Below, in pieces: positions 1 to 64,000 of a stretch of 64,000 nt of DNA (position 1 is its first letter; the number at the start of each line of letters is the position of its first letter). Location of the stretch: the NCBI RefSeq assembly GCF_016801775.1, contig NZ_CP069004.1, forward strand, positions 1,860,001-1,924,000. Direction: 5' to 3'. A program made the translations under genes and the position numbers. Source of the stretch: Sulfitobacter mediterraneus (GTDB lineage: Bacteria > Pseudomonadota > Alphaproteobacteria > Rhodobacterales > Rhodobacteraceae). A model generated the notes under the pieces. That model saw nothing but the letters and a program-made list of their open reading frames with translations, did not search any database and was not told where the DNA came from.

Positions 1-123
1 CCGATACAGCAAACCGGTGTCCAGATGCGCAAAACCGAAATGCGCTGCCACGGCCTTGGAAATTGTGCCTTTGCCAGAGGCCGCAGGCCCGTCAATTGCC
101 ACGGTAAAGCCGTTTGTTGTCAT
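1..123 (-). CDS. cmk: Cytidylate kinase, N-terminal part (runs off the window)
   Basis: Only the first 41 codons are inside the window. They hold a P-loop with the CMP-kinase signature [10 protein letters not shown] (residues 11-20) followed by HLDTGLLYR, the usual second motif. The family phosphorylates CMP and dCMP with ATP in the cytoplasm. The start codon overlaps the stop of the upstream membrane-protein gene by ATGA, and aroA lies above that, so aroA, the small gene and cmk form one operon, an order common in proteobacteria. Identification is firm; the rest of the protein cannot be seen. Confidence 0.93.
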
Positions 124-635
124 AACCCGCTCCTTGCGCGTTGTTTTGGTGCCCATCGCCATGCCCAAAGACAAATGGCACATGCCAGCGCGAGAAAGCT
201 CCATTTCGCCATAGTGAACCCGCTGGCTAGCGTCACCGTTTCTGCATCCAACGCCGCACTGTGCAACATATCGGCCACCAAGGCATTCTCTACCAGATCC
301 ATCACCAGATAAGCCGCAGGAATGATGAGTAACGACAGGCGCATTGCCGGATGAACCCCAGGTGCCTGCCCCCAAAGAACCCCCGACAGAAAAAACGTCA
401 GAAGCACCGGAAACACGGTATCCAGCCAGCGAAACCATCCCAGATAGAGCTGCTTTTGCCCCGCATCCAGCATACCCAGATAGGCCTGCGCCTCTGCCAG
501 AGTATATCCGCCAAGTCGGCTGTCAAAAATCAGCGCCCCGTCTGGCTCCAACCACCCTTTCGACAATGCCGCCAACACCAGAAAAAGCACAAGCGAGATC
601 GCGCAGGACAGTTTGACCAAACGGCCCAGCGTCAT
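120..635 (-). CDS. Small four-helix integral membrane protein, function unknown
   Basis: A 171-residue protein with four hydrophobic segments, near residues 8-26, 70-89, 97-115 and 145-162, and a short basic C-terminus ([12 protein letters not shown]). I recognise no catalytic motif. It is sandwiched between aroA (the stop of aroA overlaps its start by one base) and cmk (ATGA overlap), so it is translated with both. Whether it serves membrane, envelope or nucleotide metabolism cannot be told from the sequence. Confidence 0.85.
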
Positions 636-1987
636 CAGCCCGCGTTGCGCGTCACCTGCGCACCCAGCTGTTGCATCAACGGTTCAAAAATCGGGAATGA
701 TGTGGCGATCGGCCCGCCGTCATCCAACTGCACCGGCTGCTGCGACGCCATGCCCAGGATCATGAATGACATCGCAATCCGGTGATCGAGATGGCTGGCG
801 CAGGTCGCTCCGCCAGGCACATTGCCGTGACCGCGCCCGGTGACGATCCACCAGTCGGGTCCATCCTCAACCTCAATGCCATTGGCCCGCAAACCCGTGG
901 CCATCGCGTCAATCCGGTCGCTTTCCTTCACGCGCAGCTCTTTCACACCGCGCATCACAGTCTGCCCTTCGGCAAAGGCGGCAACAACCGACAATACCGG
1001 ATACTCATCAATCATCGACGCGGCACGTTCCGGTGGCACTTCGATCCCCTTGAGGTTCGGCGAAAACCGCGCCCGCAGATCGGCAACCGGCTCACCGCCC
1101 TCTTCGCGCTCATTCTCGTAGGTCAGATCCGCACCCATCTCGCGCAGCGTGGTAAAGACACCGGCCCGCGTCGGGTTCAACCCGATCCCCGGCACCAGGA
1201 CATCCGACCCCGGCACGATCAGCGCGGCACAAACCGGAAAGGCCGCCGAAGACGGATCACGCGGCACATCAATATGCTGAGGCTTTAACTCGGGCTGCCC
1301 CGTCAGGGTGATCACACGCCCTTCGTCTGTCTGTTCTACCGTGATCTCTGCGCCAAAACCGGCCAGCATCCGCTCCGTGTGGTCGCGTGTTGCTTCGGCC
1401 TCAACCACCACGGTTTGACCCGGCGTGTTCAACCCGGCCAGCAAGACCGCTGATTTGACCTGCGCCGACGGCACCGGCACCTCGTAACGCACAGGCACAG
1501 GATCACCTGCCCCCACCAATGTCATCGGCAAACGTCCACCCTTGCGGCCCACGGACTGACAACCAAACAGCGCCAAAGGGTCGGTGATCCGGGCCATGGG
1601 CCGGCCGTTCAAACTGGCATCCCCTGTAAAGGTCGCCGTGATCGGTGATGTCGCCATTGCCCCCATGATCAGCCGCACCCCGGTGCCGGAATTGCCGCAA
1701 TCGATCACGTTCTCAGGCTCGGCGAAACCGCCCACGCCAACCCCATGTACCGACCAGGATCCGCCGCCGTGATCCGTCACCTCTGCGCCGAAGGCCCGCA
1801 TGGCCTTGGCCGTATCAAGCACGTCCTGCCCTTCCAGCAATCCGGTGATCGTGGTCTCGCCCACCGCCATTGCACCCAAAATCAATGATCTGTGCGAAAT
1901 CGACTTGTCACCTGGTACCTCGGCCACGCCGGACAGAGGCCCACAGGCGGTAGAAGTCATGGGAATGGGGGCACCGTGGCTCGACAT
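635..1987 (-). CDS. aroA: 3-phosphoshikimate 1-carboxyvinyltransferase (EPSP synthase)
   Basis: Transfers the enolpyruvyl group of PEP to shikimate-3-phosphate, the sixth step of the shikimate pathway, in the cytoplasm. The 450-residue protein shows DKSISHRS (27-34), GNSGTGVRL for substrate binding, the pair [13 protein letters not shown] and KESDR in the C-terminal half, and DHRIAMS near the end, all in family order. Length is normal. The ATG at 1987 follows AAGGA at a spacing of 8. It heads the operon with the small membrane gene and cmk. Confidence 0.97.
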
Positions 1988-2076
1988 GTTAGCGTCCTTA
2001 CTTTGTTCAAAATGCTTCTATCTCAGCCTTGAAACCACGTCCATGCCATCCGCAACGGCGCCGGCACCAAACTTCA

Positions 2077-2123
2077 TTTGGCCCAAAAACCTCTGGGGGA
2101 GTTTGAGGGGCCAGTGCCCCTCA
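2077..2123 (-). repeat. Intergenic hairpin-tail repeat, copy 1
   Basis: Read on the minus strand: a perfect hairpin (arms TGAGGGGC/GCCCCTCA, positions 2104-2111 and 2116-2123), then AACTCCCCCAGAGG, a run of T, and GGGCCAAA. The same arrangement recurs at four other intergenic sites in the window. Here it lies just after trmB and before aroA, in the direction of transcription, so it may also end trmB transcripts. Confidence 0.7.
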
Positions 2124-2166
2124 TCAGCAAAACAAAATCGAATGCGGGCCTTCCCGCACAATCGGA

Positions 2167-2868
2167 TCAAGTCTTGCGGAAGGTCAGGTAGTGCGGTGTC
2201 CGCCCTTCGCGCAGAGCCTTTTGCTCATACCGGGTCGACAGCCAATCATCCCATGGCTGCCGCCAATCCTCCGGCCCTTCGGCCAGCCACTCAAACCCGA
2301 ACTGCGGCACCTGCTCCAATGTCTGGCGCACGTAGTCCTCGATATCGGTAGCCACCCGAAACATCGCACCGGGCTTCAGCACCCGCGCCAGTGGCTCAAG
2401 ATGCTCCGGCGTGACGAATCGCCGGCGGTGATGCCGTGATTTTGGCCAGGGATCGGGATAAAGCAGAAACGCCCGGTCAATCGACGCCTCTTCCAACACA
2501 TCAAACATATCGCGCACATCACCGGGGTGGATTGCCAGGTTGCCGACACCCGCGCGGCGGATCTTGCCCAAGAGCATCGCAACCCCGTTGATATAGGGCT
2601 CGCAGCCGATGATCCCGACATCGGGATTCTGCACCGCCTGATGCACCAGATGTTCACCGCCGCCAAAACCGATCTCAAGCCAAACCGGCTTGCCATCAAA
2701 GAGGCCTTGCAAATCCAAAGGGTCGCGCTGCGGATTGTCTTCCCAGCTGACCGGACCGGGCGACAACCCGTCCAGATCCTGCTCAATATACCCCTGTTGG
2801 GATTTCTTGAGCGATTTGCCTTTGAGGCGACCATAGAAATTGCGGCGGGGGCGTATTGGCTGTGTCAT
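2167..2868 (-). CDS. trmB: tRNA (guanine-N7-)-methyltransferase
   Basis: Methylates G46 in the variable loop of tRNAs using SAM. The 233-residue protein has a basic N-terminus, the SAM-binding motif EIGFGGGEHL (65-74), a second binding residue in IGCEPY (87-92), and the TrmB signature PDPWPKSRHHRRR (138-150). The start at 2868 has AAAGG upstream. It is followed by a hairpin repeat before aroA, so it is probably a separate transcription unit within the minus-strand block. Length is typical. Confidence 0.96.
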   Translation of the reverse strand: MTQPIRPRRNFYGRLKGKSLKKSQQGYIEQDLDGLSPGPVSWEDNPQRDPLDLQGLFDGKPVWLEIGFGGGEHLVHQAVQNPDVGIIGCEPYINGVAMLLGKIRRAGVGNLAIHPGDVRDMFDVLEEASIDRAFLLYPDPWPKSRHHRRRFVTPEHLEPLARVLKPGAMFRVATDIEDYVRQTLEQVPQFGFEWLAEGPEDWRQPWDDWLSTRYEQKALREGRTPHYLTFRKT

Positions 2869-2971
2869 GCGCTGCCTTTACCGAAGCCCGCGCCCTGCTG
2901 CAACGGGCGCATTAAGGCTTGGGTAATAACCTCGCGCCTATAAACGGGCAATCTTGTTGAAAGGACGCTCC

Positions 2972-3748
2972 TTGCCCAGCCCCTCACCCCTGCGGCCACA
3001 TGGATCTGTCACCAATGGCCAACCTACATCGGTTCTCATCCTGGATGACGAACGGTTTGACAGGCACCGTCTGGCCCGATTCTGTTCGGGCCTCGATTTT
3101 CCCTGCGCGGTGTCCAACGCCAGCAGCCTTAACGATTTTCGCAGCCGCATCGAAGAAAGCACATTCTCGCTGATCTTGATTGATTACTATCTGCCCGATG
3201 GCAATGGACTGGATGCACTGGAACTGGTGCGCCTGTCGCCGCGCAACCTGAACACCGCCACGATCATGATCACAGGGCTTGGTCAGGACAATATCGAACA
3301 ACAGGCGCTCGATTGGGGCTGTGCCGATTATCTGACCAAGGACGAACTGTCCTCGGCCACCTTTCAACGCGCTGTCGGCAACGCCCTTCAAAAATCAGAA
3401 CTGACCATCGCTGTCGAAACCCAGACCTACGCCCGTCAGGAGGTGGAAAGGGTGCTTGAACATTTCGCCGGCCAATGTGCCCGCGACATCAAACCCATGG
3501 TCAGCCGCATGATGCGACAATTGCGGGATCTGCGCTCAGGCGCGGAACGCGCAGGCGCCCCGCAACTGGATCAGTTTGACCGGATTGACAGCTCTTGCAT
3601 GATTTTGTGGGAATTCCTGATCGAGATGGAGCGCTATCAGGGCGAAGCTTTGGTTGGCGGGATGCTGACGCCGCTCAGCGAAGCCGCGCAGGAGGATCTG
3701 GCCGCGCCGCGCAAACCGCCTTCTCCATTCGCCCGAATGCCGCACTGA
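2972..3748 (+). CDS. Response regulator receiver protein with a kinase-like C-terminal helical region
   Basis: Residues about 20-145 form a receiver domain: acidic pair LDDER, phosphoacceptor Asp71 in ILIDYYLPDGNG, Thr101 in MITGLG and Lys123 in YLTKDEL. The rest (about 150-225) is helical and resembles the DHp dimerisation domain of sensor kinases, but the expected HD-K pattern reads ARDIKP, with Arg at the phospho-His position. No DNA-binding domain is present. No in-frame ATG exists near the start; I choose TTG 2972 because AAAGGA lies 6 bases before it (TTG 2954 is possible). No partner kinase is adjacent. It is the only plus gene among minus-strand housekeeping genes. Confidence 0.85.
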   Translation: MPSPSPLRPHGSVTNGQPTSVLILDDERFDRHRLARFCSGLDFPCAVSNASSLNDFRSRIEESTFSLILIDYYLPDGNGLDALELVRLSPRNLNTATIMITGLGQDNIEQQALDWGCADYLTKDELSSATFQRAVGNALQKSELTIAVETQTYARQEVERVLEHFAGQCARDIKPMVSRMMRQLRDLRSGAERAGAPQLDQFDRIDSSCMILWEFLIEMERYQGEALVGGMLTPLSEAAQEDLAAPRKPPSPFARMPH

Positions 3749-3765
3749 CCCTGGACACAACCGAA

Positions 3766-3794
3766 AAGGGCCGCGATAGCGGCCCCTTCTTTAC
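3766..3794. terminator. Bidirectional intrinsic terminator
   Basis: GGGCCGC-GATA-GCGGCCC hairpin (3768-3785) with A-rich sequence before and CTTCTTT after it. It sits between the converging response-regulator gene and metK and has a T-run on both strands, so it can serve both. Confidence 0.85.
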
Positions 3795-3819
3795 ATACTT
3801 TGAAGGCTTGGACTGCCGA

Positions 3820-5001
3820 TCAAACGGCGGCTTTCAGCGCCTCTGCAAGGTCAGTCTTTTCCCAGCTGAAGCCACCATCCTCTTGCGGGGCGCGGCCAAA
3901 GTGGCCGTAAGCCGCCGTGCGCTGATAGATCGGGCGGTTCAGCTGCAGATGTTCGCGAATGCCGCGCGGCGTCAGGTCCATCGTGGCACCAATCGCCTTT
4001 TCGATGTCCTCGTCGCGCACTTGGCCGGTGCCAAAAGTGTCACAATAGATCGACAATGGCTTGCTCACCCCAATCGCATAGCTGAGCTGGATCGTGCATT
4101 TGCTGGCCATACCGGAGGCCACAACATTCTTGGCCAGATATCGGGCCGCATAAGCCGCCGACCGGTCAACCTTGGTCGGGTCTTTGCCGGAAAACGCGCC
4201 GCCACCATGCGGGGCCGCGCCGCCATAGGTATCCACGATGATCTTGCGTCCGGTGAGGCCCGCATCGCCGTCCGGTCCGCCGATCACAAATTTACCGGTG
4301 GGGTTCACCCACCATTCGGTCGCATCGGTGATCCAGCCGTCGGGCAGTTGCTCGCGGATGTAAGGCTCGACAATGGCGCGGATGTCATCGCTGGTCTGGC
4401 TTTCGTCCGCATGCTGTGTCGACAGAACAATGGACGTCACGCCAACCGGCTTGCCATTTTCATAACGCACAGACAGCTGGCTTTTGGCATCTGGGCGCAG
4501 AGTTGGCTCTGTCCCGTCTTTGCGAACTTCGGCCAAGCGGCGCAGGATCGCATGAGCGTAGTGAATCGGCGCTGGCATCAATTCGGGTGTCTCATCGGTC
4601 GCAAAACCGAACATGATCCCCTGATCCCCCGCGCCTTCATCTTTGTTGGCAGAGGCATCAACACCCTGCGCGATATGGGCAGATTGCCCATGCAACAGGT
4701 TGGTGATCTCGCAGGTGGCGTGGTGGAATTTGTCCTGCTCGTAACCGATGTCTTTGATACAAGCCCGCGCAATGTCCTCGATCTGATCAAGATATTCCCC
4801 CAGCTTTTTCTTGTCGCTGAGCCCAACCTCGCCGCCGATGACCACGCGGTTCGTGGTGGCAAAGGTTTCGGCCGCCACCCGCGCCTCGGGCTCTTCGCTC
4901 AGGAAGGCATCGAGAACCGCATCCGAAATCCGGTCACAGACCTTATCGGGGTGGCCTTCGGAAACGGATTCCGAAGTAAAAACATAATTCTGTCGGGACA
5001 T
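3820..5001 (-). CDS. metK: S-adenosylmethionine synthetase
   Basis: Makes S-adenosylmethionine from methionine and ATP in the cytoplasm. The 393-residue protein begins [20 protein letters not shown], with the ATP motif GHPDK at 16-20, [12 protein letters not shown] (123-134) and the phosphate-binding loop GGGAFSGKD in the C-terminal half. The open frame extends upstream, but ATG 5001 is the family start and is preceded by the riboswitch-embedded ribosome site TTGGAG. The gene is under a SAM/SAH riboswitch, so its product shuts off its own synthesis. lnt lies 91 bp upstream on the same strand. Confidence 0.97.
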
Positions 5002-5005
5002 ATCG

Positions 5006-5052
5006 TGCTCCAATAGATAAAAAACTGCCACGTCAGGAAGCCGTTGTGGCAT
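5006..5052 (-). promoter_or_regulatory. SAM/SAH riboswitch in the metK leader
   Basis: Read on the minus strand the leader contains CCACAACGGCTTCCTGACG, then GTGGCAG, then a T-rich linker and ATTGGAGCA just before the metK ATG. This matches the Rhodobacterales SAM/SAH riboswitch core as I remember it: a P1 stem (ATGCCAC with GTGGCAG) and a pseudoknot in which GGCTTCC pairs with the ribosome-binding TTGGAGC. Ligand binding should therefore hide the ribosome site and stop metK translation. The downstream gene fits. Confidence 0.92.
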
Positions 5053-5092
5053 ATCTGTTCGGCTTATCGGCGCAGGCCAGCAGGGTCAATCT

Positions 5093-6580
5093 TTAACTGC
5101 GGCGACGGCCGAGTGCCGCAGCGGCCAAGGCAAGAACAAGCAAGATCGCAAGCGGCAGATCGCCCGTGCGCGCATACAGCGTCGCAGGTGCATCGGCGGG
5201 CAGGACCGCATCCACAAAGCCGGATGTGTTCAGCGGCAATGATGCTGTCACACGGCCCCAAGGGTCAATCATTGCAGAAATGCCCGTGTTTGCCGCCCGC
5301 GCCAGCGGCAACCCCTGTTCCATTGCCCGCATACGCGCCTGCGCCAGATGCTGTTTCGGTCCGGCCCCTTTGCCAAACCACGCATCATTGGTGATCTGGA
5401 TCAGAAAGGCAGGCCGCTGGGGCGCGCCGTTCACATCATGGGCAAAAACCGCCTCATAACAAATCAATGGCAAGGCCTGCCCCAAAACCCCGAAATCCAG
5501 CAGTTCAGGCCCAGGGCCGGCCGAAAATCCCGCCCCGTTTTGCGGGGCCAAGCCATGGATCCCGATCCGGGCCAGCAAATCGCCAAACGGCATATATTCG
5601 CCAAAGGGCACAAGATGATGTTTGTCATAGGTCTGCGTCACCGTACCTTGCGGATCCAGAACCACCATGGAGTTGAAAAACCGCAAATCTCGGGTGCGTT
5701 GAACACCCAATGTGACGGTGGCCTGTCCCGCCGCTTCGGCAATGGGGGCCAATGCCTCTTCGCCGTAGGGCAAGGCCCATGGGATCGCGGTTTCAGGCCA
5801 GATGACCAGATCAGGCGCTTGTCCAGACGCATGCGGCGGCGCTGCGGTCAGCTCCAACTGACGGTAATAGAATGTGTAGGCCTTGTCCGGATCCCATTTG
5901 TCTTTCTGCGGCGCGTTTGGCTGGATCAGGCGCAGGGTATGATCAGTCATCGGCGCGGTCGGCGCATAGGGCGGCAAGAGCAAAAGTGCAGCGGCGGCAG
6001 CAGCGCTGATCCCACCGACGAAACGCGCGGAGCCATGACGAGTTGCACCAGCGGCGAGCGCGGCACAGATGAGCAAGGCCAGGTTCACCCCGTGCGGCCC
6101 CACAAAGGCCAGCCCCTGCCCCGCCGCCACATCAACCAAGGCTTGCGCCGGTGTGGCCCAGGGAAAACCGGTAAAGATATAGGCACGGATCATCTCTGCC
6201 GCCGCCAGACATAGCGCAACAGGCCATAGGCTTTTGCGTGACAGGTACCGCCCGCCGGCAAAAGCCGCCCCCCAGAACAGAGCAAGACCCGCCGCCATAA
6301 ACACCAGCGCGAAGGGCGCCATCCAGCCGTGGCGGGGCACATCCACCAGGAACGGCGAGACGATCCAATGCAGGCTGTGCAGGAAATATCCGGTGCCAAA
6401 TGCCCAGCCCAAAAGCGCGGCACGGCGGATGCTTTGTTGCTGCCGCGCCAACCAGAAGGCCAAAGCAAAAGCAGCAAAAAGCAACACGGGCAGGTTATAG
6501 GGCGCCTGACCAAAGCCTGCGGCGGCGCCGACAAGAGCCGCCACAATCAAGCTGCGCCACGCCCCCTTCGGGGTGGTCAT
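5093..6580 (-). CDS. lnt: Apolipoprotein N-acyltransferase
   Basis: Adds the third acyl chain to the N-terminal cysteine of lipoproteins at the periplasmic face of the inner membrane. The 495-residue protein has about six hydrophobic segments in residues 10-200, a nitrilase-like domain from about 215 to 455 and a final membrane helix. The catalytic triad is visible: Glu263 (WPETAIPW), Lys320 (YDKHHLVPFGEY) and Cys374 (PLICYEAVF). Its start overlaps the stop of the corC-like gene by ATGA. Length is normal. Confidence 0.96.
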   Translation of the reverse strand: MTTPKGAWRSLIVAALVGAAAGFGQAPYNLPVLLFAAFALAFWLARQQQSIRRAALLGWAFGTGYFLHSLHWIVSPFLVDVPRHGWMAPFALVFMAAGLALFWGAAFAGGRYLSRKSLWPVALCLAAAEMIRAYIFTGFPWATPAQALVDVAAGQGLAFVGPHGVNLALLICAALAAGATRHGSARFVGGISAAAAAALLLLPPYAPTAPMTDHTLRLIQPNAPQKDKWDPDKAYTFYYRQLELTAAPPHASGQAPDLVIWPETAIPWALPYGEEALAPIAEAAGQATVTLGVQRTRDLRFFNSMVVLDPQGTVTQTYDKHHLVPFGEYMPFGDLLARIGIHGLAPQNGAGFSAGPGPELLDFGVLGQALPLICYEAVFAHDVNGAPQRPAFLIQITNDAWFGKGAGPKQHLAQARMRAMEQGLPLARAANTGISAMIDPWGRVTASLPLNTSGFVDAVLPADAPATLYARTGDLPLAILLVLALAAAALGRRRS

Positions 6581-7476
6581 CCGGTGGATCCGGTGGTCCG
6601 CACCCGCAATCGTTTGATCCGGCGGGGGTCCGCATCGATCACCTCGAACTCCGGGCCATCAGGGTGCAAAACAACCTCACCGCGCGTCGGTACGCGGCCC
6701 GACAGCATGAAAACCAACCCCCCAAGCGTGTCGATTTCCTCTTCGTCGACGGCCTCGTGATCGGTCAGGGAATGGCCGATCTCCGCTTCGAAATCCTCAA
6801 GTGGGGTCTTTGCCAGTGCCAGATAGGTGCCGGGCTTTTCCACGCTCCAGAAGGTGCCTTCGTCCACGTCGTGTTCGTCTTCTATCTCGCCGATGACCTG
6901 TTCGATCAGATCCTCGATTGTCACAAGACCATCCACGCCGCCATATTCGTCAATCACCAGCGCCATATGCCGCCGCTCTGCCTGCATCTTGGTCAGCAAC
7001 ACGCCAATGGTCATGCTGGGCGGCACAAACAACAGCGGCCGCAGCATATTGCCCATGTCGAAATCTGTGGATTTGCCGTTGAACCCATGCTGAAGCGCCA
7101 GATCCTTGAGGTGGGCCATGCCCACAGGCGTATCCAGTGTGCCATCATAGACCGGCAAACGGGTCAGGCCGCTGTCTTTGAATACCTCGACCAGTTCTTC
7201 CAATGAGATCGTGACCGGAACAGCGGTGATTTCCGCCTTGGGAACCGCCACATCATCCACCCGCATCCGCCGCAAGTTCATCATGCCGCGGGCCGAGACC
7301 CTGTCCACCTGTGGCGGTGTCAGATCATTCTCGATCTCGCTGTCGGAAGGGCTCAGCGCCCCGATCACCCGTGAGAAGAAACCGCCCGATTTTGGGCTGT
7401 CTTCGGTCTCTTGGTCCATTCCTTCATCTGGAAGCGCGCGCCGCGCCGCGTCAGATGGTCCGTCTGTATCGCCCAT
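6577..7476 (-). CDS. HlyC/CorC family CBS-domain protein
   Basis: A 299-residue cytoplasmic protein of the CorC/TlyC type: an acidic N-terminal tail, a pair of CBS domains (about 65-190) that bind adenine nucleotides, and a CorC_HlyC transporter-associated domain at the C-terminus ending near RRIKRLRVR. No membrane DUF21 domain is present, as in E. coli CorC, which is linked to magnesium and cobalt handling. I choose ATG 7476 because AGGA precedes it. It lies between ybeY and lnt with overlaps, a conserved alphaproteobacterial order. Confidence 0.9.
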   Translation of the reverse strand: MGDTDGPSDAARRALPDEGMDQETEDSPKSGGFFSRVIGALSPSDSEIENDLTPPQVDRVSARGMMNLRRMRVDDVAVPKAEITAVPVTISLEELVEVFKDSGLTRLPVYDGTLDTPVGMAHLKDLALQHGFNGKSTDFDMGNMLRPLLFVPPSMTIGVLLTKMQAERRHMALVIDEYGGVDGLVTIEDLIEQVIGEIEDEHDVDEGTFWSVEKPGTYLALAKTPLEDFEAEIGHSLTDHEAVDEEEIDTLGGLVFMLSGRVPTRGEVVLHPDGPEFEVIDADPRRIKRLRVRTTGSTG

Positions 7477-7501
7477 TGGGTCCTGTCTTGTGATAGGGCA
7501 G

Positions 7502-8017
7502 TCAATCTGCCGGGATGATCCTATATGGGTCATCATGACCCAGTTTGCCAAGTATTTCGACCTCGAACCCTTCCATCAGGGCCGCATCTGGGTCGCAGAT
7601 GTGATCAAAACCCAACAGATGCAGCACGCCGTGCACGATGAGATGGGTCACATGGGCCGGAATCGGCTTGTTTGCCGCGGCGGCCTCTGCTGTGCAGGTG
7701 TCGTAGCTGATGGCGATATCGCCCAGTTCAATCATGCCGTCCGGCCCGGGCAATGCCGGCAGCGGGTCACCGCCTGGCCGGGCCGCGCCGCGCTCTTCGG
7801 CAGGCCAGCTGAGCACATTGGTTGCGGTGGGTTTGTCCCGAAAATCGCCATTCAGCACAGTTATGCGGGCATCATCGCAGGCCAGCACCGTCAATTCACA
7901 GCAGTCCGCATCCATCGCCAGATAGGCCAACGTGGCCTGAGCCGCAGTTTCCGCGAGGGTTTCGAGATCAAGATCTGCCCAACGCGCATCTTCGATCACA
8001 ACATCGAGTCCCTGCAT
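7502..8017 (-). CDS. ybeY: Endoribonuclease YbeY (rRNA maturation)
   Basis: A 171-residue zinc-dependent RNase needed for 16S rRNA 3' end processing and ribosome quality control. The metal site HGVLHLLGFDH is complete: His129, His133 and His139. The start at 8017 is chosen because MQGLDVVIEDARW matches the family N-terminus; a longer reading from TTG 8068 would translate the intergenic repeat. No good ribosome site precedes 8017, and the repeat hairpin ends 11 bases upstream. It sits between phoH and corC, and the stop of ybeY precedes the corC-like start region. Confidence 0.94.
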   Translation of the reverse strand: MQGLDVVIEDARWADLDLETLAETAAQATLAYLAMDADCCELTVLACDDARITVLNGDFRDKPTATNVLSWPAEERGAARPGGDPLPALPGPDGMIELGDIAISYDTCTAEAAAANKPIPAHVTHLIVHGVLHLLGFDHICDPDAALMEGFEVEILGKLGHDDPYRIIPAD

Positions 8018-8027
8018 CTCAGCGCTG

Positions 8028-8076
8028 CCGGGGGCCAGCCCCCGGACCCCCGGAATATTTAAGGCCAAAAAGAGAG
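8028..8076 (+). repeat. Intergenic hairpin-tail repeat, copy 2
   Basis: Plus orientation: perfect hairpin CCGGGGGC-CA-GCCCCCGG (8028-8045), then ACCCCCGGAATATTT and GGCCAAAAAG. It lies between phoH and ybeY, both on the minus strand, and so points against transcription. The hairpin is close to the ybeY start codon and could influence its translation. Confidence 0.7.
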
Positions 8077-8086
8077 AGGACGCCCA

Positions 8087-9103
8087 TCATGCTTTGCGCT
8101 CTGCTTCGGCCTCGTAAGCTTCGATGATGGCGGCGACCAGCGGGTGGCGCACGACATCCTTGGAGGTGAAATAGTTAAAGCTGATCTTTGGGATGCGGTT
8201 CAGCAGGCGTTCGGCATCTGCCAGCCCTGACGGCACGCCGCGCGGCAAATCGATCTGTGTGCGGTCGCCGGTGATGACCATGCGCGAGCCCTCACCAAGG
8301 CGGGTCAGGAACATTTTCATCTGCATCGAAGTGGCGTTTTGCGCCTCATCCAAAACCACAAATGCGTTGGACAGGGTGCGCCCACGCATGAAGGCCAGCG
8401 GCGCGATTTCGATGCGTTTTTCCTCAAGCAGTTTGGCCAGTTGCTTGCCCGGCAGAAAATCATTCAGCGCATCATAAAGCGGCTGCATGTAGGGATCGAC
8501 CTTGTCTTTCATATCGCCGGGCAAGTAGCCAAGTTTTTCACCCGCCTCGACCGCCGGACGACTGAGGATGATCCGGTCCACGTGACCGCCGATGAACATG
8601 GAAACCCCCACCGCCACAGCAAGGTAGGTTTTGCCAGTGCCCGCCGGACCAATCCCGAACGCCATTTCATTGTCAAAGAGCGATTGCACATAGGCCTTTT
8701 GTGCCTCCGTGCGCGGCTCCACCCGTTTTTTGCGGGTCTGGATTTCGATCGCCTGACCAATGGGCATTTCGATCTGGTCGCCCTGGCGCACGCCGGTGTC
8801 GACCTCTGATCCACCCATTCGGATCAGGCTGTCCACATCTGCAGGTTCCACTGCACGCCCTCCTTCGAGACGGGCGTAGAGCATGTTCAGCAACTGCCCG
8901 GCCTGCTGGGCCGCATCGGCATCACCAAGCACGGACAGTTGATTGCCGCGGCGGATGATTTGCACCTCCAGCGCCTTTTCGATGGCGGCCAGGTGGGCGT
9001 CATAGGCGCCGCACAGATCAATCAGCAAACGGTTGTCCGGAAATTCCAGCACCACAGGATCAGCTGTAGGTGTGGCGGCTGTCATCAGATCGCTTTCAGG
9101 CAA
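8087..9103 (-). CDS. phoH: PhoH-like ATPase
   Basis: A 338-residue cytoplasmic P-loop ATPase with a KH-like N-terminal region. Walker A GPAGTGKT is at about 152-159 and Walker B VVLDEAQNAT at about 245. The family is phosphate-starvation or RNA-associated; its partner YbeY is encoded next. No ATG has a good ribosome site: I choose TTG 9103 because AAAGGAG lies exactly 6 bases upstream. ATG 9085 and GTG 9124 are alternatives. The gene is separated from the lipoprotein gene by a strong terminator, so it starts its own unit. Confidence 0.92.
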   Translation of the reverse strand: MPESDLMTAATPTADPVVLEFPDNRLLIDLCGAYDAHLAAIEKALEVQIIRRGNQLSVLGDADAAQQAGQLLNMLYARLEGGRAVEPADVDSLIRMGGSEVDTGVRQGDQIEMPIGQAIEIQTRKKRVEPRTEAQKAYVQSLFDNEMAFGIGPAGTGKTYLAVAVGVSMFIGGHVDRIILSRPAVEAGEKLGYLPGDMKDKVDPYMQPLYDALNDFLPGKQLAKLLEEKRIEIAPLAFMRGRTLSNAFVVLDEAQNATSMQMKMFLTRLGEGSRMVITGDRTQIDLPRGVPSGLADAERLLNRIPKISFNYFTSKDVVRHPLVAAIIEAYEAEAERKA

Positions 9104-9165
9104 GTGGCGCTCCTTTGCTTGCACTCAGACTCACTAAATAGGGAGATTGCGGGGCGATTGCATCC

Positions 9166-9206
9166 CGCAAAAACAACAAGGGCCGGAGCGTCACACGCTC
9201 CGGCCC
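9166..9206 (-). terminator. Intrinsic terminator after the lipoprotein gene
   Basis: GGGCCGGAGCG-TCACA-CGCTCCGGCCC (9180-9206), an 11-bp perfect stem, followed on the minus strand by TTGTTGTTTTT. It ends the OmpA-like/lipoprotein transcript and isolates phoH. Confidence 0.9.
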
Positions 9207-9232
9207 GGTGATGGTGCTGCGCTGACGCATGT

Positions 9233-9556
9233 TCAGTTCGGGTCCGGCACGTTTGAGCCGCGTTTGAAATCCCCCGATGTATAGGTCGGGGGCACAACGC
9301 CGCTGCAAACTGGCTTGCCGTCGCGCGCAAGGCGCGGCGACAGATAGCCTTCGACACCGTCGTCGATAATCCAATGGTCACATCCGTTTGGATCCACCCA
9401 AATGCCTGCTTGCAACTCGCTCAGTGGTTTTTTGTCAAAGCCGCGATCAAAGGACTTGTCCTCCTTGAACCCCAAACCGGGCCCAGCTTCGATATCGACG
9501 CATCCCGCGAGGCCAATAAAACAAGCGCCTACAATTAGAAATCTGCTCTTTTGCAT
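9233..9556 (-). CDS. Small lipoprotein with a WVDPxGCxHW module
   Basis: A roughly 107-residue lipoprotein: signal sequence MQKSRFLIVGACFIG with lipobox LAGC (Cys19). Three ATGs occur in tandem; the third (9556) has AAGGA at the best spacing of 7, and a GTG at 9571 overlaps the upstream stop. Residues 50-84 form a module, GIWVDPNGCDHW...DGKPVC, that is 25/34 identical to a module in the neighbouring OmpA-like protein. The function of the module is unknown to me. The two genes are co-transcribed and probably both act at the outer membrane. Confidence 0.85.
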   Translation of the reverse strand: MQKSRFLIVGACFIGLAGCVDIEAGPGLGFKEDKSFDRGFDKKPLSELQAGIWVDPNGCDHWIIDDGVEGYLSPRLARDGKPVCSGVVPPTYTSGDFKRGSNVPDPN

Positions 9557-9567
9557 CATCATGTCCT

Positions 9568-10140
9568 TCACCGCACACAGAGAATTTCGACGCGGCGGTT
9601 CTGGGCCCGGCCTGCGGCGGTTGCATTGGTGGCAATGGGTTTGCGTTCTCCGTAGCCGCGCACGTTGCTGACGTTACCGCCGTTGGCGCGGGCGATAGCC
9701 GCGACCGCGTTGGCGCGGTTCAAGGACAGCCGCATGTTGTAGGAATCCGAGGCGCGGCTGTCGGTATGACCGGTGATCACAAATGACCGCGCCTTTTCAT
9801 TTTGGAAAAACGCGGCGAGCCGTTCCTGCGCAGAGGTCCCGAGGCGGAAGCTGTTGGTTGCAAAGAACTGGTCCGAATTCAAAACGCCGCAGATGTTGCC
9901 GCCGCGACAAACCGGTTTGCCGTCACGGGTCAAATGCGGGCTCATGAACCCTTCTGCTCCGTCATCCATGACCCAATGCTCGCAGCCATCGGGATCAACC
10001 CAGATACCCGGCACATATTGACCTTGATCGCGGCCCTGCTGTGATGCGGTTTGCGCACCAACGGGCGGTGCGGCCAAAAGGCCGGCCATCATTGCACAGA
10101 TGCCCCATACGCCGATCAGTCTTGAGAGTGTGTTAACCAC
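9568..10140 (-). CDS. OmpA-family peptidoglycan-binding protein with a WVDPxGCxHW module
   Basis: A 190-residue exported protein. GTG 10140 is chosen because AGGA precedes it by 6 bases and it gives a clean signal peptide ending PPVGAQ; ATG 10155 is the alternative. Residues 44-78 carry the module shared with the downstream lipoprotein. Residues 91-188 are an OmpA C-terminal domain with the peptidoglycan-binding pattern TGHTDSR...NxRLSLNRAxAV and the closing AQNRRVEI. There is no beta-barrel, so it is likely periplasmic. It is the first gene of the pair and overlaps the lipoprotein start. Confidence 0.88.
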   Translation of the reverse strand: MVNTLSRLIGVWGICAMMAGLLAAPPVGAQTASQQGRDQGQYVPGIWVDPDGCEHWVMDDGAEGFMSPHLTRDGKPVCRGGNICGVLNSDQFFATNSFRLGTSAQERLAAFFQNEKARSFVITGHTDSRASDSYNMRLSLNRANAVAAIARANGGNVSNVRGYGERKPIATNATAAGRAQNRRVEILCVR

Positions 10141-10337
10141 AAGAGTTCCTCGCATTTCGGTTTCGACGGGCCGGCCCGTTGCCCACACGCCACTGCCGCC
10201 TGCATTCCCTTCAAGGTTAGGCAGAAAAACAGCTGCTGTGAAGCACAGATATCAATATTTAGGGGGTGAAAGTGTTAACGCACCCAATAAAATGCGCCAG
10301 AAACTAGGCTGCGGCATTGCAGATAGGGACCGGATGT

Positions 10338-11660
10338 TTACCCGATTTGTCGCGCAGTGAGGGAATTTGTCATTGATTTCACAATTTTAACTGGCACGAT
10401 GTCGCCAATTTGCGCCTGTGCGTCATCAATATGCACCGCATGAAGATATTCCGATTTACCAAGCATCTGACCGGGGTTGCGGCCCGATTTCTCGACCAGA
10501 ACAGACAGCTCACGGCCAACCATGCTTTGCTGTATCTCTTTCTGATGCTGGGTGATCAACGCCTGCAACCGCTGCAAGCGGTCGTTGGCGACATCGTCAG
10601 GGATAAGCGCACGTTCTGCCGCCGGAGTGCCGGGGCGAGTGGAGTATTTGAACGAATAGGCATAGCCGTAACGGACCTCGCGCACCAGATCCATGGTGGC
10701 CTCGAAATCTGCATCGCTCTCTTCGGGGAAGCCGACGATGAAATCACCGGACATCAGGATATCGGGGCGCGCGGCGCGGATGCGTTCGATCAGCCGAAGA
10801 TAGCTTTCAGCGGTGTGGCTGCGGTTCATCCGCTTGAGGATGTGGTCAGAACCCGATTGTACCGGCAAATGCAGATAGGGCATCAGCGCCTCAACCTCGC
10901 CATGGGCGGCGATCAGATCGTCCTCCATGTCGTTGGGGTGGCTGGTGGTGTAACGAATGCGATCCAGACCGTCGATCTTGGCCAATTCCCGCACAAGGCC
11001 CGCCAGCGTCATGTCGCCCTTGGGGCCAGCACCGTGATAGGCATTGACGTTCTGCCCCAGCAAAGTCACCTCACGCACGCCGCGATCCACCAGGGCGCGG
11101 GCCTCCTCCAGAACGCGGGTGGCGGGGCGGCTGACCTCTGCACCACGCGTATAGGGCACCACGCAGAAGGCGCAGAATTTATCGCAGCCTTCCTGAACCG
11201 TCAGGAACGCCGCCGGGGCGCGTTTGGTCTTGGGGCGGGATTTGAGATGCTCAAACTTGTCTTCTTCAGGGAAATCGGTGTCGAGCGCGGTCTCGCCCTT
11301 GCGCAGTTTTGCCTCCATCTGGGGCAGACGGTGATAGGACTGCGGGCCAACCACCAGATCCACCGCGGGCTGGCGGCGCATGATTTCTGCGCCTTCGGCC
11401 TGCGCAACACAGCCCGCCACGCCGATCTTGAGATCCGGGTTCAACGCCTTGAGCGGCTTGAGGCGCCCCAGTTCGGAATAGACCTTTTCGGCAGCTTTTT
11501 CCCGGATGTGACAGGTGTTGAGCAGGATCATATCCGCGTCATCGGCGGTTTTGGTCTCAATATAACCCTCACCGCCGAGCGCCTCGACCATGCGTTCGCT
11601 GTCATAGACATTCATCTGACAGCCGTATGTCTTGATAAACAGTTTCTTAGGCGTGGTCAT
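10338..11660 (-). CDS. miaB: tRNA-2-methylthio-N6-dimethylallyladenosine synthase
   Basis: Radical-SAM methylthiotransferase that modifies A37 of tRNAs reading codons that start with U. The 440-residue protein has the N-terminal UPF0004 domain with Cys14 (TYGCQMN), Cys50 (NTCHIREK) and Cys84 (VAGCVAQ) for one iron-sulfur cluster, the radical-SAM motif CDKFCAFC (Cys159, 163, 166) for the other, and a C-terminal TRAM domain. ATG 11660 is the family start; the frame extends further upstream without similarity. About 200 bp of non-coding DNA separates it from the OmpA-like gene. Confidence 0.97.
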
Positions 11661-11771
11661 GGCAGATATCCGGATCAAAAGGCAGAAGCCGCCATGTAAC
11701 AGTGCCTGCCATGGCTTGCAATGGAGGTGGAATTGGCCGATTCTGCGCCAGACGTTTCTCCGAGAGGTTCC

Positions 11772-12641
11772 ATGCACCATTCTTCGCTAGATGAATTGAT
11801 CAAAGACGCGCCGGAGGCACTGGCCAAGGGACCGGTGGCAGTGATCATGGTGGAGGACGATGTAGAGATCGACACGTCCCTGCGCCATCATCAGCAAGCG
11901 GGGTTCAAATCCATCATCGCGCTCATGCCGACTGAATTTGATTTGCCGCGCGACCTGTCCGAAACGATTCACAGAGTGGATTATGACATGTCTGCGGACA
12001 TGGCGATGGAAACGGCGATCAACGCCATGATTGATCATGCTGCCGGGCAGTGGATGTACTACTGCTACAACGCGGAATACCTGTTCTATCCGTTTTGCGA
12101 GACCCGCAATGTTGTTGAAATGCTGGCCTTTCACACGGAAGAGCGACGCTCTGCATTATTGGCTTATGTCATTGATCTTTATGCTGATGATCTGGGCGAG
12201 CATCCAAACGCGGTCTCGCTGGACCGGGCGCATTTGGACAAATCGGGCTATTACGCTTTGGCCCGCAAGGACGAAGCGAATGGCGGCGACCCAAAGGAAC
12301 GTCAGTTGGATTTCTTTGGCGGGCTCCGCTGGCGATATGAGGAACATGTGCCTGCCACACGGCGCAAGATCGACCGCATTCCGCTGTTTCGTGCGAAGAA
12401 AGGACTGCGCCTTCGGTGGGATCACACCTTTAATGATGAAGAATACAACACCTACGCCTGTCCTTGGCATCACAACATCACGGCGGCGGTCTGTTCTTTC
12501 CGCACGGCCAAGGCGCTCAAGACCAATCCTGGCAGCACCTTTGAAATCGACAGTTTCAAATGGCACAACTCCGCCGCCTTTGAATGGCACTCGCGACAAC
12601 TGCTTGATCTGGGGTTGATGGAACCAGGGCAATGGTTCTGA
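11772..12641 (+). CDS. Glycosyltransferase-like protein, function uncertain
   Basis: A 289-residue soluble protein. The N-terminal part reads like a GT-A nucleotide-sugar fold ([12 protein letters not shown] near residue 25; [12 protein letters not shown]), and the middle has [20 protein letters not shown] and a conserved acidic stretch, [16 protein letters not shown]-terminal WHxSxxFEWHS region follows. I think it is related to family-2-like glycosyltransferases, but catalytic residues cannot be fixed. ATG 11772 has GAGAGG upstream; ATG 11721 would add 17 residues. The desaturase-like gene begins 2 bases after its stop, so the two are co-expressed. Confidence 0.65.
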
Positions 12642-12642
12642 A

Positions 12643-13488
12643 ATGACGCAAGCCCTGCTGGAAAACGAAGCGCGATTGCGCATCTTGGTTTTCCTGCTGG
12701 TGTTGCTGATCATGGCGATTTGGGAGATCGCATCCCCCCGCCGCCGCCGCGATATCCCAAGGCTTCTTCGTTGGTCCAACAATCTGGCGATTGTGGTGCT
12801 GGATGCGGCCCTGGTACGGCTGCTGTTTCCCGTGGTGGCTGTTGGCCTTGCTGTCATTGCACAGCAAAACGGTTGGGGTTTGCTGAACCTGCTGGCTTTG
12901 CCGCAATGGCTGGCTGTAGTGGTTTCGCTCCTGCTCTTTGATCTGGCGATCTATCTGCAGCATGTGGTGTTTCACGCGGTGCCTGCCCTGTGGCGGCTGC
13001 ACCGGATGCATCACGCCGATCTGGAATTCGACGTGACCACGGGCCTGCGGTTTCATCCGGTTGAGATCATACTGTCAATGGCGGTCAAGATGACGCTGGT
13101 GTTGATCCTTGGGCCGCCTGCCATCGCGGTCTTGCTGTTTGAGGTGGTGCTGAACGCCAGCGCAATGTTCAATCACGCCAATGTCGACCTGCCAAACCGT
13201 CTGGACCGGATGCTGCGCCTTGTATTGGTCACGCCTGATATGCACCGGGTCCATCATTCGGATATTCCTGCGGAGACCCATAGCAATTTTGGCTTTAACC
13301 TGCCCTGGTGGGATCGGATTTTTGGCACCTATACGGCCCAACCCCGCAAAGGACATACAGGTATGACCATCGGATTGCCGCAGTTCCGGACCCGCCGTGA
13401 TCTGTGGCTTGACCGGATGTTGATGCAACCCCTGCGCGGCGATGAGGAGACGCCAAGGCGCGAGTCCTCCCCGCCCTCGGGCGGCTGA
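12643..13488 (+). CDS. Sterol desaturase / fatty acid hydroxylase family membrane protein
   Basis: A 281-residue di-iron membrane enzyme. Hydrophobic segments lie near 15-30, 45-75, 85-105 and 150-175. The eight-histidine pattern is present: HVVFH (about 107), HRMHH (about 119), FHPVE (about 138) and HRVHHSD (about 205). Family members hydroxylate or desaturate sterols, carotenoids or fatty acids; the substrate here is unknown. It follows the glycosyltransferase-like gene by 2 bases. Its TGA directly abuts the TGA of the opposite gene, so no terminator fits between them. Confidence 0.87.
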   Translation: MTQALLENEARLRILVFLLVLLIMAIWEIASPRRRRDIPRLLRWSNNLAIVVLDAALVRLLFPVVAVGLAVIAQQNGWGLLNLLALPQWLAVVVSLLLFDLAIYLQHVVFHAVPALWRLHRMHHADLEFDVTTGLRFHPVEIILSMAVKMTLVLILGPPAIAVLLFEVVLNASAMFNHANVDLPNRLDRMLRLVLVTPDMHRVHHSDIPAETHSNFGFNLPWWDRIFGTYTAQPRKGHTGMTIGLPQFRTRRDLWLDRMLMQPLRGDEETPRRESSPPSGG

Positions 13489-14283
13489 TCAACGGGGCCA
13501 GAGCACCGGAAACCAATCCTCGCGCAGCTTCTGGCCTTCGGTCATGTCATGGCCCGGATAGGGCGGTGAAGTTGGCCCGGGCCGCTGGGTATAGCGGGCG
13601 TCATCCCCCACCAACCGCAGTGAAAACGCCCGCCTCCGCGCCCCCGAGGTATTGCCCCGCGCACCGTGCAGAATGCCATAGTTGAACGCCACCGCATCGC
13701 CCGGCTCCATCGGCCATTCGCGGATATCCATGCCTTCGGCATCCGGATCCGGGACCGCCATATAAGGTGCAGGATCAAAGAACGCATCCCCCTTGGCCCA
13801 GCGCGTCGGCAGCACGGGTTTTTCCCACAAATGCGATCCCGCGACACAACGCAGCGAGGCCTCCTGCACCGGATCAAGCGGCGACCAGAAACTGACTGTC
13901 TGCTTGCCCTCAACAAAATAATATGGCCCATCCTGATGCCATGGGGTGGCCATCGAGGTGCCCGGCTCTTTGACCAACACGTGATCATGAAACAGCTGCG
14001 CGGATTGGCTTTGCATCAACTCGGAGGCGATCTCAGCAACGTCAGAATTGCGGATCACCTCTTCAAATTCGGGGATACGATCCCAGTTGCAATAATCGTC
14101 AAAGAACAGGCCTGTCTCGCCCGGCTTGTCGTTGTTTGACGCGTATGGGCCTGGCGCCTCCATATTGCGGGCCACACCGGCGCGAAGGGTTTCGACGTGG
14201 TCTGCAAACAGACCTTTGATCAACACCACACCGTCACGCTGGTAGCTGTCGATATGGTCTTGGGTGATCAGGGGATGCGGCAT
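13489..14283 (-). CDS. Phytanoyl-CoA dioxygenase family protein
   Basis: A 264-residue Fe(II)/2-oxoglutarate oxygenase. The iron triad is visible as HxD in PWHQDGPYYFVEG (about residues 124-126) and the distal His in NYGILHGA; the 2-oxoglutarate-binding Arg lies in ARRRAFSLRLVGD. The family hydroxylates acyl-CoAs and many small molecules, so the substrate is open. AAAGGA precedes the ATG. It is divergent from a LysR regulator, which probably controls it, and converges head-on with the desaturase-like gene. Confidence 0.85.
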   Translation of the reverse strand: MPHPLITQDHIDSYQRDGVVLIKGLFADHVETLRAGVARNMEAPGPYASNNDKPGETGLFFDDYCNWDRIPEFEEVIRNSDVAEIASELMQSQSAQLFHDHVLVKEPGTSMATPWHQDGPYYFVEGKQTVSFWSPLDPVQEASLRCVAGSHLWEKPVLPTRWAKGDAFFDPAPYMAVPDPDAEGMDIREWPMEPGDAVAFNYGILHGARGNTSGARRRAFSLRLVGDDARYTQRPGPTSPPYPGHDMTEGQKLREDWFPVLWPR

Positions 14284-14335
14284 TTGATTGTCCTTTGACT
14301 GTGTCTTGCCATGACATTCGCGCCAGCAGTCGTTA

Positions 14336-14358
14336 GTTTCAAATAATAAATGCGAAAC
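14336..14358. promoter_or_regulatory. Candidate LysR operator
   Basis: Dyad GTTTC-N13-GAAAC, 15 bases upstream of the LysR start and inside the 89-bp divergent promoter region shared with the dioxygenase gene. Position and symmetry fit an autoregulatory LysR site, though the spacing is not the standard T-N11-A. Confidence 0.4.
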
Positions 14359-14372
14359 ATTGGAATAGGCTG

Positions 14373-15281
14373 ATGCTATACTTAACGCTCCGGCACTACA
14401 GTTATGTGGTCGCGATTGCCGATCACGGCAGCCTGTCCGCTGCAGCCGCCCATCTGAATGTGTCGCAACCCTCGCTGTCCAATGCGCTGGATATCATCGA
14501 GGCCCGATTGCAGCGGCCCTTGTTCCTGCGCGGGCGCGGACAAGGCGTGACGATAACCCCGGATGGGCGAAACTTTGTCAAAGAGGCCAAATCCCTGCTT
14601 GGGTCGGCCCGAAGACTGGAACAATCAGGGCAATCGCCCCTGTCACAGCCCAGCGTTGCCTTGGGCTGTTTCCACGATCTGGCACCCTTTGTCTTGGCCC
14701 CGGCCCTCAGCCGTTTGCGCCAGTCCCTGCCGGAGATTGAGCTCCGCAGCCGCCTAGGCAATTTTGAAACGCTGGTGCGCGGTATGGCCGAAGGCGCGAT
14801 TGATCTGGCGATCACCTGGGACATTGGCCTGGATGCGCGGTTCAGCAAACGGGTTCTGGGGCACCTGCGTCCGCATGCCTTTATCGCCATGGATCACCCG
14901 CTGGCGCGCCGTGCAGACCTGAAACTGAGCGATCTGGCCGAAGAGGTGTTGATCCTGTCAGATGACGGACTTTCGGTGCAGCATATGGTCAAACTCTGTC
15001 AAAGCGCCGGATTTACCCCGCATTTGGCAGGCCACGCCGCCCCGGTTGAGGTGATGCGGTCCCTTGCCGCCCATGGGGAGGGCATCGGCATCAGCTATTC
15101 GGTGCCCCCATCACAGCACAGCTATGATGGCCGCGCCCTTTGTGCCCTGCCCGTCACGGACCCCGCCGCAGAGGAGCCTGTCGTATTGGCACAATTGGGC
15201 GATCCTGTGCCCGGCGGCACAGCGAATTTGATTGGAGAGATTTTGGAGGACGCAGATTTATTCCGCTTTGGCGGCGCTTAA
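14373..15281 (+). CDS. LysR-family transcriptional regulator
   Basis: A 302-residue regulator with the LysR winged HTH at residues 5-65 (HGSLSAAAAHLNVSQPSLSNALDIIE) and a substrate-binding domain from about 90 to 295. It is transcribed away from the dioxygenase gene, the usual arrangement for a LysR protein and its target. The effector cannot be inferred. Its TAA overlaps the TAA of irr on the other strand (TTAA at 15278-15281). Confidence 0.92.
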   Translation: MLYLTLRHYSYVVAIADHGSLSAAAAHLNVSQPSLSNALDIIEARLQRPLFLRGRGQGVTITPDGRNFVKEAKSLLGSARRLEQSGQSPLSQPSVALGCFHDLAPFVLAPALSRLRQSLPEIELRSRLGNFETLVRGMAEGAIDLAITWDIGLDARFSKRVLGHLRPHAFIAMDHPLARRADLKLSDLAEEVLILSDDGLSVQHMVKLCQSAGFTPHLAGHAAPVEVMRSLAAHGEGIGISYSVPPSQHSYDGRALCALPVTDPAAEEPVVLAQLGDPVPGGTANLIGEILEDADLFRFGGA

Positions 15282-15700
15282 TTCGCTTTGCGTCGCAGAC
15301 GGATCACCACATCCACACTGGCAATCTCGGCCCCGTCAGGCGCGTCTGGCACCTGCGAAATCACCAACTGATCGGCCGGTGCATCGGTCAGCCGCGCATC
15401 ATCTTCCCAATAGAAATGCGGGTGATCATGGGTGTTGGTGTCAAAATAGCTTTTGGAGCCGTCAACAGTAACCTCTTGCAGCAAACCTGCATCGCAAAAA
15501 GCACGTAAGGTGTTGTAAACAGTTGCCAATGACACGGCATCGCCCTGCCCTTTGGCGGCTTCAAACAGGCTTTCGGCGGTGACATGGCGGTGCTGGCCAT
15601 CACCCACCAGAAGGCTGGCCAATGTGACCCGCTGCCGTGTGGGGCGCACCCCGGCCTGTTCCAGCCATCGCGTGCCGTTCTGTTGATGCATCTGTGTCAT
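15278..15700 (-). CDS. irr: Fur-family iron response regulator, Irr type
   Basis: A 140-residue Fur-superfamily protein: winged helix with GVRPTRQRVTLASLL and SLATVYNTLRAF, then the dimerisation domain with HDHPHFYWED. It lacks the CxxC zinc motifs of Fur and Zur, and the HxH cluster is typical of Irr, the haem-responsive regulator of alphaproteobacteria. Irr represses haem and iron-storage genes under low iron and is degraded or inactivated by haem. It is divergent from fabA with 187 bp between; I saw no clear ICE-type palindrome there. Confidence 0.85.
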   Translation of the reverse strand: MTQMHQQNGTRWLEQAGVRPTRQRVTLASLLVGDGQHRHVTAESLFEAAKGQGDAVSLATVYNTLRAFCDAGLLQEVTVDGSKSYFDTNTHDHPHFYWEDDARLTDAPADQLVISQVPDAPDGAEIASVDVVIRLRRKAN

Positions 15701-15887
15701 GATGGCTCCGTTGCGCGTCGTCCCTGCCTACCATATAGGGCGCGGCGACCCTTGTTTTCAATGACTATTCGCCCTCTATGCACAACAGTGCTCATGCCGC
15801 CGCCCGTGGGCTTTGACTTGCGGCTTGTGCAATCGGGGTGCTAGATCAGGTCAACTTGGAACCACGTGACGCAGGAGAGCCGACCCA

Positions 15888-16397
15888 ATGGCCGAATACC
15901 CCACCAGCTTTGACAAAGAAGATCTGTTGAAATGCGCCGAAGGAAAGCTGTTTGGCCCCGGCAACGCCCAATTGCCAGCGCCGCCCATGTTGATGATGGA
16001 CCGGATCACCGATGTCTCGGCCGATGGCGGCGCCCATGGCAAGGGTCATATCACCGCCGAATTCGATATCACGCCCGATCTGTGGTTCTTTGACTGCCAC
16101 TTTCCCGGTAACCCGATCATGCCCGGCTGTCTGGGCCTGGATGGCCTGTGGCAGCTGACCGGTTTCAACCTTGGCTGGCGCGGCTGGCAGGGGCGCGGCT
16201 ATGCCCTTGGCGTGGGTGAGGTGAAGCTGACCGGCATGGTGCGCCCCGACCGCAAGATGCTGACCTACAAGATTGATTTCACCAAGGCGATCCAGACCCG
16301 CCGCCTGACCATGGGTGTCGCCGATGGCATCGTCGAGGCGGACGGCGAGGTAATCTATCAGGTCACCGGAATGAAAGTTGCGCTGAGCGAGAGCTGA
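15888..16397 (+). CDS. fabA: 3-hydroxydecanoyl-ACP dehydratase/isomerase
   Basis: Hot-dog-fold enzyme that dehydrates 3-hydroxydecanoyl-ACP and isomerises the double bond, the branch point for unsaturated fatty acids. The 169-residue protein has the full signature with catalytic His71 ([11 protein letters not shown]) and Asp85 (LGLDGLWQ). AGGAGAG precedes the ATG. It is the first gene of the fabA-fabB-fabI unit, but a foreign-looking gene follows one base after its stop. Confidence 0.97.
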
Positions 16398-16398
16398 A

Positions 16399-17196
16399 AT
16401 GAATAGGCCGAAGGAAGACGTTTTCTTCGATTCCGAGTTCCGAGAGCGTTATCTTGAAGAACTCGGAATAAGCTCAACTGACAAAATTGCAGTCAAAGAA
16501 GCCTACGAAACGGCGCATAGAATTCGCGAGTTTGAAATTGAATTATACTGGAAGCGAACAGCTTACCTTTGGGCGATGCAAGCGGCCTTAATAGGCATAG
16601 CTATGTTTCTTTGGACGGCAGGGGATACCACCATCTCTTTGACTTCTTCGAAAAGCTGGTCCGAGCCCAAAATAATAATCACAACAAATCCTAGCAATAA
16701 CTCTCTATGGGCAATCACCGTATTGTCCAGTTTGTCCTTAACGATTGCCTGGCTCTGGGCCGCGGTGATTAGTGGCGCGAAATTTTGGCAAAACAATTGG
16801 GAAAGGCATGTTGATATTCTCGGCCATGCACTGGGCCAGAACCTATATCAAGTCTACCCTTTGCAAGCCCCCGAAACGATACCACCGTTCAGCGTTACCA
16901 AGGTCAATCGATACATCGTTGCCGCGTTTATCTGTTTCTGGAATGTCAATCTGTTATGGTCTCTTTGGGAACTCGCGTCTGTTTATTCCGGCATTTCTCC
17001 TCCGAAACTGACCATAGTTTGCGCGGTTTTCGTTTCATACGTTGTCGGATGTATTTTCTTCCTCAATCAGTTTGTTAATAGCATATTTTATTCTGGATTG
17101 CGAATGTCGCGATATGGCGCTCCGGTCGAGGGCTTACCAAAAGGACCTGGAAAACCAGAACTACACCAGCGAAGCCGCCTTCCGAGGCAGGACTGA
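16399..17196 (+). CDS. AT-rich four-helix membrane protein inserted between fabA and fabB
   Basis: A 265-residue protein starting one base after the fabA stop. An N-terminal cytoplasmic helix (about 25-50, RIREFEIELYWKRTAYLWAM) leads into hydrophobic segments near 55-75, 103-128, 170-192 and 200-222. The motif SGAKFWQNNWERHVDIL resembles a broad family of small bacterial membrane proteins, some labelled RipA-like; this is from memory and unverified. The gene is far richer in A+T than its neighbours and uses ATA, TTA and AAT codons freely, a sign of recent transfer. The usual fab operon has no such gene. Function unknown. Confidence 0.8.
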   Translation: MNRPKEDVFFDSEFRERYLEELGISSTDKIAVKEAYETAHRIREFEIELYWKRTAYLWAMQAALIGIAMFLWTAGDTTISLTSSKSWSEPKIIITTNPSNNSLWAITVLSSLSLTIAWLWAAVISGAKFWQNNWERHVDILGHALGQNLYQVYPLQAPETIPPFSVTKVNRYIVAAFICFWNVNLLWSLWELASVYSGISPPKLTIVCAVFVSYVVGCIFFLNQFVNSIFYSGLRMSRYGAPVEGLPKGPGKPELHQRSRLPRQD

Positions 17197-17238
17197 CAGG
17201 ATCCAGATCACTGGCGCGACCGAAGCTCTCCAAGTGAG

Positions 17239-17268
17239 AGGCTGACCAGCGTACTGCGGGTGCAGGGG
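17239..17268 (+). repeat. Imperfect direct repeat, left copy
   Basis: Begins AGGCTGACCAGCGTACTGCG and matches 17461-17490 at 23 of 30 bases; five of the seven differences are transitions. It lies just after the AT-rich gene. Confidence 0.55.
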
Positions 17269-17460
17269 TATTTGGAAACCTCGCACCTATCCTCAATTGC
17301 GTCGATGTCCCCAAGGGGATCCCCCCTGATTATGTGAGGGATTGAAACCAAAGCCCCAGCGGGCAGCAGGATGGTCTAGGTTGAAACCAGACACACCAGC
17401 CAATCCAGGGGCGGCCCCCGGCCGAGGTGGGGGCAAAGCCCCCGCCTGGGGGGCGGGCGG

Positions 17461-17490
17461 AGGCTGACCGGTGTGCTGCGGGCGCGGCCG
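17461..17490 (+). repeat. Imperfect direct repeat, right copy
   Basis: Begins AGGCTGACCGGTGTGCTGCG, 222 bp downstream of the left copy. It lies about 110 bp before fabB. Confidence 0.55.
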
Positions 17491-17603
17491 TTCTTTGAAA
17501 TCCAGCCAACCCACCCCAGGCGGTCGGCGCAGAGCGCCCCTAACCGCTTGCGCCCCCGCACCCTGCTGTCATACACAGAACCAACCAATCAAAGGAGTGC
17601 GGT

Positions 17604-18833
17604 ATGCGCCGTGTTGTCGTTACAGGTCTGGGCATTGTCTCATCTATCGGAAACAACGCAGAAGAGGTGATCGCCTCTTTGAAAGCGGGGAAATCGGGGA
17701 TCGAAGCCAGCCCCGAAATGGCCGAACACGGGTTCCGCAGCCAGATCGCCGGCACGATCAAGCTGGATGTTTCCGAACATGTGGACAAGCGCACATTGCG
17801 GTTCATGGGGCCGGGTGCCGCCTATGCCTATATCGCAATGGGGCAAGCGATTGCCGACGCGGGCCTTGACGAAAGCATCATCAGCAACCCGCGCACCGGT
17901 CTGATCGCTGGCTCCGGCGGGCCGTCCACCTCGGCCATGAAGATCGCCCATGACACCGTCGACAAAACCGGCGCGACCAAGCGGATCGGGCCATTTGCCG
18001 TGCCAAAATGCATGTCCTCCACGATCAGCGCCAACCTCTCCACGGCCTATAAGATCAAAGGCATCAATTATTCCATCACCTCGGCCTGCTCGACCTCGCT
18101 ACATTGCATGGGCTCGGCGGCAGAGCAGATCATGCTGGGCAAACAGGACGTGATGTTTGCAGGCGGCGGCGAAGAGCTGGATTGGACGCTGTCATGCCTC
18201 TTTGACGCCATGGGCGCGATGAGCAGCAAATACAACGACACGCCGGACAAAGCCTCCCGTGCCTTTGACGCCAACCGCGATGGCTTTGTCATCACTGGCG
18301 GCGGCGGCATCGTGGTGCTGGAAGATCTGGATCACGCATTGGCCCGCGGTGCAAAAATCTATGCCGAAGTGACCGGTTTTGCGGCCACCTCGGACGGCCA
18401 TGACATGGTTGCCCCCTCTGGCGAGGGCGGACAGCGGGCGATGGAACTGGCGCTGGCCACCCTGCCCGAAGGCCGCAAGGTCAGTTATATCAACGCCCAT
18501 GGCACCTCGACCCCGGTCGGCGATGTCGGCGAGATCGAAGCCGTGCGCCGCGTTTTTGGGGCCGGCAGCACGCCGCCCGTCAGCTCGACCAAATCCCTCA
18601 CCGGCCATGGTCAGGGCGCAGCAGGCGCGATGGAGGCAATCTTTTGCTTGCTGATGCTGGAGAATGATTTCATCACACCCTCCATCAACGTCGAAACCCT
18701 CGATCCGGCGCTCAAGCCTGAAGAGATTGCAACAGATCTGGTTGAAAATGCCGGTTTGGATTCTGTCATGACCAATTCCTTTGGCTTTGGTGGCACCAAC
18801 GGGTCTATGATCCTGTCCAAGTATCAGGGGTAA
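17604..18833 (+). CDS. fabB: 3-oxoacyl-ACP synthase I
   Basis: Condensing enzyme that elongates unsaturated acyl-ACP made by FabA. The 409-residue protein shows Cys162 in [10 protein letters not shown], the first catalytic His in NAHGTSTP, Lys and the second His in [10 protein letters not shown], and a C-terminal [18 protein letters not shown] precedes the ATG. fabI follows 8 bases later. The distance of 1.2 kb from fabA, filled by the AT-rich gene and non-coding DNA, is abnormal and raises the question of how fabB is now transcribed. Confidence 0.97.
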
Positions 18834-18841
18834 GGAACAAA

Positions 18842-19633
18842 ATGTCGGATTTGCTTAAAGGGAAACGCGGCCTGATCATGGGTGTCGCGAACGAACGGTC
18901 CATTGCATGGGGCATTGCCAAGGCGATGGCCGGCGCCGGAGCCGAACTGGCCTTTACCTATCAGGGGGAGGCCTTTGGCTCGCGTTTGCGCCCCTTGGCG
19001 GAATCGGTTGGATCGGACTTCATGGTCGATGTGGATGTGACCGATGATGCCTCGCTCGACACCGCTTTTGATCAGCTGGCCGCACGCTGGCCGACGATTG
19101 ACTTCGTGGTCCATGCGATTGCGTTTTCCGACAAATCCGAACTGACCGGACGGTTCCTGAACACCAGCCGGGAGAACTTCAAGAACTCAATGGATATCTC
19201 CGCCTACAGCTTTATCGAAGTGGCCCGCCGCGCCCATCCGTTGATGGTGGAAAACGGCGGCACCTTGTTGACGCTGACCTATCAGGGGTCAAACCGCGTT
19301 GTGCCCAATTACAACGTCATGGGTGTGGCCAAGGCGGCACTGGAAAGCGCGACGCGCTATCTGGCCAATGATCTGGGTCCCGAAGGCATCCGCGTGAATG
19401 CCATTTCGCCCGGCCCCATGAAAACGCTGGCGGGTGCGGCCATTGGCGGGGCACGAAAAACCTACAAGCACACCGACCAGAACGCGCCTCTGCGTTCCAA
19501 CGCGACGCTTGAGGCGGTGGGCGGCACTGCCGTTTATCTGGCCTCGGACGCGGGTGCCTGCACCACGGGCGAGATTGTGCGCGTCGATGGCGGTTTTCAC
19601 GTTCTGGGCATGCCGCAACAGGACAACCTTTAA
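18842..19633 (+). CDS. fabI: Enoyl-ACP reductase (NADH)
   Basis: Short-chain dehydrogenase that completes each fatty-acid elongation round. The 263-residue protein has the FabI nucleotide motif GVANERSIAWGIA (14-26), Tyr147, Tyr157 and Lys164 of the Y-x6-Y-x6-K active site, and SPGPMKTLAGA after it. AAGGAAC precedes the ATG, 8 bases after fabB. Triclosan-type inhibitors bind this family. Its stop lies 6 bases from that of the converging small membrane gene. Confidence 0.96.
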   Translation: MSDLLKGKRGLIMGVANERSIAWGIAKAMAGAGAELAFTYQGEAFGSRLRPLAESVGSDFMVDVDVTDDASLDTAFDQLAARWPTIDFVVHAIAFSDKSELTGRFLNTSRENFKNSMDISAYSFIEVARRAHPLMVENGGTLLTLTYQGSNRVVPNYNVMGVAKAALESATRYLANDLGPEGIRVNAISPGPMKTLAGAAIGGARKTYKHTDQNAPLRSNATLEAVGGTAVYLASDAGACTTGEIVRVDGGFHVLGMPQQDNL

Positions 19634-19639
19634 AGAAGG

Positions 19640-19885
19640 TTACCAAAACCCGTCGCAAATAACCGTGCCCATGCCAAACGTGCCAACGGCCCACAAAATG
19701 ACCAGATGCGGCGTGACCCAAATGGTTCCGGCATAGACAAAGCCCGCGCCGACGCAGCCGTAACACAGCGATATCAGGCTGCGGCGCAGCGCGAAATAGA
19801 TCAATGTGCCGATCAGATAAAGCGCTGCGGCGCCCACCGCGAGGTAGGCGGCGATATTGTCGGCACACTGCCCCAAGGCTTCCAT
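19640..19885 (-). CDS. Small membrane protein, function unknown
   Basis: An 81-residue protein with two or three hydrophobic helices (about 10-28, 33-55 and 58-78) and no recognised motif. ATG 19885 is chosen because AAAGGA lies 7 bases upstream. It converges with fabI. Nothing else in the neighbourhood hints at its role. Confidence 0.75.
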   Translation of the reverse strand: MEALGQCADNIAAYLAVGAAALYLIGTLIYFALRRSLISLCYGCVGAGFVYAGTIWVTPHLVILWAVGTFGMGTVICDGFW

Positions 19886-19984
19886 GTCTGCATCCTTTCG
19901 TAAGCGGCGAAACAGCGCATAATTTGGCAATTGGTCAGAATTTCGACAAAATGACGGCTGGCCTTGGCCGGACTTGGAGCCACC

Positions 19985-21100
19985 TTATCGCAGCGGTGGC
20001 GTCTGCCACAGCCAGATTTTCAATCCGCCATGCGCCACAGCCGGCCCCAGCGGTTTCCAAGGCAATCCTGTCGCCTTGGCCAATGGCGGCTCTGATGTCA
20101 CCAGCCCGACGCGCCAGCCTTTAAAGCGTTCCAGCAAGGTCTGCCCCAACGTCCCATAGAGCGGATAAAGTAGTTTTTTATTGCCGATCCGTGCACCATA
20201 GGGCGGGTTTACAATCACCAGACCGGGCGGGCCTTCGGGCGGTGTGACCTCACCCGCACCATGGCAGGCAAAACTGCACCAGTCTGCAACGCCGGCCCGG
20301 TCGGCATTGGCTGTGCTCATCCGGATTGCACCTGCATCCCTGTCCGATCCAAAAAACCGCTTTTGCGGACTCACTTGCGGGACATCCTTTTTCATCACGT
20401 CCCAAGCCGCCTCATCAAAACTGGCCAAATCTTCAAAGGCAAACCGCCGGCTGCGCCCCGGTTGCAAGCCCGCCGCGATTTCCGCCGCTTCGATCAAGAA
20501 GGTGCCGGAGCCGCACATCGGATCGACCACAGGTTCCTGCCCATCATACCCGCATTCACGCAAGAACAGCGCCGCCAGGTTCTCGCGCATTGGCGCTTTG
20601 CCAACCGCCTCTTTGTGCCCGCGCTTATGCAGAGCCTCGCCGCTGGTATCGAGGCTGATCGTCACCTGATTGTCGTGAATGCGCACTTTCACCACCATCT
20701 CGGCCTCGGGCGAAACAGTGATGCCGTGGCTCTCGCGCAGGGCGGTTTCGATGCGTTGGCTTGCAGCCTTGGCGTGATAGATCTTCGAGGCTTTGCACGT
20801 CACCTGCACCTTGACCGGCACATCGGCGCGCAGCACATCACCCCATGGAAACCTGCGCGCGCGTTTGTCGAGCTGCGCCAGATGGAAAGCCATGAACGAT
20901 CCGATCCGCGCCAGCACCCGCACCGCCCCGCGCAGTTCCAGGTTGGCGCGCCAAACATCGTGCCAGCCGCCCATGATGGTCACGCCGCCACCGGTGATCT
21001 GCGGATCGGCAAAGCCGCGCTGCATCACCTCTTGATGCAACTGCGGCTCGACGCCGGGGGCGCAGACCAGGAAAATCTCAAATGTATCAGATGTGTTCAT
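19985..21100 (-). CDS. THUMP-domain class I SAM-dependent RNA methyltransferase (RlmL/TrmN-like)
   Basis: A 371-residue protein with an N-terminal THUMP RNA-binding domain (about 50-160; SQRIETALRE, VKVRIHDNQVTISLDTSG, HKRGHKE) and a C-terminal methyltransferase domain with SAM motif DPMCGSGTFLIEAA and catalytic NPPYGARIG. NPPY marks amino-methyltransferases; the layout equals the N-terminal half of E. coli RlmL, which makes m2G2445 in 23S rRNA. The exact target is an inference. It stands alone on the minus strand. Confidence 0.88.
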   Translation of the reverse strand: MNTSDTFEIFLVCAPGVEPQLHQEVMQRGFADPQITGGGVTIMGGWHDVWRANLELRGAVRVLARIGSFMAFHLAQLDKRARRFPWGDVLRADVPVKVQVTCKASKIYHAKAASQRIETALRESHGITVSPEAEMVVKVRIHDNQVTISLDTSGEALHKRGHKEAVGKAPMRENLAALFLRECGYDGQEPVVDPMCGSGTFLIEAAEIAAGLQPGRSRRFAFEDLASFDEAAWDVMKKDVPQVSPQKRFFGSDRDAGAIRMSTANADRAGVADWCSFACHGAGEVTPPEGPPGLVIVNPPYGARIGNKKLLYPLYGTLGQTLLERFKGWRVGLVTSEPPLAKATGLPWKPLGPAVAHGGLKIWLWQTPPLR

Positions 21101-21208
21101 GCGCCTTGCTTAATCGCTTTGATAGCTGGCGGCGAGGGGCAGATGCATTTTCTGATCTTTTGATCCGTCTGCCCTTTTTCTGCCGATTTCATGGTCTACC
21201 CCTTGGCT

Positions 21209-21556
21209 ATGAGCTTTGCCGAGACTTACAAACACGAAACTCTTCAATCGCGGCGTGACAGATCGCGGCGCGCGATGTTCTGGGCGCGTATTCTTGGGCT
21301 TGTGCTGATGCTGACTATCGGCGCGATCCTCAGGTCAGAGCCGCAGTTGCGCCAGGATTTGATGGATGCCGGGATCGAGGCTGTTCTAAAACTGACCAAA
21401 CGGGATCAGCCGCAACATGCAATAGCGCCTTTGCCCACTGACGCGCCAGGCAGTGGCGGGATCAGGATCAACCGGCCCGTAACCGAAGCGCCCGACAGCG
21501 GCGCATTGGCGGTCGAAGCCGGGCGGCGCATCGCCGCCCGAAAAGTCGAGGAATAG
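21209..21556 (+). CDS. Small single-pass membrane protein, function unknown
   Basis: About 115 residues: a basic N-terminal stretch (RRDRSRRAMF), one membrane segment (about residues 23-42), then a charged, proline-rich tail. ATG 21209 is chosen by the natural start MSFAETYKHE; ATG 21191 is also possible and neither has a clear ribosome site. No family is recognised. It converges with the FKBP gene. Confidence 0.65.
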   Translation: MSFAETYKHETLQSRRDRSRRAMFWARILGLVLMLTIGAILRSEPQLRQDLMDAGIEAVLKLTKRDQPQHAIAPLPTDAPGSGGIRINRPVTEAPDSGALAVEAGRRIAARKVEE

Positions 21557-21577
21557 GGCCGCAGCCCCATCCATCCC

Positions 21578-22006
21578 TTAGCCGATCGAAACCAGCTCGA
21601 TATCAAATTGCAGGTCTTTGCCCGCCAGCGGGTGATTGGCATCCAGTGTCACGGTAGCCTCGTCCACCTCAACCACCATCACCGGCAAGGCCTGGCCATC
21701 GGGGGTCTGCATTTGCAACTGCGTGCCAACTTCAAGCGGGATGTCTGCCGGAATGCCTTCCCGCGGAACCGCCTGACGCATTTCCGGGTTCAGCGGGCCG
21801 TAAGCATCCGCGCAAGCGATCTTTACCACCTTCTTTTCACCCACCACCATACCGGGGATCGCTACATCAAGGCCGGGAATGATCTGACCAGAGCCAACTT
21901 CGAATTCCAGCGGCTCGCGTCCTTCGGAACTGTCAAAGGTTGTGCCGTCCAGCAACGTGCCTGTGTAGTGAATGCCAACTTTATCGCCTGATTTGACCTC
22001 AGCCAT
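21578..22006 (-). CDS. FKBP-type peptidyl-prolyl isomerase, SlyD-like
   Basis: A 142-residue cytoplasmic prolyl isomerase and chaperone. The FKBP half starts with GDKVGIHYTGTLLDGTTFDSS and contains GSGQIIPGLDVAIPGM; an insert-in-flap chaperone domain (about 75-125) interrupts it, and LAGKDLQFDIELVSI closes it. The histidine-rich nickel tail of E. coli SlyD is missing, so nickel delivery is unlikely. TTGGAG precedes the ATG by 7 bases. It is divergent from the haloacid dehalogenase gene. Confidence 0.9.
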   Translation of the reverse strand: MAEVKSGDKVGIHYTGTLLDGTTFDSSEGREPLEFEVGSGQIIPGLDVAIPGMVVGEKKVVKIACADAYGPLNPEMRQAVPREGIPADIPLEVGTQLQMQTPDGQALPVMVVEVDEATVTLDANHPLAGKDLQFDIELVSIG

Positions 22007-22188
22007 AGAAAACTCCAATTGTGTCGGGAAAATGGGCGGAGGCCGCGTATCTGCGCGGGTGCTCCGGATTCGGCGCAATGTTTCAAAGCCGCGCCGCCGT
22101 GTAAACCCCCTGCCCTGTATTGGCATTTCGCCTCTTTTCCCTCCCTGCCTGCCGTGACAGTCTGCGCTGACACATCAAGGAGTATCCC

Positions 22189-22875
22189 ATGCCCATCACC
22201 ACCTGTGTCTTTGATGCTTATGGCACGTTGTTCGATGTCGCCGCCGCAGCACGCCAAGCTGCAGCAGAACCGGATTTCGCCGCGATCAAGGACGATTGGC
22301 CGCAGGTTGCCGAACATTGGCGGCTCAAGCAGCTTCAGTATTCATGGCTGCGGGCCGTGGCGGATGCCCATACGGATTTTTGGGAAGTCACCCAGAACGG
22401 CCTTGATTGGGCGCTTGAGAAAACCGGCCATGCGGGGGATGCGCCGCTGCGCGAACGGCTTTTGGCGCTCTATTGGGAATTGCAGGCCTACCCTGAGGTG
22501 CCCAAGATGCTGGCCGCGCTCAAGGCGGCGGGTTTGAACACCGCGATTTTGTCAAACGGGTCGCCCGATATGCTGCAAGGAGCCGTAGCCAGTGCCGGGA
22601 TTGGTGATGTTCTCGACAGCTGCCTGTCGGTGCAAAGTGTCGGTATCTTCAAACCCGACGCGCGGGTCTATGATCTGGTCGGACAGCAATTTGGCTGCGC
22701 CAAGGACGAAGTTCTATTTGTATCATCAAACGGTTGGGATGCGGGTGCTGCCACTGGATACGGGTTTACCGCCGCGTGGGTGAACCGCGGTGGTGATCCG
22801 GTTGACCGCCTGCCATGGACACCCAAACATGTCATGTCCGACCTGACAGGCATCCCCGAACTGGCGGGCGCATGA
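22189..22875 (+). CDS. Haloacid dehalogenase, type II
   Basis: A 228-residue HAD-superfamily enzyme. All motifs of L-2-haloacid dehalogenases are present: nucleophile Asp8 in FDAYGTLFDV, Ser in LSNGSPDML, Lys in IFKPDARVYDL and SSNGWD. These enzymes hydrolyse 2-haloalkanoic acids to hydroxy acids, though some act on phosphate esters. AAGGAG precedes the ATG. It opens a run of eight genes with overlaps up to position 29554; the stop overlaps the start of the next gene. Confidence 0.9.
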   Translation: MPITTCVFDAYGTLFDVAAAARQAAAEPDFAAIKDDWPQVAEHWRLKQLQYSWLRAVADAHTDFWEVTQNGLDWALEKTGHAGDAPLRERLLALYWELQAYPEVPKMLAALKAAGLNTAILSNGSPDMLQGAVASAGIGDVLDSCLSVQSVGIFKPDARVYDLVGQQFGCAKDEVLFVSSNGWDAGAATGYGFTAAWVNRGGDPVDRLPWTPKHVMSDLTGIPELAGA

Positions 22876-23699
22876 TGGCCAAATTCACAACCTCTGACGG
22901 CCTGTCCCTGCTTTACACAGATGAGGGGACTGGCCTGCCGATCCTTTGCCTTGCCGGTCTGACCCGCACCGGCGCCGACTTTGATTACGTGATGCCGCAT
23001 CTGTCTGGCCATCGGGTGATCCGGCTGGATTATCGCGGGCGCGGCGGATCGGATTTTGATCCCGATTGGCAGAACTACAACCTCAACGTGGAATGCCGCG
23101 ATGTCGTTGAGCTTTTGAACCATCTTGAGCTGGACAAGGTCGCCGTGCTTGGCACATCGCGTGGGGGTCTGAATGCGATGGTTTTGGCCGCCGTAGCCAA
23201 AGACCGCCTGCTGGGGGTCGCGCTCAATGATGTGGGGCCAGTGCTGGATCCAAAGGGGCTTGAGCTGATCATGGGCTATATCGGCCGCAACCCCTCTGCC
23301 AAAACCCACGCCGAGGCGGCTGCGACCATGGCCGCACTTTTTGTCGATTTTAGCAATGTTCCGGACAGCCGCTGGCTGGAAGAGGCGCAAAAGCACTACA
23401 CCCAAACCGAAAGCGGGCTGAAGATCACCTATGATCCCGCGCTACGAAAAGCCGTAGAAGCCGCGGCGCAGGCCGATCCAGTGGACCTTTGGCCACTGTT
23501 TGATGCGCTGGCCGACCTGCCCATCGCGGCCATCCGCGGGGCCAATTCAAACTTGCTGAACGTCGAGACATTGAACGAGATGCAGCGCCGCCGCCCCGAT
23601 ATGATTGCCGCCACTGTGCCGGATCGGGGACATGTTCCGTTTTTGGATGAACCAGAGGCCGTCGACGCCCTGAACGATTGGTTAGGAATGCTCAAATGA
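22872..23699 (+). CDS. Alpha/beta hydrolase
   Basis: A 275-residue cytoplasmic hydrolase. Oxyanion motif CLAGLTRTG, nucleophile elbow GTSRGGLNA (Ser about 99) and catalytic His in PDRGHVPFLDEP are visible. The substrate is unknown. ATGA overlaps tie it to the dehalogenase before and the dehydratase after. Together with the dehalogenase it could handle an ester or halo-acid, but this is a guess from position only. Confidence 0.88.
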   Translation: MMAKFTTSDGLSLLYTDEGTGLPILCLAGLTRTGADFDYVMPHLSGHRVIRLDYRGRGGSDFDPDWQNYNLNVECRDVVELLNHLELDKVAVLGTSRGGLNAMVLAAVAKDRLLGVALNDVGPVLDPKGLELIMGYIGRNPSAKTHAEAAATMAALFVDFSNVPDSRWLEEAQKHYTQTESGLKITYDPALRKAVEAAAQADPVDLWPLFDALADLPIAAIRGANSNLLNVETLNEMQRRRPDMIAATVPDRGHVPFLDEPEAVDALNDWLGMLK

Positions 23700-24667
23700 A
23701 CATCGAAATGATCCGCGCCGCAGCCGCACGCCTCAAGGGTCACGCCCGCGAAACGCCTTTGCTGAATGCGCCGCTGCTGGATGAACTGGCGGGCCGCCGC
23801 GTCTGGGTGAAACCGGAATGCCTGCAACACACCGGCAGTTTCAAGTTTCGCGGTGCATGGTCGGCCCTTTCTGCCCTCGCGCCGGACGTGCGAGCCAAAG
23901 GGGTCATTGCTTTTTCAAGCGGCAACCACGCACAAGGGGTGGCTTTGGCGGCGAAGATGCACGGCGCACCTGCCGTGATCATCATGCCCTCGGACAGCCC
24001 GGTCCTGAAGATCGAGAACACACGCGCTTATGGGGCCGAGGTGGTGCTGTATGATCGGGCCAGCGAAAGCCGCGAGGAGATTGGTGACAAGCTGGCCCAG
24101 GATCGTGGGCTGACCTTGATCAAACCCTATGATGAACCGCAGGTGATCGCCGGACAAGGCACAACGGGACTTGAGATTGCCCGCCAAGCAGCGGAACAAG
24201 GCATTGAAAAGGCCGACGTTATTGTCTGTTGCGGCGGGGGTGGGTTGACCTCCGGCATCGCGCTGGCGCTTGAGGCGGAGGCGCCGGGCCTGCGCGTGCG
24301 CCCGGCAGAGCCGGAAGGCTTTGACGATGTGGCGCGGTCCTTGCAATCGGGCCGGATCGAACGCAACGCCCGCACCTCGGGCAATATCTGCGATGCGATC
24401 ATCACCCCGCAACCGGGCGACATCACCTTTCCCATCATGCAGCGGCTCGCTGGCCCCGGATTGGTCGTGTCCGAAAATGAAGCGTTGCAAGCGATGGCCC
24501 ATGCCTTCAATCGCCTCAAACTGGTGGCCGAACCGGGGGGCGCAGCGGCATTGGCAGCAGCCCTTTTCCGGCGCGATGAGATAGAGGGCGACGACGTGAT
24601 CGTCACAATCTCGGGCGGTAATGTGGATGCGGCGATGTTCATCCGTGCCTTGGAAACGCTGGCATGA
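23696..24667 (+). CDS. Threonine/serine dehydratase-like PLP enzyme
   Basis: A 323-residue fold-type II PLP enzyme. The PLP lysine is in TGSFKFRGA (about residue 51), SSGNHAQGVA binds the carboxylate, and CCGGGGLTSGI binds the phosphate. There is no regulatory ACT domain, so it is the short form that covers catabolic threonine dehydratase, serine racemase and 3-hydroxyaspartate dehydratase. Overlaps of ATGA on both sides place it firmly in the operon. Confidence 0.88.
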   Translation: MNIEMIRAAAARLKGHARETPLLNAPLLDELAGRRVWVKPECLQHTGSFKFRGAWSALSALAPDVRAKGVIAFSSGNHAQGVALAAKMHGAPAVIIMPSDSPVLKIENTRAYGAEVVLYDRASESREEIGDKLAQDRGLTLIKPYDEPQVIAGQGTTGLEIARQAAEQGIEKADVIVCCGGGGLTSGIALALEAEAPGLRVRPAEPEGFDDVARSLQSGRIERNARTSGNICDAIITPQPGDITFPIMQRLAGPGLVVSENEALQAMAHAFNRLKLVAEPGGAAALAAALFRRDEIEGDDVIVTISGGNVDAAMFIRALETLA

Positions 24668-25860
24668 CCCAGTTTTCCATCGCCAGTTTCAACGTCAAGA
24701 ACCTGATCGGTCCCGATCAGGAATATTACAAATTCCAGTCCTACACACCGGAGGAATACGCCTGGAAAGAAGATTGGCTGGCCGATCAGATCGTATCACT
24801 GAACGCCGATATCATTGGCTTTCAAGAGATTTTCGACGAGCAAAGCCTGCGTGCCACCATCGCCCGTGCAGATCGTTACGGTCAGGACAGTAACGACGCC
24901 TCTGTGCCCGGCGAAGACAAAAGGTACCGCCACCGCGCGATCTTTGACAGGCTTGCGTTTCGTGACTACAGCAACGCCGCGCTGGCTTTCGCGCCCAACG
25001 TACATGATGGCGCCCCCGGCCAGCGCCGTCCCGGCGTGGCGATCCTGTCGAGGCTTGGCTTTGCCGAAGACCCGCAAATCATTCAAGTTCTCGATACGCC
25101 GCTGGAAATCCCCTTTCAGACCTTTGGCGGGACCGAGGGCGGGCATTTTACCATTCAAAAACTCAGCCGCCCCATCCTCAAGGTGCGGGTGCCGGTGGGC
25201 GATCAGGTCGTCACTGTGTTCAATTGCCACCTGAAATCAAAACTTGGGGAATTTATCCGTGCAGAGGGGGCCGAATATCCCGCTGAGGCCGATCTGACCC
25301 AATATGATCCGGTGGGCCGTGCCTTGGGCGCGGCACGGTCGGCGATGCGGCGCATGGCCGAAGCATGGGTGCTGCGCGGCGCTATTGTCGGGGAACTGCG
25401 ACAGGGCCGCCCCGTGATGGTGCTGGGGGATTTCAACGACAACGAACATGCTGTCAGCACCGAGATCATCATGGGCGAACAGCCCTTCAAGAACTACGCC
25501 TGGATGCTGCGCCATGATGCGGAGCATCGTGGCGACCGCTATTCAGAGGCCGAAAGCGCGCAGATCACCGAAAGCATCGAGGCCGTGCGCCTGCATTCGG
25601 CGGAAAAGATGTTTGTACGAAAGTCTCTGCGCGACATGGTCTATACCTCGGCCTTTGGCGGCGTCTATGAGAGCATCGACCAGATTATGATGTCACGGCA
25701 TTTCTTGCCCGATTGGAAAGGCCATATCGGCGAAATGTCCTATTTCACAGTGTTGAATGACCATTTGACGGATGGCAGCCACCCCGAAGCGCCCTATAAC
25801 AAGCTGGCCTCGGATCACGGACAGATCATGGCGACCATTCAATTGCGGGAGGGCAAATGA
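24664..25860 (+). CDS. Endonuclease/exonuclease/phosphatase family protein
   Basis: A 398-residue DNase-I-fold protein. Metal and catalytic residues are visible as SFNVKNL (Asn), FQEIFDE (Glu), NCHLKSK (His), GDFNDNEH (Asp/Asn) and ASDHGQI (Asp-His). The family cleaves phosphodiesters in nucleic acids, lipids or inositol phosphates; no signal peptide is seen. It has ATGA overlaps with the dehydratase-like gene and pcaD, an odd position for a phosphodiesterase. Substrate unknown. Confidence 0.88.
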   Translation: MTQFSIASFNVKNLIGPDQEYYKFQSYTPEEYAWKEDWLADQIVSLNADIIGFQEIFDEQSLRATIARADRYGQDSNDASVPGEDKRYRHRAIFDRLAFRDYSNAALAFAPNVHDGAPGQRRPGVAILSRLGFAEDPQIIQVLDTPLEIPFQTFGGTEGGHFTIQKLSRPILKVRVPVGDQVVTVFNCHLKSKLGEFIRAEGAEYPAEADLTQYDPVGRALGAARSAMRRMAEAWVLRGAIVGELRQGRPVMVLGDFNDNEHAVSTEIIMGEQPFKNYAWMLRHDAEHRGDRYSEAESAQITESIEAVRLHSAEKMFVRKSLRDMVYTSAFGGVYESIDQIMMSRHFLPDWKGHIGEMSYFTVLNDHLTDGSHPEAPYNKLASDHGQIMATIQLREGK

Positions 25861-26648
25861 TGAGGATGTTTGATACCGGCGATGTGCGTCTGCACTACCG
25901 CGTTGATGGACCGGATGATGGGCCGCCCGTGGTTTTCGCCAATTCACTGGGCACGGATATGCGCCTGTGGGATCCCATCCTGCCGATGCTGCCCAAGGGG
26001 CTGCGGATCATCCGGTTTGACAAACGCGGTCATGGGCTGTCCTCCTGTCCGCCCGGCAATTACTCGATGGGCAGCTTGGTCACCGACACCGAAAGGCTGC
26101 TGGATCATCTGGGGGTAAAGGAATGCGTTTTTGTGGGCCTTTCGATTGGCGGAATGATTGCGCAAGGGCTGGCGGTCAAACGGCTGGACCTGATCCGCGC
26201 CGTGGTCCTGTCCAACACCGCAGCCAAAATTGGGAATGCCGAAATGTGGGCCGAACGCATTGGCGCGGTACAAAAGGGCGGCATAGAGGCTCTTGCTGAT
26301 GCGGTTATGGAACGTTGGTTCGCTGCCCAGTTCCGCGCCACGCCAGAGCTGGAACTGTGGCGCAATATGTTGGCCCGGCAGGTGGACCACGGATATATCG
26401 CTTGCGCCGCTGCGATCTCTGGCACAGATTTTTACACGCCGACGTCTGGTCTGCGCCTGCCCGCTTTGGGCATCGCCGGGTCCGAAGATGGAGCAACACC
26501 GCCCGATCTGGTGCGCGAAACCATTGACCTCATCCCCGGCTCCAGGTTCCATTTGATCCGCAAGGCGGGCCATCTGCCCTGTGCCGAACAGCCCGAAGAA
26601 TACGCGCAGGTTTTGACCGATTTCCTCAAAGGTGTCGGTCATGTCTGA
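25857..26648 (+). CDS. pcaD: 3-oxoadipate enol-lactonase
   Basis: An alpha/beta hydrolase of 263 residues that opens 3-oxoadipate enol-lactone in the beta-ketoadipate pathway. HYRVDGPDDGPPVVFANSLG and MRLWDP at the N-terminus, nucleophile GLSIGGMIAQG and catalytic His in KAGHLPCAEQP fit PcaD. The next two genes are pcaC and pcaB, which confirms it. It overlaps pcaC by 8 bases. No pcaHG follows pcaC. Confidence 0.92.
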   Translation: MMRMFDTGDVRLHYRVDGPDDGPPVVFANSLGTDMRLWDPILPMLPKGLRIIRFDKRGHGLSSCPPGNYSMGSLVTDTERLLDHLGVKECVFVGLSIGGMIAQGLAVKRLDLIRAVVLSNTAAKIGNAEMWAERIGAVQKGGIEALADAVMERWFAAQFRATPELELWRNMLARQVDHGYIACAAAISGTDFYTPTSGLRLPALGIAGSEDGATPPDLVRETIDLIPGSRFHLIRKAGHLPCAEQPEEYAQVLTDFLKGVGHV

Positions 26649-27021
26649 CCGCTACGACAAAGGCATGGAGGTGCGCCGCTCGGTCTTGGGCGACGCCCAT
26701 GTGGACCGCGCCGAGGCCGCGAAAACCGATGCCGATGTGCCCTTTCAGACCCTGATCACCGAGGGCGCATGGGGCAATGTCTGGGCATCAGACGCGATCT
26801 CGCGGCGCGAACGGTCGATGCTGACGCTGGCCTTGCTCGCCGCGATGGGCAATTTTGACGAGATTCCCATGCACATCCGTGCCTGCGCCCGCACAGGGGC
26901 AAGCCAAAGCGATATTATCGAAGCGTTTCAGCATGTTGCGATCTATTGCGGGGTGCCAAAGGCGAACCACGCGATCAAATTGGCCAAGCAAACCTGGGCC
27001 GAAATGGAATTGGAAGACTAA
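26641..27021 (+). CDS. pcaC: 4-carboxymuconolactone decarboxylase
   Basis: A 126-residue AhpD-like all-helical enzyme that removes CO2 from gamma-carboxymuconolactone. EGAWGNVWASDAISRRERSM and the helix MHIRACARTGAS are the PcaC signature. ATG 26641 overlaps the end of pcaD. The usual next genes, pcaH and pcaG for protocatechuate 3,4-dioxygenase, are absent: pcaB starts 3 bases after the stop. Confidence 0.93.
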   Translation: MSDRYDKGMEVRRSVLGDAHVDRAEAAKTDADVPFQTLITEGAWGNVWASDAISRRERSMLTLALLAAMGNFDEIPMHIRACARTGASQSDIIEAFQHVAIYCGVPKANHAIKLAKQTWAEMELED

Positions 27022-27024
27022 AAC

Positions 27025-28350
27025 ATGGCCGCATCGGTTTTTGACAGCCCGCTGTTCGCGCAGCTTTTTCCGACAGGCGACACGGGGCGGCTGTTCTCGG
27101 ACAGCGCCGCCATTCGCGCCATGCTGCTGACCGAAGGGGCGCTGGCCAAGGTGCAGGGTGATCTGGGTTTGATCCCGCAAATCAGCGGCGCGGCAATCCA
27201 TCGGGCCGCGATGGAAATTCAGGTAGACCCCGGCGCAATTGCCAAGGCCACCGGCGCAAATGGGGTCAGTGTTCCGGGGCTGGTCGCGGCATTCCGCGAT
27301 GAGATGCAAGCCCCCGAACACGCGCAATACGTGCATTGGGGTGCGACCTCGCAAGACATTATCGACACTGCGTTGATGCTGCGCTTGCGGCAGGCTTTGG
27401 CATTGGCCGAGGCGGACCTGCGCGAGATTTTAAATGCGTTGGGCAAGGCAGCGGAAGAACATGCCAGCCTGCCGATGCCCGCCCGCACCTACGGCCAACA
27501 TGCCACCCCGACCACCTGGGGCGCTGTTCTGGCGCATTGGGGGAAGCCGCTGCTGGATGCGCTGAGCGAGTTGGAAGATCTGCGAAAATCATCGCTTTGG
27601 GTATCGCTCTCCGGTGCGTCTGGCACGGCCTCTGCGCTGGGTGACAAAGCCTCTGAGACTCGCGCGGGTTTGGCCAAAGCCTTGGGGTTGAACGACCCTA
27701 AGCGATCCTGGCACACGGACCGCACCCCTTTGTTGCGGATCGCGGATTGGCAGGGGCGCGTGATGGCGGCGCTTGCGCATATCGGCCAATCGCTGATCGG
27801 TCTGACCGGCAGCGATGTTCAGGAGATCAGCCTCGGCGCGGCTGGTGCCTCCTCCACCATGCCGCAAAAACAAAACCCTGTGGGACCGTCTGCGATCCTT
27901 GCCCTGTCGCATCAGTTCACCGGCCAGCGGGCCACCCTGCAAGCCGCCGCCGCCCATCAACATCAACGCGACGGGGGGGCGTGGTTTGCCGAATGGATGG
28001 CCCTGCCGCCCCTCTGCCTGTCTCTGGCCTCGGCATTGGACCATACCAAGCGGCTCGCCAGCGGGATTGCGCCGCGCCCTGTGCAGATGCACGCCAATCT
28101 GGAAGCGTCATTGGGCCTGATCCACGCCGAAGCGCTCAGCTTTGCATTGGCCGATCTGATGCCGCGCCCCGAGGCGCAGGCCAAAGCCAAAGCCCTGTGC
28201 CTTGAGGCCATGGAAAAGCAAATACCGCTCAAGGATCTCGCAAAGGCGGCCTATCCTGATCTTGCAGAGAACACCTTTGATCCTTTATCCGGCAGCGGCC
28301 AAGCCGCCGCAGACGCAGCAGCATTTGCCAGCCGCACAAAGGATCTCTGA
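27025..28350 (+). CDS. pcaB: 3-carboxy-cis,cis-muconate cycloisomerase
   Basis: A 441-residue member of the fumarase/aspartase superfamily. The superfamily signature GASSTMPQKQNPVGPS is present near residue 275, with PARTYGQHATPTTWG and VHWGATSQDIIDT for substrate binding. It closes carboxymuconate to its lactone before PcaC. It starts directly after pcaC and is followed 4 bases later by the MFS exporter gene. Confidence 0.93.
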   Translation: MAASVFDSPLFAQLFPTGDTGRLFSDSAAIRAMLLTEGALAKVQGDLGLIPQISGAAIHRAAMEIQVDPGAIAKATGANGVSVPGLVAAFRDEMQAPEHAQYVHWGATSQDIIDTALMLRLRQALALAEADLREILNALGKAAEEHASLPMPARTYGQHATPTTWGAVLAHWGKPLLDALSELEDLRKSSLWVSLSGASGTASALGDKASETRAGLAKALGLNDPKRSWHTDRTPLLRIADWQGRVMAALAHIGQSLIGLTGSDVQEISLGAAGASSTMPQKQNPVGPSAILALSHQFTGQRATLQAAAAHQHQRDGGAWFAEWMALPPLCLSLASALDHTKRLASGIAPRPVQMHANLEASLGLIHAEALSFALADLMPRPEAQAKAKALCLEAMEKQIPLKDLAKAAYPDLAENTFDPLSGSGQAAADAAAFASRTKDL

Positions 28351-28354
28351 GCGC

Positions 28355-29554
28355 ATGAACCCTGCCGTTCTGTTCATCATGGCCACGGTGATGATTGATG
28401 CTATGGGCATTGGTCTGATGATGCCGGTGATGCCCGATCTGATCCGCGAAGTGCGCGGGCTTGCCCTCAGTGACGCCGCGCTTTGGGGCGGGGTTATGGC
28501 CACCAGCTTTGCCGTGATGCAATTCCTGTTCGGCCCGACATTGGGCGGCTTGTCGGACCGCTATGGCCGGCGGCCTGTCTTGTTGACTTCTCTGGTCGTG
28601 ATGGCGATCGACTATGTGGTGATGGCGCTGGCAGGAAGCATATGGCTGCTGCTGATCGGACGGATCGTCGGCGGGATCACGGCGGCAACCCATGCAACGG
28701 CCACGGCCTATATGGCTGACATTTCCGCCCCCGAGGACCGGACCAAGAACTTTGGCCTGATCGGGGCCGGGTTTGGCATCGGCTTTGTTCTGGGGCCACT
28801 GATTGGCGGTTTGCTGGCCGAATATGGCACCCGCGCGCCGTTCTGGGCCGCGGCGGCGCTGGCCAGTGCCAATGTGGTTTTGGGCTGGTTTGTTTTGAAA
28901 GAGACCGTCACAGATTCCACGCGCCGCCCGTTTGAATGGTTGCGGGCCAATCCCTTCGGCGCATTGCGGCAACTGCGCAAGCTGCCCGGCGTTCTGCCCT
29001 TGGTGGCGGTTTATTTTCTCTATCACGTGGCCTTTGCGGTCTATCCTTCGGTCTGGTCCTACTTCGGGCAGGAACGGTTTGAATGGTCCGCCTCAGTGAT
29101 CGGGCTTTCACTGGCGCTGTTTGGAGTGGCGATGGCGCTGGTGCAGGGCGGCGCAATCCGGTTGACGTTGAACTGGTTTGGCGAACGCGGCACGGTGAAC
29201 TTTGGCTTTATTTTTGCCATCGCAAGCTATGGCGCAATTGGGGTGATCACCTCGGGCACGCTTGCCCTGATCCTCACCCCGATTGCGGCCATCGGCGGGG
29301 TCATCCCGCCGGCGCTTCAAGGGGTCATGTCGCGGCGCGTCGATGCCAACGCCCAAGGCGAATTGCAAGGTGCGCTCACCTCGACCACAGCGCTGGCCAT
29401 GATCCTGTCACCCTTGGCAATGACCGCCAGCTTTTCGGAATTCACCAAAGACGGAACCGCCTTTTACCTGCCCGGTGCCCCGTTTCTTTTGGCCATGGCC
29501 CTCAGCATCGTTGCACTGGCAATCTTTGTTTTTTCGCCCCGTAAAACAACGTGA
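28355..29554 (+). CDS. MFS exporter, TetA-like 12-helix type
   Basis: A 399-residue inner-membrane protein with about 12 hydrophobic segments. Motif A appears as GGLSDRYGRRPVLL, motif C-like GFGIGFVLGPLIGG follows in helix 5, and the N-terminus (VMIDAMGIGLMMPVMPDL) matches the drug:H+ antiporter-1 group. The open frame runs back into pcaB, but ATG 28355 gives the family start. It may export an intermediate or toxic substrate of the operon; specificity cannot be read from sequence. Confidence 0.9.
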   Translation: MNPAVLFIMATVMIDAMGIGLMMPVMPDLIREVRGLALSDAALWGGVMATSFAVMQFLFGPTLGGLSDRYGRRPVLLTSLVVMAIDYVVMALAGSIWLLLIGRIVGGITAATHATATAYMADISAPEDRTKNFGLIGAGFGIGFVLGPLIGGLLAEYGTRAPFWAAAALASANVVLGWFVLKETVTDSTRRPFEWLRANPFGALRQLRKLPGVLPLVAVYFLYHVAFAVYPSVWSYFGQERFEWSASVIGLSLALFGVAMALVQGGAIRLTLNWFGERGTVNFGFIFAIASYGAIGVITSGTLALILTPIAAIGGVIPPALQGVMSRRVDANAQGELQGALTSTTALAMILSPLAMTASFSEFTKDGTAFYLPGAPFLLAMALSIVALAIFVFSPRKTT

Positions 29555-29646
29555 CGTAATCGGACAAAACAAGGGTCGTATCTTCGCTTGCGCCGCATGG
29601 CTTTTCTCGCCACCCTGACCGGTGACCCGCGAGGAAAGGAAAGCCC

Positions 29647-30735
29647 GTGACCCTGATCAAAGCCGCCGTCGCCCATGAGTTTGGTGCACCCCTGACAATC
29701 GAAGAGGTGCAACTGCGCGCGCCGGGCGGCAGTGAGGTGGAAGTCACCCTTGATGCCGTCGCGATCTGCCATTCGGACATTTCCTTTGCCGAAGGGGCAT
29801 GGGGCGGATCCCTGCCCGCCGTTTATGGCCATGAAGCCGCCGGACGGGTAACAGCCGCCGGCCCCACTGTGCGCGGCCTGTCAGTGGGAGACAGTGTTGT
29901 CGTGACCCTAATCCGCGCCTGCGGCACCTGCCCCAGCTGTTCGGGCGGCAAACCGACCATCTGCGAGACGCCCTATGACGGCGATCACGGCCCCTTGAAA
30001 ACCGCCGATGGAGGCAAGCTGCATCAGGCGATGGCCTCGGGTGCCTTTGCCGAAAAGGTCGTAGTAGAGCAGTCGCAGGTGGTGAAGATCAGCCCAGACA
30101 TCCCCAAAGATGCCGCCAGCCTGATCGCTTGCGGCGTGATCACCGGCGTGGGCGCGGTGGTCAATGCTGCCGGTGTGCGGGCTGGTCAGGATGTCGTGGT
30201 GATCGGCGCAGGCGGTGTCGGTCTCAACGCCATCCAAGGCGCACGGATCGCAGGTGCGCGGCGCATTGTTGCTGTGGACATGAGCGAAGAGAAGCTGGAG
30301 ATCGCCAAAGAGTTTGGCGCAACCGATGGCGTCTTGGCCACCGACCCCAAGCCGTGGCGGGCCGCGCAAAAGGCCATGGGCCGCGGCGCCGATGCTGTGA
30401 TTGTCACCGTTGGGGCCATCCCGGCCTATGACACCGCCCCGCGCTATCTGGCGGGCGGCGGCAAGGTGATCATGGTCGGCATGCCCCATTCCGGTCAGGT
30501 CTCGACCTATGAGCCGGTGATGCTGGCTGCTGTGGGTCAGGGCATGGTCGGCTCCAAGATGGGCGACGTGGTGATCCAGCGGGACATCCCGTGGATGGTG
30601 GACCTGTATCTGCAAGGGCGGCTTAAACTGGACGAGTTGATTTCGGGGCGCTGGACCCTGGACCAGATCAATGACGCCATTGCCGACACCAAGACCGGCG
30701 CGGCACGGCGCAATGTGATTATGTTCGACCGTTGA
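29647..30735 (+). CDS. Zinc-dependent alcohol dehydrogenase
   Basis: A 362-residue MDR-family enzyme. Catalytic zinc ligands are Cys39 (AICHSDIS) and the GHE motif (YGHEAAG); the structural zinc site is CGTCPSCSGGKPTIC; the NAD(P) fold has GAGGVGLNAIQG. It is closest to class III-like or aryl/acyl alcohol dehydrogenases. GTG 29647 follows GAGGAAAGG. A GCAGATCC/GGATCTGC hairpin (30747-30767) and repeat copy 3 come after its stop. Confidence 0.9.
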   Translation: MTLIKAAVAHEFGAPLTIEEVQLRAPGGSEVEVTLDAVAICHSDISFAEGAWGGSLPAVYGHEAAGRVTAAGPTVRGLSVGDSVVVTLIRACGTCPSCSGGKPTICETPYDGDHGPLKTADGGKLHQAMASGAFAEKVVVEQSQVVKISPDIPKDAASLIACGVITGVGAVVNAAGVRAGQDVVVIGAGGVGLNAIQGARIAGARRIVAVDMSEEKLEIAKEFGATDGVLATDPKPWRAAQKAMGRGADAVIVTVGAIPAYDTAPRYLAGGGKVIMVGMPHSGQVSTYEPVMLAAVGQGMVGSKMGDVVIQRDIPWMVDLYLQGRLKLDELISGRWTLDQINDAIADTKTGAARRNVIMFDR

Positions 30736-30774
30736 AGCCGATTTTCGCAGATCCCCATTGGATCTGCGGCCGGA

Positions 30775-30838
30775 TTGAGGGGGCGTTCCTCCCCCTCAAA
30801 CTCCCCCTCCGAGTATTTTTGGCCAAAAAGGGAGGGGC
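30775..30838 (+). repeat. Intergenic hairpin-tail repeat, copy 3
   Basis: Hairpin TTGAGGGGG/CCCCCTCAA (30775-30799), then ACTCCCCCTCCGAGTATTTTT and GGCCAAAAAGGG. It is almost identical, in inverted orientation, to copy 4 at 34372-34430; the two flank the enolase-family and E1 genes. Confidence 0.75.
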
Positions 30839-30863
30839 ACGGGCCCTTTGAAAGGACTGTAAG

Positions 30864-32096
30864 ATGAAGCTGCAAGATCTTGACGTGATTGTCACATCGC
30901 CGCCAGCACCCGGATGGGGCGGGCGTTATTGGATTTTGGTAAAAGTGACCACGGATACCGGGATCACCGGTTGGGGTGAATGTTACGCCAGTTCCATCGG
31001 CCCCAAGGCGATGGTGGCGGTGATCGAAGATGTGTTTGAGCGGCATATGCAAGGCGAGAACCCAGAGAACATCGAATTGATGTTCCGCCGCGCCTATTCG
31101 TCCGGCTTTACCCAGCGGCCTGATCTGACTGTGATTGGCGCGTTCTCGGGGCTGGAGATCGCCTGTTGGGATATTCTGGGCAAAGACCGCGACCGCCCGG
31201 TTTATGCGCTTTTGGGCGGGCGGATGAATGCGCGGGTGCGGGCCTATACCTATCTTTATCCGATGGCGCATCATGATGTGTCGGCGTTCTGGACCTCGCC
31301 CGAGATGGCCGCCGAAGCCGCGGCAGATTGTGTTGCGCGGGGTTTTACAGCCGTGAAGTTTGATCCGGCTGGCCCCTACACCCTGCGCGGCGGTCACATG
31401 CCCGCGATGAGTGACATTGCGCAATCTGTCGCCTTTTGCAAAGCCATCCGCGACGCGGTGGGCGACAAGGCGGATTTGCTGTTCGGCACTCATGGTCAGT
31501 TCACCACAGCAGGCGCGATCCGGCTGGGTCAGGCATTGGAGCCTTATAGCCCACTGTGGTTTGAAGAGCCGATCCCGCCGGATGCGGTAGAACAGATGGC
31601 GCAGGTAGCCCGGTCTGTTCGTATCCCCATCGCCACAGGAGAGCGGTTGACCACCAAGGCCGAGTTCGCGCCGGTTCTGCGATCTGGTGCGGCGTCAATC
31701 CTGCAACCTGCGCTTGGCCGGTCTGGCGGTATTTGGGAAACCAAGAAGATCGCCGCAATGGCAGAGGTCTATAACGCCCAGATGGCACCGCATCTTTATG
31801 CCGGGCCGGTGGAATGGGCGGCCAATATCCATCTTGCCGTGTCCATCCCCAACATCCTGATGGCAGAAACCATCGAGACGCCGTTCCATGACCAATTGAT
31901 CAAGGGATCGATCCGGGTCGAGGAGGGGTTCATCCCTGCCCCAACCGCCCCCGGTCTTGGCATCGAAGTGGACGAGGAACTGGCGCGGGCCAATCCCTAC
32001 CGCGGCAACGACCTGCATTTGCAAATGCAGGAAGCCCCCTGTGATTACGTCAATGGCAACGCTTTTGAGGGCGGTGCGCCTTCGCACAAGGACTAG
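30864..32096 (+). CDS. Mandelate racemase/muconate lactonizing enzyme family (enolase superfamily)
   Basis: A 410-residue dehydratase- or cycloisomerase-like enzyme: N-terminal capping domain, then a barrel. Metal ligands Glu234 (WFEEPIPPD) and Glu260 (ATGERLTT) and His310 (MAPHLY) are seen. The first ligand, Asp in GalD-type members, is replaced: FGTHGQ has Gly208 there. KFDPAG carries the upstream Lys. It probably acts on a sugar acid, but I cannot name it. AAAGGA lies upstream of the ATG. Its stop overlaps that of the opposing E1 gene by 4 bases (CTAG). Confidence 0.85.
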   Translation: MKLQDLDVIVTSPPAPGWGGRYWILVKVTTDTGITGWGECYASSIGPKAMVAVIEDVFERHMQGENPENIELMFRRAYSSGFTQRPDLTVIGAFSGLEIACWDILGKDRDRPVYALLGGRMNARVRAYTYLYPMAHHDVSAFWTSPEMAAEAAADCVARGFTAVKFDPAGPYTLRGGHMPAMSDIAQSVAFCKAIRDAVGDKADLLFGTHGQFTTAGAIRLGQALEPYSPLWFEEPIPPDAVEQMAQVARSVRIPIATGERLTTKAEFAPVLRSGAASILQPALGRSGGIWETKKIAAMAEVYNAQMAPHLYAGPVEWAANIHLAVSIPNILMAETIETPFHDQLIKGSIRVEEGFIPAPTAPGLGIEVDEELARANPYRGNDLHLQMQEAPCDYVNGNAFEGGAPSHKD

Positions 32097-34282
32097 TCTG
32101 GGCTGCTTTTCACAAGGCGGTGCGCCGCCGCCACGATCCCCTCACGAGAGGGCATGGTCACGCCGTAAGCTGGCCCCGTGGCGATAAAGCTGTCCTCGGC
32201 GACGATGCGGGCGGTCTGATGTTTGCCCGCCTCCAGCATCAGCGCCATCAGTGCCTCGGCCTGACCGCCGGTGCGGCGGCATTCGTCAACGATCAGCACG
32301 TGCCGGTCGCCGATTGCATCAAGCAGGGCCTGTTCTGGCAGAGGCGCAAGCCAGCGCAGGTCGATCACCCGCGCATTGATGCCGCTGGCCGCCAAATCAT
32401 ACTGGGCCTGGCGGCTGAGGTAGTGACCATTGCCATAGGTCACAATCGCCAGATCCCCACCCTCGCCATGCACGCCAACAGTGTCCAGTCCGATCCGCTG
32501 GTCCGGCGCGGGATAGCTCCGCATCCACCCCCCGTCGCCTTCCTCAAGCAGATCGCGCATCGGGTAAAGCGCGATGGGTTCTACAAAAATCACCACCCGC
32601 TGTTCCTCACGCGCGAGGCGATGCGCCTCACGCAGCATCATCGCGGCCTCATCGCCGCTGGAGGGGCAGGCAATGATCAACCCCGGAATGTCGCGCAGCA
32701 CCGCCAGCGAGTTGTCATTGTGGAAATGCCCGCCAAAGCCCTTTTGATAGCCCAGTGCCGAAATGCGGACGACCATCGGGTTGGCCCATTGCCCGTTCGA
32801 GAAAAACGGCAGGGTCGCCGCCTCGCCGCGCAGCTGGTCCTCGGCATTGTGGAGATAGGCCAGAAACTGGATCTCGGGCATCGGGATAAACCCGTTGTGG
32901 GCCAAACCGATGGCGAGCCCCAGAATACTTTGTTCATCCAGCAATGTATCAATCACCCGCGCCGGGCCAAACCGGGCATGCAGCTTTTGCGTGACCCCGT
33001 AGTTGCCGCCTTTGCGCCCGACGTCCTCCCCCATCAGCAAGGTCTCGTCATGGGTCAACATAAGATCATGTATGGCCCAGTTGATCAGTCGTGACATAGG
33101 TTGCGGTTGGTCCATCTGCGCCAGATCGCTGCCAAATACCTCAGCGCGGCGGTCGGCAGAGGGGCCATTGCTGGGCGCACAGGCACGGGTGGGCGGGATC
33201 AGACTTTTCATCACCTCTGCTGCGTTTTTCAAACGCGGGACCTTAGCCATCTCCTGCGCGGCCTCGGCGACATCGGCCAGTGTGCCCTGATATATGCCAA
33301 GCACTTCCTCTGCTGAGGCTGCCCCCGCGGCTATCAAACCCCGCGCGGAATACAGCAGCGGATCATGAGCTTCATCCGCCTCGACCTCGGCCTTGGGCAA
33401 ATAAGACGTCACAACATCCGGACCTGCATGGCCATACAACCGCACCGTGCGCAAATGCAGAAACGCCGGTTTGCGGTGTATGCGGACCCATTCGGCAGCC
33501 TCCCGCGCGGCGGCAAAAGCCGCGTACATATCAAGACCATCCGCCTCGAAGTACTTCAAACCTGGCCGCATCGACATGGAGGATTTGACCCAACCTGTCG
33601 GCGTCTTGGTCGAAATCCCGATGCCGTTGTCCTCGCAGACAAACAGCAAGGGCAAAGGCACTGCCTGAACCGCCGTCCAGCAGGCCGCATTGATCGCTCC
33701 TTGCGCGGTGGAATGATTGAGCGAGGCATCACCAAAACTGCACATCACGATCCCGTCACGGGGCAGGACCGCGTGTTCGGGCCGTTTGCGCCGGGCAAGA
33801 CCGATGCTATGCGCGGCCCCTACCGCCTTGGGCAGATGGCTGGCGATCGTGGAGGTTTGCGGGGGGATCATCAAAGGACGCGATCCCAAAACCTTGTGCC
33901 GCCCGCCACTGGTTGGATCTTCCGCCGCGCAAGCGAAGCTCAGTAACATATCCCGCATGATACCCTCGTGACCGGCCTTGCCGGCACGGGCGATCTGAAA
34001 CGCCGCATCGCGGTAATGCAGGAATGCCATATCGTTCACGCGCAGCGCATGGCCCACCGCCGCCATTCCCTCATGACCGGATGATCCGATGGTATAAAAC
34101 CCCTGCCCCTGCTTTTGCATCACGCGGCTTTGCAAATCCAGGGCGCGACTCAAGACCTGTGCCCGGAACACCGCCAAAGCTTCCGCCGGCGCAAGCGTTT
34201 CAACAGGGCTGTCCCCAACGGGAAAATCCTGCGCGGGCACCCGGCGCAGGAAATTTTCATGCACAATACTGACGCGGTCCAT
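32093..34282 (-). CDS. Fused alpha-beta E1 component of a 2-oxoacid dehydrogenase-type TPP enzyme
   Basis: A 729-residue single-chain E1. The alpha-like half (about 30-360) carries the ThDP motif starting GDASLNHSTAQGA at 184 and ending in Asn219 (CEDNG), and the beta-like half (about 395-725) has LMGEDVGRKGG, EIQFLAYLHNAEDQ and VDECRRTGG. Most organisms encode the two halves separately. No E2 acyltransferase or E3 gene is adjacent, so the partner or reaction is uncertain. A hairpin repeat lies upstream, between it and gcdH. Confidence 0.85.
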   Translation of the reverse strand: MDRVSIVHENFLRRVPAQDFPVGDSPVETLAPAEALAVFRAQVLSRALDLQSRVMQKQGQGFYTIGSSGHEGMAAVGHALRVNDMAFLHYRDAAFQIARAGKAGHEGIMRDMLLSFACAAEDPTSGGRHKVLGSRPLMIPPQTSTIASHLPKAVGAAHSIGLARRKRPEHAVLPRDGIVMCSFGDASLNHSTAQGAINAACWTAVQAVPLPLLFVCEDNGIGISTKTPTGWVKSSMSMRPGLKYFEADGLDMYAAFAAAREAAEWVRIHRKPAFLHLRTVRLYGHAGPDVVTSYLPKAEVEADEAHDPLLYSARGLIAAGAASAEEVLGIYQGTLADVAEAAQEMAKVPRLKNAAEVMKSLIPPTRACAPSNGPSADRRAEVFGSDLAQMDQPQPMSRLINWAIHDLMLTHDETLLMGEDVGRKGGNYGVTQKLHARFGPARVIDTLLDEQSILGLAIGLAHNGFIPMPEIQFLAYLHNAEDQLRGEAATLPFFSNGQWANPMVVRISALGYQKGFGGHFHNDNSLAVLRDIPGLIIACPSSGDEAAMMLREAHRLAREEQRVVIFVEPIALYPMRDLLEEGDGGWMRSYPAPDQRIGLDTVGVHGEGGDLAIVTYGNGHYLSRQAQYDLAASGINARVIDLRWLAPLPEQALLDAIGDRHVLIVDECRRTGGQAEALMALMLEAGKHQTARIVAEDSFIATGPAYGVTMPSREGIVAAAHRLVKSSPD

Positions 34283-34371
34283 CTGGATCCTATGTTCTTG
34301 GTGCCGCCTGCCGGACCGTCATCCAACACAGCAGCGCATCAAAGGAAAAGCCAATCAAAGAAACGTCTCTT

Positions 34372-34430
34372 CCCTTTTTGGCCTCAAATACTCGGAGGGG
34401 GAGTTTGAGGGGGAGGAACGCCCCCTCAAA
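34372..34430 (-). repeat. Intergenic hairpin-tail repeat, copy 4
   Basis: On the minus strand: hairpin TTTGAGGGGG/CCCCCTCAAA, ACTCCCCCTCCGAGTATTT, GAGGCCAAAAAGGGA. It lies downstream of gcdH in its direction of transcription and is nearly identical to copy 3. Confidence 0.75.
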
Positions 34431-34437
34431 CCCGTCT

Positions 34438-35661
<1,224 letters not shown>

Positions 35662-35699
35662 ATCTAGTCCTTTCAAAGGTCGGCGATTTGGCGGCAGTA

Positions 35700-35718
35700 T
35701 TGCAAAACCGTGCCGCAA
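35700..35718. promoter_or_regulatory. Candidate LysR operator (TTGC-N11-GCAA)
   Basis: A perfect interrupted palindrome TTGC-N11-GCAA in the gcdH/LysR divergent promoter. It has the classic T-N11-A form and is centred 48 bases from the gcdH start. Confidence 0.55.
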
Positions 35719-35745
35719 ACACTATCGCTGCTTTGTTCTGCATTC

Positions 35746-36660
35746 ATGAGAAAAAGTCATATGATCGCCCCGCGCCGGTTTTTGCCCTCGATCTCTGCCC
35801 TGCTCGCCTTCGAGGCCGTGGCCCGCCTTGGCAGCGCCACGCGGGCCGCGCATGAATTGTCGCTGACCCAAAGCGCGATCAGCAGGCAGCTCAAGACCCT
35901 GGAAGACCAGCTTGGTGTGCCGCTGCTCGCGCGTCAGGGGCGGCAATTGACCCTGACCGAGGCAGGTCATTCCTATGTTGGAGAGGTCCGCGCGATCCTG
36001 AACCGGCTCGCGCAGGCCTCTGTCTCGGTGCGCACCAATCCTGTCGGCGGCTCGCTGAACCTCGCCATTCTGCCGGCTTTTGGCATGCATTGGCTGGCCC
36101 CGCGCCTGCGCGATTTTGCCCGCAGTCATCCCGAAGTGACCGTCAACCTCAGCACACGCCTGCAACCTTTTGCCATTCAAGACAGCGCTTTTGACGCAGC
36201 GATCCATTTCGGGTTCGAGGATTGGCCTGGCGTGAACTACCTGCCCTTGATGCCCGAAACCGTGGTTCCGGTTTGCGCCCCCGACCTGCTTGAGGCGCCC
36301 CTGACCGATCCACAAGATATCCTCAACCATCCCCTTTTGCATCTGGAAACCCGGCCGCGCGGCTGGGCCCGATGGCTGGCCGCATTGAAGGTTGAGGGCG
36401 ATCCGCCCACGGGTATGATGTTCGATCAGTTTTCCACCATGGCCCAGGCGGCCATTCATGGGCTTGGCGTTGCCCTGCTGCCAACGTTTTTTGCAGAGCC
36501 TTATCTGCGCGACGGCCAATTGCAGCTTGCCTCGCGCGAGACCACCCAGAGCATCGGCAGTTACTATCTGGTCTGGCCGCTTGACCGGCCGGAGGGCGCC
36601 GCGCTCTCCTCATTTCGGGACTGGCTGTCGGAACAGGCAAAACTGCCCCTCCGCGACTGA
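35746..36660 (+). CDS. LysR-family regulator, probable controller of gcdH
   Basis: A 304-residue regulator, GcvA-like. HTH at about 10-65 ([38 protein letters not shown]), with a type 2 periplasmic-binding-fold effector domain after it. ATG 35746 or ATG 35761 can start it; neither has a strong ribosome site. Divergence from gcdH and the palindrome between them suggest it regulates glutaryl-CoA degradation. Confidence 0.9.
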   Translation: MRKSHMIAPRRFLPSISALLAFEAVARLGSATRAAHELSLTQSAISRQLKTLEDQLGVPLLARQGRQLTLTEAGHSYVGEVRAILNRLAQASVSVRTNPVGGSLNLAILPAFGMHWLAPRLRDFARSHPEVTVNLSTRLQPFAIQDSAFDAAIHFGFEDWPGVNYLPLMPETVVPVCAPDLLEAPLTDPQDILNHPLLHLETRPRGWARWLAALKVEGDPPTGMMFDQFSTMAQAAIHGLGVALLPTFFAEPYLRDGQLQLASRETTQSIGSYYLVWPLDRPEGAALSSFRDWLSEQAKLPLRD

Positions 36661-36711
36661 GGTTTGCAAAGTTTACGCCAAAATTTTGCCCCATTTGATC
36701 GATATAGACAA

Positions 36712-36721
36712 TTCACGTGAA
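36712..36721. promoter_or_regulatory. TTCACGTGAA palindrome upstream of the cupredoxin-like gene
   Basis: Perfect 10-bp palindrome, 29 bases before the start codon. It could be an operator; no regulator is adjacent to suggest which. Confidence 0.3.
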
Positions 36722-36750
36722 CGGTGGGGGCCGTTGAAAGGAGCACTTCG

Positions 36751-37101
36751 ATGCTTAACTCATTTCGCATGAGCACATTTGCTATTGCCACCGCAGCCGC
36801 TTGCATCGCAAGCCCTGCTGTATCGGCAGAGCACACCGTGTTGATCGAGGACGGCGGGTACTTCCCGACCATCACCTATGCGATGCAGGGTGATACAATC
36901 GTTTTCGTCAACGACAGCAACGCCACACAAACAGTGTCCGGTCCAAATGACAGCTGGACCTCAGGTTCGATCCCTGTCGATGGCAGCTTTGCACTGGCGT
37001 TGATGGAAGACACACCGCTGACCTTCAATGGCGGCGTTGACCTTGAAGGCTTTGATATCGAAGGACAAATTTCCTACGATCCGGCGCCGCTCGACGAATA
37101 A
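36751..37101 (+). CDS. Exported cupredoxin-like protein lacking copper ligands
   Basis: A 116-residue protein with a signal peptide cleaved after PAVSA (about residue 26). The mature part follows the plastocyanin/cupredoxin strand pattern (HTVLIEDGGYFPTITYAMQGDTIVFVN, then SWTSGSIPVDGSF). The normal copper ligands are missing: Gln60 stands where His is expected (ATQTVSG) and the Cys-His-Met loop is replaced by LTFNGGVDLEGFDIEG. It is therefore unlikely to bind type 1 copper. GAAAGGAG precedes ATG 36751. Role unknown; it is probably periplasmic. Confidence 0.8.
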   Translation: MLNSFRMSTFAIATAAACIASPAVSAEHTVLIEDGGYFPTITYAMQGDTIVFVNDSNATQTVSGPNDSWTSGSIPVDGSFALALMEDTPLTFNGGVDLEGFDIEGQISYDPAPLDE

Positions 37102-37113
37102 TCAAATTCTCAG

Positions 37114-37136
37114 GCCGCAGCCAGACTGCGGCTTTT
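37114..37136 (+). terminator. Intrinsic terminator
   Basis: GCCGCAG-CCAGA-CTGCGGC hairpin (37114-37132) followed by TTTT, just after the cupredoxin-like gene. Confidence 0.85.
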
Positions 37137-37143
37137 GACGGCG

Positions 37144-37809
37144 CTAGATGGGCTCGATCAATTCGGGCCCGGACGCCCGGTTTGAATTTACCGCACGGTC
37201 CACCCTGTGCCACTGCAAAAGGTCATCTTTTGCAGGCTGCATGAGTGTGGCCGCCCCTTTGCCTTGTTCGCCCAACCACAAGGGCCAATCGTCTTCGTCG
37301 AGGATCACCGGCATCCTGTGATGGATCTCCTGCATGGGCGTATTGGCTCCGGTGGTCACTATTGCACAGGTGGGAATCACATCCCCGTCGGGCGTTTTCC
37401 AGTTTTGCCAAACCGCTGCAAAGGCCAGCGGTGAAGTGTCGCGACGGGTGATATACCAAGGGTCGCGCCCCCCTTCGGCATCCTTGGTCCATTCATAGAA
37501 CCCGCTACAGATGATCAACCCGCGCCGTTCCCGCGCCGCTGTGCGAAAGGCGGGTTTTTCGGCGATGGTTTCGGCCCGTGCGTTGATCAACAAGGGACCG
37601 CCTGCCGGTTTTTTGTACCACACCGGAATGAACCCCCAGCGCATCGCGCCCAGCCGTCTGTGACCTTCCGCATCCGAAGTCACAATATGCACATCCATGG
37701 TCGGGCAGACGTTGTAGTTCGGCACGCTTGGCAAGGCATTGGCGGGCGCCGCGGCAAAAATCTGCGCCATCGCATCATGCGGCAATGTCACTGCCATCCG
37801 TCCGCACAT
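37144..37809 (-). CDS. SOS response-associated peptidase (YedK/HMCES family)
   Basis: A 221-residue protein that protects abasic sites in single-stranded DNA by forming a covalent link through its N-terminal Cys. The start MCGRMA leaves Cys2 exposed after Met removal; the family motifs NARAETI, CSGFYEW and IHHRMPVIL with the catalytic His are present. ATG 37809 is preceded by GGAGGG. It converges with the cupredoxin-like gene and has no obvious operon partners. Confidence 0.93.
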   Translation of the reverse strand: MCGRMAVTLPHDAMAQIFAAAPANALPSVPNYNVCPTMDVHIVTSDAEGHRRLGAMRWGFIPVWYKKPAGGPLLINARAETIAEKPAFRTAARERRGLIICSGFYEWTKDAEGGRDPWYITRRDTSPLAFAAVWQNWKTPDGDVIPTCAIVTTGANTPMQEIHHRMPVILDEDDWPLWLGEQGKGAATLMQPAKDDLLQWHRVDRAVNSNRASGPELIEPI

Positions 37810-37913
37810 AATCTTGCCCTCCCCGCCAACAATCACAGTTTAGCGAGGAGGCGAAGAACTGACTAGGGCGACGGACCATCCCTGACCCGCCGCCCATTGC
37901 CTTGGTCGGAAGC

Positions 37914-38939
37914 TTATTGGAACTGTGCCACGGTCGCCTTGAGGATCATGGCATGGTCCTGCGCCCGTGCGGCCCCACCATCGCGGCAGATGATCTCATC
38001 GCCCGGCTCTTCGGTTTGCAGGATCTCGAAACCGGCCGGCTTGCAGATGCCCATGAAATCAAAATGCGACAGGGTTGCCGGCTCAAGATATGTGACCTCT
38101 TCCGCAGGCAGCAAAGCGGACAGCGCCCGCGATTCCGTATCGAGGTTCATTCCCGCGATGTCCACCGGCGCGCCCATCACCAGCATTGGCCGTTCAATCG
38201 CGGCAAGGCTCTGGGCCGAAAAGGTTTGCGTGCCGCCAAGATCATACACCGCAAAGGCCTTGATCCGTGGATCGGACAAATCCTGTGCCATCTGAATGCG
38301 ATCATCGTCTGATCGCGCCACCTTCCAATTGGCCAAGGCTTTGCACCCGATATCAGCCGCATCACTTGCACAGAACGCATCAAATGCCGCCGGATCAAAC
38401 CGCCCGCCTGCCAACGCCACGGCAGTGAACCCGCCCAAGGAATGTCCCGCCATATAGATCCGGTCCGGATCGATATGGGCAGAGAGCGCGGGATCAGACA
38501 ACGCGTGATCTATCACGCGGCTTATGTCGCGAGGCCGGTCCCACAGCGCCCGCGCATGATCTTCGTCACGAAGCCAGGTCGATGTGCCCGGGTGGCTGAT
38601 CGCGGCCACAATGTATCCCTCACCCACCAGCGCATCCGCAAGCCAGGTTTGGTTCATGGCATTGCCATACATACCGTGGGACAGCACGACAAAGGGATGC
38701 TTGCCAGCCTCTGGCGCCGCATCCTTGATGACGTCGATCCCCTCCCAAACGGCATTGGTGTGGACTGTCTCGGCGGTGCCGGTCTGCGCAGTGGGATACC
38801 AGAAAAACCCGCTGAGCGGGCGGTCGCTGCGGCTGTCTGAAACGGTCAGCTCAGCCAGTCCGGTGTGATCGGCATCTGCATGGGCAACCCCCGCACAGAG
38901 CGACAATGAGAGGGCGGTGATGTGAAACAGGTTCTTCAT
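37914..38939 (-). CDS. Exported alpha/beta hydrolase (dienelactone hydrolase / PAF-acetylhydrolase-like)
   Basis: A 341-residue protein with a signal peptide ending near GVAHA (about residue 20). HPFVVLSHGMYGN forms the oxyanion loop, GHSLGGFTA the nucleophile elbow (Ser about 147), and ATLSHFDFMG has the probable catalytic His. It is a periplasmic or secreted esterase of unknown substrate. AAAAAGGATC precedes ATG 38939. It is divergent from the AraC gene, which likely controls it. Confidence 0.85.
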   Translation of the reverse strand: MKNLFHITALSLSLCAGVAHADADHTGLAELTVSDSRSDRPLSGFFWYPTAQTGTAETVHTNAVWEGIDVIKDAAPEAGKHPFVVLSHGMYGNAMNQTWLADALVGEGYIVAAISHPGTSTWLRDEDHARALWDRPRDISRVIDHALSDPALSAHIDPDRIYMAGHSLGGFTAVALAGGRFDPAAFDAFCASDAADIGCKALANWKVARSDDDRIQMAQDLSDPRIKAFAVYDLGGTQTFSAQSLAAIERPMLVMGAPVDIAGMNLDTESRALSALLPAEEVTYLEPATLSHFDFMGICKPAGFEILQTEEPGDEIICRDGGAARAQDHAMILKATVAQFQ

Positions 38940-39017
38940 GGACGTGATCCTTTTTGGGTGTCGATGCATCCCAAATTGCCAAGCGAACCAAGCAAAACAA
39001 TGGGTTGAGGGGGGCAA

Positions 39018-39047
39018 ACCTGTCCTCTATCACGATCTAGGACAGGT
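39018..39047. promoter_or_regulatory. Candidate AraC operator
   Basis: Perfect inverted repeat ACCTGTCC-N14-GGACAGGT in the divergent promoter between the hydrolase and the AraC regulator. A further GAGGACA lies just beyond it. Confidence 0.5.
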
Positions 39048-39084
39048 CTGACGCAATCGAGGACATCAAAGAGGGGCCATAGGG

Positions 39085-40119
39085 ATGATTTCGCTACCAT
39101 TGCCGGTGTTGGCTGCTCTGCTGTCTCTGGTGATTGCACCTCTGATGCTGCGGCTTGACCTGGGCCGGCGCAGTGCGGCGGTGTATTTTGCCCTGCTGTT
39201 TGCCGGTTTTGCCTTGCAATCGCTGTTGGTTGGTCTGCGCTTTGGCTACGGCATCGAGGATTTCATCACATTTCAACGGGTGCTGCCGCTGTCGGTCGGG
39301 CCGCTTTTGTATCTTGGGTTTCTGTCACTGGCGCTGCCCGCCAAAGACCTGCACAGGCAGGCATCATGGCATCTGGGTGCAGCGCTGTTGTTGGCTTTGG
39401 TGCTTGGCCTCTTTGCCAATATCTACCGCGACTTCGATCTGGCGATCAGCCTCAGCTATCTGATCTACATCGCCTTGCTGATCCGCCTGTCCCGAAGGGG
39501 GCCAGACCACCTGATCTTTGCCCGCCTCGACATTGCCCGCCCGGCGCAGCGTTGGATGTTGCTGGGGGCGGGTTTGCTCTTGATCTTGCTGATACTGGAC
39601 ACCGCGATTGCGCTGAATTTCGTTTTCGCCCGCGGCAATCACGCCACTGCGATGGTGTCGCTTGGATCGCTCATGCTGATTGGGTTGCTGTTGCTGATCC
39701 TCACGCGCATGCCCAGCATTCTGGCGCCTGAACAATCGGCCCCTGCCCCCGCATCGGAAAGCCCGGCCCGAAATGAGGCAGACCTCGAACAGCGGGCCCG
39801 CGAGATGCTGCTCAAAAGCCAGATCTATCTGGACCCCGATCTGTCCCTACAAAGGATTGCCCGCCGCCTGTCCGTGCCCGAACGCAGCCTGTCAACGGCG
39901 ATCAATCAAAGCCAGGGCATGAACATGTCGCAATATGTGAACGGTTTCCGTTTGGGCCACGCCGCCCGCCTGCTGCGCGACACCAACGACAGCGTATCGC
40001 AGGTCATGTCCCAAAGCGGGTTTCTGACGCGATCGAACTTCTATCGGGAGTTTCAGCGTGTGTATCAGCAAACGCCCGCGCAATATCGGGACGAGGCGGC
40101 CGCGAAGACGAAAGGCTGA
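39085..40119 (+). CDS. Membrane-embedded AraC-family regulator
   Basis: A 344-residue protein. Residues 1-215 hold six or seven hydrophobic segments, a sensor module of 7TM type; residues about 232-340 form an AraC HTH_18 domain (LSLQRIARRLSVPERSLSTAI and the second helix pair SVSQVMSQSGFLTRSNFYREFQ). A DNA-binding protein anchored in the membrane must work near the envelope. It is divergent from the exported hydrolase, with a palindrome between them, so it may sense something outside and switch on that enzyme. Confidence 0.88.
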   Translation: MISLPLPVLAALLSLVIAPLMLRLDLGRRSAAVYFALLFAGFALQSLLVGLRFGYGIEDFITFQRVLPLSVGPLLYLGFLSLALPAKDLHRQASWHLGAALLLALVLGLFANIYRDFDLAISLSYLIYIALLIRLSRRGPDHLIFARLDIARPAQRWMLLGAGLLLILLILDTAIALNFVFARGNHATAMVSLGSLMLIGLLLLILTRMPSILAPEQSAPAPASESPARNEADLEQRAREMLLKSQIYLDPDLSLQRIARRLSVPERSLSTAINQSQGMNMSQYVNGFRLGHAARLLRDTNDSVSQVMSQSGFLTRSNFYREFQRVYQQTPAQYRDEAAAKTKG

Positions 40120-40189
40120 TTGGGGTGAGGCCTGCAATTGCCGCTACTCAATCACAGCGCCCCGCTTGCCCCTTTACGGATTAAATTAA

Positions 40190-40222
40190 AAGGGACGCGC
40201 CCCAATGGAACGCGCCCCTTTC
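40190..40222 (-). terminator. Likely terminator of the 5'-nucleotidase gene
   Basis: A stem made of GGG-a-CGCG with CGCG-CCC, followed on the minus strand by TTTTAATTT. One A is bulged. The AraC gene ends about 70 bp away on the other side. Confidence 0.6.
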
Positions 40223-40243
40223 TCACAAACATGACGTCTGCGT

Positions 40244-41800
40244 TTACTTCACAGTGATACGGCCATCCGTATAGGGCTTGTATGGTGCATTCGCAGCCAG
40301 ATATTCCGCCGTAACATCTGCAAGATCTGGCCCGAAGTCATAGGCATTGTCGGCGTCTTTGAACATCTTGTAGCCGTCGCCGCCGTTGCGGACATAGTTG
40401 TTGGACACAACGCCATAGACCTTGTTCAAATCAATCGGCGCACCGCCGACCATCACGTCACTGATACGGCTGCCCGCTTCGGCTTTGCCGTCAAAGGCAT
40501 AGGTCATGCCCGCAACCTGCGGGAAACGACCTGCACCCTCTTCGACCTGGCTCACACCGTTTTCCAGCGCTTCAACCAATGTGGCACCCGTCACCTGGAA
40601 GGTGGACAAGGTGTTCTGGAACGGCAACACGGTCAGCACCTCGCCCATCGTCACTTCGCCCGCCTCGATGGAGGCACGGATGCCACCGCCGTTCTGGATC
40701 GCCACGTCGATGCCCTGATCCTTGACCCGCGCCAGCATTGCATCGGCGATCAGGTTGCCCATGGTGCATTCCATTGCGCGGCACACCGCACGGTCGCCGC
40801 CAATGGCCTCATCGGTCTGGGCCACAACCTTGTTGCGGATCTCTTCAAGCGGGACAGCCGCCTCTGCGATGCGGGCAACTGTGCCTTCGTCTTCGGTCAC
40901 GGCCGCATCCATGATCAACGGTTCACCCTTGGCCTCGGTCAGATTGCCCGCGTCGTCAAAGGTGACGTTCAATTCACCGAGGAACTTGCCATAAGCATAG
41001 GCCTGCACAATCGCGGTGTTGCCCACCATTGTCGGATACGGCCCCTGCGCACGGTCATTGGTGTTGGACAGAAGCGTATTGGAATGCCCGCCCACGATCA
41101 CGTCAACGCCCGTGGTTTCAGCCGCGACTTTTTGATCGACGACATAGCCGGAGTGGCTGAGCACGATGATCTTGTTCACGCCTTCAGCGGTCAGTTTGTC
41201 CACCTCGCCCTGCACCGCTTGCACCGGATCAGTAAAGACAATGTTTTCGCCGGGGCTGGCCAGCTCGTGCGTGTCATGCGGGGTCAGGCCGATCAGGCCC
41301 AGCTTCTCGCCGCCGCGTTCGATCACTGTAGATTTTGCCAGTTTGCCCGCCAGCAACGGCTCCCCCGAGACATCGGCATTGGACATCAAAACCGGAAATT
41401 CCACCGCATCCATAAATCCGCGCAGAACCTCTGGACCGTCGTCAAACTCGTGGTTGCCCACGGTCATCGCGTCATAGCCCATCTGGTTCATCATCTCGGC
41501 GGCCAGCGCGCCCTTGTAATAGGTATAGAACAACGTGCCTTGAAACTGGTCGCCGCCATCCACAAGGATCGAGTTGTTGGTCCGGCCACGCGCTGCCGTG
41601 ATCGCAGTCTGCAAACGTCCAGAGCCGCCAAAGCATTTGCCCTCGCCATTGTCCTCGGCGGAGCAGGGTCCGTCGTATTTGCTGATCGGCTCAAACCGGG
41701 CGTGGAAATCATTGGTGTGCAAAATCGTCAAATTGTAATCGGCTGCGGCCATGGTGCCGGTCAGTGCCAGCGCAGCTGTGGCAGTCAGGAATCGTTTCAT
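40244..41800 (-). CDS. Periplasmic 5'-nucleotidase / UDP-sugar hydrolase family
   Basis: A 518-residue exported metallophosphoesterase. Signal peptide 1-20 (ending GTMAAA), metal motifs Asp31 and His33 (HTNDFHARF), GGDQFQG, GNHEFDDG, LSHSG and GGHSNTLLS, then the 5'-nucleotidase C-terminal domain with the substrate-stacking SNNYVRNGGDGY. It releases phosphate from extracellular nucleotides and supplies nucleosides. No operon partner is seen; a terminator follows. Confidence 0.94.
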   Translation of the reverse strand: MKRFLTATAALALTGTMAAADYNLTILHTNDFHARFEPISKYDGPCSAEDNGEGKCFGGSGRLQTAITAARGRTNNSILVDGGDQFQGTLFYTYYKGALAAEMMNQMGYDAMTVGNHEFDDGPEVLRGFMDAVEFPVLMSNADVSGEPLLAGKLAKSTVIERGGEKLGLIGLTPHDTHELASPGENIVFTDPVQAVQGEVDKLTAEGVNKIIVLSHSGYVVDQKVAAETTGVDVIVGGHSNTLLSNTNDRAQGPYPTMVGNTAIVQAYAYGKFLGELNVTFDDAGNLTEAKGEPLIMDAAVTEDEGTVARIAEAAVPLEEIRNKVVAQTDEAIGGDRAVCRAMECTMGNLIADAMLARVKDQGIDVAIQNGGGIRASIEAGEVTMGEVLTVLPFQNTLSTFQVTGATLVEALENGVSQVEEGAGRFPQVAGMTYAFDGKAEAGSRISDVMVGGAPIDLNKVYGVVSNNYVRNGGDGYKMFKDADNAYDFGPDLADVTAEYLAANAPYKPYTDGRITVK

Positions 41801-41958
41801 CGGTTTTCCCCTATTGGATTTGTTATGCCCGCATGGTGGCGCGAGGGCGCTGCGCTGTCAAAGATGTTATGCACGCCTGGCGCGATACCCCTGCGTCAAA
41901 GCGGCAAGATCAGAGCGATCCACTTGACCCCATGCGCGCCCCAAGGCATCAGGATGAT

Positions 41959-42309
41959 ATGCTGATTTTCAAGATATTCCGGTCCGATGAATGGGCCGCG
42001 CTGCGCCGCGATGGAGAAACCACGGGCGCACCCATTGATGTGGCCGATGGCTATGTTCATTTCTCGACCGCAACCCAGGCCGCCGAAACCGCAGCCAAGC
42101 ATTTTGCCGGCGCAGAGGATCTGCATCTGATCGCTATTGATGTCGAGGCGGCGGGTGATGCCTTGCAATGGGAAGTGTCGCGTGGTGATGCGCTGTTCCC
42201 GCATTTGTACCGAAAGATGACTATGGACGATGTGGTTTGGGCGCAGCCCCTGCCTCTGGTGGACGGCGTGCATCAGTTTCCTGCAGGGCTGGAAGAGGCG
42301 AGCGAATGA
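41959..42309 (+). CDS. DUF952 family protein
   Basis: A 116-residue protein of the DUF952 type (MLIFKIFRSDEW, DVADGYVHFSTATQAAETAAKHF, LYRKMTMDDVVW). The fold and function are not established to my knowledge. The frame is open far upstream, but ATG 41959 matches the family start and has AGGATG close by. It heads a four-gene operon with overlaps: DUF952, DUF1330, pyrD, arsC-like. Confidence 0.85.
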   Translation: MLIFKIFRSDEWAALRRDGETTGAPIDVADGYVHFSTATQAAETAAKHFAGAEDLHLIAIDVEAAGDALQWEVSRGDALFPHLYRKMTMDDVVWAQPLPLVDGVHQFPAGLEEASE

Positions 42310-42737
42310 CCAGGCATATTGATCCTGATCGCGCCCAGTTTGATGCGTTTAAGAACCTAAATCGCGAAACGCCTATCGAAATGGTCAATCTGGTCGCCCT
42401 GAACGATCTGGCCAACTATCCTGGCGATCATGAACTGGCCCGCGATGGCCTGACCGGTGCGCAGGCCTATGGCCACTATGGCAAGCAAAGCGCGCCTGTG
42501 CTGGCCAAGGTTGGCGGCAGTATCCTGTGGCGCGGCAAGTTCGAGACCACGTTGATCGGCCCCTCTGACGAAGCCTGGGATCTGATGTTTATTGCCCGCT
42601 ATCCGAACGCCCATGCCTTTCTCGCGATGATCTCTGATCCTGACTATCAACAGGCTGTTGTTCACCGGCAGGCGGCGGTCAAAACTTCCCGGCTGATCCG
42701 GGCTGGCGCATTGCCTGTGACGGATGAATTTGCATGA
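42306..42737 (+). CDS. DUF1330 family protein
   Basis: A 143-residue protein with the DUF1330 dimeric alpha/beta-barrel pattern ([45 protein letters not shown]). Related proteins are often small-molecule binders or oxygenase-like. ATGA overlaps link it to DUF952 before and pyrD after. No function is assigned. Confidence 0.85.
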
Positions 42738-43777
42738 ACGCGCTGCTGGAACGGCTTGGCCTCGCAGCCCTGCGCAAGATTGATCCCGAGGCCGCACATG
42801 GGCTGGCAATCCGCGCCTTGCAATTGGGGCTGACCCCTGCACCTGGCCCGGCGACGTCGCCCCGTTTGAAAACCACGCTTGCGGGATTGGAGCTGCCCAA
42901 TCCGGTTGGTCTCGCCGCAGGGTTTGACAAGAACGCCACCGCAATTGCCCCCCTGTCCCGCGCCGGTTTCGGATTTATCGAGGTGGGCGCCGCAACGCCG
43001 CGACCTCAGCCAGGCAACCCGAAACCGCGCCTGTTTCGCCTGACCGACGACCGCGCCGCGATCAACCGCTTTGGCTTCAACAACGACGGCATGGAGGCGA
43101 TCATCGCCCGCCTTGCCCGGCGCGGCGCGGGCGTTCCGGTGGGGCTGAACCTTGGCGCGAACAAAACCAGCACCGATCGCGCTGCCGATTTTGCCAAAGT
43201 CATGACCGCTGCACGGGACCACGTGGATTTTGCAACGGTGAATGTCTCTTCTCCCAATACGGAAAAGCTGCGCGATCTACAGGGCAAGGCGGCCTTGGCG
43301 GGCTTGCTGGACGGGGTTATGGACGTGCGCGGGGCAACGCCTGTATTCCTGAAGATCGCGCCGGATCTCACCCCTGCCGAGATCGAGGATGTGGCAGATG
43401 TGGCCAACAACGCAGGTGTTGCCGCGATCATTGCCACCAACACCACGCTTGACCGCGACGGGCTGAAAAGTCCGCACAAAGCCGAGGCCGGCGGTCTGTC
43501 CGGTGCGCCGCTGTTCGACAAATCCACACGCGTTCTGGCGCGGCTTTCCACGCTCACGGACATCCCGTTGGTGGGTGTGGGCGGGATCGCCAGTGCGGAA
43601 CAGGCCTATACAAAAATCCGCGCAGGCGCATCTGCGGTGCAGCTCTACACCGCGCTGGTTTATGGCGGGCTCTCAATGGTATCCGAAATTGCGACGGGTC
43701 TCGATGACCTGCTGGCCCGTGACGGGTTTGCCACCGTGGCCGATGCTGTCGGCACTGCAAAGGAAAGTTGGTTATGA
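42734..43777 (+). CDS. pyrD: Dihydroorotate dehydrogenase (quinone)
   Basis: Fourth step of pyrimidine synthesis, linked to the membrane quinone pool. The 347-residue class 2 enzyme has an amphipathic N-terminal helix, [13 protein letters not shown] for FMN, the catalytic Ser in [23 protein letters not shown] and [31 protein letters not shown] overlaps on both sides. Length is normal. It is the only clear housekeeping gene of this operon. Confidence 0.97.
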
Positions 43778-44118
43778 TCACCATTTGGCACAATCCGCGC
43801 TGCTCGAAATCGCGGCAAACGCTGGCCCTAATCGAAGAGGCGGGTGCAGAGGTTGCGATCCGCAGATACCTCGACGATGCCCCGACGGAGGCAGAGATCA
43901 AAGCTGTCCGAGCGGCGCTTGGCACGCCGCCACTGATCGAGATGATGCGCAGCGGGGACAAGGCCTTTAAGGATATGGGCCTTGGAAAGGAAAGCTCCGA
44001 CTCGGAACTACTCAGCGCCATGGCAGCACAGCCTGCGTTGATCGAACGTCCGATTGTGATCAAGGGGGATCGGGCGGTCATAGGCCGACCACCAGAGAAC
44101 GTCAAAACACTGCTTTAA
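43774..44118 (+). CDS. ArsC-family reductase (arsenate reductase-like)
   Basis: A 114-residue thioredoxin-fold protein with [12 protein letters not shown] (Cys11 as nucleophile) and the closing [23 protein letters not shown]. It belongs to the glutaredoxin-linked ArsC group but may be the YfgD-type, whose substrate is unclear; no arsenic resistance genes lie nearby. The start overlaps the pyrD stop by ATGA. A cluster of four hairpins follows. Confidence 0.85.
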
Positions 44119-44122
44119 GGAC

Positions 44123-44240
44123 CGGAGTTTTCAAAAACTCCGAACCGATTTCTTCGAAGAAATCGAAATGGGCGCGCGACGCCTGATCCGCACCACACCG
44201 GAAATTTCAAAATTTCCGGTCCGTTTTCTTTAGGAAAACG
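44123..44240. repeat. Cluster of four perfect hairpins
   Basis: Four palindromes in 118 bp: CGGAGTTTTCAAAAACTCCG (44123-44142), CGATTTCTTCGAAGAAATCG (44146-44165), an 11-bp stem ACCGGAAATTT/AAATTTCCGGT with a CA loop (44197-44220), and CGTTTTC-TTTAG-GAAAACG (44222-44240). They fill the gap between the converging arsC-like and MATE genes. Some could act as terminators, but four in a row is more than needed. Confidence 0.75.
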
Positions 44241-44241
44241 A

Positions 44242-45594
44242 CTAGACTGCCGCTTCCAGTTTCGGGTATCGCCACGCCAAGGTTGCAGTCCGCGCCACGA
44301 AAGAAATCAAGATCGACACCCAAAGCCCGTGATTGCCCAGCCACGGCACCAAGATCAACGCCGCCGCTGCATAGATCACGAATGACACAAGCATCATGTC
44401 ACGCATGTCGCGCGACCGCGTTGCTCCGATAAAGATCCCGTCCAGCATGAACGCCCCGCAGCCCAGCACCGGCATCAAGACCACATAGGGCAGGAATTCC
44501 CGCGCGGCCATGCGCACGTCGGGCGCGGTGGTCATCAGATCGATCAACCACGGACCCGCGATCCAAAAGCCGATCATCAACAATGAGCAAATGAAAAACG
44601 CCCAGCCAGAGGTCAGCACCGCCCCGCGCCGCAGCACACCGCGCCGCCCTGCGCCAAAGGCCTGACCCACGATCGCCTCGGCGGAAAACGCAAATCCATC
44701 AAGGGCATAGGAGGTGATCATCAAGAACTGCATGAGCACCTGATTGGCCGCCAATGTGACATCACCAAACCCCGCCCCGACAAACAGGAAGGTCACGAAC
44801 ATCGCCTGAAGCAACAGCGACCGCAGCAGAATATCCACATTCAGCTGCATCATCCGCACCCATCTGGCGCGGGAAAAGACCTGCAGCCGATCGCGCCATG
44901 CGCCGCTTTGGAACACGCCCCGACAGAACCACAGCCCCAGCGCGGCACCGCTCCATTCGGCGATAAAGGTCGCGAAGGCCACGCCGCTCACGCCCCAGCC
45001 GAGACCCAGCACGAACCACAGATCCAGCAGGATATTCAGCCCGTTCATCCACAGTTGCAGCACCAGCACCGCACGGGTGCGTTCCTGCGCAATCAGCCAG
45101 CCGGTGATTGCATAAAGGGATATCGCCGCCGGGGCAGACCAGATACGCACCGCCATATATTGATGGGCCAGCGTTTCGACCTCTGCAGATCCCGGCGCGA
45201 GCCGAAACGCGCCCCAGAACAGCGGCAGTTGCAGGGCCACCAAAACCGCACCCGCCCCCCCACCAATCATCAAGCCACGACTTAGCAGCGCAGCCACCTC
45301 GGCCTGATCGCCCTGCCCTGCGGCCTGCGCGGTCAGACCAACAGTACCCATGCGCAAAAAGCCGAAGATCCAGTAAAGCGCCGACAGGATGATCGCGCCC
45401 AGCCCTACCGCGCCGATGGGGGCTGCCAGCCCCATCTGCCCCACGACACCGGTGTCCACCGCACCAAGGATCGGCACCGTGGCATTGGACAGCACAATCG
45501 GCAGCGCAATATGCAACACACGGCGGTGAGTCACCGCCTCTTTCGGGCCAAGCTCCCTATCGCTCAGGTCGGCATCTTGCAGCGGGTCTGTCAT
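44242..45594 (-). CDS. MATE-family efflux transporter
   Basis: A 450-residue inner-membrane protein with about 12 hydrophobic segments in two similar halves, typical of DinF/NorM-like multidrug and toxin exporters (AVDTGVVGQMG in helix 1-2 and GFAFSAEAIVGQAFGAGRR in the second half). Substrate and coupling ion are not predictable. ATG 45594 is the last base pair of the preceding thioesterase stop (TAATG), so it is co-translated with it. Confidence 0.9.
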   Translation of the reverse strand: MTDPLQDADLSDRELGPKEAVTHRRVLHIALPIVLSNATVPILGAVDTGVVGQMGLAAPIGAVGLGAIILSALYWIFGFLRMGTVGLTAQAAGQGDQAEVAALLSRGLMIGGGAGAVLVALQLPLFWGAFRLAPGSAEVETLAHQYMAVRIWSAPAAISLYAITGWLIAQERTRAVLVLQLWMNGLNILLDLWFVLGLGWGVSGVAFATFIAEWSGAALGLWFCRGVFQSGAWRDRLQVFSRARWVRMMQLNVDILLRSLLLQAMFVTFLFVGAGFGDVTLAANQVLMQFLMITSYALDGFAFSAEAIVGQAFGAGRRGVLRRGAVLTSGWAFFICSLLMIGFWIAGPWLIDLMTTAPDVRMAAREFLPYVVLMPVLGCGAFMLDGIFIGATRSRDMRDMMLVSFVIYAAAALILVPWLGNHGLWVSILISFVARTATLAWRYPKLEAAV

Positions 45595-46106
45595 TAACCC
45601 TGCCGCGTGGGCAGCACAAAGTGGCCGGTTGCCTGGGCAAAGAGTTTGCTGCGGTTGTCCTGCCATGCCTCGACATGCACCGACGCATAACGCCGGCCAG
45701 ACCGGTTGATCCGCGCCCGTGCATAGGCATCACGTGGCAGCCCTGTCCGCAGATAATCCACGGTAAAATCGACCGTTTTGGGCAGGCGCGGCAGGTGGGA
45801 ATGATCTAGATTGTTCACATCCAACGCGCCGCTTTCCATATCTTCCCAGATCAATCCCCAGCTGAGGGTGATAATCGCGGTCACCTCCAAAAAGGCCGCC
45901 GTGGCCCCGCCGTGCAGGGCCGGCAGAATGGGATTGCCGATCAGGGATTGGTCAAACGGCATCACGGCCGTCAGCTCATCCCCCCGGCGTTCAAACTCAA
46001 TGCCCAAAAACTGGATGTAGGGCACCCCTTCGACCATGGTGCGCAAAACTGCATCACGTCGTTTTTTGACCACTTGAACAGGCTCTGGCGGGCGGCGATT
46101 GCTCAT
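45594..46106 (-). CDS. PaaI-family thioesterase (first of a tandem pair)
   Basis: A 170-residue hot-dog-fold protein. LHGGATAAFLEVTAI is the PaaI active-site motif and DYLRTGLPRDAYARARI the following strand. It probably hydrolyses acyl-CoA thioesters. It overlaps the second thioesterase gene by ATGA and the MATE gene by one base. No paa operon is near, so the acyl group is unknown. Confidence 0.87.
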   Translation of the reverse strand: MSNRRPPEPVQVVKKRRDAVLRTMVEGVPYIQFLGIEFERRGDELTAVMPFDQSLIGNPILPALHGGATAAFLEVTAIITLSWGLIWEDMESGALDVNNLDHSHLPRLPKTVDFTVDYLRTGLPRDAYARARINRSGRRYASVHVEAWQDNRSKLFAQATGHFVLPTRQG

Positions 46107-46525
46107 TTTTTGCCCTCCACAGTAAAGGTGCCGGTCGCGATGGCGACCGGATTTTCGTTGTCATCATCTGACGCGGCAGCGCGGACAAAAGCAACGGAGC
46201 GCGTGACGTGATAGCAGGTGGCGCGGGTGGTGATTGTCTGCCCCGGCGTCGCAGCACGCAGATATTCGATCCGCAGATCAAGCGTCGCGGTGCCGGCCGG
46301 ATTGCTGGGATGGCTCATGACCGCCGCGCCGCAGCTGGTGTCCATAAGCGCCGACACCGCACCACCATGCACAACCCCGGTCTTGGGATCGCCAATCAGT
46401 TTATCCGAATAAGGCATCGAAATCACGGCGGTGCCATTGTCCAGTTCATCCAGATGCATGCCCAGCGCCACGGAATGCGGCAGGGCCTGAATGAACTGGC
46501 GTGCCATCTTGATTTTGTCTGACAT
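46103..46525 (-). CDS. PaaI-family thioesterase (second of a tandem pair)
   Basis: A 140-residue hot-dog protein with VVHGGAVSALMDTSCGAAV and RIEYLRAATPGQTI. Only distantly similar to its neighbour outside the active site. ATG 46525 is the likely start; a longer version is possible. It is divergent from a MerR regulator that may control both thioesterases and the MATE gene. Confidence 0.85.
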   Translation of the reverse strand: MSDKIKMARQFIQALPHSVALGMHLDELDNGTAVISMPYSDKLIGDPKTGVVHGGAVSALMDTSCGAAVMSHPSNPAGTATLDLRIEYLRAATPGQTITTRATCYHVTRSVAFVRAAASDDDNENPVAIATGTFTVEGKK

Positions 46526-46581
46526 GGAAGGTTGGTCCTCGCCTGCGGTTTGGCTCTTTATCATCGCGTGACCAACAAAGG

Positions 46582-46598
46582 GCAAGCCCGCTGCTTGC
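46582..46598. promoter_or_regulatory. Candidate MerR operator
   Basis: GCAAGC-CCGCT-GCTTGC inverted repeat between the thioesterase and MerR genes. MerR proteins bind palindromes in long-spacer promoters; the arms and position fit. Confidence 0.35.
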
Positions 46599-46644
46599 GC
46601 TTGGCTTGGCATGATCATAGCTTGGTCCAGAGGAGAGACAGAAC

Positions 46645-47019
46645 ATGGCAGACGACCGCCTGACATTCAAAGAAATGTGCGCCAAATTTGATGTCACACC
46701 GCGGACCCTGCGGTACTATGAGTACATTGAACTGCTGGAACCGGATCGCGAAGGACGGGCGCGGTTTTATGGACCGCGCGAAAGTGCGCGCATGAAATTG
46801 ATCATGCGGGGCCGCAAGTTCGGCTTTTCGCTTGAGGACATTCGACAGTGGTTGCTGATCTACGAACACGAGGGCACCGAGGCGCAGATGCGGGCCTGGG
46901 TCGAAATGGCAGATGGTCAATTGCTTGAGCTGGCGGAGCAGCGGGTGCAACTGGACGAAGCCATCGACGAGTTGCAGAAATTGCGCGACGAAACAGCCAA
47001 AACCATTGCGCTGGACTGA
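46645..47019 (+). CDS. MerR-family transcriptional regulator
   Basis: A 124-residue MerR protein: HTH FKEMCAKFDVTPRTLRYYEYIELL at the N-terminus, the winged part RFYGPRESARMKLIMRGRKFGFSLEDIRQWLL, and a C-terminal coiled coil without Cys ligands. It resembles the MerR regulator at 48380 over its whole length, so the two are paralogues. AGGAGAG precedes the ATG. Confidence 0.9.
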   Translation: MADDRLTFKEMCAKFDVTPRTLRYYEYIELLEPDREGRARFYGPRESARMKLIMRGRKFGFSLEDIRQWLLIYEHEGTEAQMRAWVEMADGQLLELAEQRVQLDEAIDELQKLRDETAKTIALD

Positions 47020-47046
47020 CCAGACAGGCCGGACGAACAGAACGGC

Positions 47047-47247
47047 CTAGTTAACCTTTTTTGCGCGTTTGGCCATTAGCCCATCAACGACACGCTGCAA
47101 ATCCGCAGCAATTGCGATCAGCTCGGAGATGGTTTCACCGCGTGCGGTTTCAGCCAGATCATAGGTGGCCCGTTCAATCAGCATGACGGCCTCTTGCAAC
47201 TCTTCTGCGGGCCGCGCACGGGCTTTGCATAGCGTGGTCTCGGTCAT
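47047..47247 (-). CDS. Small helical protein, function unknown
   Basis: About 66 residues, all-helical and charged, with one Cys (TLCKARARPAEELQEAV) and a basic end (AKRAKKV). GAGG lies about 5 bases before ATG 47247; ATG 47265 would add 6 residues. No family is recognised. Confidence 0.55.
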   Translation of the reverse strand: MTETTLCKARARPAEELQEAVMLIERATYDLAETARGETISELIAIAADLQRVVDGLMAKRAKKVN

Positions 47248-47344
47248 TTCTACCTCAAAAGCCATTCTGGCTCACAATTCATTGGAAAATGCGTTTAGCG
47301 CTAGCTAGGTCTTGCCCAAGGGCGGGTCATGTCACGCAATTGCG

Positions 47345-48103
47345 TTACACCACCTGTTTGCGGCGCAATTGCAACAAACCTGATCCGAGCCCCCGAACTG
47401 CGGCGGTGGTGCGGTCATTGACGTCCAGCTTGTCAAACATCCGGCGGGTCATTGTATCGACCGTATGCCGCGAGATGCCCAGAATCTCGGCGATGACGGA
47501 GTTGCTTTTTCCGCGGGCAATCCAGCGCAGCACCTCTAGCTCCCTTGGGGACAGATCCACCTTGGCCCGATCCTGTTCACCCGAGATGGCGCAATAGCGC
47601 AGATGGGCAATCTGCGCCGCGCATTGCAATTCAAATATCGCCTCTGCAGTCAGCTTTGGTGTTCCGTCACCAAAGCCAAGACAGACAAGCGCATTGCGCG
47701 CGTTCGGCCCGTAGACCTGCAGCGCAATCCCGTCGCCCAGATCGGAAGCCGCCCGAAGGGCCATGTAGCGTTGTTGTTCATATGTCAGATTGGCCAGATC
47801 GTTGATCTCAGACCAGTAGAAAGGCCGCCCGATCTTGGCTGCAAGTTCCGGCATTGGGTCCAGCAGGCTCAGCTTGCCGTCGATATACTGGCACACCCAT
47901 TCCTCGGGGTAACCGCTTTGCAGGATGCCCGACTTGCCAATTGTGCCAAGTTCTCTGTTCTCAACTTCGGTGTCGGAATGATAGCTGACCATCGCAATGC
48001 CACGACTTTCGAAAAAGCGCACAGAAAGACGCCACAAATCAGCCAGATGATTTGCAGTCTCACAATCTGTCACGAAGTCTTTCAGCGGCGGAACGTCCGT
48101 CAT
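47345..48103 (-). CDS. LuxR-family regulator with an autoinducer-binding domain (solo)
   Basis: A 252-residue protein. The N-terminal domain has Trp69, Tyr73, Asp82-Pro83 and Trp97, the exact spacing of the acyl-homoserine-lactone contacts in TraR/LuxR. The C-terminal GerE-type HTH is LSPRELEVLRWIARGKSNSVIAEILGIS with HTVDTMTRRMFDKL. No luxI-like synthase occurs in the window, so it may listen to a distant or foreign signal. ATG 48103 is preceded by GGAGG. Divergent from the MerR gene of the beta-oxidation operon. Confidence 0.9.
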   Translation of the reverse strand: MTDVPPLKDFVTDCETANHLADLWRLSVRFFESRGIAMVSYHSDTEVENRELGTIGKSGILQSGYPEEWVCQYIDGKLSLLDPMPELAAKIGRPFYWSEINDLANLTYEQQRYMALRAASDLGDGIALQVYGPNARNALVCLGFGDGTPKLTAEAIFELQCAAQIAHLRYCAISGEQDRAKVDLSPRELEVLRWIARGKSNSVIAEILGISRHTVDTMTRRMFDKLDVNDRTTAAVRGLGSGLLQLRRKQVV

Positions 48104-48290
48104 GGTCTCCTCCGTTCGACCCATAAAGTAGCACAAATTCAGAAATTGTCAGCCTAAGGGGCGCAAAAGGGGATTCGGCCAGGCAGCGCCTGATACCGCC
48201 CCGTCCTCTGAAAAGGCCACCACAAGAATGCGTGAACACAGAGATTTCCGGCGAAAACCTGCGCAACCACCAAAGTGACGCGACGTCCAC

Positions 48291-48305
48291 CTTACGTCAA
48301 CGTCA
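48291..48305. promoter_or_regulatory. LiuR-like operator upstream of the beta-oxidation operon
   Basis: TTACGTCAACGTCAA, an imperfect palindrome of the TTxACGTnnACGTxAA type linked to LiuR/MerR regulators of branched-chain and fatty-acid degradation. It lies 75 bases before a MerR gene that starts the operon. Confidence 0.55.
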
Positions 48306-48379
48306 ATCACTGTTGTAAGAACGACATCGAACGCCCAAATGCGCTTCAGAACGTAGCTTTTCTTACGAAGGAAACGACT

Positions 48380-48781
48380 ATGAATACTGAAACACTCACG
48401 ATCCGTCAGATGTGCGATGCATTCGACGTGACCCCACGCACACTGCGCTTTTACGAAGCCAAAGAACTGCTTTTTCCGATCCGCGAGGGTCAGAAACGTC
48501 TGTTCACAAAACGCGATCGCGCCCGGCTCAAACTGATCCTGCGCGGCAAGCGGTTTGGCTTTAGCCTTGAGGAAATTCGCCAGCTGCTCGACCTCTATCA
48601 CATGGGCGACCAGCAGCAGACCCAGATCGCCCGCACCTATGAGATTGCCCGCGACCGTCTGGCAGACATGATCTCGCAACGTGATGAGCTGAACGAGGCC
48701 ATCGATGACCTCAAGGATCAGATCAAATGGGGCGAAAAGATCGTCGCCTCCATGAATCAAAATCGCAAGGCGGCGGAGTAA
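48380..48781 (+). CDS. MerR-family regulator of acyl-CoA catabolism (LiuR-like)
   Basis: A 133-residue MerR protein: TIRQMCDAFDVTPRTLRFYEAKELL, then ARLKLILRGKRFGFSLEEIRQLLDLY and a coiled-coil tail. It is the first gene of a seven-gene fatty-acid degradation operon and has a LiuR-like site upstream, so autoregulated repression of beta-oxidation is likely. AAGGAAACG precedes ATG 48380. It is a paralogue of the MerR protein at 46645. Confidence 0.88.
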   Translation: MNTETLTIRQMCDAFDVTPRTLRFYEAKELLFPIREGQKRLFTKRDRARLKLILRGKRFGFSLEEIRQLLDLYHMGDQQQTQIARTYEIARDRLADMISQRDELNEAIDDLKDQIKWGEKIVASMNQNRKAAE

Positions 48782-48835
48782 TCCGCCCCTGCCTCAATAA
48801 TATCAGCTGACCAATCGAGCTTTAGGGAGACACTC

Positions 48836-50617
48836 ATGCCCAGCTACACCGCCCCGACAAAAGACCTGCAATTTGTCCTGCACGACGTTTTGAACATCAC
48901 CGGATCGACCATTCCCGGCTATGACGAGCTGGAGGCCGATTTCACCTCCGCGATCCTCGAAGAGGCGGGCAAACTCACCTCCGAAGTCCTCGCGCCACTG
49001 AACGTGGTGGGCGACAAAGAAGGCTGCCGCCTTGAAAACGGCGTTGTCTATACGCCCAAGGGTTTCAAGGAAGCCTTTGAAAAGGTCAAGGAAGGCGGCT
49101 GGCCCGGCCTGGACATGCCCGAGCAATATGGCGGGCAGAACATGCCTTATGTTGTTGGCACCGCAGTGGGCGAGATGTTCTCGGCCGCCAACCAGGCCTT
49201 CACCATGTATCAAGGTCTGACCCATGGCGCCGCCTCGGCCATTCTGGCCCACGGCACGGACGCGCAAAAAGACACCTATCTGCCCAACATGGTCTCCTGC
49301 GAATGGACCGGCACGATGAACCTGACGGAGCCGCATTGCGGCACCGATCTGGGCCTGATGCGCACCAAGGCCGCGCCACAGGCAGACGGGTCATACAAGA
49401 TCACGGGTCAAAAGATCTTCATCTCGTCCGGCGAGCATGACATGGCCGACAACATCATCCATCTGGTGCTGGCCAAGATCGAAGGCGGCCCCGAAGGGAT
49501 CAAAGGTGTTTCTCTCTTCATCGTGCCAAAGTTCATCGTCAACGAAGACGGCTCTTTGGGTGAACGCAATGGCGTTGCGGTTGGCTCCATCGAGGAAAAG
49601 ATGGGCATCCACGGCAACTCCACCTGCGTGATGAACTATGACGGCGCCACCGGTTATCTGCTGGGCGAGGAACACAAAGGCATGCGCGCCATGTTCACCA
49701 TGATGAACGAAGCGCGTCTGGGTGTTGGCATGCAAGGTCTCGCTGCGGCGGAAGTGGCATATCAGAATGCTGCCGAATACGCCAAGGACCGCCTGCAGGG
49801 CCGTGCCGTGACCGGCGCGGAGCACCCTGACAAGCCTGCCGATCCCCTGATCGTACACCCCGACATCCGTCGCTCGCTGATGGACCAGAAGAGCTTTGCC
49901 GAGGGCGCACGCGCCTTCATTCTTTGGGGCGCGACCATGATCGACGCCGCCCACCGCGCGGGCGACAAAGACGCCGACGGGCTGGTGTCATTGCTGACGC
50001 CGGTGATCAAAGGCTTCTTGACCGATCAAGGTTACGACATGACCGTGAAGGCCCAGCAGGTCTATGGCGGCCACGGCTATATCGAAGAATGGGGCATGTC
50101 CCAGTTCACCCGCGATGCCCGTATCGCGATGATCTACGAGGGCGCAAATGGCGTGCAGGCGCTGGATCTGGTGGGCCGTAAATTGGCTCAGGACGGCGGC
50201 AAACATGTGATGGCCTTCTTTGATCTGGTGAAGAACTTCATCAAGGAACATGCCGGTCAGGACGCGGCGTTCGACAAAGACTTCCTCGATCCGCTGAAGG
50301 CGGCCAGCAAGGATCTGCAGAGCGCGGGCATGTATTTCATGCAGAACGGCATGAAGAACCCCAACCATGCGCTGGCAGGCTCCAACGACTTTATGCACAT
50401 GTTCGGCCACGTCTGCCTTGGCCTGATGTGGGCTCGCATGGGTCTGGCCGCAAAAACCGCCCTTGCAGGCGGGACCGGTGACGCCGCGTTCTATGAGACA
50501 AAGCTCGCGACAGGCCGCTATTACATGGCACGGCAACTGCCCGCCACGGCACTGCACCTGACACGGATCCAGTCCGGTGCCGATACCGTGATGGCCCTTG
50601 ACGCCGCGCAGTTTTGA
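48836..50617 (+). CDS. Acyl-CoA dehydrogenase, long C-terminal-extension type
   Basis: A 593-residue FAD enzyme: acyl-CoA dehydrogenase core (about 40-450) with [45 protein letters not shown] and [23 protein letters not shown] (catalytic Glu in YEGANG), followed by a C-terminal domain ending in a [19 protein letters not shown] tail. This long type includes fatty acyl and DmdC-like dehydrogenases; the operon points to fatty acids. AGGGAGA precedes the ATG. Confidence 0.9.
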
Positions 50618-50665
50618 ACCTTTCTGGGTGGGGTCACCCCCACCCAGTTCCATGCCGGAGACCCA

Positions 50666-50878
50666 ATGCCAAAACGCTTTCGCCTGACCCGCCGCTTTCC
50701 CGTCGCCATGACCGAGGAAGGCTATCGCAGGCTCAAGAAGTTCAGCGCAGAAGCTGGTTTGGACGAGGGTGAGGCGCTGTCGTTTCTGTTCGAGAATTTC
50801 AACAGCGTCATGAACGAAGAAAACCTGATCGCGCGCCTGCGCCTGTTCAACTCTGAACTGGACGACCGCAAACGTTGA
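50666..50878 (+). CDS. Small protein between two acyl-CoA dehydrogenase genes
   Basis: A 70-residue protein, basic at the N-terminus ([15 protein letters not shown]) and then helical ([29 protein letters not shown]). The beta strand followed by helices hints at a ribbon-helix-helix fold, but this is weak. GGAGAC precedes the ATG. Its place suggests a role with, or control of, beta-oxidation. Confidence 0.7.
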
Positions 50879-50903
50879 TCCGTGCCACCTTGGGAGGGGT
50901 GCA

Positions 50904-52061
50904 ATGACCCAGATGACCGCCACCACATCGACATGGATGACCGACGAACACCGCATGATTGCGGAGATGACGGCGCAGTTCATCACTTCCGAATGGTCCC
51001 CCCATTTCGAGAAATGGCGCAAGCAGGGCCAGATGGATCGCGACACCTGGAACCAGGCGGGCGAGTTGGGCCTGCTGTGCCCATCCATTCCCGAGGAATA
51101 CGGCGGCGCGGGCGGTGATTTTGGCCATGAGGCCGCCATCCTGATCGAAGGCTCCCGCGCCAATCTGGCGTCCTGGGGCAATGGCATCCATTCGGGCATC
51201 GTGGCCCATTACATCCTCGCCTATGGCACCGAAGATCAGAAAAAACGCTGGCTTCCCAAGATGGCCACCGGCGAAATGGTTGGGGCGCTTGCGATGACCG
51301 AACCCTCCACCGGATCGGATGTGCAGCGGATCAAGACCAAGGCCATCCGCGACGGCAACGCCTACTGCCTGTCGGGCCAAAAGACATTCATCACCAACGG
51401 CCAGCACGCCAACCTGATCATCGTGGCGGCCAAAACTGACCCTTCGGAAGGCTCCAGGGGGGTTTCGCTGGTGGTTCTGGAAACAGAGGGCGCAGACGGG
51501 TTCCAGCGTGGCCGCAACCTCGACAAAATCGGGTTGCATGCGGCGGACACGTCAGAGCTGTTCTTTGACAACGTCGAAATCCCGCCTGAGAACATCCTCG
51601 GCCAACAAGAGGGACAGGGGTTCTACCAGATGATGCAGCAATTGCCACAAGAACGGTTGATCATCGGCTGCGGCGCAGTGGGTGCCATGGAAGGCGCAGT
51701 GGAACGCACCATCGCCTATTGCAAGGAACGCGAAGCCTTTGGCGGGCCGCTGACACAGTTTCAGAACACCCGCTTTCAACTGGCGGAATGCAAGACCAAA
51801 ACCATGGTTTCCCGCGCCTTCCTCGACGAATGCATCGCCGATCATTTGCGCGGCGAACTGACCGTCGAAAAGGCCGCGATGCAGAAATACTGGCTGACCG
51901 ATACACAGGGCGAAGTTCTGGATGCCTGTCTGCAATTGCACGGCGGCTATGGCTTCATGCAGGAATATGCAGTGGGCGAAATGTGGGCCGACGCCAGGGT
52001 GCAGCGCATCTACGGCGGCACCAACGAGATTATGAAGGAATTGATCGCGCGTGGGCTGTAG
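50904..52061 (+). CDS. Acyl-CoA dehydrogenase
   Basis: A 385-residue FAD enzyme of standard length. [19 protein letters not shown] and [17 protein letters not shown] bind FAD, and the end [20 protein letters not shown] carries YGGTNEI, where Gly replaces the usual catalytic Glu of medium-chain enzymes; in isovaleryl- and long-chain-type enzymes the base sits elsewhere. It is the second dehydrogenase in the operon, probably with different chain-length preference. GGGAGGGG lies before the ATG. Repeat copy 5 follows. Confidence 0.92.
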
Positions 52062-52155
52062 CCGCCCACCGCGCCAGACGAGAGGAAAGATTGAGTTTTT
52101 CTAGAAAAATGAGAACAGGCCCGCGCACCCCTCACGGCTCTGCGCCCCGCCCTGC

Positions 52156-52207
52156 TTCATTTGGCCAGAAAAATCTCCACGGGGGTCTGGGGGTGTGAAA
52201 CCCCCAG
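52156..52207 (-). repeat. Intergenic hairpin-tail repeat, copy 5
   Basis: Minus orientation: hairpin CTGGGGGT-TTCAC-ACCCCCAG (52187-52207), ACCCCCGTGGAGATTTTTC, TGGCCAAATGAA. It is inside an operon on the plus strand, so it points against transcription. Confidence 0.7.
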
Positions 52208-52231
52208 TGCAACATTCAGGAAGGATCAACA

Positions 52232-52870
52232 ATGACCATCAAACTCCACTGCTTTGGCGAATCTGGCAATGCCTATAAGGCGGCACTGGCGCTGCAATTG
52301 TCCGGTCTGGACTGGGAACCGGTGAAGGTCGATTTCTTCGGTGGCGAAACCCGCACGCCCGAGTACCGCGCGACCGTAAATTCCATGGGCGAAGCGCCGG
52401 TGATGATCGACGGAGATCTGCGGTTGACCCAATCCGGGGTTATCCAAGACTATGTGTCCGAAAAGTCAGGCAAGTTCGGCGGCAAGGACGACGCAGAGCG
52501 GCGCGAGATCCTGCGCTGGGTGCTCTGGGACAATCACAAGCTCAGCTCCATGGCCGGGCTGACCCGTTTCTTGATGAATTTCCTGCCCGCAGACAAACGT
52601 CCGGCAGAGGTGATCGCCTTCAATCAAGGTCGCCTCAAGGCGGCCTATGCCGTGCTCAACGATCACCTCGAGGGCCGCGAATGGATTGTCGGCGATGGCG
52701 TGACCAACGCCGACCTGAGCTGCTGCGGCTATCTGTATTACCCCGAAGCCTTCGGTTTTGACCGCAAGGATTGGCCCAACATCGACGCGTGGCTCACGCG
52801 TCTGTCCAACGAACCGGGCTGGAAAGCCCCATACAATTTGATGCCCGGCAGCCCCGCTGACCGCGCTTGA
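52232..52870 (+). CDS. Glutathione S-transferase family protein
   Basis: A 212-residue GST: thioredoxin-fold domain (1-80, SGNAYKAALALQLSGLDWEPV, EAPVMIDGDLRLTQSGVIQDY) and helical domain (WIVGDGVTNADLSCCGYLYY). The active Ser/Tyr is not obvious; Ser11-Asn13 (ESGNAYK) is a candidate. Its place between acyl-CoA dehydrogenase and thiolase genes suggests a role in detoxifying an acyl intermediate, which is inference. Confidence 0.87.
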   Translation: MTIKLHCFGESGNAYKAALALQLSGLDWEPVKVDFFGGETRTPEYRATVNSMGEAPVMIDGDLRLTQSGVIQDYVSEKSGKFGGKDDAERREILRWVLWDNHKLSSMAGLTRFLMNFLPADKRPAEVIAFNQGRLKAAYAVLNDHLEGREWIVGDGVTNADLSCCGYLYYPEAFGFDRKDWPNIDAWLTRLSNEPGWKAPYNLMPGSPADRA

Positions 52871-52881
52871 AGGAGAGAGAC

Positions 52882-54093
52882 ATGACCGAAGCTTATATTT
52901 ATGACGCATTGCGCACACCGCGCGGCAAGGGCCGCAAGGACGGATCCCTGCATGAGGTGACCGCCGCACGGCTGTCCTCACTGACCTTGAACGCCGTAAA
53001 GGAACGCAACAACCTTGAAGGCCACGCCGTTGAGGATGTGATCTGGGGCAATGTCACACAGGTGATGGAACAGGGCGGCTGTCTGGCCCGGACCGCCGTT
53101 TTGGGCTCTGAACTGGATGAACGCATTCCGGGTCTGGCCATCAACCGGTTCTGCGCTTCTGGCATGGAAGCGGTGAACCTCGCGGCCAATCAGGTCAAAG
53201 GCGGGGCCGGCATGGCCTATATCGCCGGCGGCGTGGAAATGATGGGCCGCGTACCCATGGGCAGCGACGGCGCCGCCATTGCCGTCGATCCGAGCCTTGC
53301 TATTGACCAGTATTTTGTCCCGCAGGGCATCTCGGCCGATATTATTGCCACCGAATACGGCTTTACCCGCGACGACGCGGATCAGCTGGCCATCGCATCG
53401 CAGCAGCGAGCGAAAAGAGCATGGGACGAAGGCCGCTTTGCCAATTCCGTGATCAAGGTCAAGGACCAGAACGGGCTGACCATTCTCGATCACGACGAAT
53501 ATATGCGCCCGCAAACAGACATGCAGTCGCTGGGCAGTTTGAACCCCGCGTTTCAGGCCATGGGTGAAGTCATGCCGGGCTTTGATAAAGTGGCGATGCT
53601 GAAGTACCCGCATTTGGAAAAGATCAACCACATCCACCACGCCGGGAACTCTTCGGGCATCGTTGATGGCGCAGCTGCTGTATTGATCGGCAACAAGGAG
53701 TTTGGCGAGAAATACGGCCTCAAGCCCCGCGCCCGTATCCGGGCCACCACCAAGATCGGCACCGACCCCACCATCATGTTGACCGGCCCTGTTCCCGCCA
53801 CGAAAAAGATCCTTGCGGACAATGGTATGAACATTTCTGACATCGACCTGTTCGAGGTCAACGAAGCCTTTGCCTCTGTTGTGATGCTGTTCATGGATGC
53901 CTTTGGCGTGGACCATGACAAGGTCAACGTAAACGGCGGCTCTATCGCCATGGGTCACCCGTTGGGCGCCACTGGCGCGATGATCATCGGCACCTTGCTG
54001 GATGAGCTTGAGCGGGCGGACAAAGAGGTGGGTCTCGCCACCCTTTGCATCGCATCCGGCATGGGCGCCGCGACCATCATTGAGCGCGTGTAA
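52882..54093 (+). CDS. fadA: Acetyl-CoA C-acyltransferase (thiolase)
   Basis: Cleaves 3-oxoacyl-CoA at the end of each beta-oxidation round. The 403-residue protein has Cys91 ([11 protein letters not shown]), [34 protein letters not shown] with catalytic His, and [16 protein letters not shown] with the second Cys. ATG 52882 follows AAGGAGAG. fadB comes 21 bases later, so the two subunits of the trifunctional complex are co-expressed. Confidence 0.95.
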
Positions 54094-54114
54094 GCGCGGA
54101 TCAGGAGACAAGAT

Positions 54115-56319
54115 ATGACCGATTTTACAATGACCACCGACAGCGAAGGCGTTGCTGTCATCACATGGGATGTCGCGGACAAGACCATGAACGTGATGTC
54201 CATCGACGGGCTGACAGAACTGGACGCGCTGATTGATCAGGCGCTGGGTGACGACGCCGTAAAAGGCATCATCATCACCTCTGGCAAGGACGGTTCCTTT
54301 GCGGGTGGGATGGACCTCAACCTGCTGGCCAAGATGAAGGCCGATGCAGGCGACGACCCTGCCAAGGGCCTGTTCGAAGGCACCATGCGGATGCACCATC
54401 TGCTGCGCAAGATCGAACGCGCGGGCATGGACCCAAAGACGCTGAAGGGCGGCAAGCCAATAGCCGCGGCCCTGCCCGGCACCGCCGCTGGCATCGGGCT
54501 GGAACTGCCATTGGCGACGCACCGGATTTTCTGCGCGGACAACCCCAAGGCACGCATCGGCTTGCCCGAAATCCTCGTCGGGATTTTCCCCGGTGCGGGC
54601 GGCACAACCCGTCTGGTGCGCAAACTGGGCGCGATGGCCGCCTCTTCCTTCCTGCTCGAAGGCAAGATGGTTGCCCCTGCCGCCGCCGCCAAGGCCGGTT
54701 TGATCGACGAAGTGGCCGATGATCCAATGGCAGCCGCCCGTGAATGGGTGTTGAACGCCAAGGACGCCGATCTGGTCAAACCATGGGATGCCAAGGGCTA
54801 CAAAATGCCCGGTGGTGCCCCCTATCACCCGGCCGGTTTCATGACCTTCGTGGGCGCCAGCGCAATGGTTCATGGCAAGACCAAAGGCGCGTTTCCTGCC
54901 GCCAAAGCCTTGCTTTCTGCCGTATACGAAGGCGCCTTGGTGCCTTTTGACACCGCGCTCAAGATCGAGGCGCGTTGGTTCACCAATGTTCTGATGAACC
55001 CCTCGTCCTCTGCGATGATCCGGTCTTTGTTCCTGAACAAGGAAGCCTTGGAAAAAGGCGCTGTACGCCCCGAAGGTATCTCTGACCAGCGCGTGAAAAA
55101 GCTGGGTGTTCTGGGCGCTGGCATGATGGGTGCGGGCATCGCTCTGGTCTCCGCACAGGCCGGGATCGAGGTTGTTCTGATCGACCGCGACCAAGCCGCC
55201 GCTGACAAGGGAAAAGCCTATTCCGAGGCCTATATGGACAAGGGCATCGCCCGCAAAAAGGCCACGCCGGAAAAGAAAGAAGCCCTGTTGAACCTGATCA
55301 CGGCAACGCCGGATCTCGATGCGCTGAAGGGTTGCGATCTGATCATCGAAGCGGTGTTTGAAGATCCCAAGGTCAAGGCCGAGATGACCCAAAAGGTCGA
55401 AGCCGTGATCCCCGAGGATTGCATCTTTGCCTCCAACACCTCGACCCTGCCGATCACTGATCTGGCAAAGGCGTCCTCACGTCAGGACCAATTCATCGGC
55501 ATTCACTTCTTCTCCCCCGTGGAACGGATGTTGCTGGTGGAGATCATCAAAGGCGCCAACACCGGTGACCGTGCGGTGGCCAAGGCGCTGGATTACGTGC
55601 GCCAGATCCGCAAGACCCCGATCGTGGTCAACGACGCGCGGTTCTTCTACGCCAACCGTTGCATCATCCCTTACGGCAACGAGGCCACACGGATGGTCAC
55701 CGAAGGTGTGGCGCCCGTGCTGATCGATAACGCCGCGCAGATGCTCGGCTTCCCCGTCGGCCCGATCCAACTGGGCGATGAGACCTCCATTGATCTGGCA
55801 ACCAAGATCATGCGGGCGACCAAGGCGGCGATGGGCAATGAATACCCGGCCTCCGAAGCGGATGATCTGATTGTCTGGATGGAAGATCTGGGCCGTTTGG
55901 GCCGCAAGGCCAATGCGGGCTATTTCGACTATGACGAAAAAGGCAAGCGCATTGGGTACTGGAAAGGCGTCCACGACAAATATCCTTTGGCCGAAGAACA
56001 GCCAGACCTGCAAGAAGTGCAGGACCGGTTGATGTTTGTTCAGGTGCTCGAAGCCGTCCGCGCTCTGGAAGAAGGTGTTCTGATGGACATCCGCGAGGGC
56101 GACGTGGGCGCGATCCTGGGTTGGGGCTTTGCCCCCGCCACAGGCGGCCCGCTGAGCTGGCTGGACATGATCGGAACGCCTTATGCGGCAGAACGTTGTG
56201 ACCAGTTGGAAGCGAAGTTCGGCCCGCGCTTTAAATGCCCCGATCTGCTGCGCGAAATGGCTGAGAAGAACCAGACGTTCTATGGCCGCTTTGGCCCGAA
56301 GGCCGCCGCAGCCGCGTAA
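54115..56319 (+). CDS. fadB: 3-hydroxyacyl-CoA dehydrogenase/enoyl-CoA hydratase (FadB-type)
   Basis: A 734-residue bifunctional enzyme. The N-terminal hydratase domain (about 10-290) has [16 protein letters not shown] and [22 protein letters not shown]; the dehydrogenase part (from about 320) has the NAD motif [11 protein letters not shown] and [17 protein letters not shown] with the catalytic His. C-terminal helical domains complete it. It partners with the upstream thiolase. A strong terminator follows. Confidence 0.95.
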
Positions 56320-56348
56320 GCTTGGGCACAAGCAAACTGCCATCACAA

Positions 56349-56373
56349 ACGGGGCGCTGCGGCGCCCCGTTTT
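56349..56373 (+). terminator. Intrinsic terminator of the beta-oxidation operon
   Basis: ACGGGGCGC-TGCG-GCGCCCCGT (56349-56370) followed by TTT, 30 bases after fadB. Confidence 0.9.
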
Positions 56374-56463
56374 GCGTCTCAGCGCAACGTGGGCGCTTGA
56401 CAGGAACGCCCATCGCCGCAAAGTCAACGCTCCACCAACGCAGGGCAAGAGGCGACACCGCAT

Positions 56464-57729
56464 ATGGATTTCAAAGATCTGCCCCAAGGGCCGCTCACCC
56501 TGAAGAACCTCACAGTTCCAGCCTGTTATCTGGGGCAAACCGGCGATCTGCGCCGCATCGACATCAGCATTGAGAATGGCCGGTTCTGCGGCCTGCATCC
56601 ACAGGCCGATGTGATAGATATGGGCGGCGCGATGGCCTTTGCGCCCTTCACCGACATGCACACGCATCTCGACAAGGGGCACATCTGGCCCCGCGCCGCC
56701 AATCCTGATGGCAGTTTTGACGGGGCGATAGGTGCGGTGCAACCGGACCGGCAGGCCCATTGGTCTGCGGATGATCTGCGCCGCCGCATGGATTTTTCCC
56801 TGCGCTGCGCCTATGCCCACGGCACCAGTGCCATCCGCACCCATCTCGACAGCGCTGCCCCTCAGGACGTCATCAGTTGGCCCGTGTTTCGGGAGGTGCA
56901 ACAAGAATGGGCAGACCGGATCACCTTGCAGGCGGTTTGCCTTGTTGGCTTGGCCGAGGCGGTCACGGATCCCGCTTTTGCCCGCACCGCCGATTTGGTG
57001 GCGCAATACGGTGGAATATTGGGATGTGCCACATATCCCATGCCGGACCCGCGCCGCGCCGTGCAAGAATTTCTGACCATCGCCGAGGCGCGCGGCTTGG
57101 CCGTTGATATGCATGTGGACGAAACCGCCGATCCCTCCTCCAACTATCTGCGGCTGATCGCGGAAACGGTTCTGGAGATGAGGTTTGATGCCCCGGTCAC
57201 CGTCGGCCATTGCTGTTCACTGGCCATGCAGGAAGAGGCCGAAGCCAAGCAAACCCTCGATCTGGTTGCCAAGGCAGGTCTCAACGTTGTCAGCCTTCCG
57301 ATGTGCAACATGTACCTGCAAGACCGCCGGGCGGGGCGCACGCCGCGTTGGCGGGGGATCACCTTGGTACATGAAATGGCGCAGCGCGGGATCAATGTCA
57401 GCTTTGCCTCCGACAACACACGCGATCCGTTTTATGCCTATGGCGATCTGGACATGATCGAGGTGATGCGCGAGGCCACGCGCATCGCGCAACTGGACCA
57501 TTCGAGCTATGATTGGACTCGCGCATTTTCTACCAATCCGGCACAGGCCTGCGGATTTCGCACGCCGTCCCTTGCCATCGGCCAACCCGCCGATCTGGTG
57601 ATTTGCCGCGCCCGCAACTGGACCGAAATATTGGCCCGCCCGCAATCGAACCGGATCGTGTTGCGCGGCGGCAAGCAGATCGACCGGACCTTACCAGACT
57701 ATGCCGAGCTTGACCCGATCATGCCTTGA
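56464..57729 (+). CDS. Amidohydrolase, cytosine deaminase-like
   Basis: A 421-residue metal-dependent hydrolase. FTDMHTHLDKGH (His66, His68), MHVDETAD (about 219), GHCCSLA (about 246) and SDNTRDPFYAYGDLDM (about 319) match the cytosine deaminase group, which converts cytosine to uracil, though members act on other ring amidines. The next gene, an EamA exporter, converges and overlaps its end by 11 bases. Substrate is not certain. Confidence 0.87.
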   Translation: MDFKDLPQGPLTLKNLTVPACYLGQTGDLRRIDISIENGRFCGLHPQADVIDMGGAMAFAPFTDMHTHLDKGHIWPRAANPDGSFDGAIGAVQPDRQAHWSADDLRRRMDFSLRCAYAHGTSAIRTHLDSAAPQDVISWPVFREVQQEWADRITLQAVCLVGLAEAVTDPAFARTADLVAQYGGILGCATYPMPDPRRAVQEFLTIAEARGLAVDMHVDETADPSSNYLRLIAETVLEMRFDAPVTVGHCCSLAMQEEAEAKQTLDLVAKAGLNVVSLPMCNMYLQDRRAGRTPRWRGITLVHEMAQRGINVSFASDNTRDPFYAYGDLDMIEVMREATRIAQLDHSSYDWTRAFSTNPAQACGFRTPSLAIGQPADLVICRARNWTEILARPQSNRIVLRGGKQIDRTLPDYAELDPIMP

Positions 57730-58633
57730 TCGCAGGTCTGACCGACGGCTGGCGTTTCGCAGACAGCACAAGATAGACCGCGCCTGAAATGATCCCAAGG
57801 GCAAGCATTTGACTGGGCGCGAGGGTTTCGCCCAATAGTCCAACCCCAATCAGACTGCCGCCCACAGGCACGGCAAAGTTGATCTGCGACATCCGTGTTG
57901 CCCCGAGGCGGGGCACCAGATGGAAATAGATCAAATTGGCCGCGGCGGTTGAGAAAAGCCCCAGATAGACAACCGCGCCAATGGATCGCGGCGACAAATC
58001 AACGCCCGTGATGCCTTTCCCCCAAACCGTTGCGATGACACAGGCCACGATGGCCCCGACCAGCATGGAGCCCGCCGCCATTTCCATTGCTGGCCTTTTC
58101 ACATATGCTTTGACGTAGATCGTTCCGGCGGCATAACAAAGCGTTGCACCGACGATGGCCAGTTGACCGCTCAGGTCATCGCCCAGCCCAGAAAGAGCCG
58201 CAGGGCCAACCAAGGTCACAACCCCGATCAGAGCCAAACCAACCCCTAAAGTCACCCGCGTTGTCAGCCGTTCATCGGCAAAGGTCAAAGCTGCCAAGAG
58301 AACGGTGGCCACAGGTGCCACCCCCATCAATATGGACGCCAATGCGCTGTCGACCGTTTGCTCGCCAAAGGTGATCAGTAAGAACGGCACCGTGCTGCCC
58401 AACATTCCGGTGATCAGATAAGACGTCCAATCACGGGGCCGCGTTGACAGGCGTTGCCCCCGCAGCATCAAAACCGCAAGGATGACGGCCGCCCCGATCA
58501 CCATACGGCCCGCCACAAGCGTCATCGGGTCAAGGGTCTCGACGCCCAGTTTGATCACGCCATAAGACGAGCTCCACATCGCGGCGAGCGCGAGCCAAAG
58601 CGCGATATCTGAGGGGCTTGCTTTTTGTGACAT
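57719..58633 (-). CDS. EamA/DMT-family exporter
   Basis: A 304-residue membrane protein with ten hydrophobic segments in two EamA repeats (ALAAMWSSSYGVIKLGVE and STAAANLIYFHLVPRLGATRMSQINF). Typical metabolite or drug exporter. ATG 58633 is preceded by AAAGGATG. It is divergent from an HxlR regulator with a clear palindrome between them, so its expression is likely under HxlR control. Confidence 0.9.
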   Translation of the reverse strand: MSQKASPSDIALWLALAAMWSSSYGVIKLGVETLDPMTLVAGRMVIGAAVILAVLMLRGQRLSTRPRDWTSYLITGMLGSTVPFLLITFGEQTVDSALASILMGVAPVATVLLAALTFADERLTTRVTLGVGLALIGVVTLVGPAALSGLGDDLSGQLAIVGATLCYAAGTIYVKAYVKRPAMEMAAGSMLVGAIVACVIATVWGKGITGVDLSPRSIGAVVYLGLFSTAAANLIYFHLVPRLGATRMSQINFAVPVGGSLIGVGLLGETLAPSQMLALGIISGAVYLVLSAKRQPSVRPAIKA

Positions 58634-58647
58634 GGCTGGGGCATCCT

Positions 58648-58692
58648 TTGCTACGAAAATAATAGCATAGGTTGCTACATTTTTAGTAGCAA
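58648..58692. promoter_or_regulatory. Candidate HxlR operator, two dyads
   Basis: TTGCTAC-N7-GTAGCAA (58672-58692), a perfect inverted repeat, preceded by a weaker TTGCTAC...TAGCA (58648-58667). They fill the 66-bp divergent promoter and reach to within 8 bases of the HxlR start. Confidence 0.55.
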
Positions 58693-58699
58693 GGCCAGA

Positions 58700-59056
58700 A
58701 TGACAAAAGACATACGCCTTCCGAAACCCGGAACTGCCGTGCGCGGATCGAAAAGTGGTCAACCCATCATGGTGCTCTTTGACCTGCTCAGCCGTCGCTG
58801 GGCGATGGGAATCTTATGGAACCTCAGCGACAAGAACCGCAATTTCAGAGACTTGCAGGCCAGATGTGACAGCGCCTCGCCCAGTGTGCTGAACACCCGC
58901 CTCAAGGAATTGCGGGCCGTTGGTTTGGTTGACAGGGCCGATGATGGCTACAGCCTGACGGCAGATGGGCGCGACCTGTTCAAACGGCTGGAGCCGCTGG
59001 GGGATTGGGCGCAAGACTGGGTTCCGACCCTGGCGGCGGCTTCTACGGGCGACTGA
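58700..59056 (+). CDS. HxlR-family transcriptional regulator
   Basis: A 118-residue winged-helix protein: RRWAMGILWNLSDKNRNFRDLQ, then SPSVLNTRLKELRAVGLVDR and YSLTADGRDL. These regulators often respond to aldehydes or other reactive compounds. It is divergent from the EamA exporter, its probable target. Confidence 0.9.
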   Translation: MTKDIRLPKPGTAVRGSKSGQPIMVLFDLLSRRWAMGILWNLSDKNRNFRDLQARCDSASPSVLNTRLKELRAVGLVDRADDGYSLTADGRDLFKRLEPLGDWAQDWVPTLAAASTGD

Positions 59057-59066
59057 TCCGGCCCCG

Positions 59067-59714
59067 TTAATCGTAGACATAACCAAATCGCGCGATATCT
59101 TCTGCGCAACACTCGGCAACAATTTCGCACGTCGCCGGGGAATAATAGCGCCGGTAATCTGTTTCCCGCACCGATGCATTGCTCTGCGGCAGTTCCAGTT
59201 CAAACCCCAGATGCGCCCAAAGCGGTGCGGCATCCTCGGCCAGATGTTCAAGGCGGATGTAGGCGCGGCACTGCTCCGTTCCGTTGAAATCCGTCATATA
59301 GCGACGGGCAGGCCACTGGCGCAGACTTTGCTGCGTCTGTGGATCAGATACGAAACCCTCAAAATCCTGCGTCTTGGCCAGCCTGACCGATGCATGATCA
59401 AATGTCTGTTCGCGCAGCCAGTGATAATAGCTGACCGTGCGATCCCACGGGTTGCGCACAAGGGTGAAAGTGAAGAGATCCGCGATCTTATCCACACCGA
59501 TCAATCCATCAATATCGGCCAATGTGCTGTGTTTCCAAAGCCGCCCGGCGGTTTGCACATTCTTGAGGCGACGCCGCCGTTTGACCGCCTTGGGCGTGTC
59601 TCCGATCATCACATCGTCCTTCATTGCGCGGCCCTCAAGCGCCAGCGCCATGGAGGTGCCGCCGGTTTTGGGAATATGCACAAAGAGATAGGACCGCCCG
59701 CGGCTGATGATCAT
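59067..59714 (-). CDS. Sulfotransferase family 2-like protein
   Basis: A 215-residue protein with the PAPS-binding loop FVHIPKTGGTSM (about 11-22) and the 3'-phosphate motif LVRNPWDRTVSYYHW. Family members move sulfate from PAPS to carbohydrates or other acceptors. The acceptor is unknown. The EamA exporter gene upstream on the same strand ends 9 bases before its start, so they are co-transcribed. Confidence 0.87.
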   Translation of the reverse strand: MIISRGRSYLFVHIPKTGGTSMALALEGRAMKDDVMIGDTPKAVKRRRRLKNVQTAGRLWKHSTLADIDGLIGVDKIADLFTFTLVRNPWDRTVSYYHWLREQTFDHASVRLAKTQDFEGFVSDPQTQQSLRQWPARRYMTDFNGTEQCRAYIRLEHLAEDAAPLWAHLGFELELPQSNASVRETDYRRYYSPATCEIVAECCAEDIARFGYVYD

Positions 59715-59723
59715 ATCCGCATC

Positions 59724-60650
59724 CTATTCCGGCACCCGGCCCGCGCCAACCGGGGCGGTGCTGCGCAGAGCGATGATGCTACCCGCAAGGGCGATCAAGA
59801 CCATGCCAAACAACCCCAACACCGGCACGGTTTGATCCCAAAGAGCCCATGCCCAAAAGCTGGCAAAGACCAGCAGCGAGTATTCAAAGACGGCCACATG
59901 ACTGGCCTCACCCAACAAATAGCCGCGAAAGATCAAGCCGATCCCGATGAGCGAGCCCACCGCCTGTACCGCGAACCAGAACAGCATCTCCGCGTCCAGC
60001 GGCCCCCAGGAGCGCAGCACAAAACCATCGTGCCCTGCCGGTGCCTCGCCAGAGACAACAAACACCCCAATAAGGCCAAACACACCCAGCATTCCGAAGA
60101 ATCCGGCGGTCAGGGTCAATGTGCTTTCCCCCTCGCACCACGCCCGCGTGGCCACTGCGCCAATAGCGTAAAGCAACCCCGCCACGATGGGCAGGAAACT
60201 GATCGGGTCCAGCGCGGAAGGATCGGGGCGGATCACCATCAAAGCGCCGACAAAGCCGATCACCACCGCCGCCCAACGGAACAGGCCCACGGATTTGCCT
60301 TGAAACAGGATCGAGATCAGCACAACAAACAACGGTGATGTAAACAGGCCCGCCACTACCACGCCAATCGGCAGCACGGACAGGCAGCCAAAATAGATCA
60401 GCATTGCACCGGCTTGAAACAGACTGCGCCCCAGCACCGCGATGGGCCGCTTGGCCCGCAAACTGCCGTAGCCGAATGCCACCACAGCCCCCAAGACCAC
60501 AAATGCCATCACCGAGCGCACAAGATGGAACTGCCACAGCGACCCGCGTTCCGAAATATGCGGCACGAAGTTGTCGGTCAGCCCAAGGGCCGCCATTCCG
60601 CCCAGCACAGAGATCGCGGCCAGCGCGGGCTTTGTCGATTGTTCGTTCAC
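59724..60650 (-). CDS. EamA/DMT-family transporter
   Basis: A 308-residue protein with about ten hydrophobic segments in two EamA repeats. GTG 60650 is chosen because AAAGGGG lies 6 bases upstream; the frame is open before it. It is related to but not close to the exporter at 57719. Coupling to a sulfotransferase gene suggests export of a sulfated product or import of a substrate, which is only inference. Confidence 0.88.
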   Translation of the reverse strand: MNEQSTKPALAAISVLGGMAALGLTDNFVPHISERGSLWQFHLVRSVMAFVVLGAVVAFGYGSLRAKRPIAVLGRSLFQAGAMLIYFGCLSVLPIGVVVAGLFTSPLFVVLISILFQGKSVGLFRWAAVVIGFVGALMVIRPDPSALDPISFLPIVAGLLYAIGAVATRAWCEGESTLTLTAGFFGMLGVFGLIGVFVVSGEAPAGHDGFVLRSWGPLDAEMLFWFAVQAVGSLIGIGLIFRGYLLGEASHVAVFEYSLLVFASFWAWALWDQTVPVLGLFGMVLIALAGSIIALRSTAPVGAGRVPE

Positions 60651-60742
60651 TTGCGCCCCTTTGTGCAAATCAGCCCTTCCAAAGTCACGCACAGCCAGCA
60701 ATATTCAACCCCCAAAGCGACATGAATTCGGGGAGACAGGTC

Positions 60743-62374
60743 ATGGGTTGGATGCAGGACGAAACCGGGCTGGACAAATGCGCCGCCAATTATGTGCCCC
60801 TGACGCCGCTGTCGCATCTGCGCCGCGCCGCCGAGGTGTTTCCGGCACGCACGGCGGTTGTTTATGGCGATCACCGCGTGAATTACGGTGAATACTACGA
60901 ACGGTGCACCTGCCTGGCCTCTGCGCTGGTGGGGATCGGGGTGAAACCCGGTGATGTTGTGGCAACGCTCATTCCCAACCTGCCCGCACAGGCCGAGGCC
61001 CATTTCGGGGTTCCGGCCTGCGGTGCGGTCCTGAACACCATCAACACCCGGCTGGACGCCGGAACGGTCGCCTATATCTTTGATCACGGCGGCGCCAAGG
61101 TGCTGCTTGTGGACAGTGAATTTATGGACCTGGCCGAAACTGCCGCCGCGCTGATGGATGGCACCCCGCCCAAGATCATCGAGGTGGTCGATCCCAATTC
61201 ACGGCACAAGCCCTCTGGCCGCCATCCCCAATACGAGGATTTTCTGAAAACCGGCAATGTGGAATTTGCCTGGCTCATGCCGCAGGACGAATGGGAAAGC
61301 CTCGCACTCAATTACACCTCAGGCACCACCGGACGGCCCAAAGGCGTGGTTTACCACCACCGCGGCGCCTATCTGATGACCATGGGCACGGTGATCTCAT
61401 GGCGGATGGTGCTGCATCCGGTGTTCATGCAGATCGTGCCACTGTTTCACTGCAACGGTTGGAACCACACATGGATGATGCCGCTGATCGGCGGCACCTT
61501 GGTCTGTTGCCGCGATGTAACCGCAGGGGCGATCTACAATGCCATCGCGGATGAAGGGGTCACCCATTTTGGCGGGGCGCCCATCGTTCTGAACATGGTG
61601 GTCAACGCATCCGACACCGAACGCCGCGCCTTTGATCATCAGGTGGAGGTTTTTACCGCCGGTGCGCCCCCGGCCCCGGCCACCCTTGCCAAGATTGAAA
61701 AGCTGGGATTCAACGTAACCCAAGTTTACGGCCTCACCGAAACCTATGGCCATGTCACCGAATGCCTGTGGCGCAGTGAGGATTGGGAAACGCTGGATCA
61801 ATCCGCCCGCGCCGCGATCAAGGCCCGTCAGGGTGTGGCCATGCCGATGATGGACCACATCACTGTCACCGACAGCAAGATCCGCCAGATCCCCCGCGAT
61901 GGCACCACCCAGGGTGAGATCATGATCCGCGGCAATTCGGTGATGAAAGGATACCTAAAAAACCCCGACGCTACTGCCGAAGCTTTTGCTGGCGGCTATT
62001 TCCATTCCGGCGACTTGGCCGTGCAACATGAGGATGGCTACATTCAGATCGCCGATCGCGCAAAAGACATCATCATCTCGGGCGGTGAAAACATCTCGTC
62101 CGTCGAGGTTGAAGGTGTCCTGATGGAGCATCCGGACGTCAATCTTGCAGCTGTCGTCGCCAAACCCGATGAGAAATGGGGCGAAGTGCCCTGTGCCTTT
62201 GTGGAGCTCAAACCCGGCGCAGAGGGGGACGAAGCGGCATTGATCGCCTTTGTCCGGCAAACGCTTGCAGGCTTCAAAGCGCCCAAAAGGGTGATCTTTC
62301 AAGAGCTACCAAAAACCTCAACCGGTAAAATCCAGAAGTTCGAGTTGCGCACCATCGCCGGTCACTTGCGCTGA
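60743..62374 (+). CDS. Acyl-CoA synthetase (AMP-forming)
   Basis: A 543-residue ligase that activates a carboxylic acid through an acyl-AMP. The P-loop YTSGTTGRPKGV is at 191-202, YGLTETYGHVTE and the GDLAVQHEDGYIQIADRAKDII hinge follow, and the catalytic Lys is in KTSTGKIQKF near the end. It resembles medium-chain and DmdB-type ligases. ATG 60743 follows GGGGAGA. It is divergent from the EamA gene. Confidence 0.9.
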   Translation: MGWMQDETGLDKCAANYVPLTPLSHLRRAAEVFPARTAVVYGDHRVNYGEYYERCTCLASALVGIGVKPGDVVATLIPNLPAQAEAHFGVPACGAVLNTINTRLDAGTVAYIFDHGGAKVLLVDSEFMDLAETAAALMDGTPPKIIEVVDPNSRHKPSGRHPQYEDFLKTGNVEFAWLMPQDEWESLALNYTSGTTGRPKGVVYHHRGAYLMTMGTVISWRMVLHPVFMQIVPLFHCNGWNHTWMMPLIGGTLVCCRDVTAGAIYNAIADEGVTHFGGAPIVLNMVVNASDTERRAFDHQVEVFTAGAPPAPATLAKIEKLGFNVTQVYGLTETYGHVTECLWRSEDWETLDQSARAAIKARQGVAMPMMDHITVTDSKIRQIPRDGTTQGEIMIRGNSVMKGYLKNPDATAEAFAGGYFHSGDLAVQHEDGYIQIADRAKDIIISGGENISSVEVEGVLMEHPDVNLAAVVAKPDEKWGEVPCAFVELKPGAEGDEAALIAFVRQTLAGFKAPKRVIFQELPKTSTGKIQKFELRTIAGHLR

Positions 62375-62471
62375 GAACCATGGGCATTGGGCGCATTCTG
62401 CCCATTGCCCCATTGCCCCGTTTCACCTCTGTGTTAAATTGAACAGATAACAAAGGCAGTGCAGCAAACCC

Positions 62472-63485
62472 ATGACCGCCCTCAGAGAATACGCCCGTCT
62501 CGAAGCGACGGGCCTGTGGCGTGCCAGCCCCGACGCCCAGCGGCGCGAAGTGATCGTGTCTTTGGGCGATGCCACCCTGACTCTGACGGACATGAAAGAT
62601 CAGCCGCTGGCGCATTGGTCTATCGCAGCTGTTGAACGGGCCAACCCCGAAGAGGTGCCGGCGCTCTATCATCCTGACGGCGATCCGGGCGAGACACTTG
62701 AACTGCCGGAAAACGAGACCGAAATGGTCGCGGGGATTGAAAAACTGCGCCGCCGTATCCACAAAAGCCGCCCGAAACCGGGGCGTCTGCGCTGGCTTGG
62801 GGTTCTGGTCTCGGTGGTTGTGGTGCTTGCGCTGGCGCTCTTTTGGTTGCCCGGCGCGATGCAGGACCACACTTTGCGGGTGGTGCCACAGGTCAAACGC
62901 GCCGCCATTGGTGCAGAACTCCTTAAACGGATTGAACGTGTCTCGGGCACGCGCTGCACTGACGCAAGCGGGCTGGCCGCCCTTGGACTGCTCTCCAAGC
63001 GGCTCGGCGCGGGCAAGCTGGCGATCCTGCCCGAGATGCCACAACACAGCCTGCATCTGCCCGGCGGCGTGATCGTGCTGGACCGCGACGTGGTCGAGGA
63101 CTGGGAAGAGCCGGACGTGGCCGCCGGATATATCCTGACGGAAATGACCCGCCGCGCCGCCAAAGACCCGTTGCGCGATCTGCTTGAGGTCGTCGGCATC
63201 CGCGAGAATTTCCGCCTGTTGACCACCGGGGATGTCGCCCCTGCCGCCCTCGCAGCCTATGCTGAGCATCTGACCACAACGCCCCCCGATGCGCCGGATG
63301 TCGCCGCGCAGCTGGCCCGTTTTGGCGCGGCAGAGCTGCGCAGCACTCCCTACGCCTATGCCCGCGACATCACCGGCGAGACGGTTCTGCACCTGATCGA
63401 AGGCGATCCGATGAATGGAAAGCTCACCGAACCTTTGATGTCTGACGCCAACTGGCTGCGCCTGCAAAACATCTGCGGGGGTTAA
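62472..63485 (+). CDS. Membrane-anchored degenerate M48-like peptidase homologue
   Basis: A 337-residue protein with one membrane segment (107-127) and a large C-terminal domain. HLPGGVIVLDRDVV (from 195) and the helix AAGYILTEMTRRAAKDPL follow the M48 pattern LPGG...HExxH, but HExxH reads TEMTR (223-227): both zinc histidines are lost and only the Glu remains. It should be catalytically inactive. Start ATG 62472. The next gene, an SGNH hydrolase, begins 5 bases after its stop. Confidence 0.75.
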   Translation: MTALREYARLEATGLWRASPDAQRREVIVSLGDATLTLTDMKDQPLAHWSIAAVERANPEEVPALYHPDGDPGETLELPENETEMVAGIEKLRRRIHKSRPKPGRLRWLGVLVSVVVVLALALFWLPGAMQDHTLRVVPQVKRAAIGAELLKRIERVSGTRCTDASGLAALGLLSKRLGAGKLAILPEMPQHSLHLPGGVIVLDRDVVEDWEEPDVAAGYILTEMTRRAAKDPLRDLLEVVGIRENFRLLTTGDVAPAALAAYAEHLTTTPPDAPDVAAQLARFGAAELRSTPYAYARDITGETVLHLIEGDPMNGKLTEPLMSDANWLRLQNICGG

Positions 63486-63489
63486 CGCC

Positions 63490-64000
63490 GTGTTGGACAC
63501 CATGGCCCGCTTGGCCCTGTCCCCGCTGTTGATTGCCCAAGCCCTAAAAGTCAGACGCATTGCCCAGCGGTTGCCCGAGGCTGCTGGACCCAGATCGGGT
63601 GTGTTGGGCAGTGGCCCGCCTCTGCGCCTGCGGATCGTCGGTGACAGCTCCGCCGCTGGTGTTGGCGTGCAAACCCAAACAGAGGCACTCAGCGGGCAAC
63701 TGGCCGCTGCGCTTGCGGGCCAGTTCACCGTTTCATGGCATCTGGACGCCTTGTCCGGCGCAACCACAAAAAGCACGCGAAAGCGCCTGCAAAACACAGC
63801 CGCCGATCCCGCCGATATCATGGTCACCGCATTGGGCGTGAACGATGTGACCCGGCTGCTGCCTCGCCGGACATGGCTGCGTCAACAAATGGCGCTATTT
63901 GACGACCTCAGGGCACGCCATGATCCGCGCCGAATATATCTGTCCGGCGTACCTCCGATGGGCGCGTTTCCATTGCTGCCACAGCCCCTGCGCTGGACCC
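63490..64000 (+). CDS. SGNH/GDSL-type hydrolase, N-terminal part (runs off the window)
   Basis: 170 codons are visible. Block I is LRIVGDSSAAGVGVQTQ with the nucleophile Ser, and block III is TALGVNDVTRL with the Asn, as in SGNH esterases and acyltransferases. Candidate starts are GTG 63490 or ATG 63502. It is probably co-transcribed with the M48-like gene. Substrate unknown. Confidence 0.85.
   Translation, partial: MLDTMARLALSPLLIAQALKVRRIAQRLPEAAGPRSGVLGSGPPLRLRIVGDSSAAGVGVQTQTEALSGQLAAALAGQFTVSWHLDALSGATTKSTRKRLQNTAADPADIMVTALGVNDVTRLLPRRTWLRQQMALFDDLRARHDPRRIYLSGVPPMGAFPLLPQPLRWT

Follow-up and report, generated by a model that had tools for sequence, protein, structure and literature searches.

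A foreign-looking 8xMP (RipA-like) membrane protein gene between fabA and fabB of Sulfitobacter mediterraneus, probably mobile phage-related cargo

Introduction

In Sulfitobacter mediterraneus, an AT-rich gene for a membrane protein lies between fabA and fabB, whose products must be balanced for unsaturated lipid synthesis. Where did this gene come from, and does it belong to fatty-acid metabolism at all? We addressed these questions in a 64,000-nucleotide stretch of contig NZ_CP069004.1 (positions 1,860,001 to 1,924,000), hereafter the window. An initial annotation, made from the letters alone, had described a foreign-looking gene that breaks the fabA-fabB operon and could change the ratio of the two enzymes. 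The gene encodes an 8xMP (RipA-like) protein, is foreign in composition and patchy in distribution, occupies a site that is empty in a close relative, and leaves the fabB leader in place. It is probably mobile phage-related cargo and not a part of fatty-acid metabolism. The full explanation that we put first, with about even confidence, is that a single-gene 8xMP cargo was acquired horizontally into the fabA-fabB gap, where it helps its carrier against phages and stands outside fatty-acid synthesis.

Results

An 8xMP gene directly behind fabA

The + strand order is fabA, an open reading frame of 265 codons, 407 bp without a recognised gene, fabB and fabI (Table 1). Pfam and NCBIfam both confirm FabA and FabB, and the gene at 18842-19633 is presumably fabI, judging from its sequence. 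The fabA stop codon is the TGA at 16395-16397. As first described, a 798-bp AT-rich gene follows after a single base; its length is not a product of chance, as 265 codons on the + strand were reached in none of 2000 single-base shuffles of the insert. The 407 bp of non-coding DNA said to precede fabB (17197-17603) has that length, but only 340 of these bases belong to the insert, the rest being the native fabB leader, which matches the genome of a close relative (G016) from 17537. A known RNA element at the insert was considered and rejected, since neither Rfam at gathering thresholds nor ARAGORN listed one there. Elsewhere in the window, Rfam reports a SAM/SAH riboswitch at 5006-5055 on the - strand (RF01727, 61 bits against a gathering threshold of 40).

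Table 1 Features of the fabA-fabB locus (window coordinates)
Feature	Position	Strand	Basis
fabA, intact, 169 aa	15888..16397	+	NCBIfam FabA equivalogs above cut-off; protein 99% identical to G016 FabA
Insert, 1,139 bp, relative to G016 (59 bp there)	16398..17536	+	blastn and alignment with G016
8xMP (RipA-like) membrane protein gene, 265 aa	16399..17196	+	PF24838 match, AlphaFold2 model, hydropathy
Non-coding tail of the insert	17197..17536	+	Missing from G016
Possible degenerate second repeat copy	17238..17278	+	Direct repeat D1, 76% over 41 nt
GC-rich palindromic dispersed repeat, REP-like	17409..17484	+	Copies in other genomes of the genus
Native fabB leader with promoter-like pair and ribosome-binding site	17537..17603	+	G016 match; similar pair in other leaders
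fabB, 409 aa	17604..18833	+	NCBIfam beta-ketoacyl-ACP synthase I above cut-off; ATG at 17604
fabI (presumed)	18842..19633	+	Read from its sequence

The protein scores 77.3 bits with the Pfam profile PF24838 (8xMP; cut-off 30), the match covering positions 1-135 of 136, and 36 database proteins, itself included, match at E <= 0.001. Hydropathy predicts four membrane spans (residues about 57-75, 106-124, 172-190 and 204-222). In the AlphaFold2 monomer model (21-row alignment; mean pLDDT 80.5, pTM 0.74), a beta-hairpin joins two long helices (29-73 and 100-145), and two more helices follow. This bears out the suggestion that the protein carries a motif of a widespread but poorly understood membrane family; of the searches that had been proposed, those of profiles gave the family, whereas fold searches returned nothing informative. 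Residues invariant in the 21 aligned sequences include R43, E46, Y50, W51, R53, G126, K128, W130, E135 and D139, and most of the family-invariant positions are grouped where helices 1 and 2 end and in the loop that comes next, which places them on what are presumably cytoplasmic extensions of these two helices and on the loop after helix 2. With the family that RefSeq calls 'RipA family octameric membrane protein', a named member of which itself matches PF24838, the window protein shares the four-helix model and the conserved FEIELYWKR and GAKFWQNNWERHVD stretches. Its gene is set apart by being a rare AT-rich insert of an alphaproteobacterium, placed behind fabA and with no partner gene.

Many close relatives start at a methionine aligned with F9 (MFS..., MFD...). 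The window protein and P0002, which is 87% identical, share eight extra N-terminal residues, MNRPKEDV, so the ATG at 16399 looks gained or kept at the junction. An ATG one base after the fabA stop would suit translational coupling, and the gene is indeed placed for possible co-transcription with fabA. It may benefit there from a strong constitutive promoter, as the initial annotation proposed. P0002 may have the same arrangement behind fabA.

Foreign composition, patchy distribution and an empty site

The gene is the lowest of 51 window open reading frames in both GC (0.465, against a mean of 0.598, sd 0.022, for the 50 others) and GC3 (0.494 against 0.685, sd 0.042), and its codon adaptiveness to the window genes is 0.499, the lowest value among the 50 others being 0.579; the comparison set was formed of the longest non-overlapping frames of at least 150 codons. 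Composition and patchiness (see below) thus agree in supporting a foreign-looking gene. The AT-richness is a trait of the family as well. In 66 of 71 genome loci the GC of the stretch matched to 8xMP is below that of the flanks, and in 54 of the 71 its GC3 is below that of the neighbours (the 71 come from the best 80 loci, those with too few neighbours being dropped). That low GC merely follows from encoding a hydrophobic protein is rejected by these GC3 values, in the window and across the family. The tail of the insert is GC-rich (0.647 over 17197-17530), and the AT-richness is therefore confined to the gene and is not a property of the whole insert.

We did not find the same gene at the same place, with normal composition, across most Rhodobacterales. 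A protein search of 62 genomes of the genus gave an 8xMP match in two, the window's own genome and G005, whose gene is 35% identical and lies on a different contig from fabA; 61 of the 62 gave a FabA match, one of them weak. An alignment search of 394 genomes of the family (about one per genus) found a match in six, of which one covers 36 positions and one contains stops, and four of 390 genomes sampled from the order had one; the three samples overlap. The identical protein is found on eight contigs, the window's own included.

Comparison of the fabA-fabB interval in close relatives, as had been suggested, revealed an empty site. G016, which has the most similar FabA among the genomes of the genus (99%), matches the window at about 90-91% over 13485-16397 and 17537-19634, with 59 bp of G016 DNA between the two matches. 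As they end at 16397 and resume at 17537, the insert is 16398-17536, so that its left boundary falls at the stop codon of fabA. G016 also lacks, at the same place, a gene for a 281-aa protein at 12643-13488 (its matches stop at 12643 and resume at 13485), presumably a fatty-acid hydroxylase/sterol desaturase.

The non-coding tail carries a REP-like repeat

The palindromic repeat in the tail (Table 1) recurs in at least 14 places in 12 of 61 other genomes of the genus (E <= 1e-5, with no more than 11 candidates scored per genome). Its core inverted repeat is visible in the 11 copies read in register, and from our reading these have the look of intergenic copies. The window's own genome holds one copy at up to two mismatches of the core pattern, plus a weak 27-bp match elsewhere (E 0.015), and 17197-17603 as a whole has one match there at E <= 0.001, which is itself. 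The single copy fits a tail that arrived together with the gene, a separate hop of the repeat being the alternative. Within the tail, 17238-17278 resembles the 3' part of the repeat at 17460-17500 (D1) and could be a degenerate partial copy or a chance match. The predicted single-strand DNA fold of the repeat region is no more stable than that of shuffles (z 0.39). A REP-associated transposase (RAYT) gene lies 46 bp from a distant 8xMP gene (L123; NF047646), a single case to which we attach no weight. The tail also contains the stretch GTGAGGGATTGAAACC at 17334-17349, which resembles the end of some CRISPR repeats; a repeat search of 15700-19000 lists no array there.

fabB keeps its own leader in a gap that tolerates inserts

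The 67 bases before fabB (17537-17603) are nearly unchanged in G016. They hold a promoter-like pair, TTGCGC at 17548-17553 and CATACA at 17570-17575, with a 16-nt spacer. A similar pair with the same spacing occurs in six of 14 aligned leaders (the window's own, L004, and L005, L006, L017, L019 and L031); all six have, upstream of fabB, a TTGC(G/A)C hexamer that a 16-nt spacer parts from a second, AT-richer hexamer, at fabA-fabB distances from 103 to 1,206 bp.

We examined 30 fabA loci, those with the most similar FabA among the 61 genomes of the genus with a FabA match, the window's own included. fabB lies within 1.5 kb downstream of fabA in 14 of them and was not seen in that interval in the other 16. 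Twelve of the 14 gaps measure 103-230 bp. The two others are the window's own, of 1,206 bp, and that of G051 (L125), of 1,121 bp, which holds a different gene, apparently one for a class III cyclase with an FHA-like end. The variable gaps, the gene in G051 and the 16 loci without a close fabB indicate that the gap tolerates inserts and that FabA-FabB adjacency is no fixed trait of the genus.

It had been suggested that the insert could change the FabA:FabB ratio; it might do so, with a physiological effect, by separating fabB from the fabA promoter. In keeping with this, the two genes are some 1.1 kb further apart, with terminator-like hairpins (17472-17488) in the added DNA, and TTGCGC-N16-CATACA is only a fair sigma-70 match, goes unreported by a consensus scanner and has no counterpart in eight of the 14 aligned leaders. 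However, this pair sits directly upstream of fabB and is common to six loci of very different gap length, more than half of the 30 loci have no close fabB, and the terminator count of the region, although above that of shuffles (5 against 1.8, sd 1.4), is one of consensus matches only. Together with the other gene in the G051 gap, these observations do not support an imbalance of FabA and FabB. Some effect on the ratio is conceivable but is a weak regulatory worry, and we regard one with a physiological effect as very improbable.

The same tolerance bears on whether the gene does anything here. It is possible that a functional member of its family was recently and neutrally inserted into this gap as an inert passenger of no benefit to this host, as the variability of the gap in the genus and the intact fabB leader would allow. 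However, the reading frame is intact, P0002 has kept the same form, extension included, and the identical protein recurs on several contigs, so we consider an inert passenger unlikely, though it keeps some weight.

Relatives of the gene live on phages, plasmids and islands

A genome scan found 157 contig stretches that encode 8xMP relatives, of which the best 80 were used in the locus analyses; viral contigs added 44 loci, and four of 72,556 plasmids carry an 8xMP gene. These are counts of loci and not of events, because two collections hold the same place under two handles each (L038/L127 and L034/L126), and near-duplicates occur among the other viral loci. Genes in related loci were called simply as longest open reading frames, which works poorly in GC-rich contigs, and in L034, L043, L105 and L126 no 8xMP frame was called automatically.

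The clearest pattern was found in P2-like prophages. Of 128 loci, 10 have both of the P2 genes S and V, and every one of these carries its 8xMP gene in the interval between the two, on the opposite strand (gene identities rest on Pfam in L145 and on RefSeq annotation in two E. coli genomes). The 8xMP gene of L145 has relatives in seven of 5,426 E. coli genomes. The S-V site corresponds to the position of P2 orf30, described as one of three P2 regions in which acquired genes are common (PMC3091744); the window gene differs in lying in a core operon and not in a prophage.

Other relatives were found in a range of surroundings. On a Phaeobacter contig, a 48%-identical relative lies between a large-terminase gene (GpA domains above cut-off) and a small-terminase-like gene, the latter read from a sole Pfam match, DUF1441, below its cut-off. 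In an alphaproteobacterial metagenome-assembled genome (L035), a 50%-identical relative is near ABC-3C and AAA genes. The 8xMP gene of a Sphingobium plasmid (L188, 5920-6717) is embedded in a type I restriction-modification operon, where it overlaps each of its two neighbours by 4 bp, and adjoins a GIY-YIG gene that matches the PADLOC candidate PDC-S14. In E. coli MB06233 an integrase is found two genes from the 8xMP gene, beside mutS/pphB, and in E. coli G3/10 a gene for the small subunit of a terminase is found at that distance. Lone 8xMP genes were also seen in alphaproteobacteria beside lepA (L123), rpoD (L122) and argD (L036), the Pfam test having covered rpoD only.

In three records (L186, L189 and L191), the 8xMP gene has a convergent companion at a distance of about 270 bp (DUF4238 in L186 and L191), and over 2.4 kb an E. 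coli P2-like prophage is 87% identical to plasmids of Klebsiella and Pantoea. DUF4238-like genes occur together with 8xMP in the E. coli records L186 and L190 and in the plasmid records L189 and L191; the other 8xMP loci searched gave none. A general partner gene was rejected: among the 94 nearest open reading frames of 47 loci, the commonest Pfam family matches three.

Discussion

The window protein is probably a phage-exclusion or defence membrane protein, by analogy with its relatives, because these are found at prophage cargo sites and in islands of restriction or defence genes. The prophage-encoded anti-phage genes of P2 hotspots are likewise small genes in such cargo positions and islands. 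Defence genes are reported at two P2 loci (PMC9519451) and at one P2 hotspot (PMC9122126); in the parts of these reports that bear on position, the loci are apparently sites other than S-V, where the 8xMP relatives sit.

Several observations stand against this. The window protein matched no PADLOC family at E <= 5, nor did the 8xMP protein of the restriction operon at E <= 0.001, and we know of no 8xMP gene among tested defence genes. The local context is a housekeeping operon and not an island. The neighbourhoods of relatives were scanned in 47 of the best 80 loci (GC <= 0.57, at least 14 kb). In favour of a defence role, the 94 nearest frames include matches to TIR, GajA, methylase, type I specificity and integrase families, one or two each. 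They matched 342 PADLOC families, against 274 for 91 frames about 6.5 kb away, a near/far contrast and not a genome-wide one, in which 'nearest' means the nearest called frame of 100-700 aa and some 'far' frames lie much closer than 6.5 kb. The PADLOC and Pfam tallies count families and not proteins hit; many of the PADLOC families are overlapping models of one protein, and families hitting several members were more numerous in the far set. As both sets have PADLOC matches, the surroundings are at most rich in defence and phage genes over several kilobases, and nothing pairs generally with 8xMP.

The likely namesake of the RefSeq family, judging from the name, is RipA of Francisella (ripA, FTT0181c/FTL1914). 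It is described as a cytoplasmic membrane protein with two functional cytoplasmic domains (PMC4322802). The same report presents it as a conserved chromosomal protein linked to LpxA, which argues against a cargo gene for defence. RipA is reportedly conserved in Francisella and needed for growth in host cells, in contrast to the patchiness of the window gene in its genus.

A role in lipid synthesis such as that reported for RipA is a serious rival. By analogy, the window protein would have as its binding partner an enzyme with 3-hydroxyacyl-ACP as substrate and would adjust how much goes into lipid A, into unsaturated and into saturated lipid; its co-expression with FabA would be functional. 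FabA draws on the 3-hydroxyacyl-ACP pool. So does LpxA, to which RipA is reportedly linked: the two co-immunoprecipitate, LpxA is more abundant when RipA is present, and, in the authors' proposal, hydroxyacyl-ACP may be channelled into phospholipid instead when LpxA is less active (PMC4322802). According to a review, neither ripA mutation nor weak LpxA variants measurably changed membrane composition (PMC12444477).

In P0015, a protein from a metagenome, part of FabA is joined to an 8xMP that is 46% identical to the window protein, so that FabA and 8xMP may have met a second time in another lineage. However, P0015 is a single protein from a single contig of 1,631 bp, and its FabA is damaged, with 18 internal residues and the C-terminus missing. 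Further odd fusions of FabA turned up in the search that gave P0015, and among the best 120 of its 491 matches no other has 8xMP, which makes P0015 a lead and not proof. Moreover, no fabA, fabB or fabI was found by tblastn (E <= 1e-6) near 128 other 8xMP loci, in flanks of up to about 8-10 kb and often shorter. Eleven of the best 80 genome loci carry names of genera of Bacillota, a phylum not known to have lipid A; LpxA is therefore not the general partner of the family. Overall, we judge a RipA-like lipid regulator to be unlikely here.

If the gene is instead a cargo that helps against phages, as we prefer, it would have entered directly behind the fabA stop codon and upstream of the promoter-like leader of fabB. 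It would then be transcribed with fabA by read-through and translated by coupling at TGA-A-ATG. The membrane protein would act against phages as an exclusion or abortive-type effector, and its conserved residues, on the presumably cytoplasmic extensions of the first two helices and on the loop that follows, would form the sensing or partner-binding face.

From a biological perspective, the gene itself is one more 8xMP protein, and the weight lies in the pattern across its relatives. To our knowledge, one member of the family has been studied, an orphan pathogen factor. In the open-licence literature, which was the scope of our search, we found no paper proposing the 8xMP cargo pattern or a phage-exclusion role. 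A bolder and rather improbable reading is that 8xMP/RipA proteins make up a class so far unrecognised and widely mobile, one of membrane proteins that exclude phages and have envelope lipid or acyl-ACP enzymes as their targets, and that this one was captured into the fabA transcript because FabA's pathway is its target. If true, this would tie the orphan pathogen factor RipA to both phage defence and fatty-acid synthesis. Finally, the presence of relatives as cargo of phages, plasmids and islands across phyla gives the 8xMP family a testable role, that of phage exclusion.
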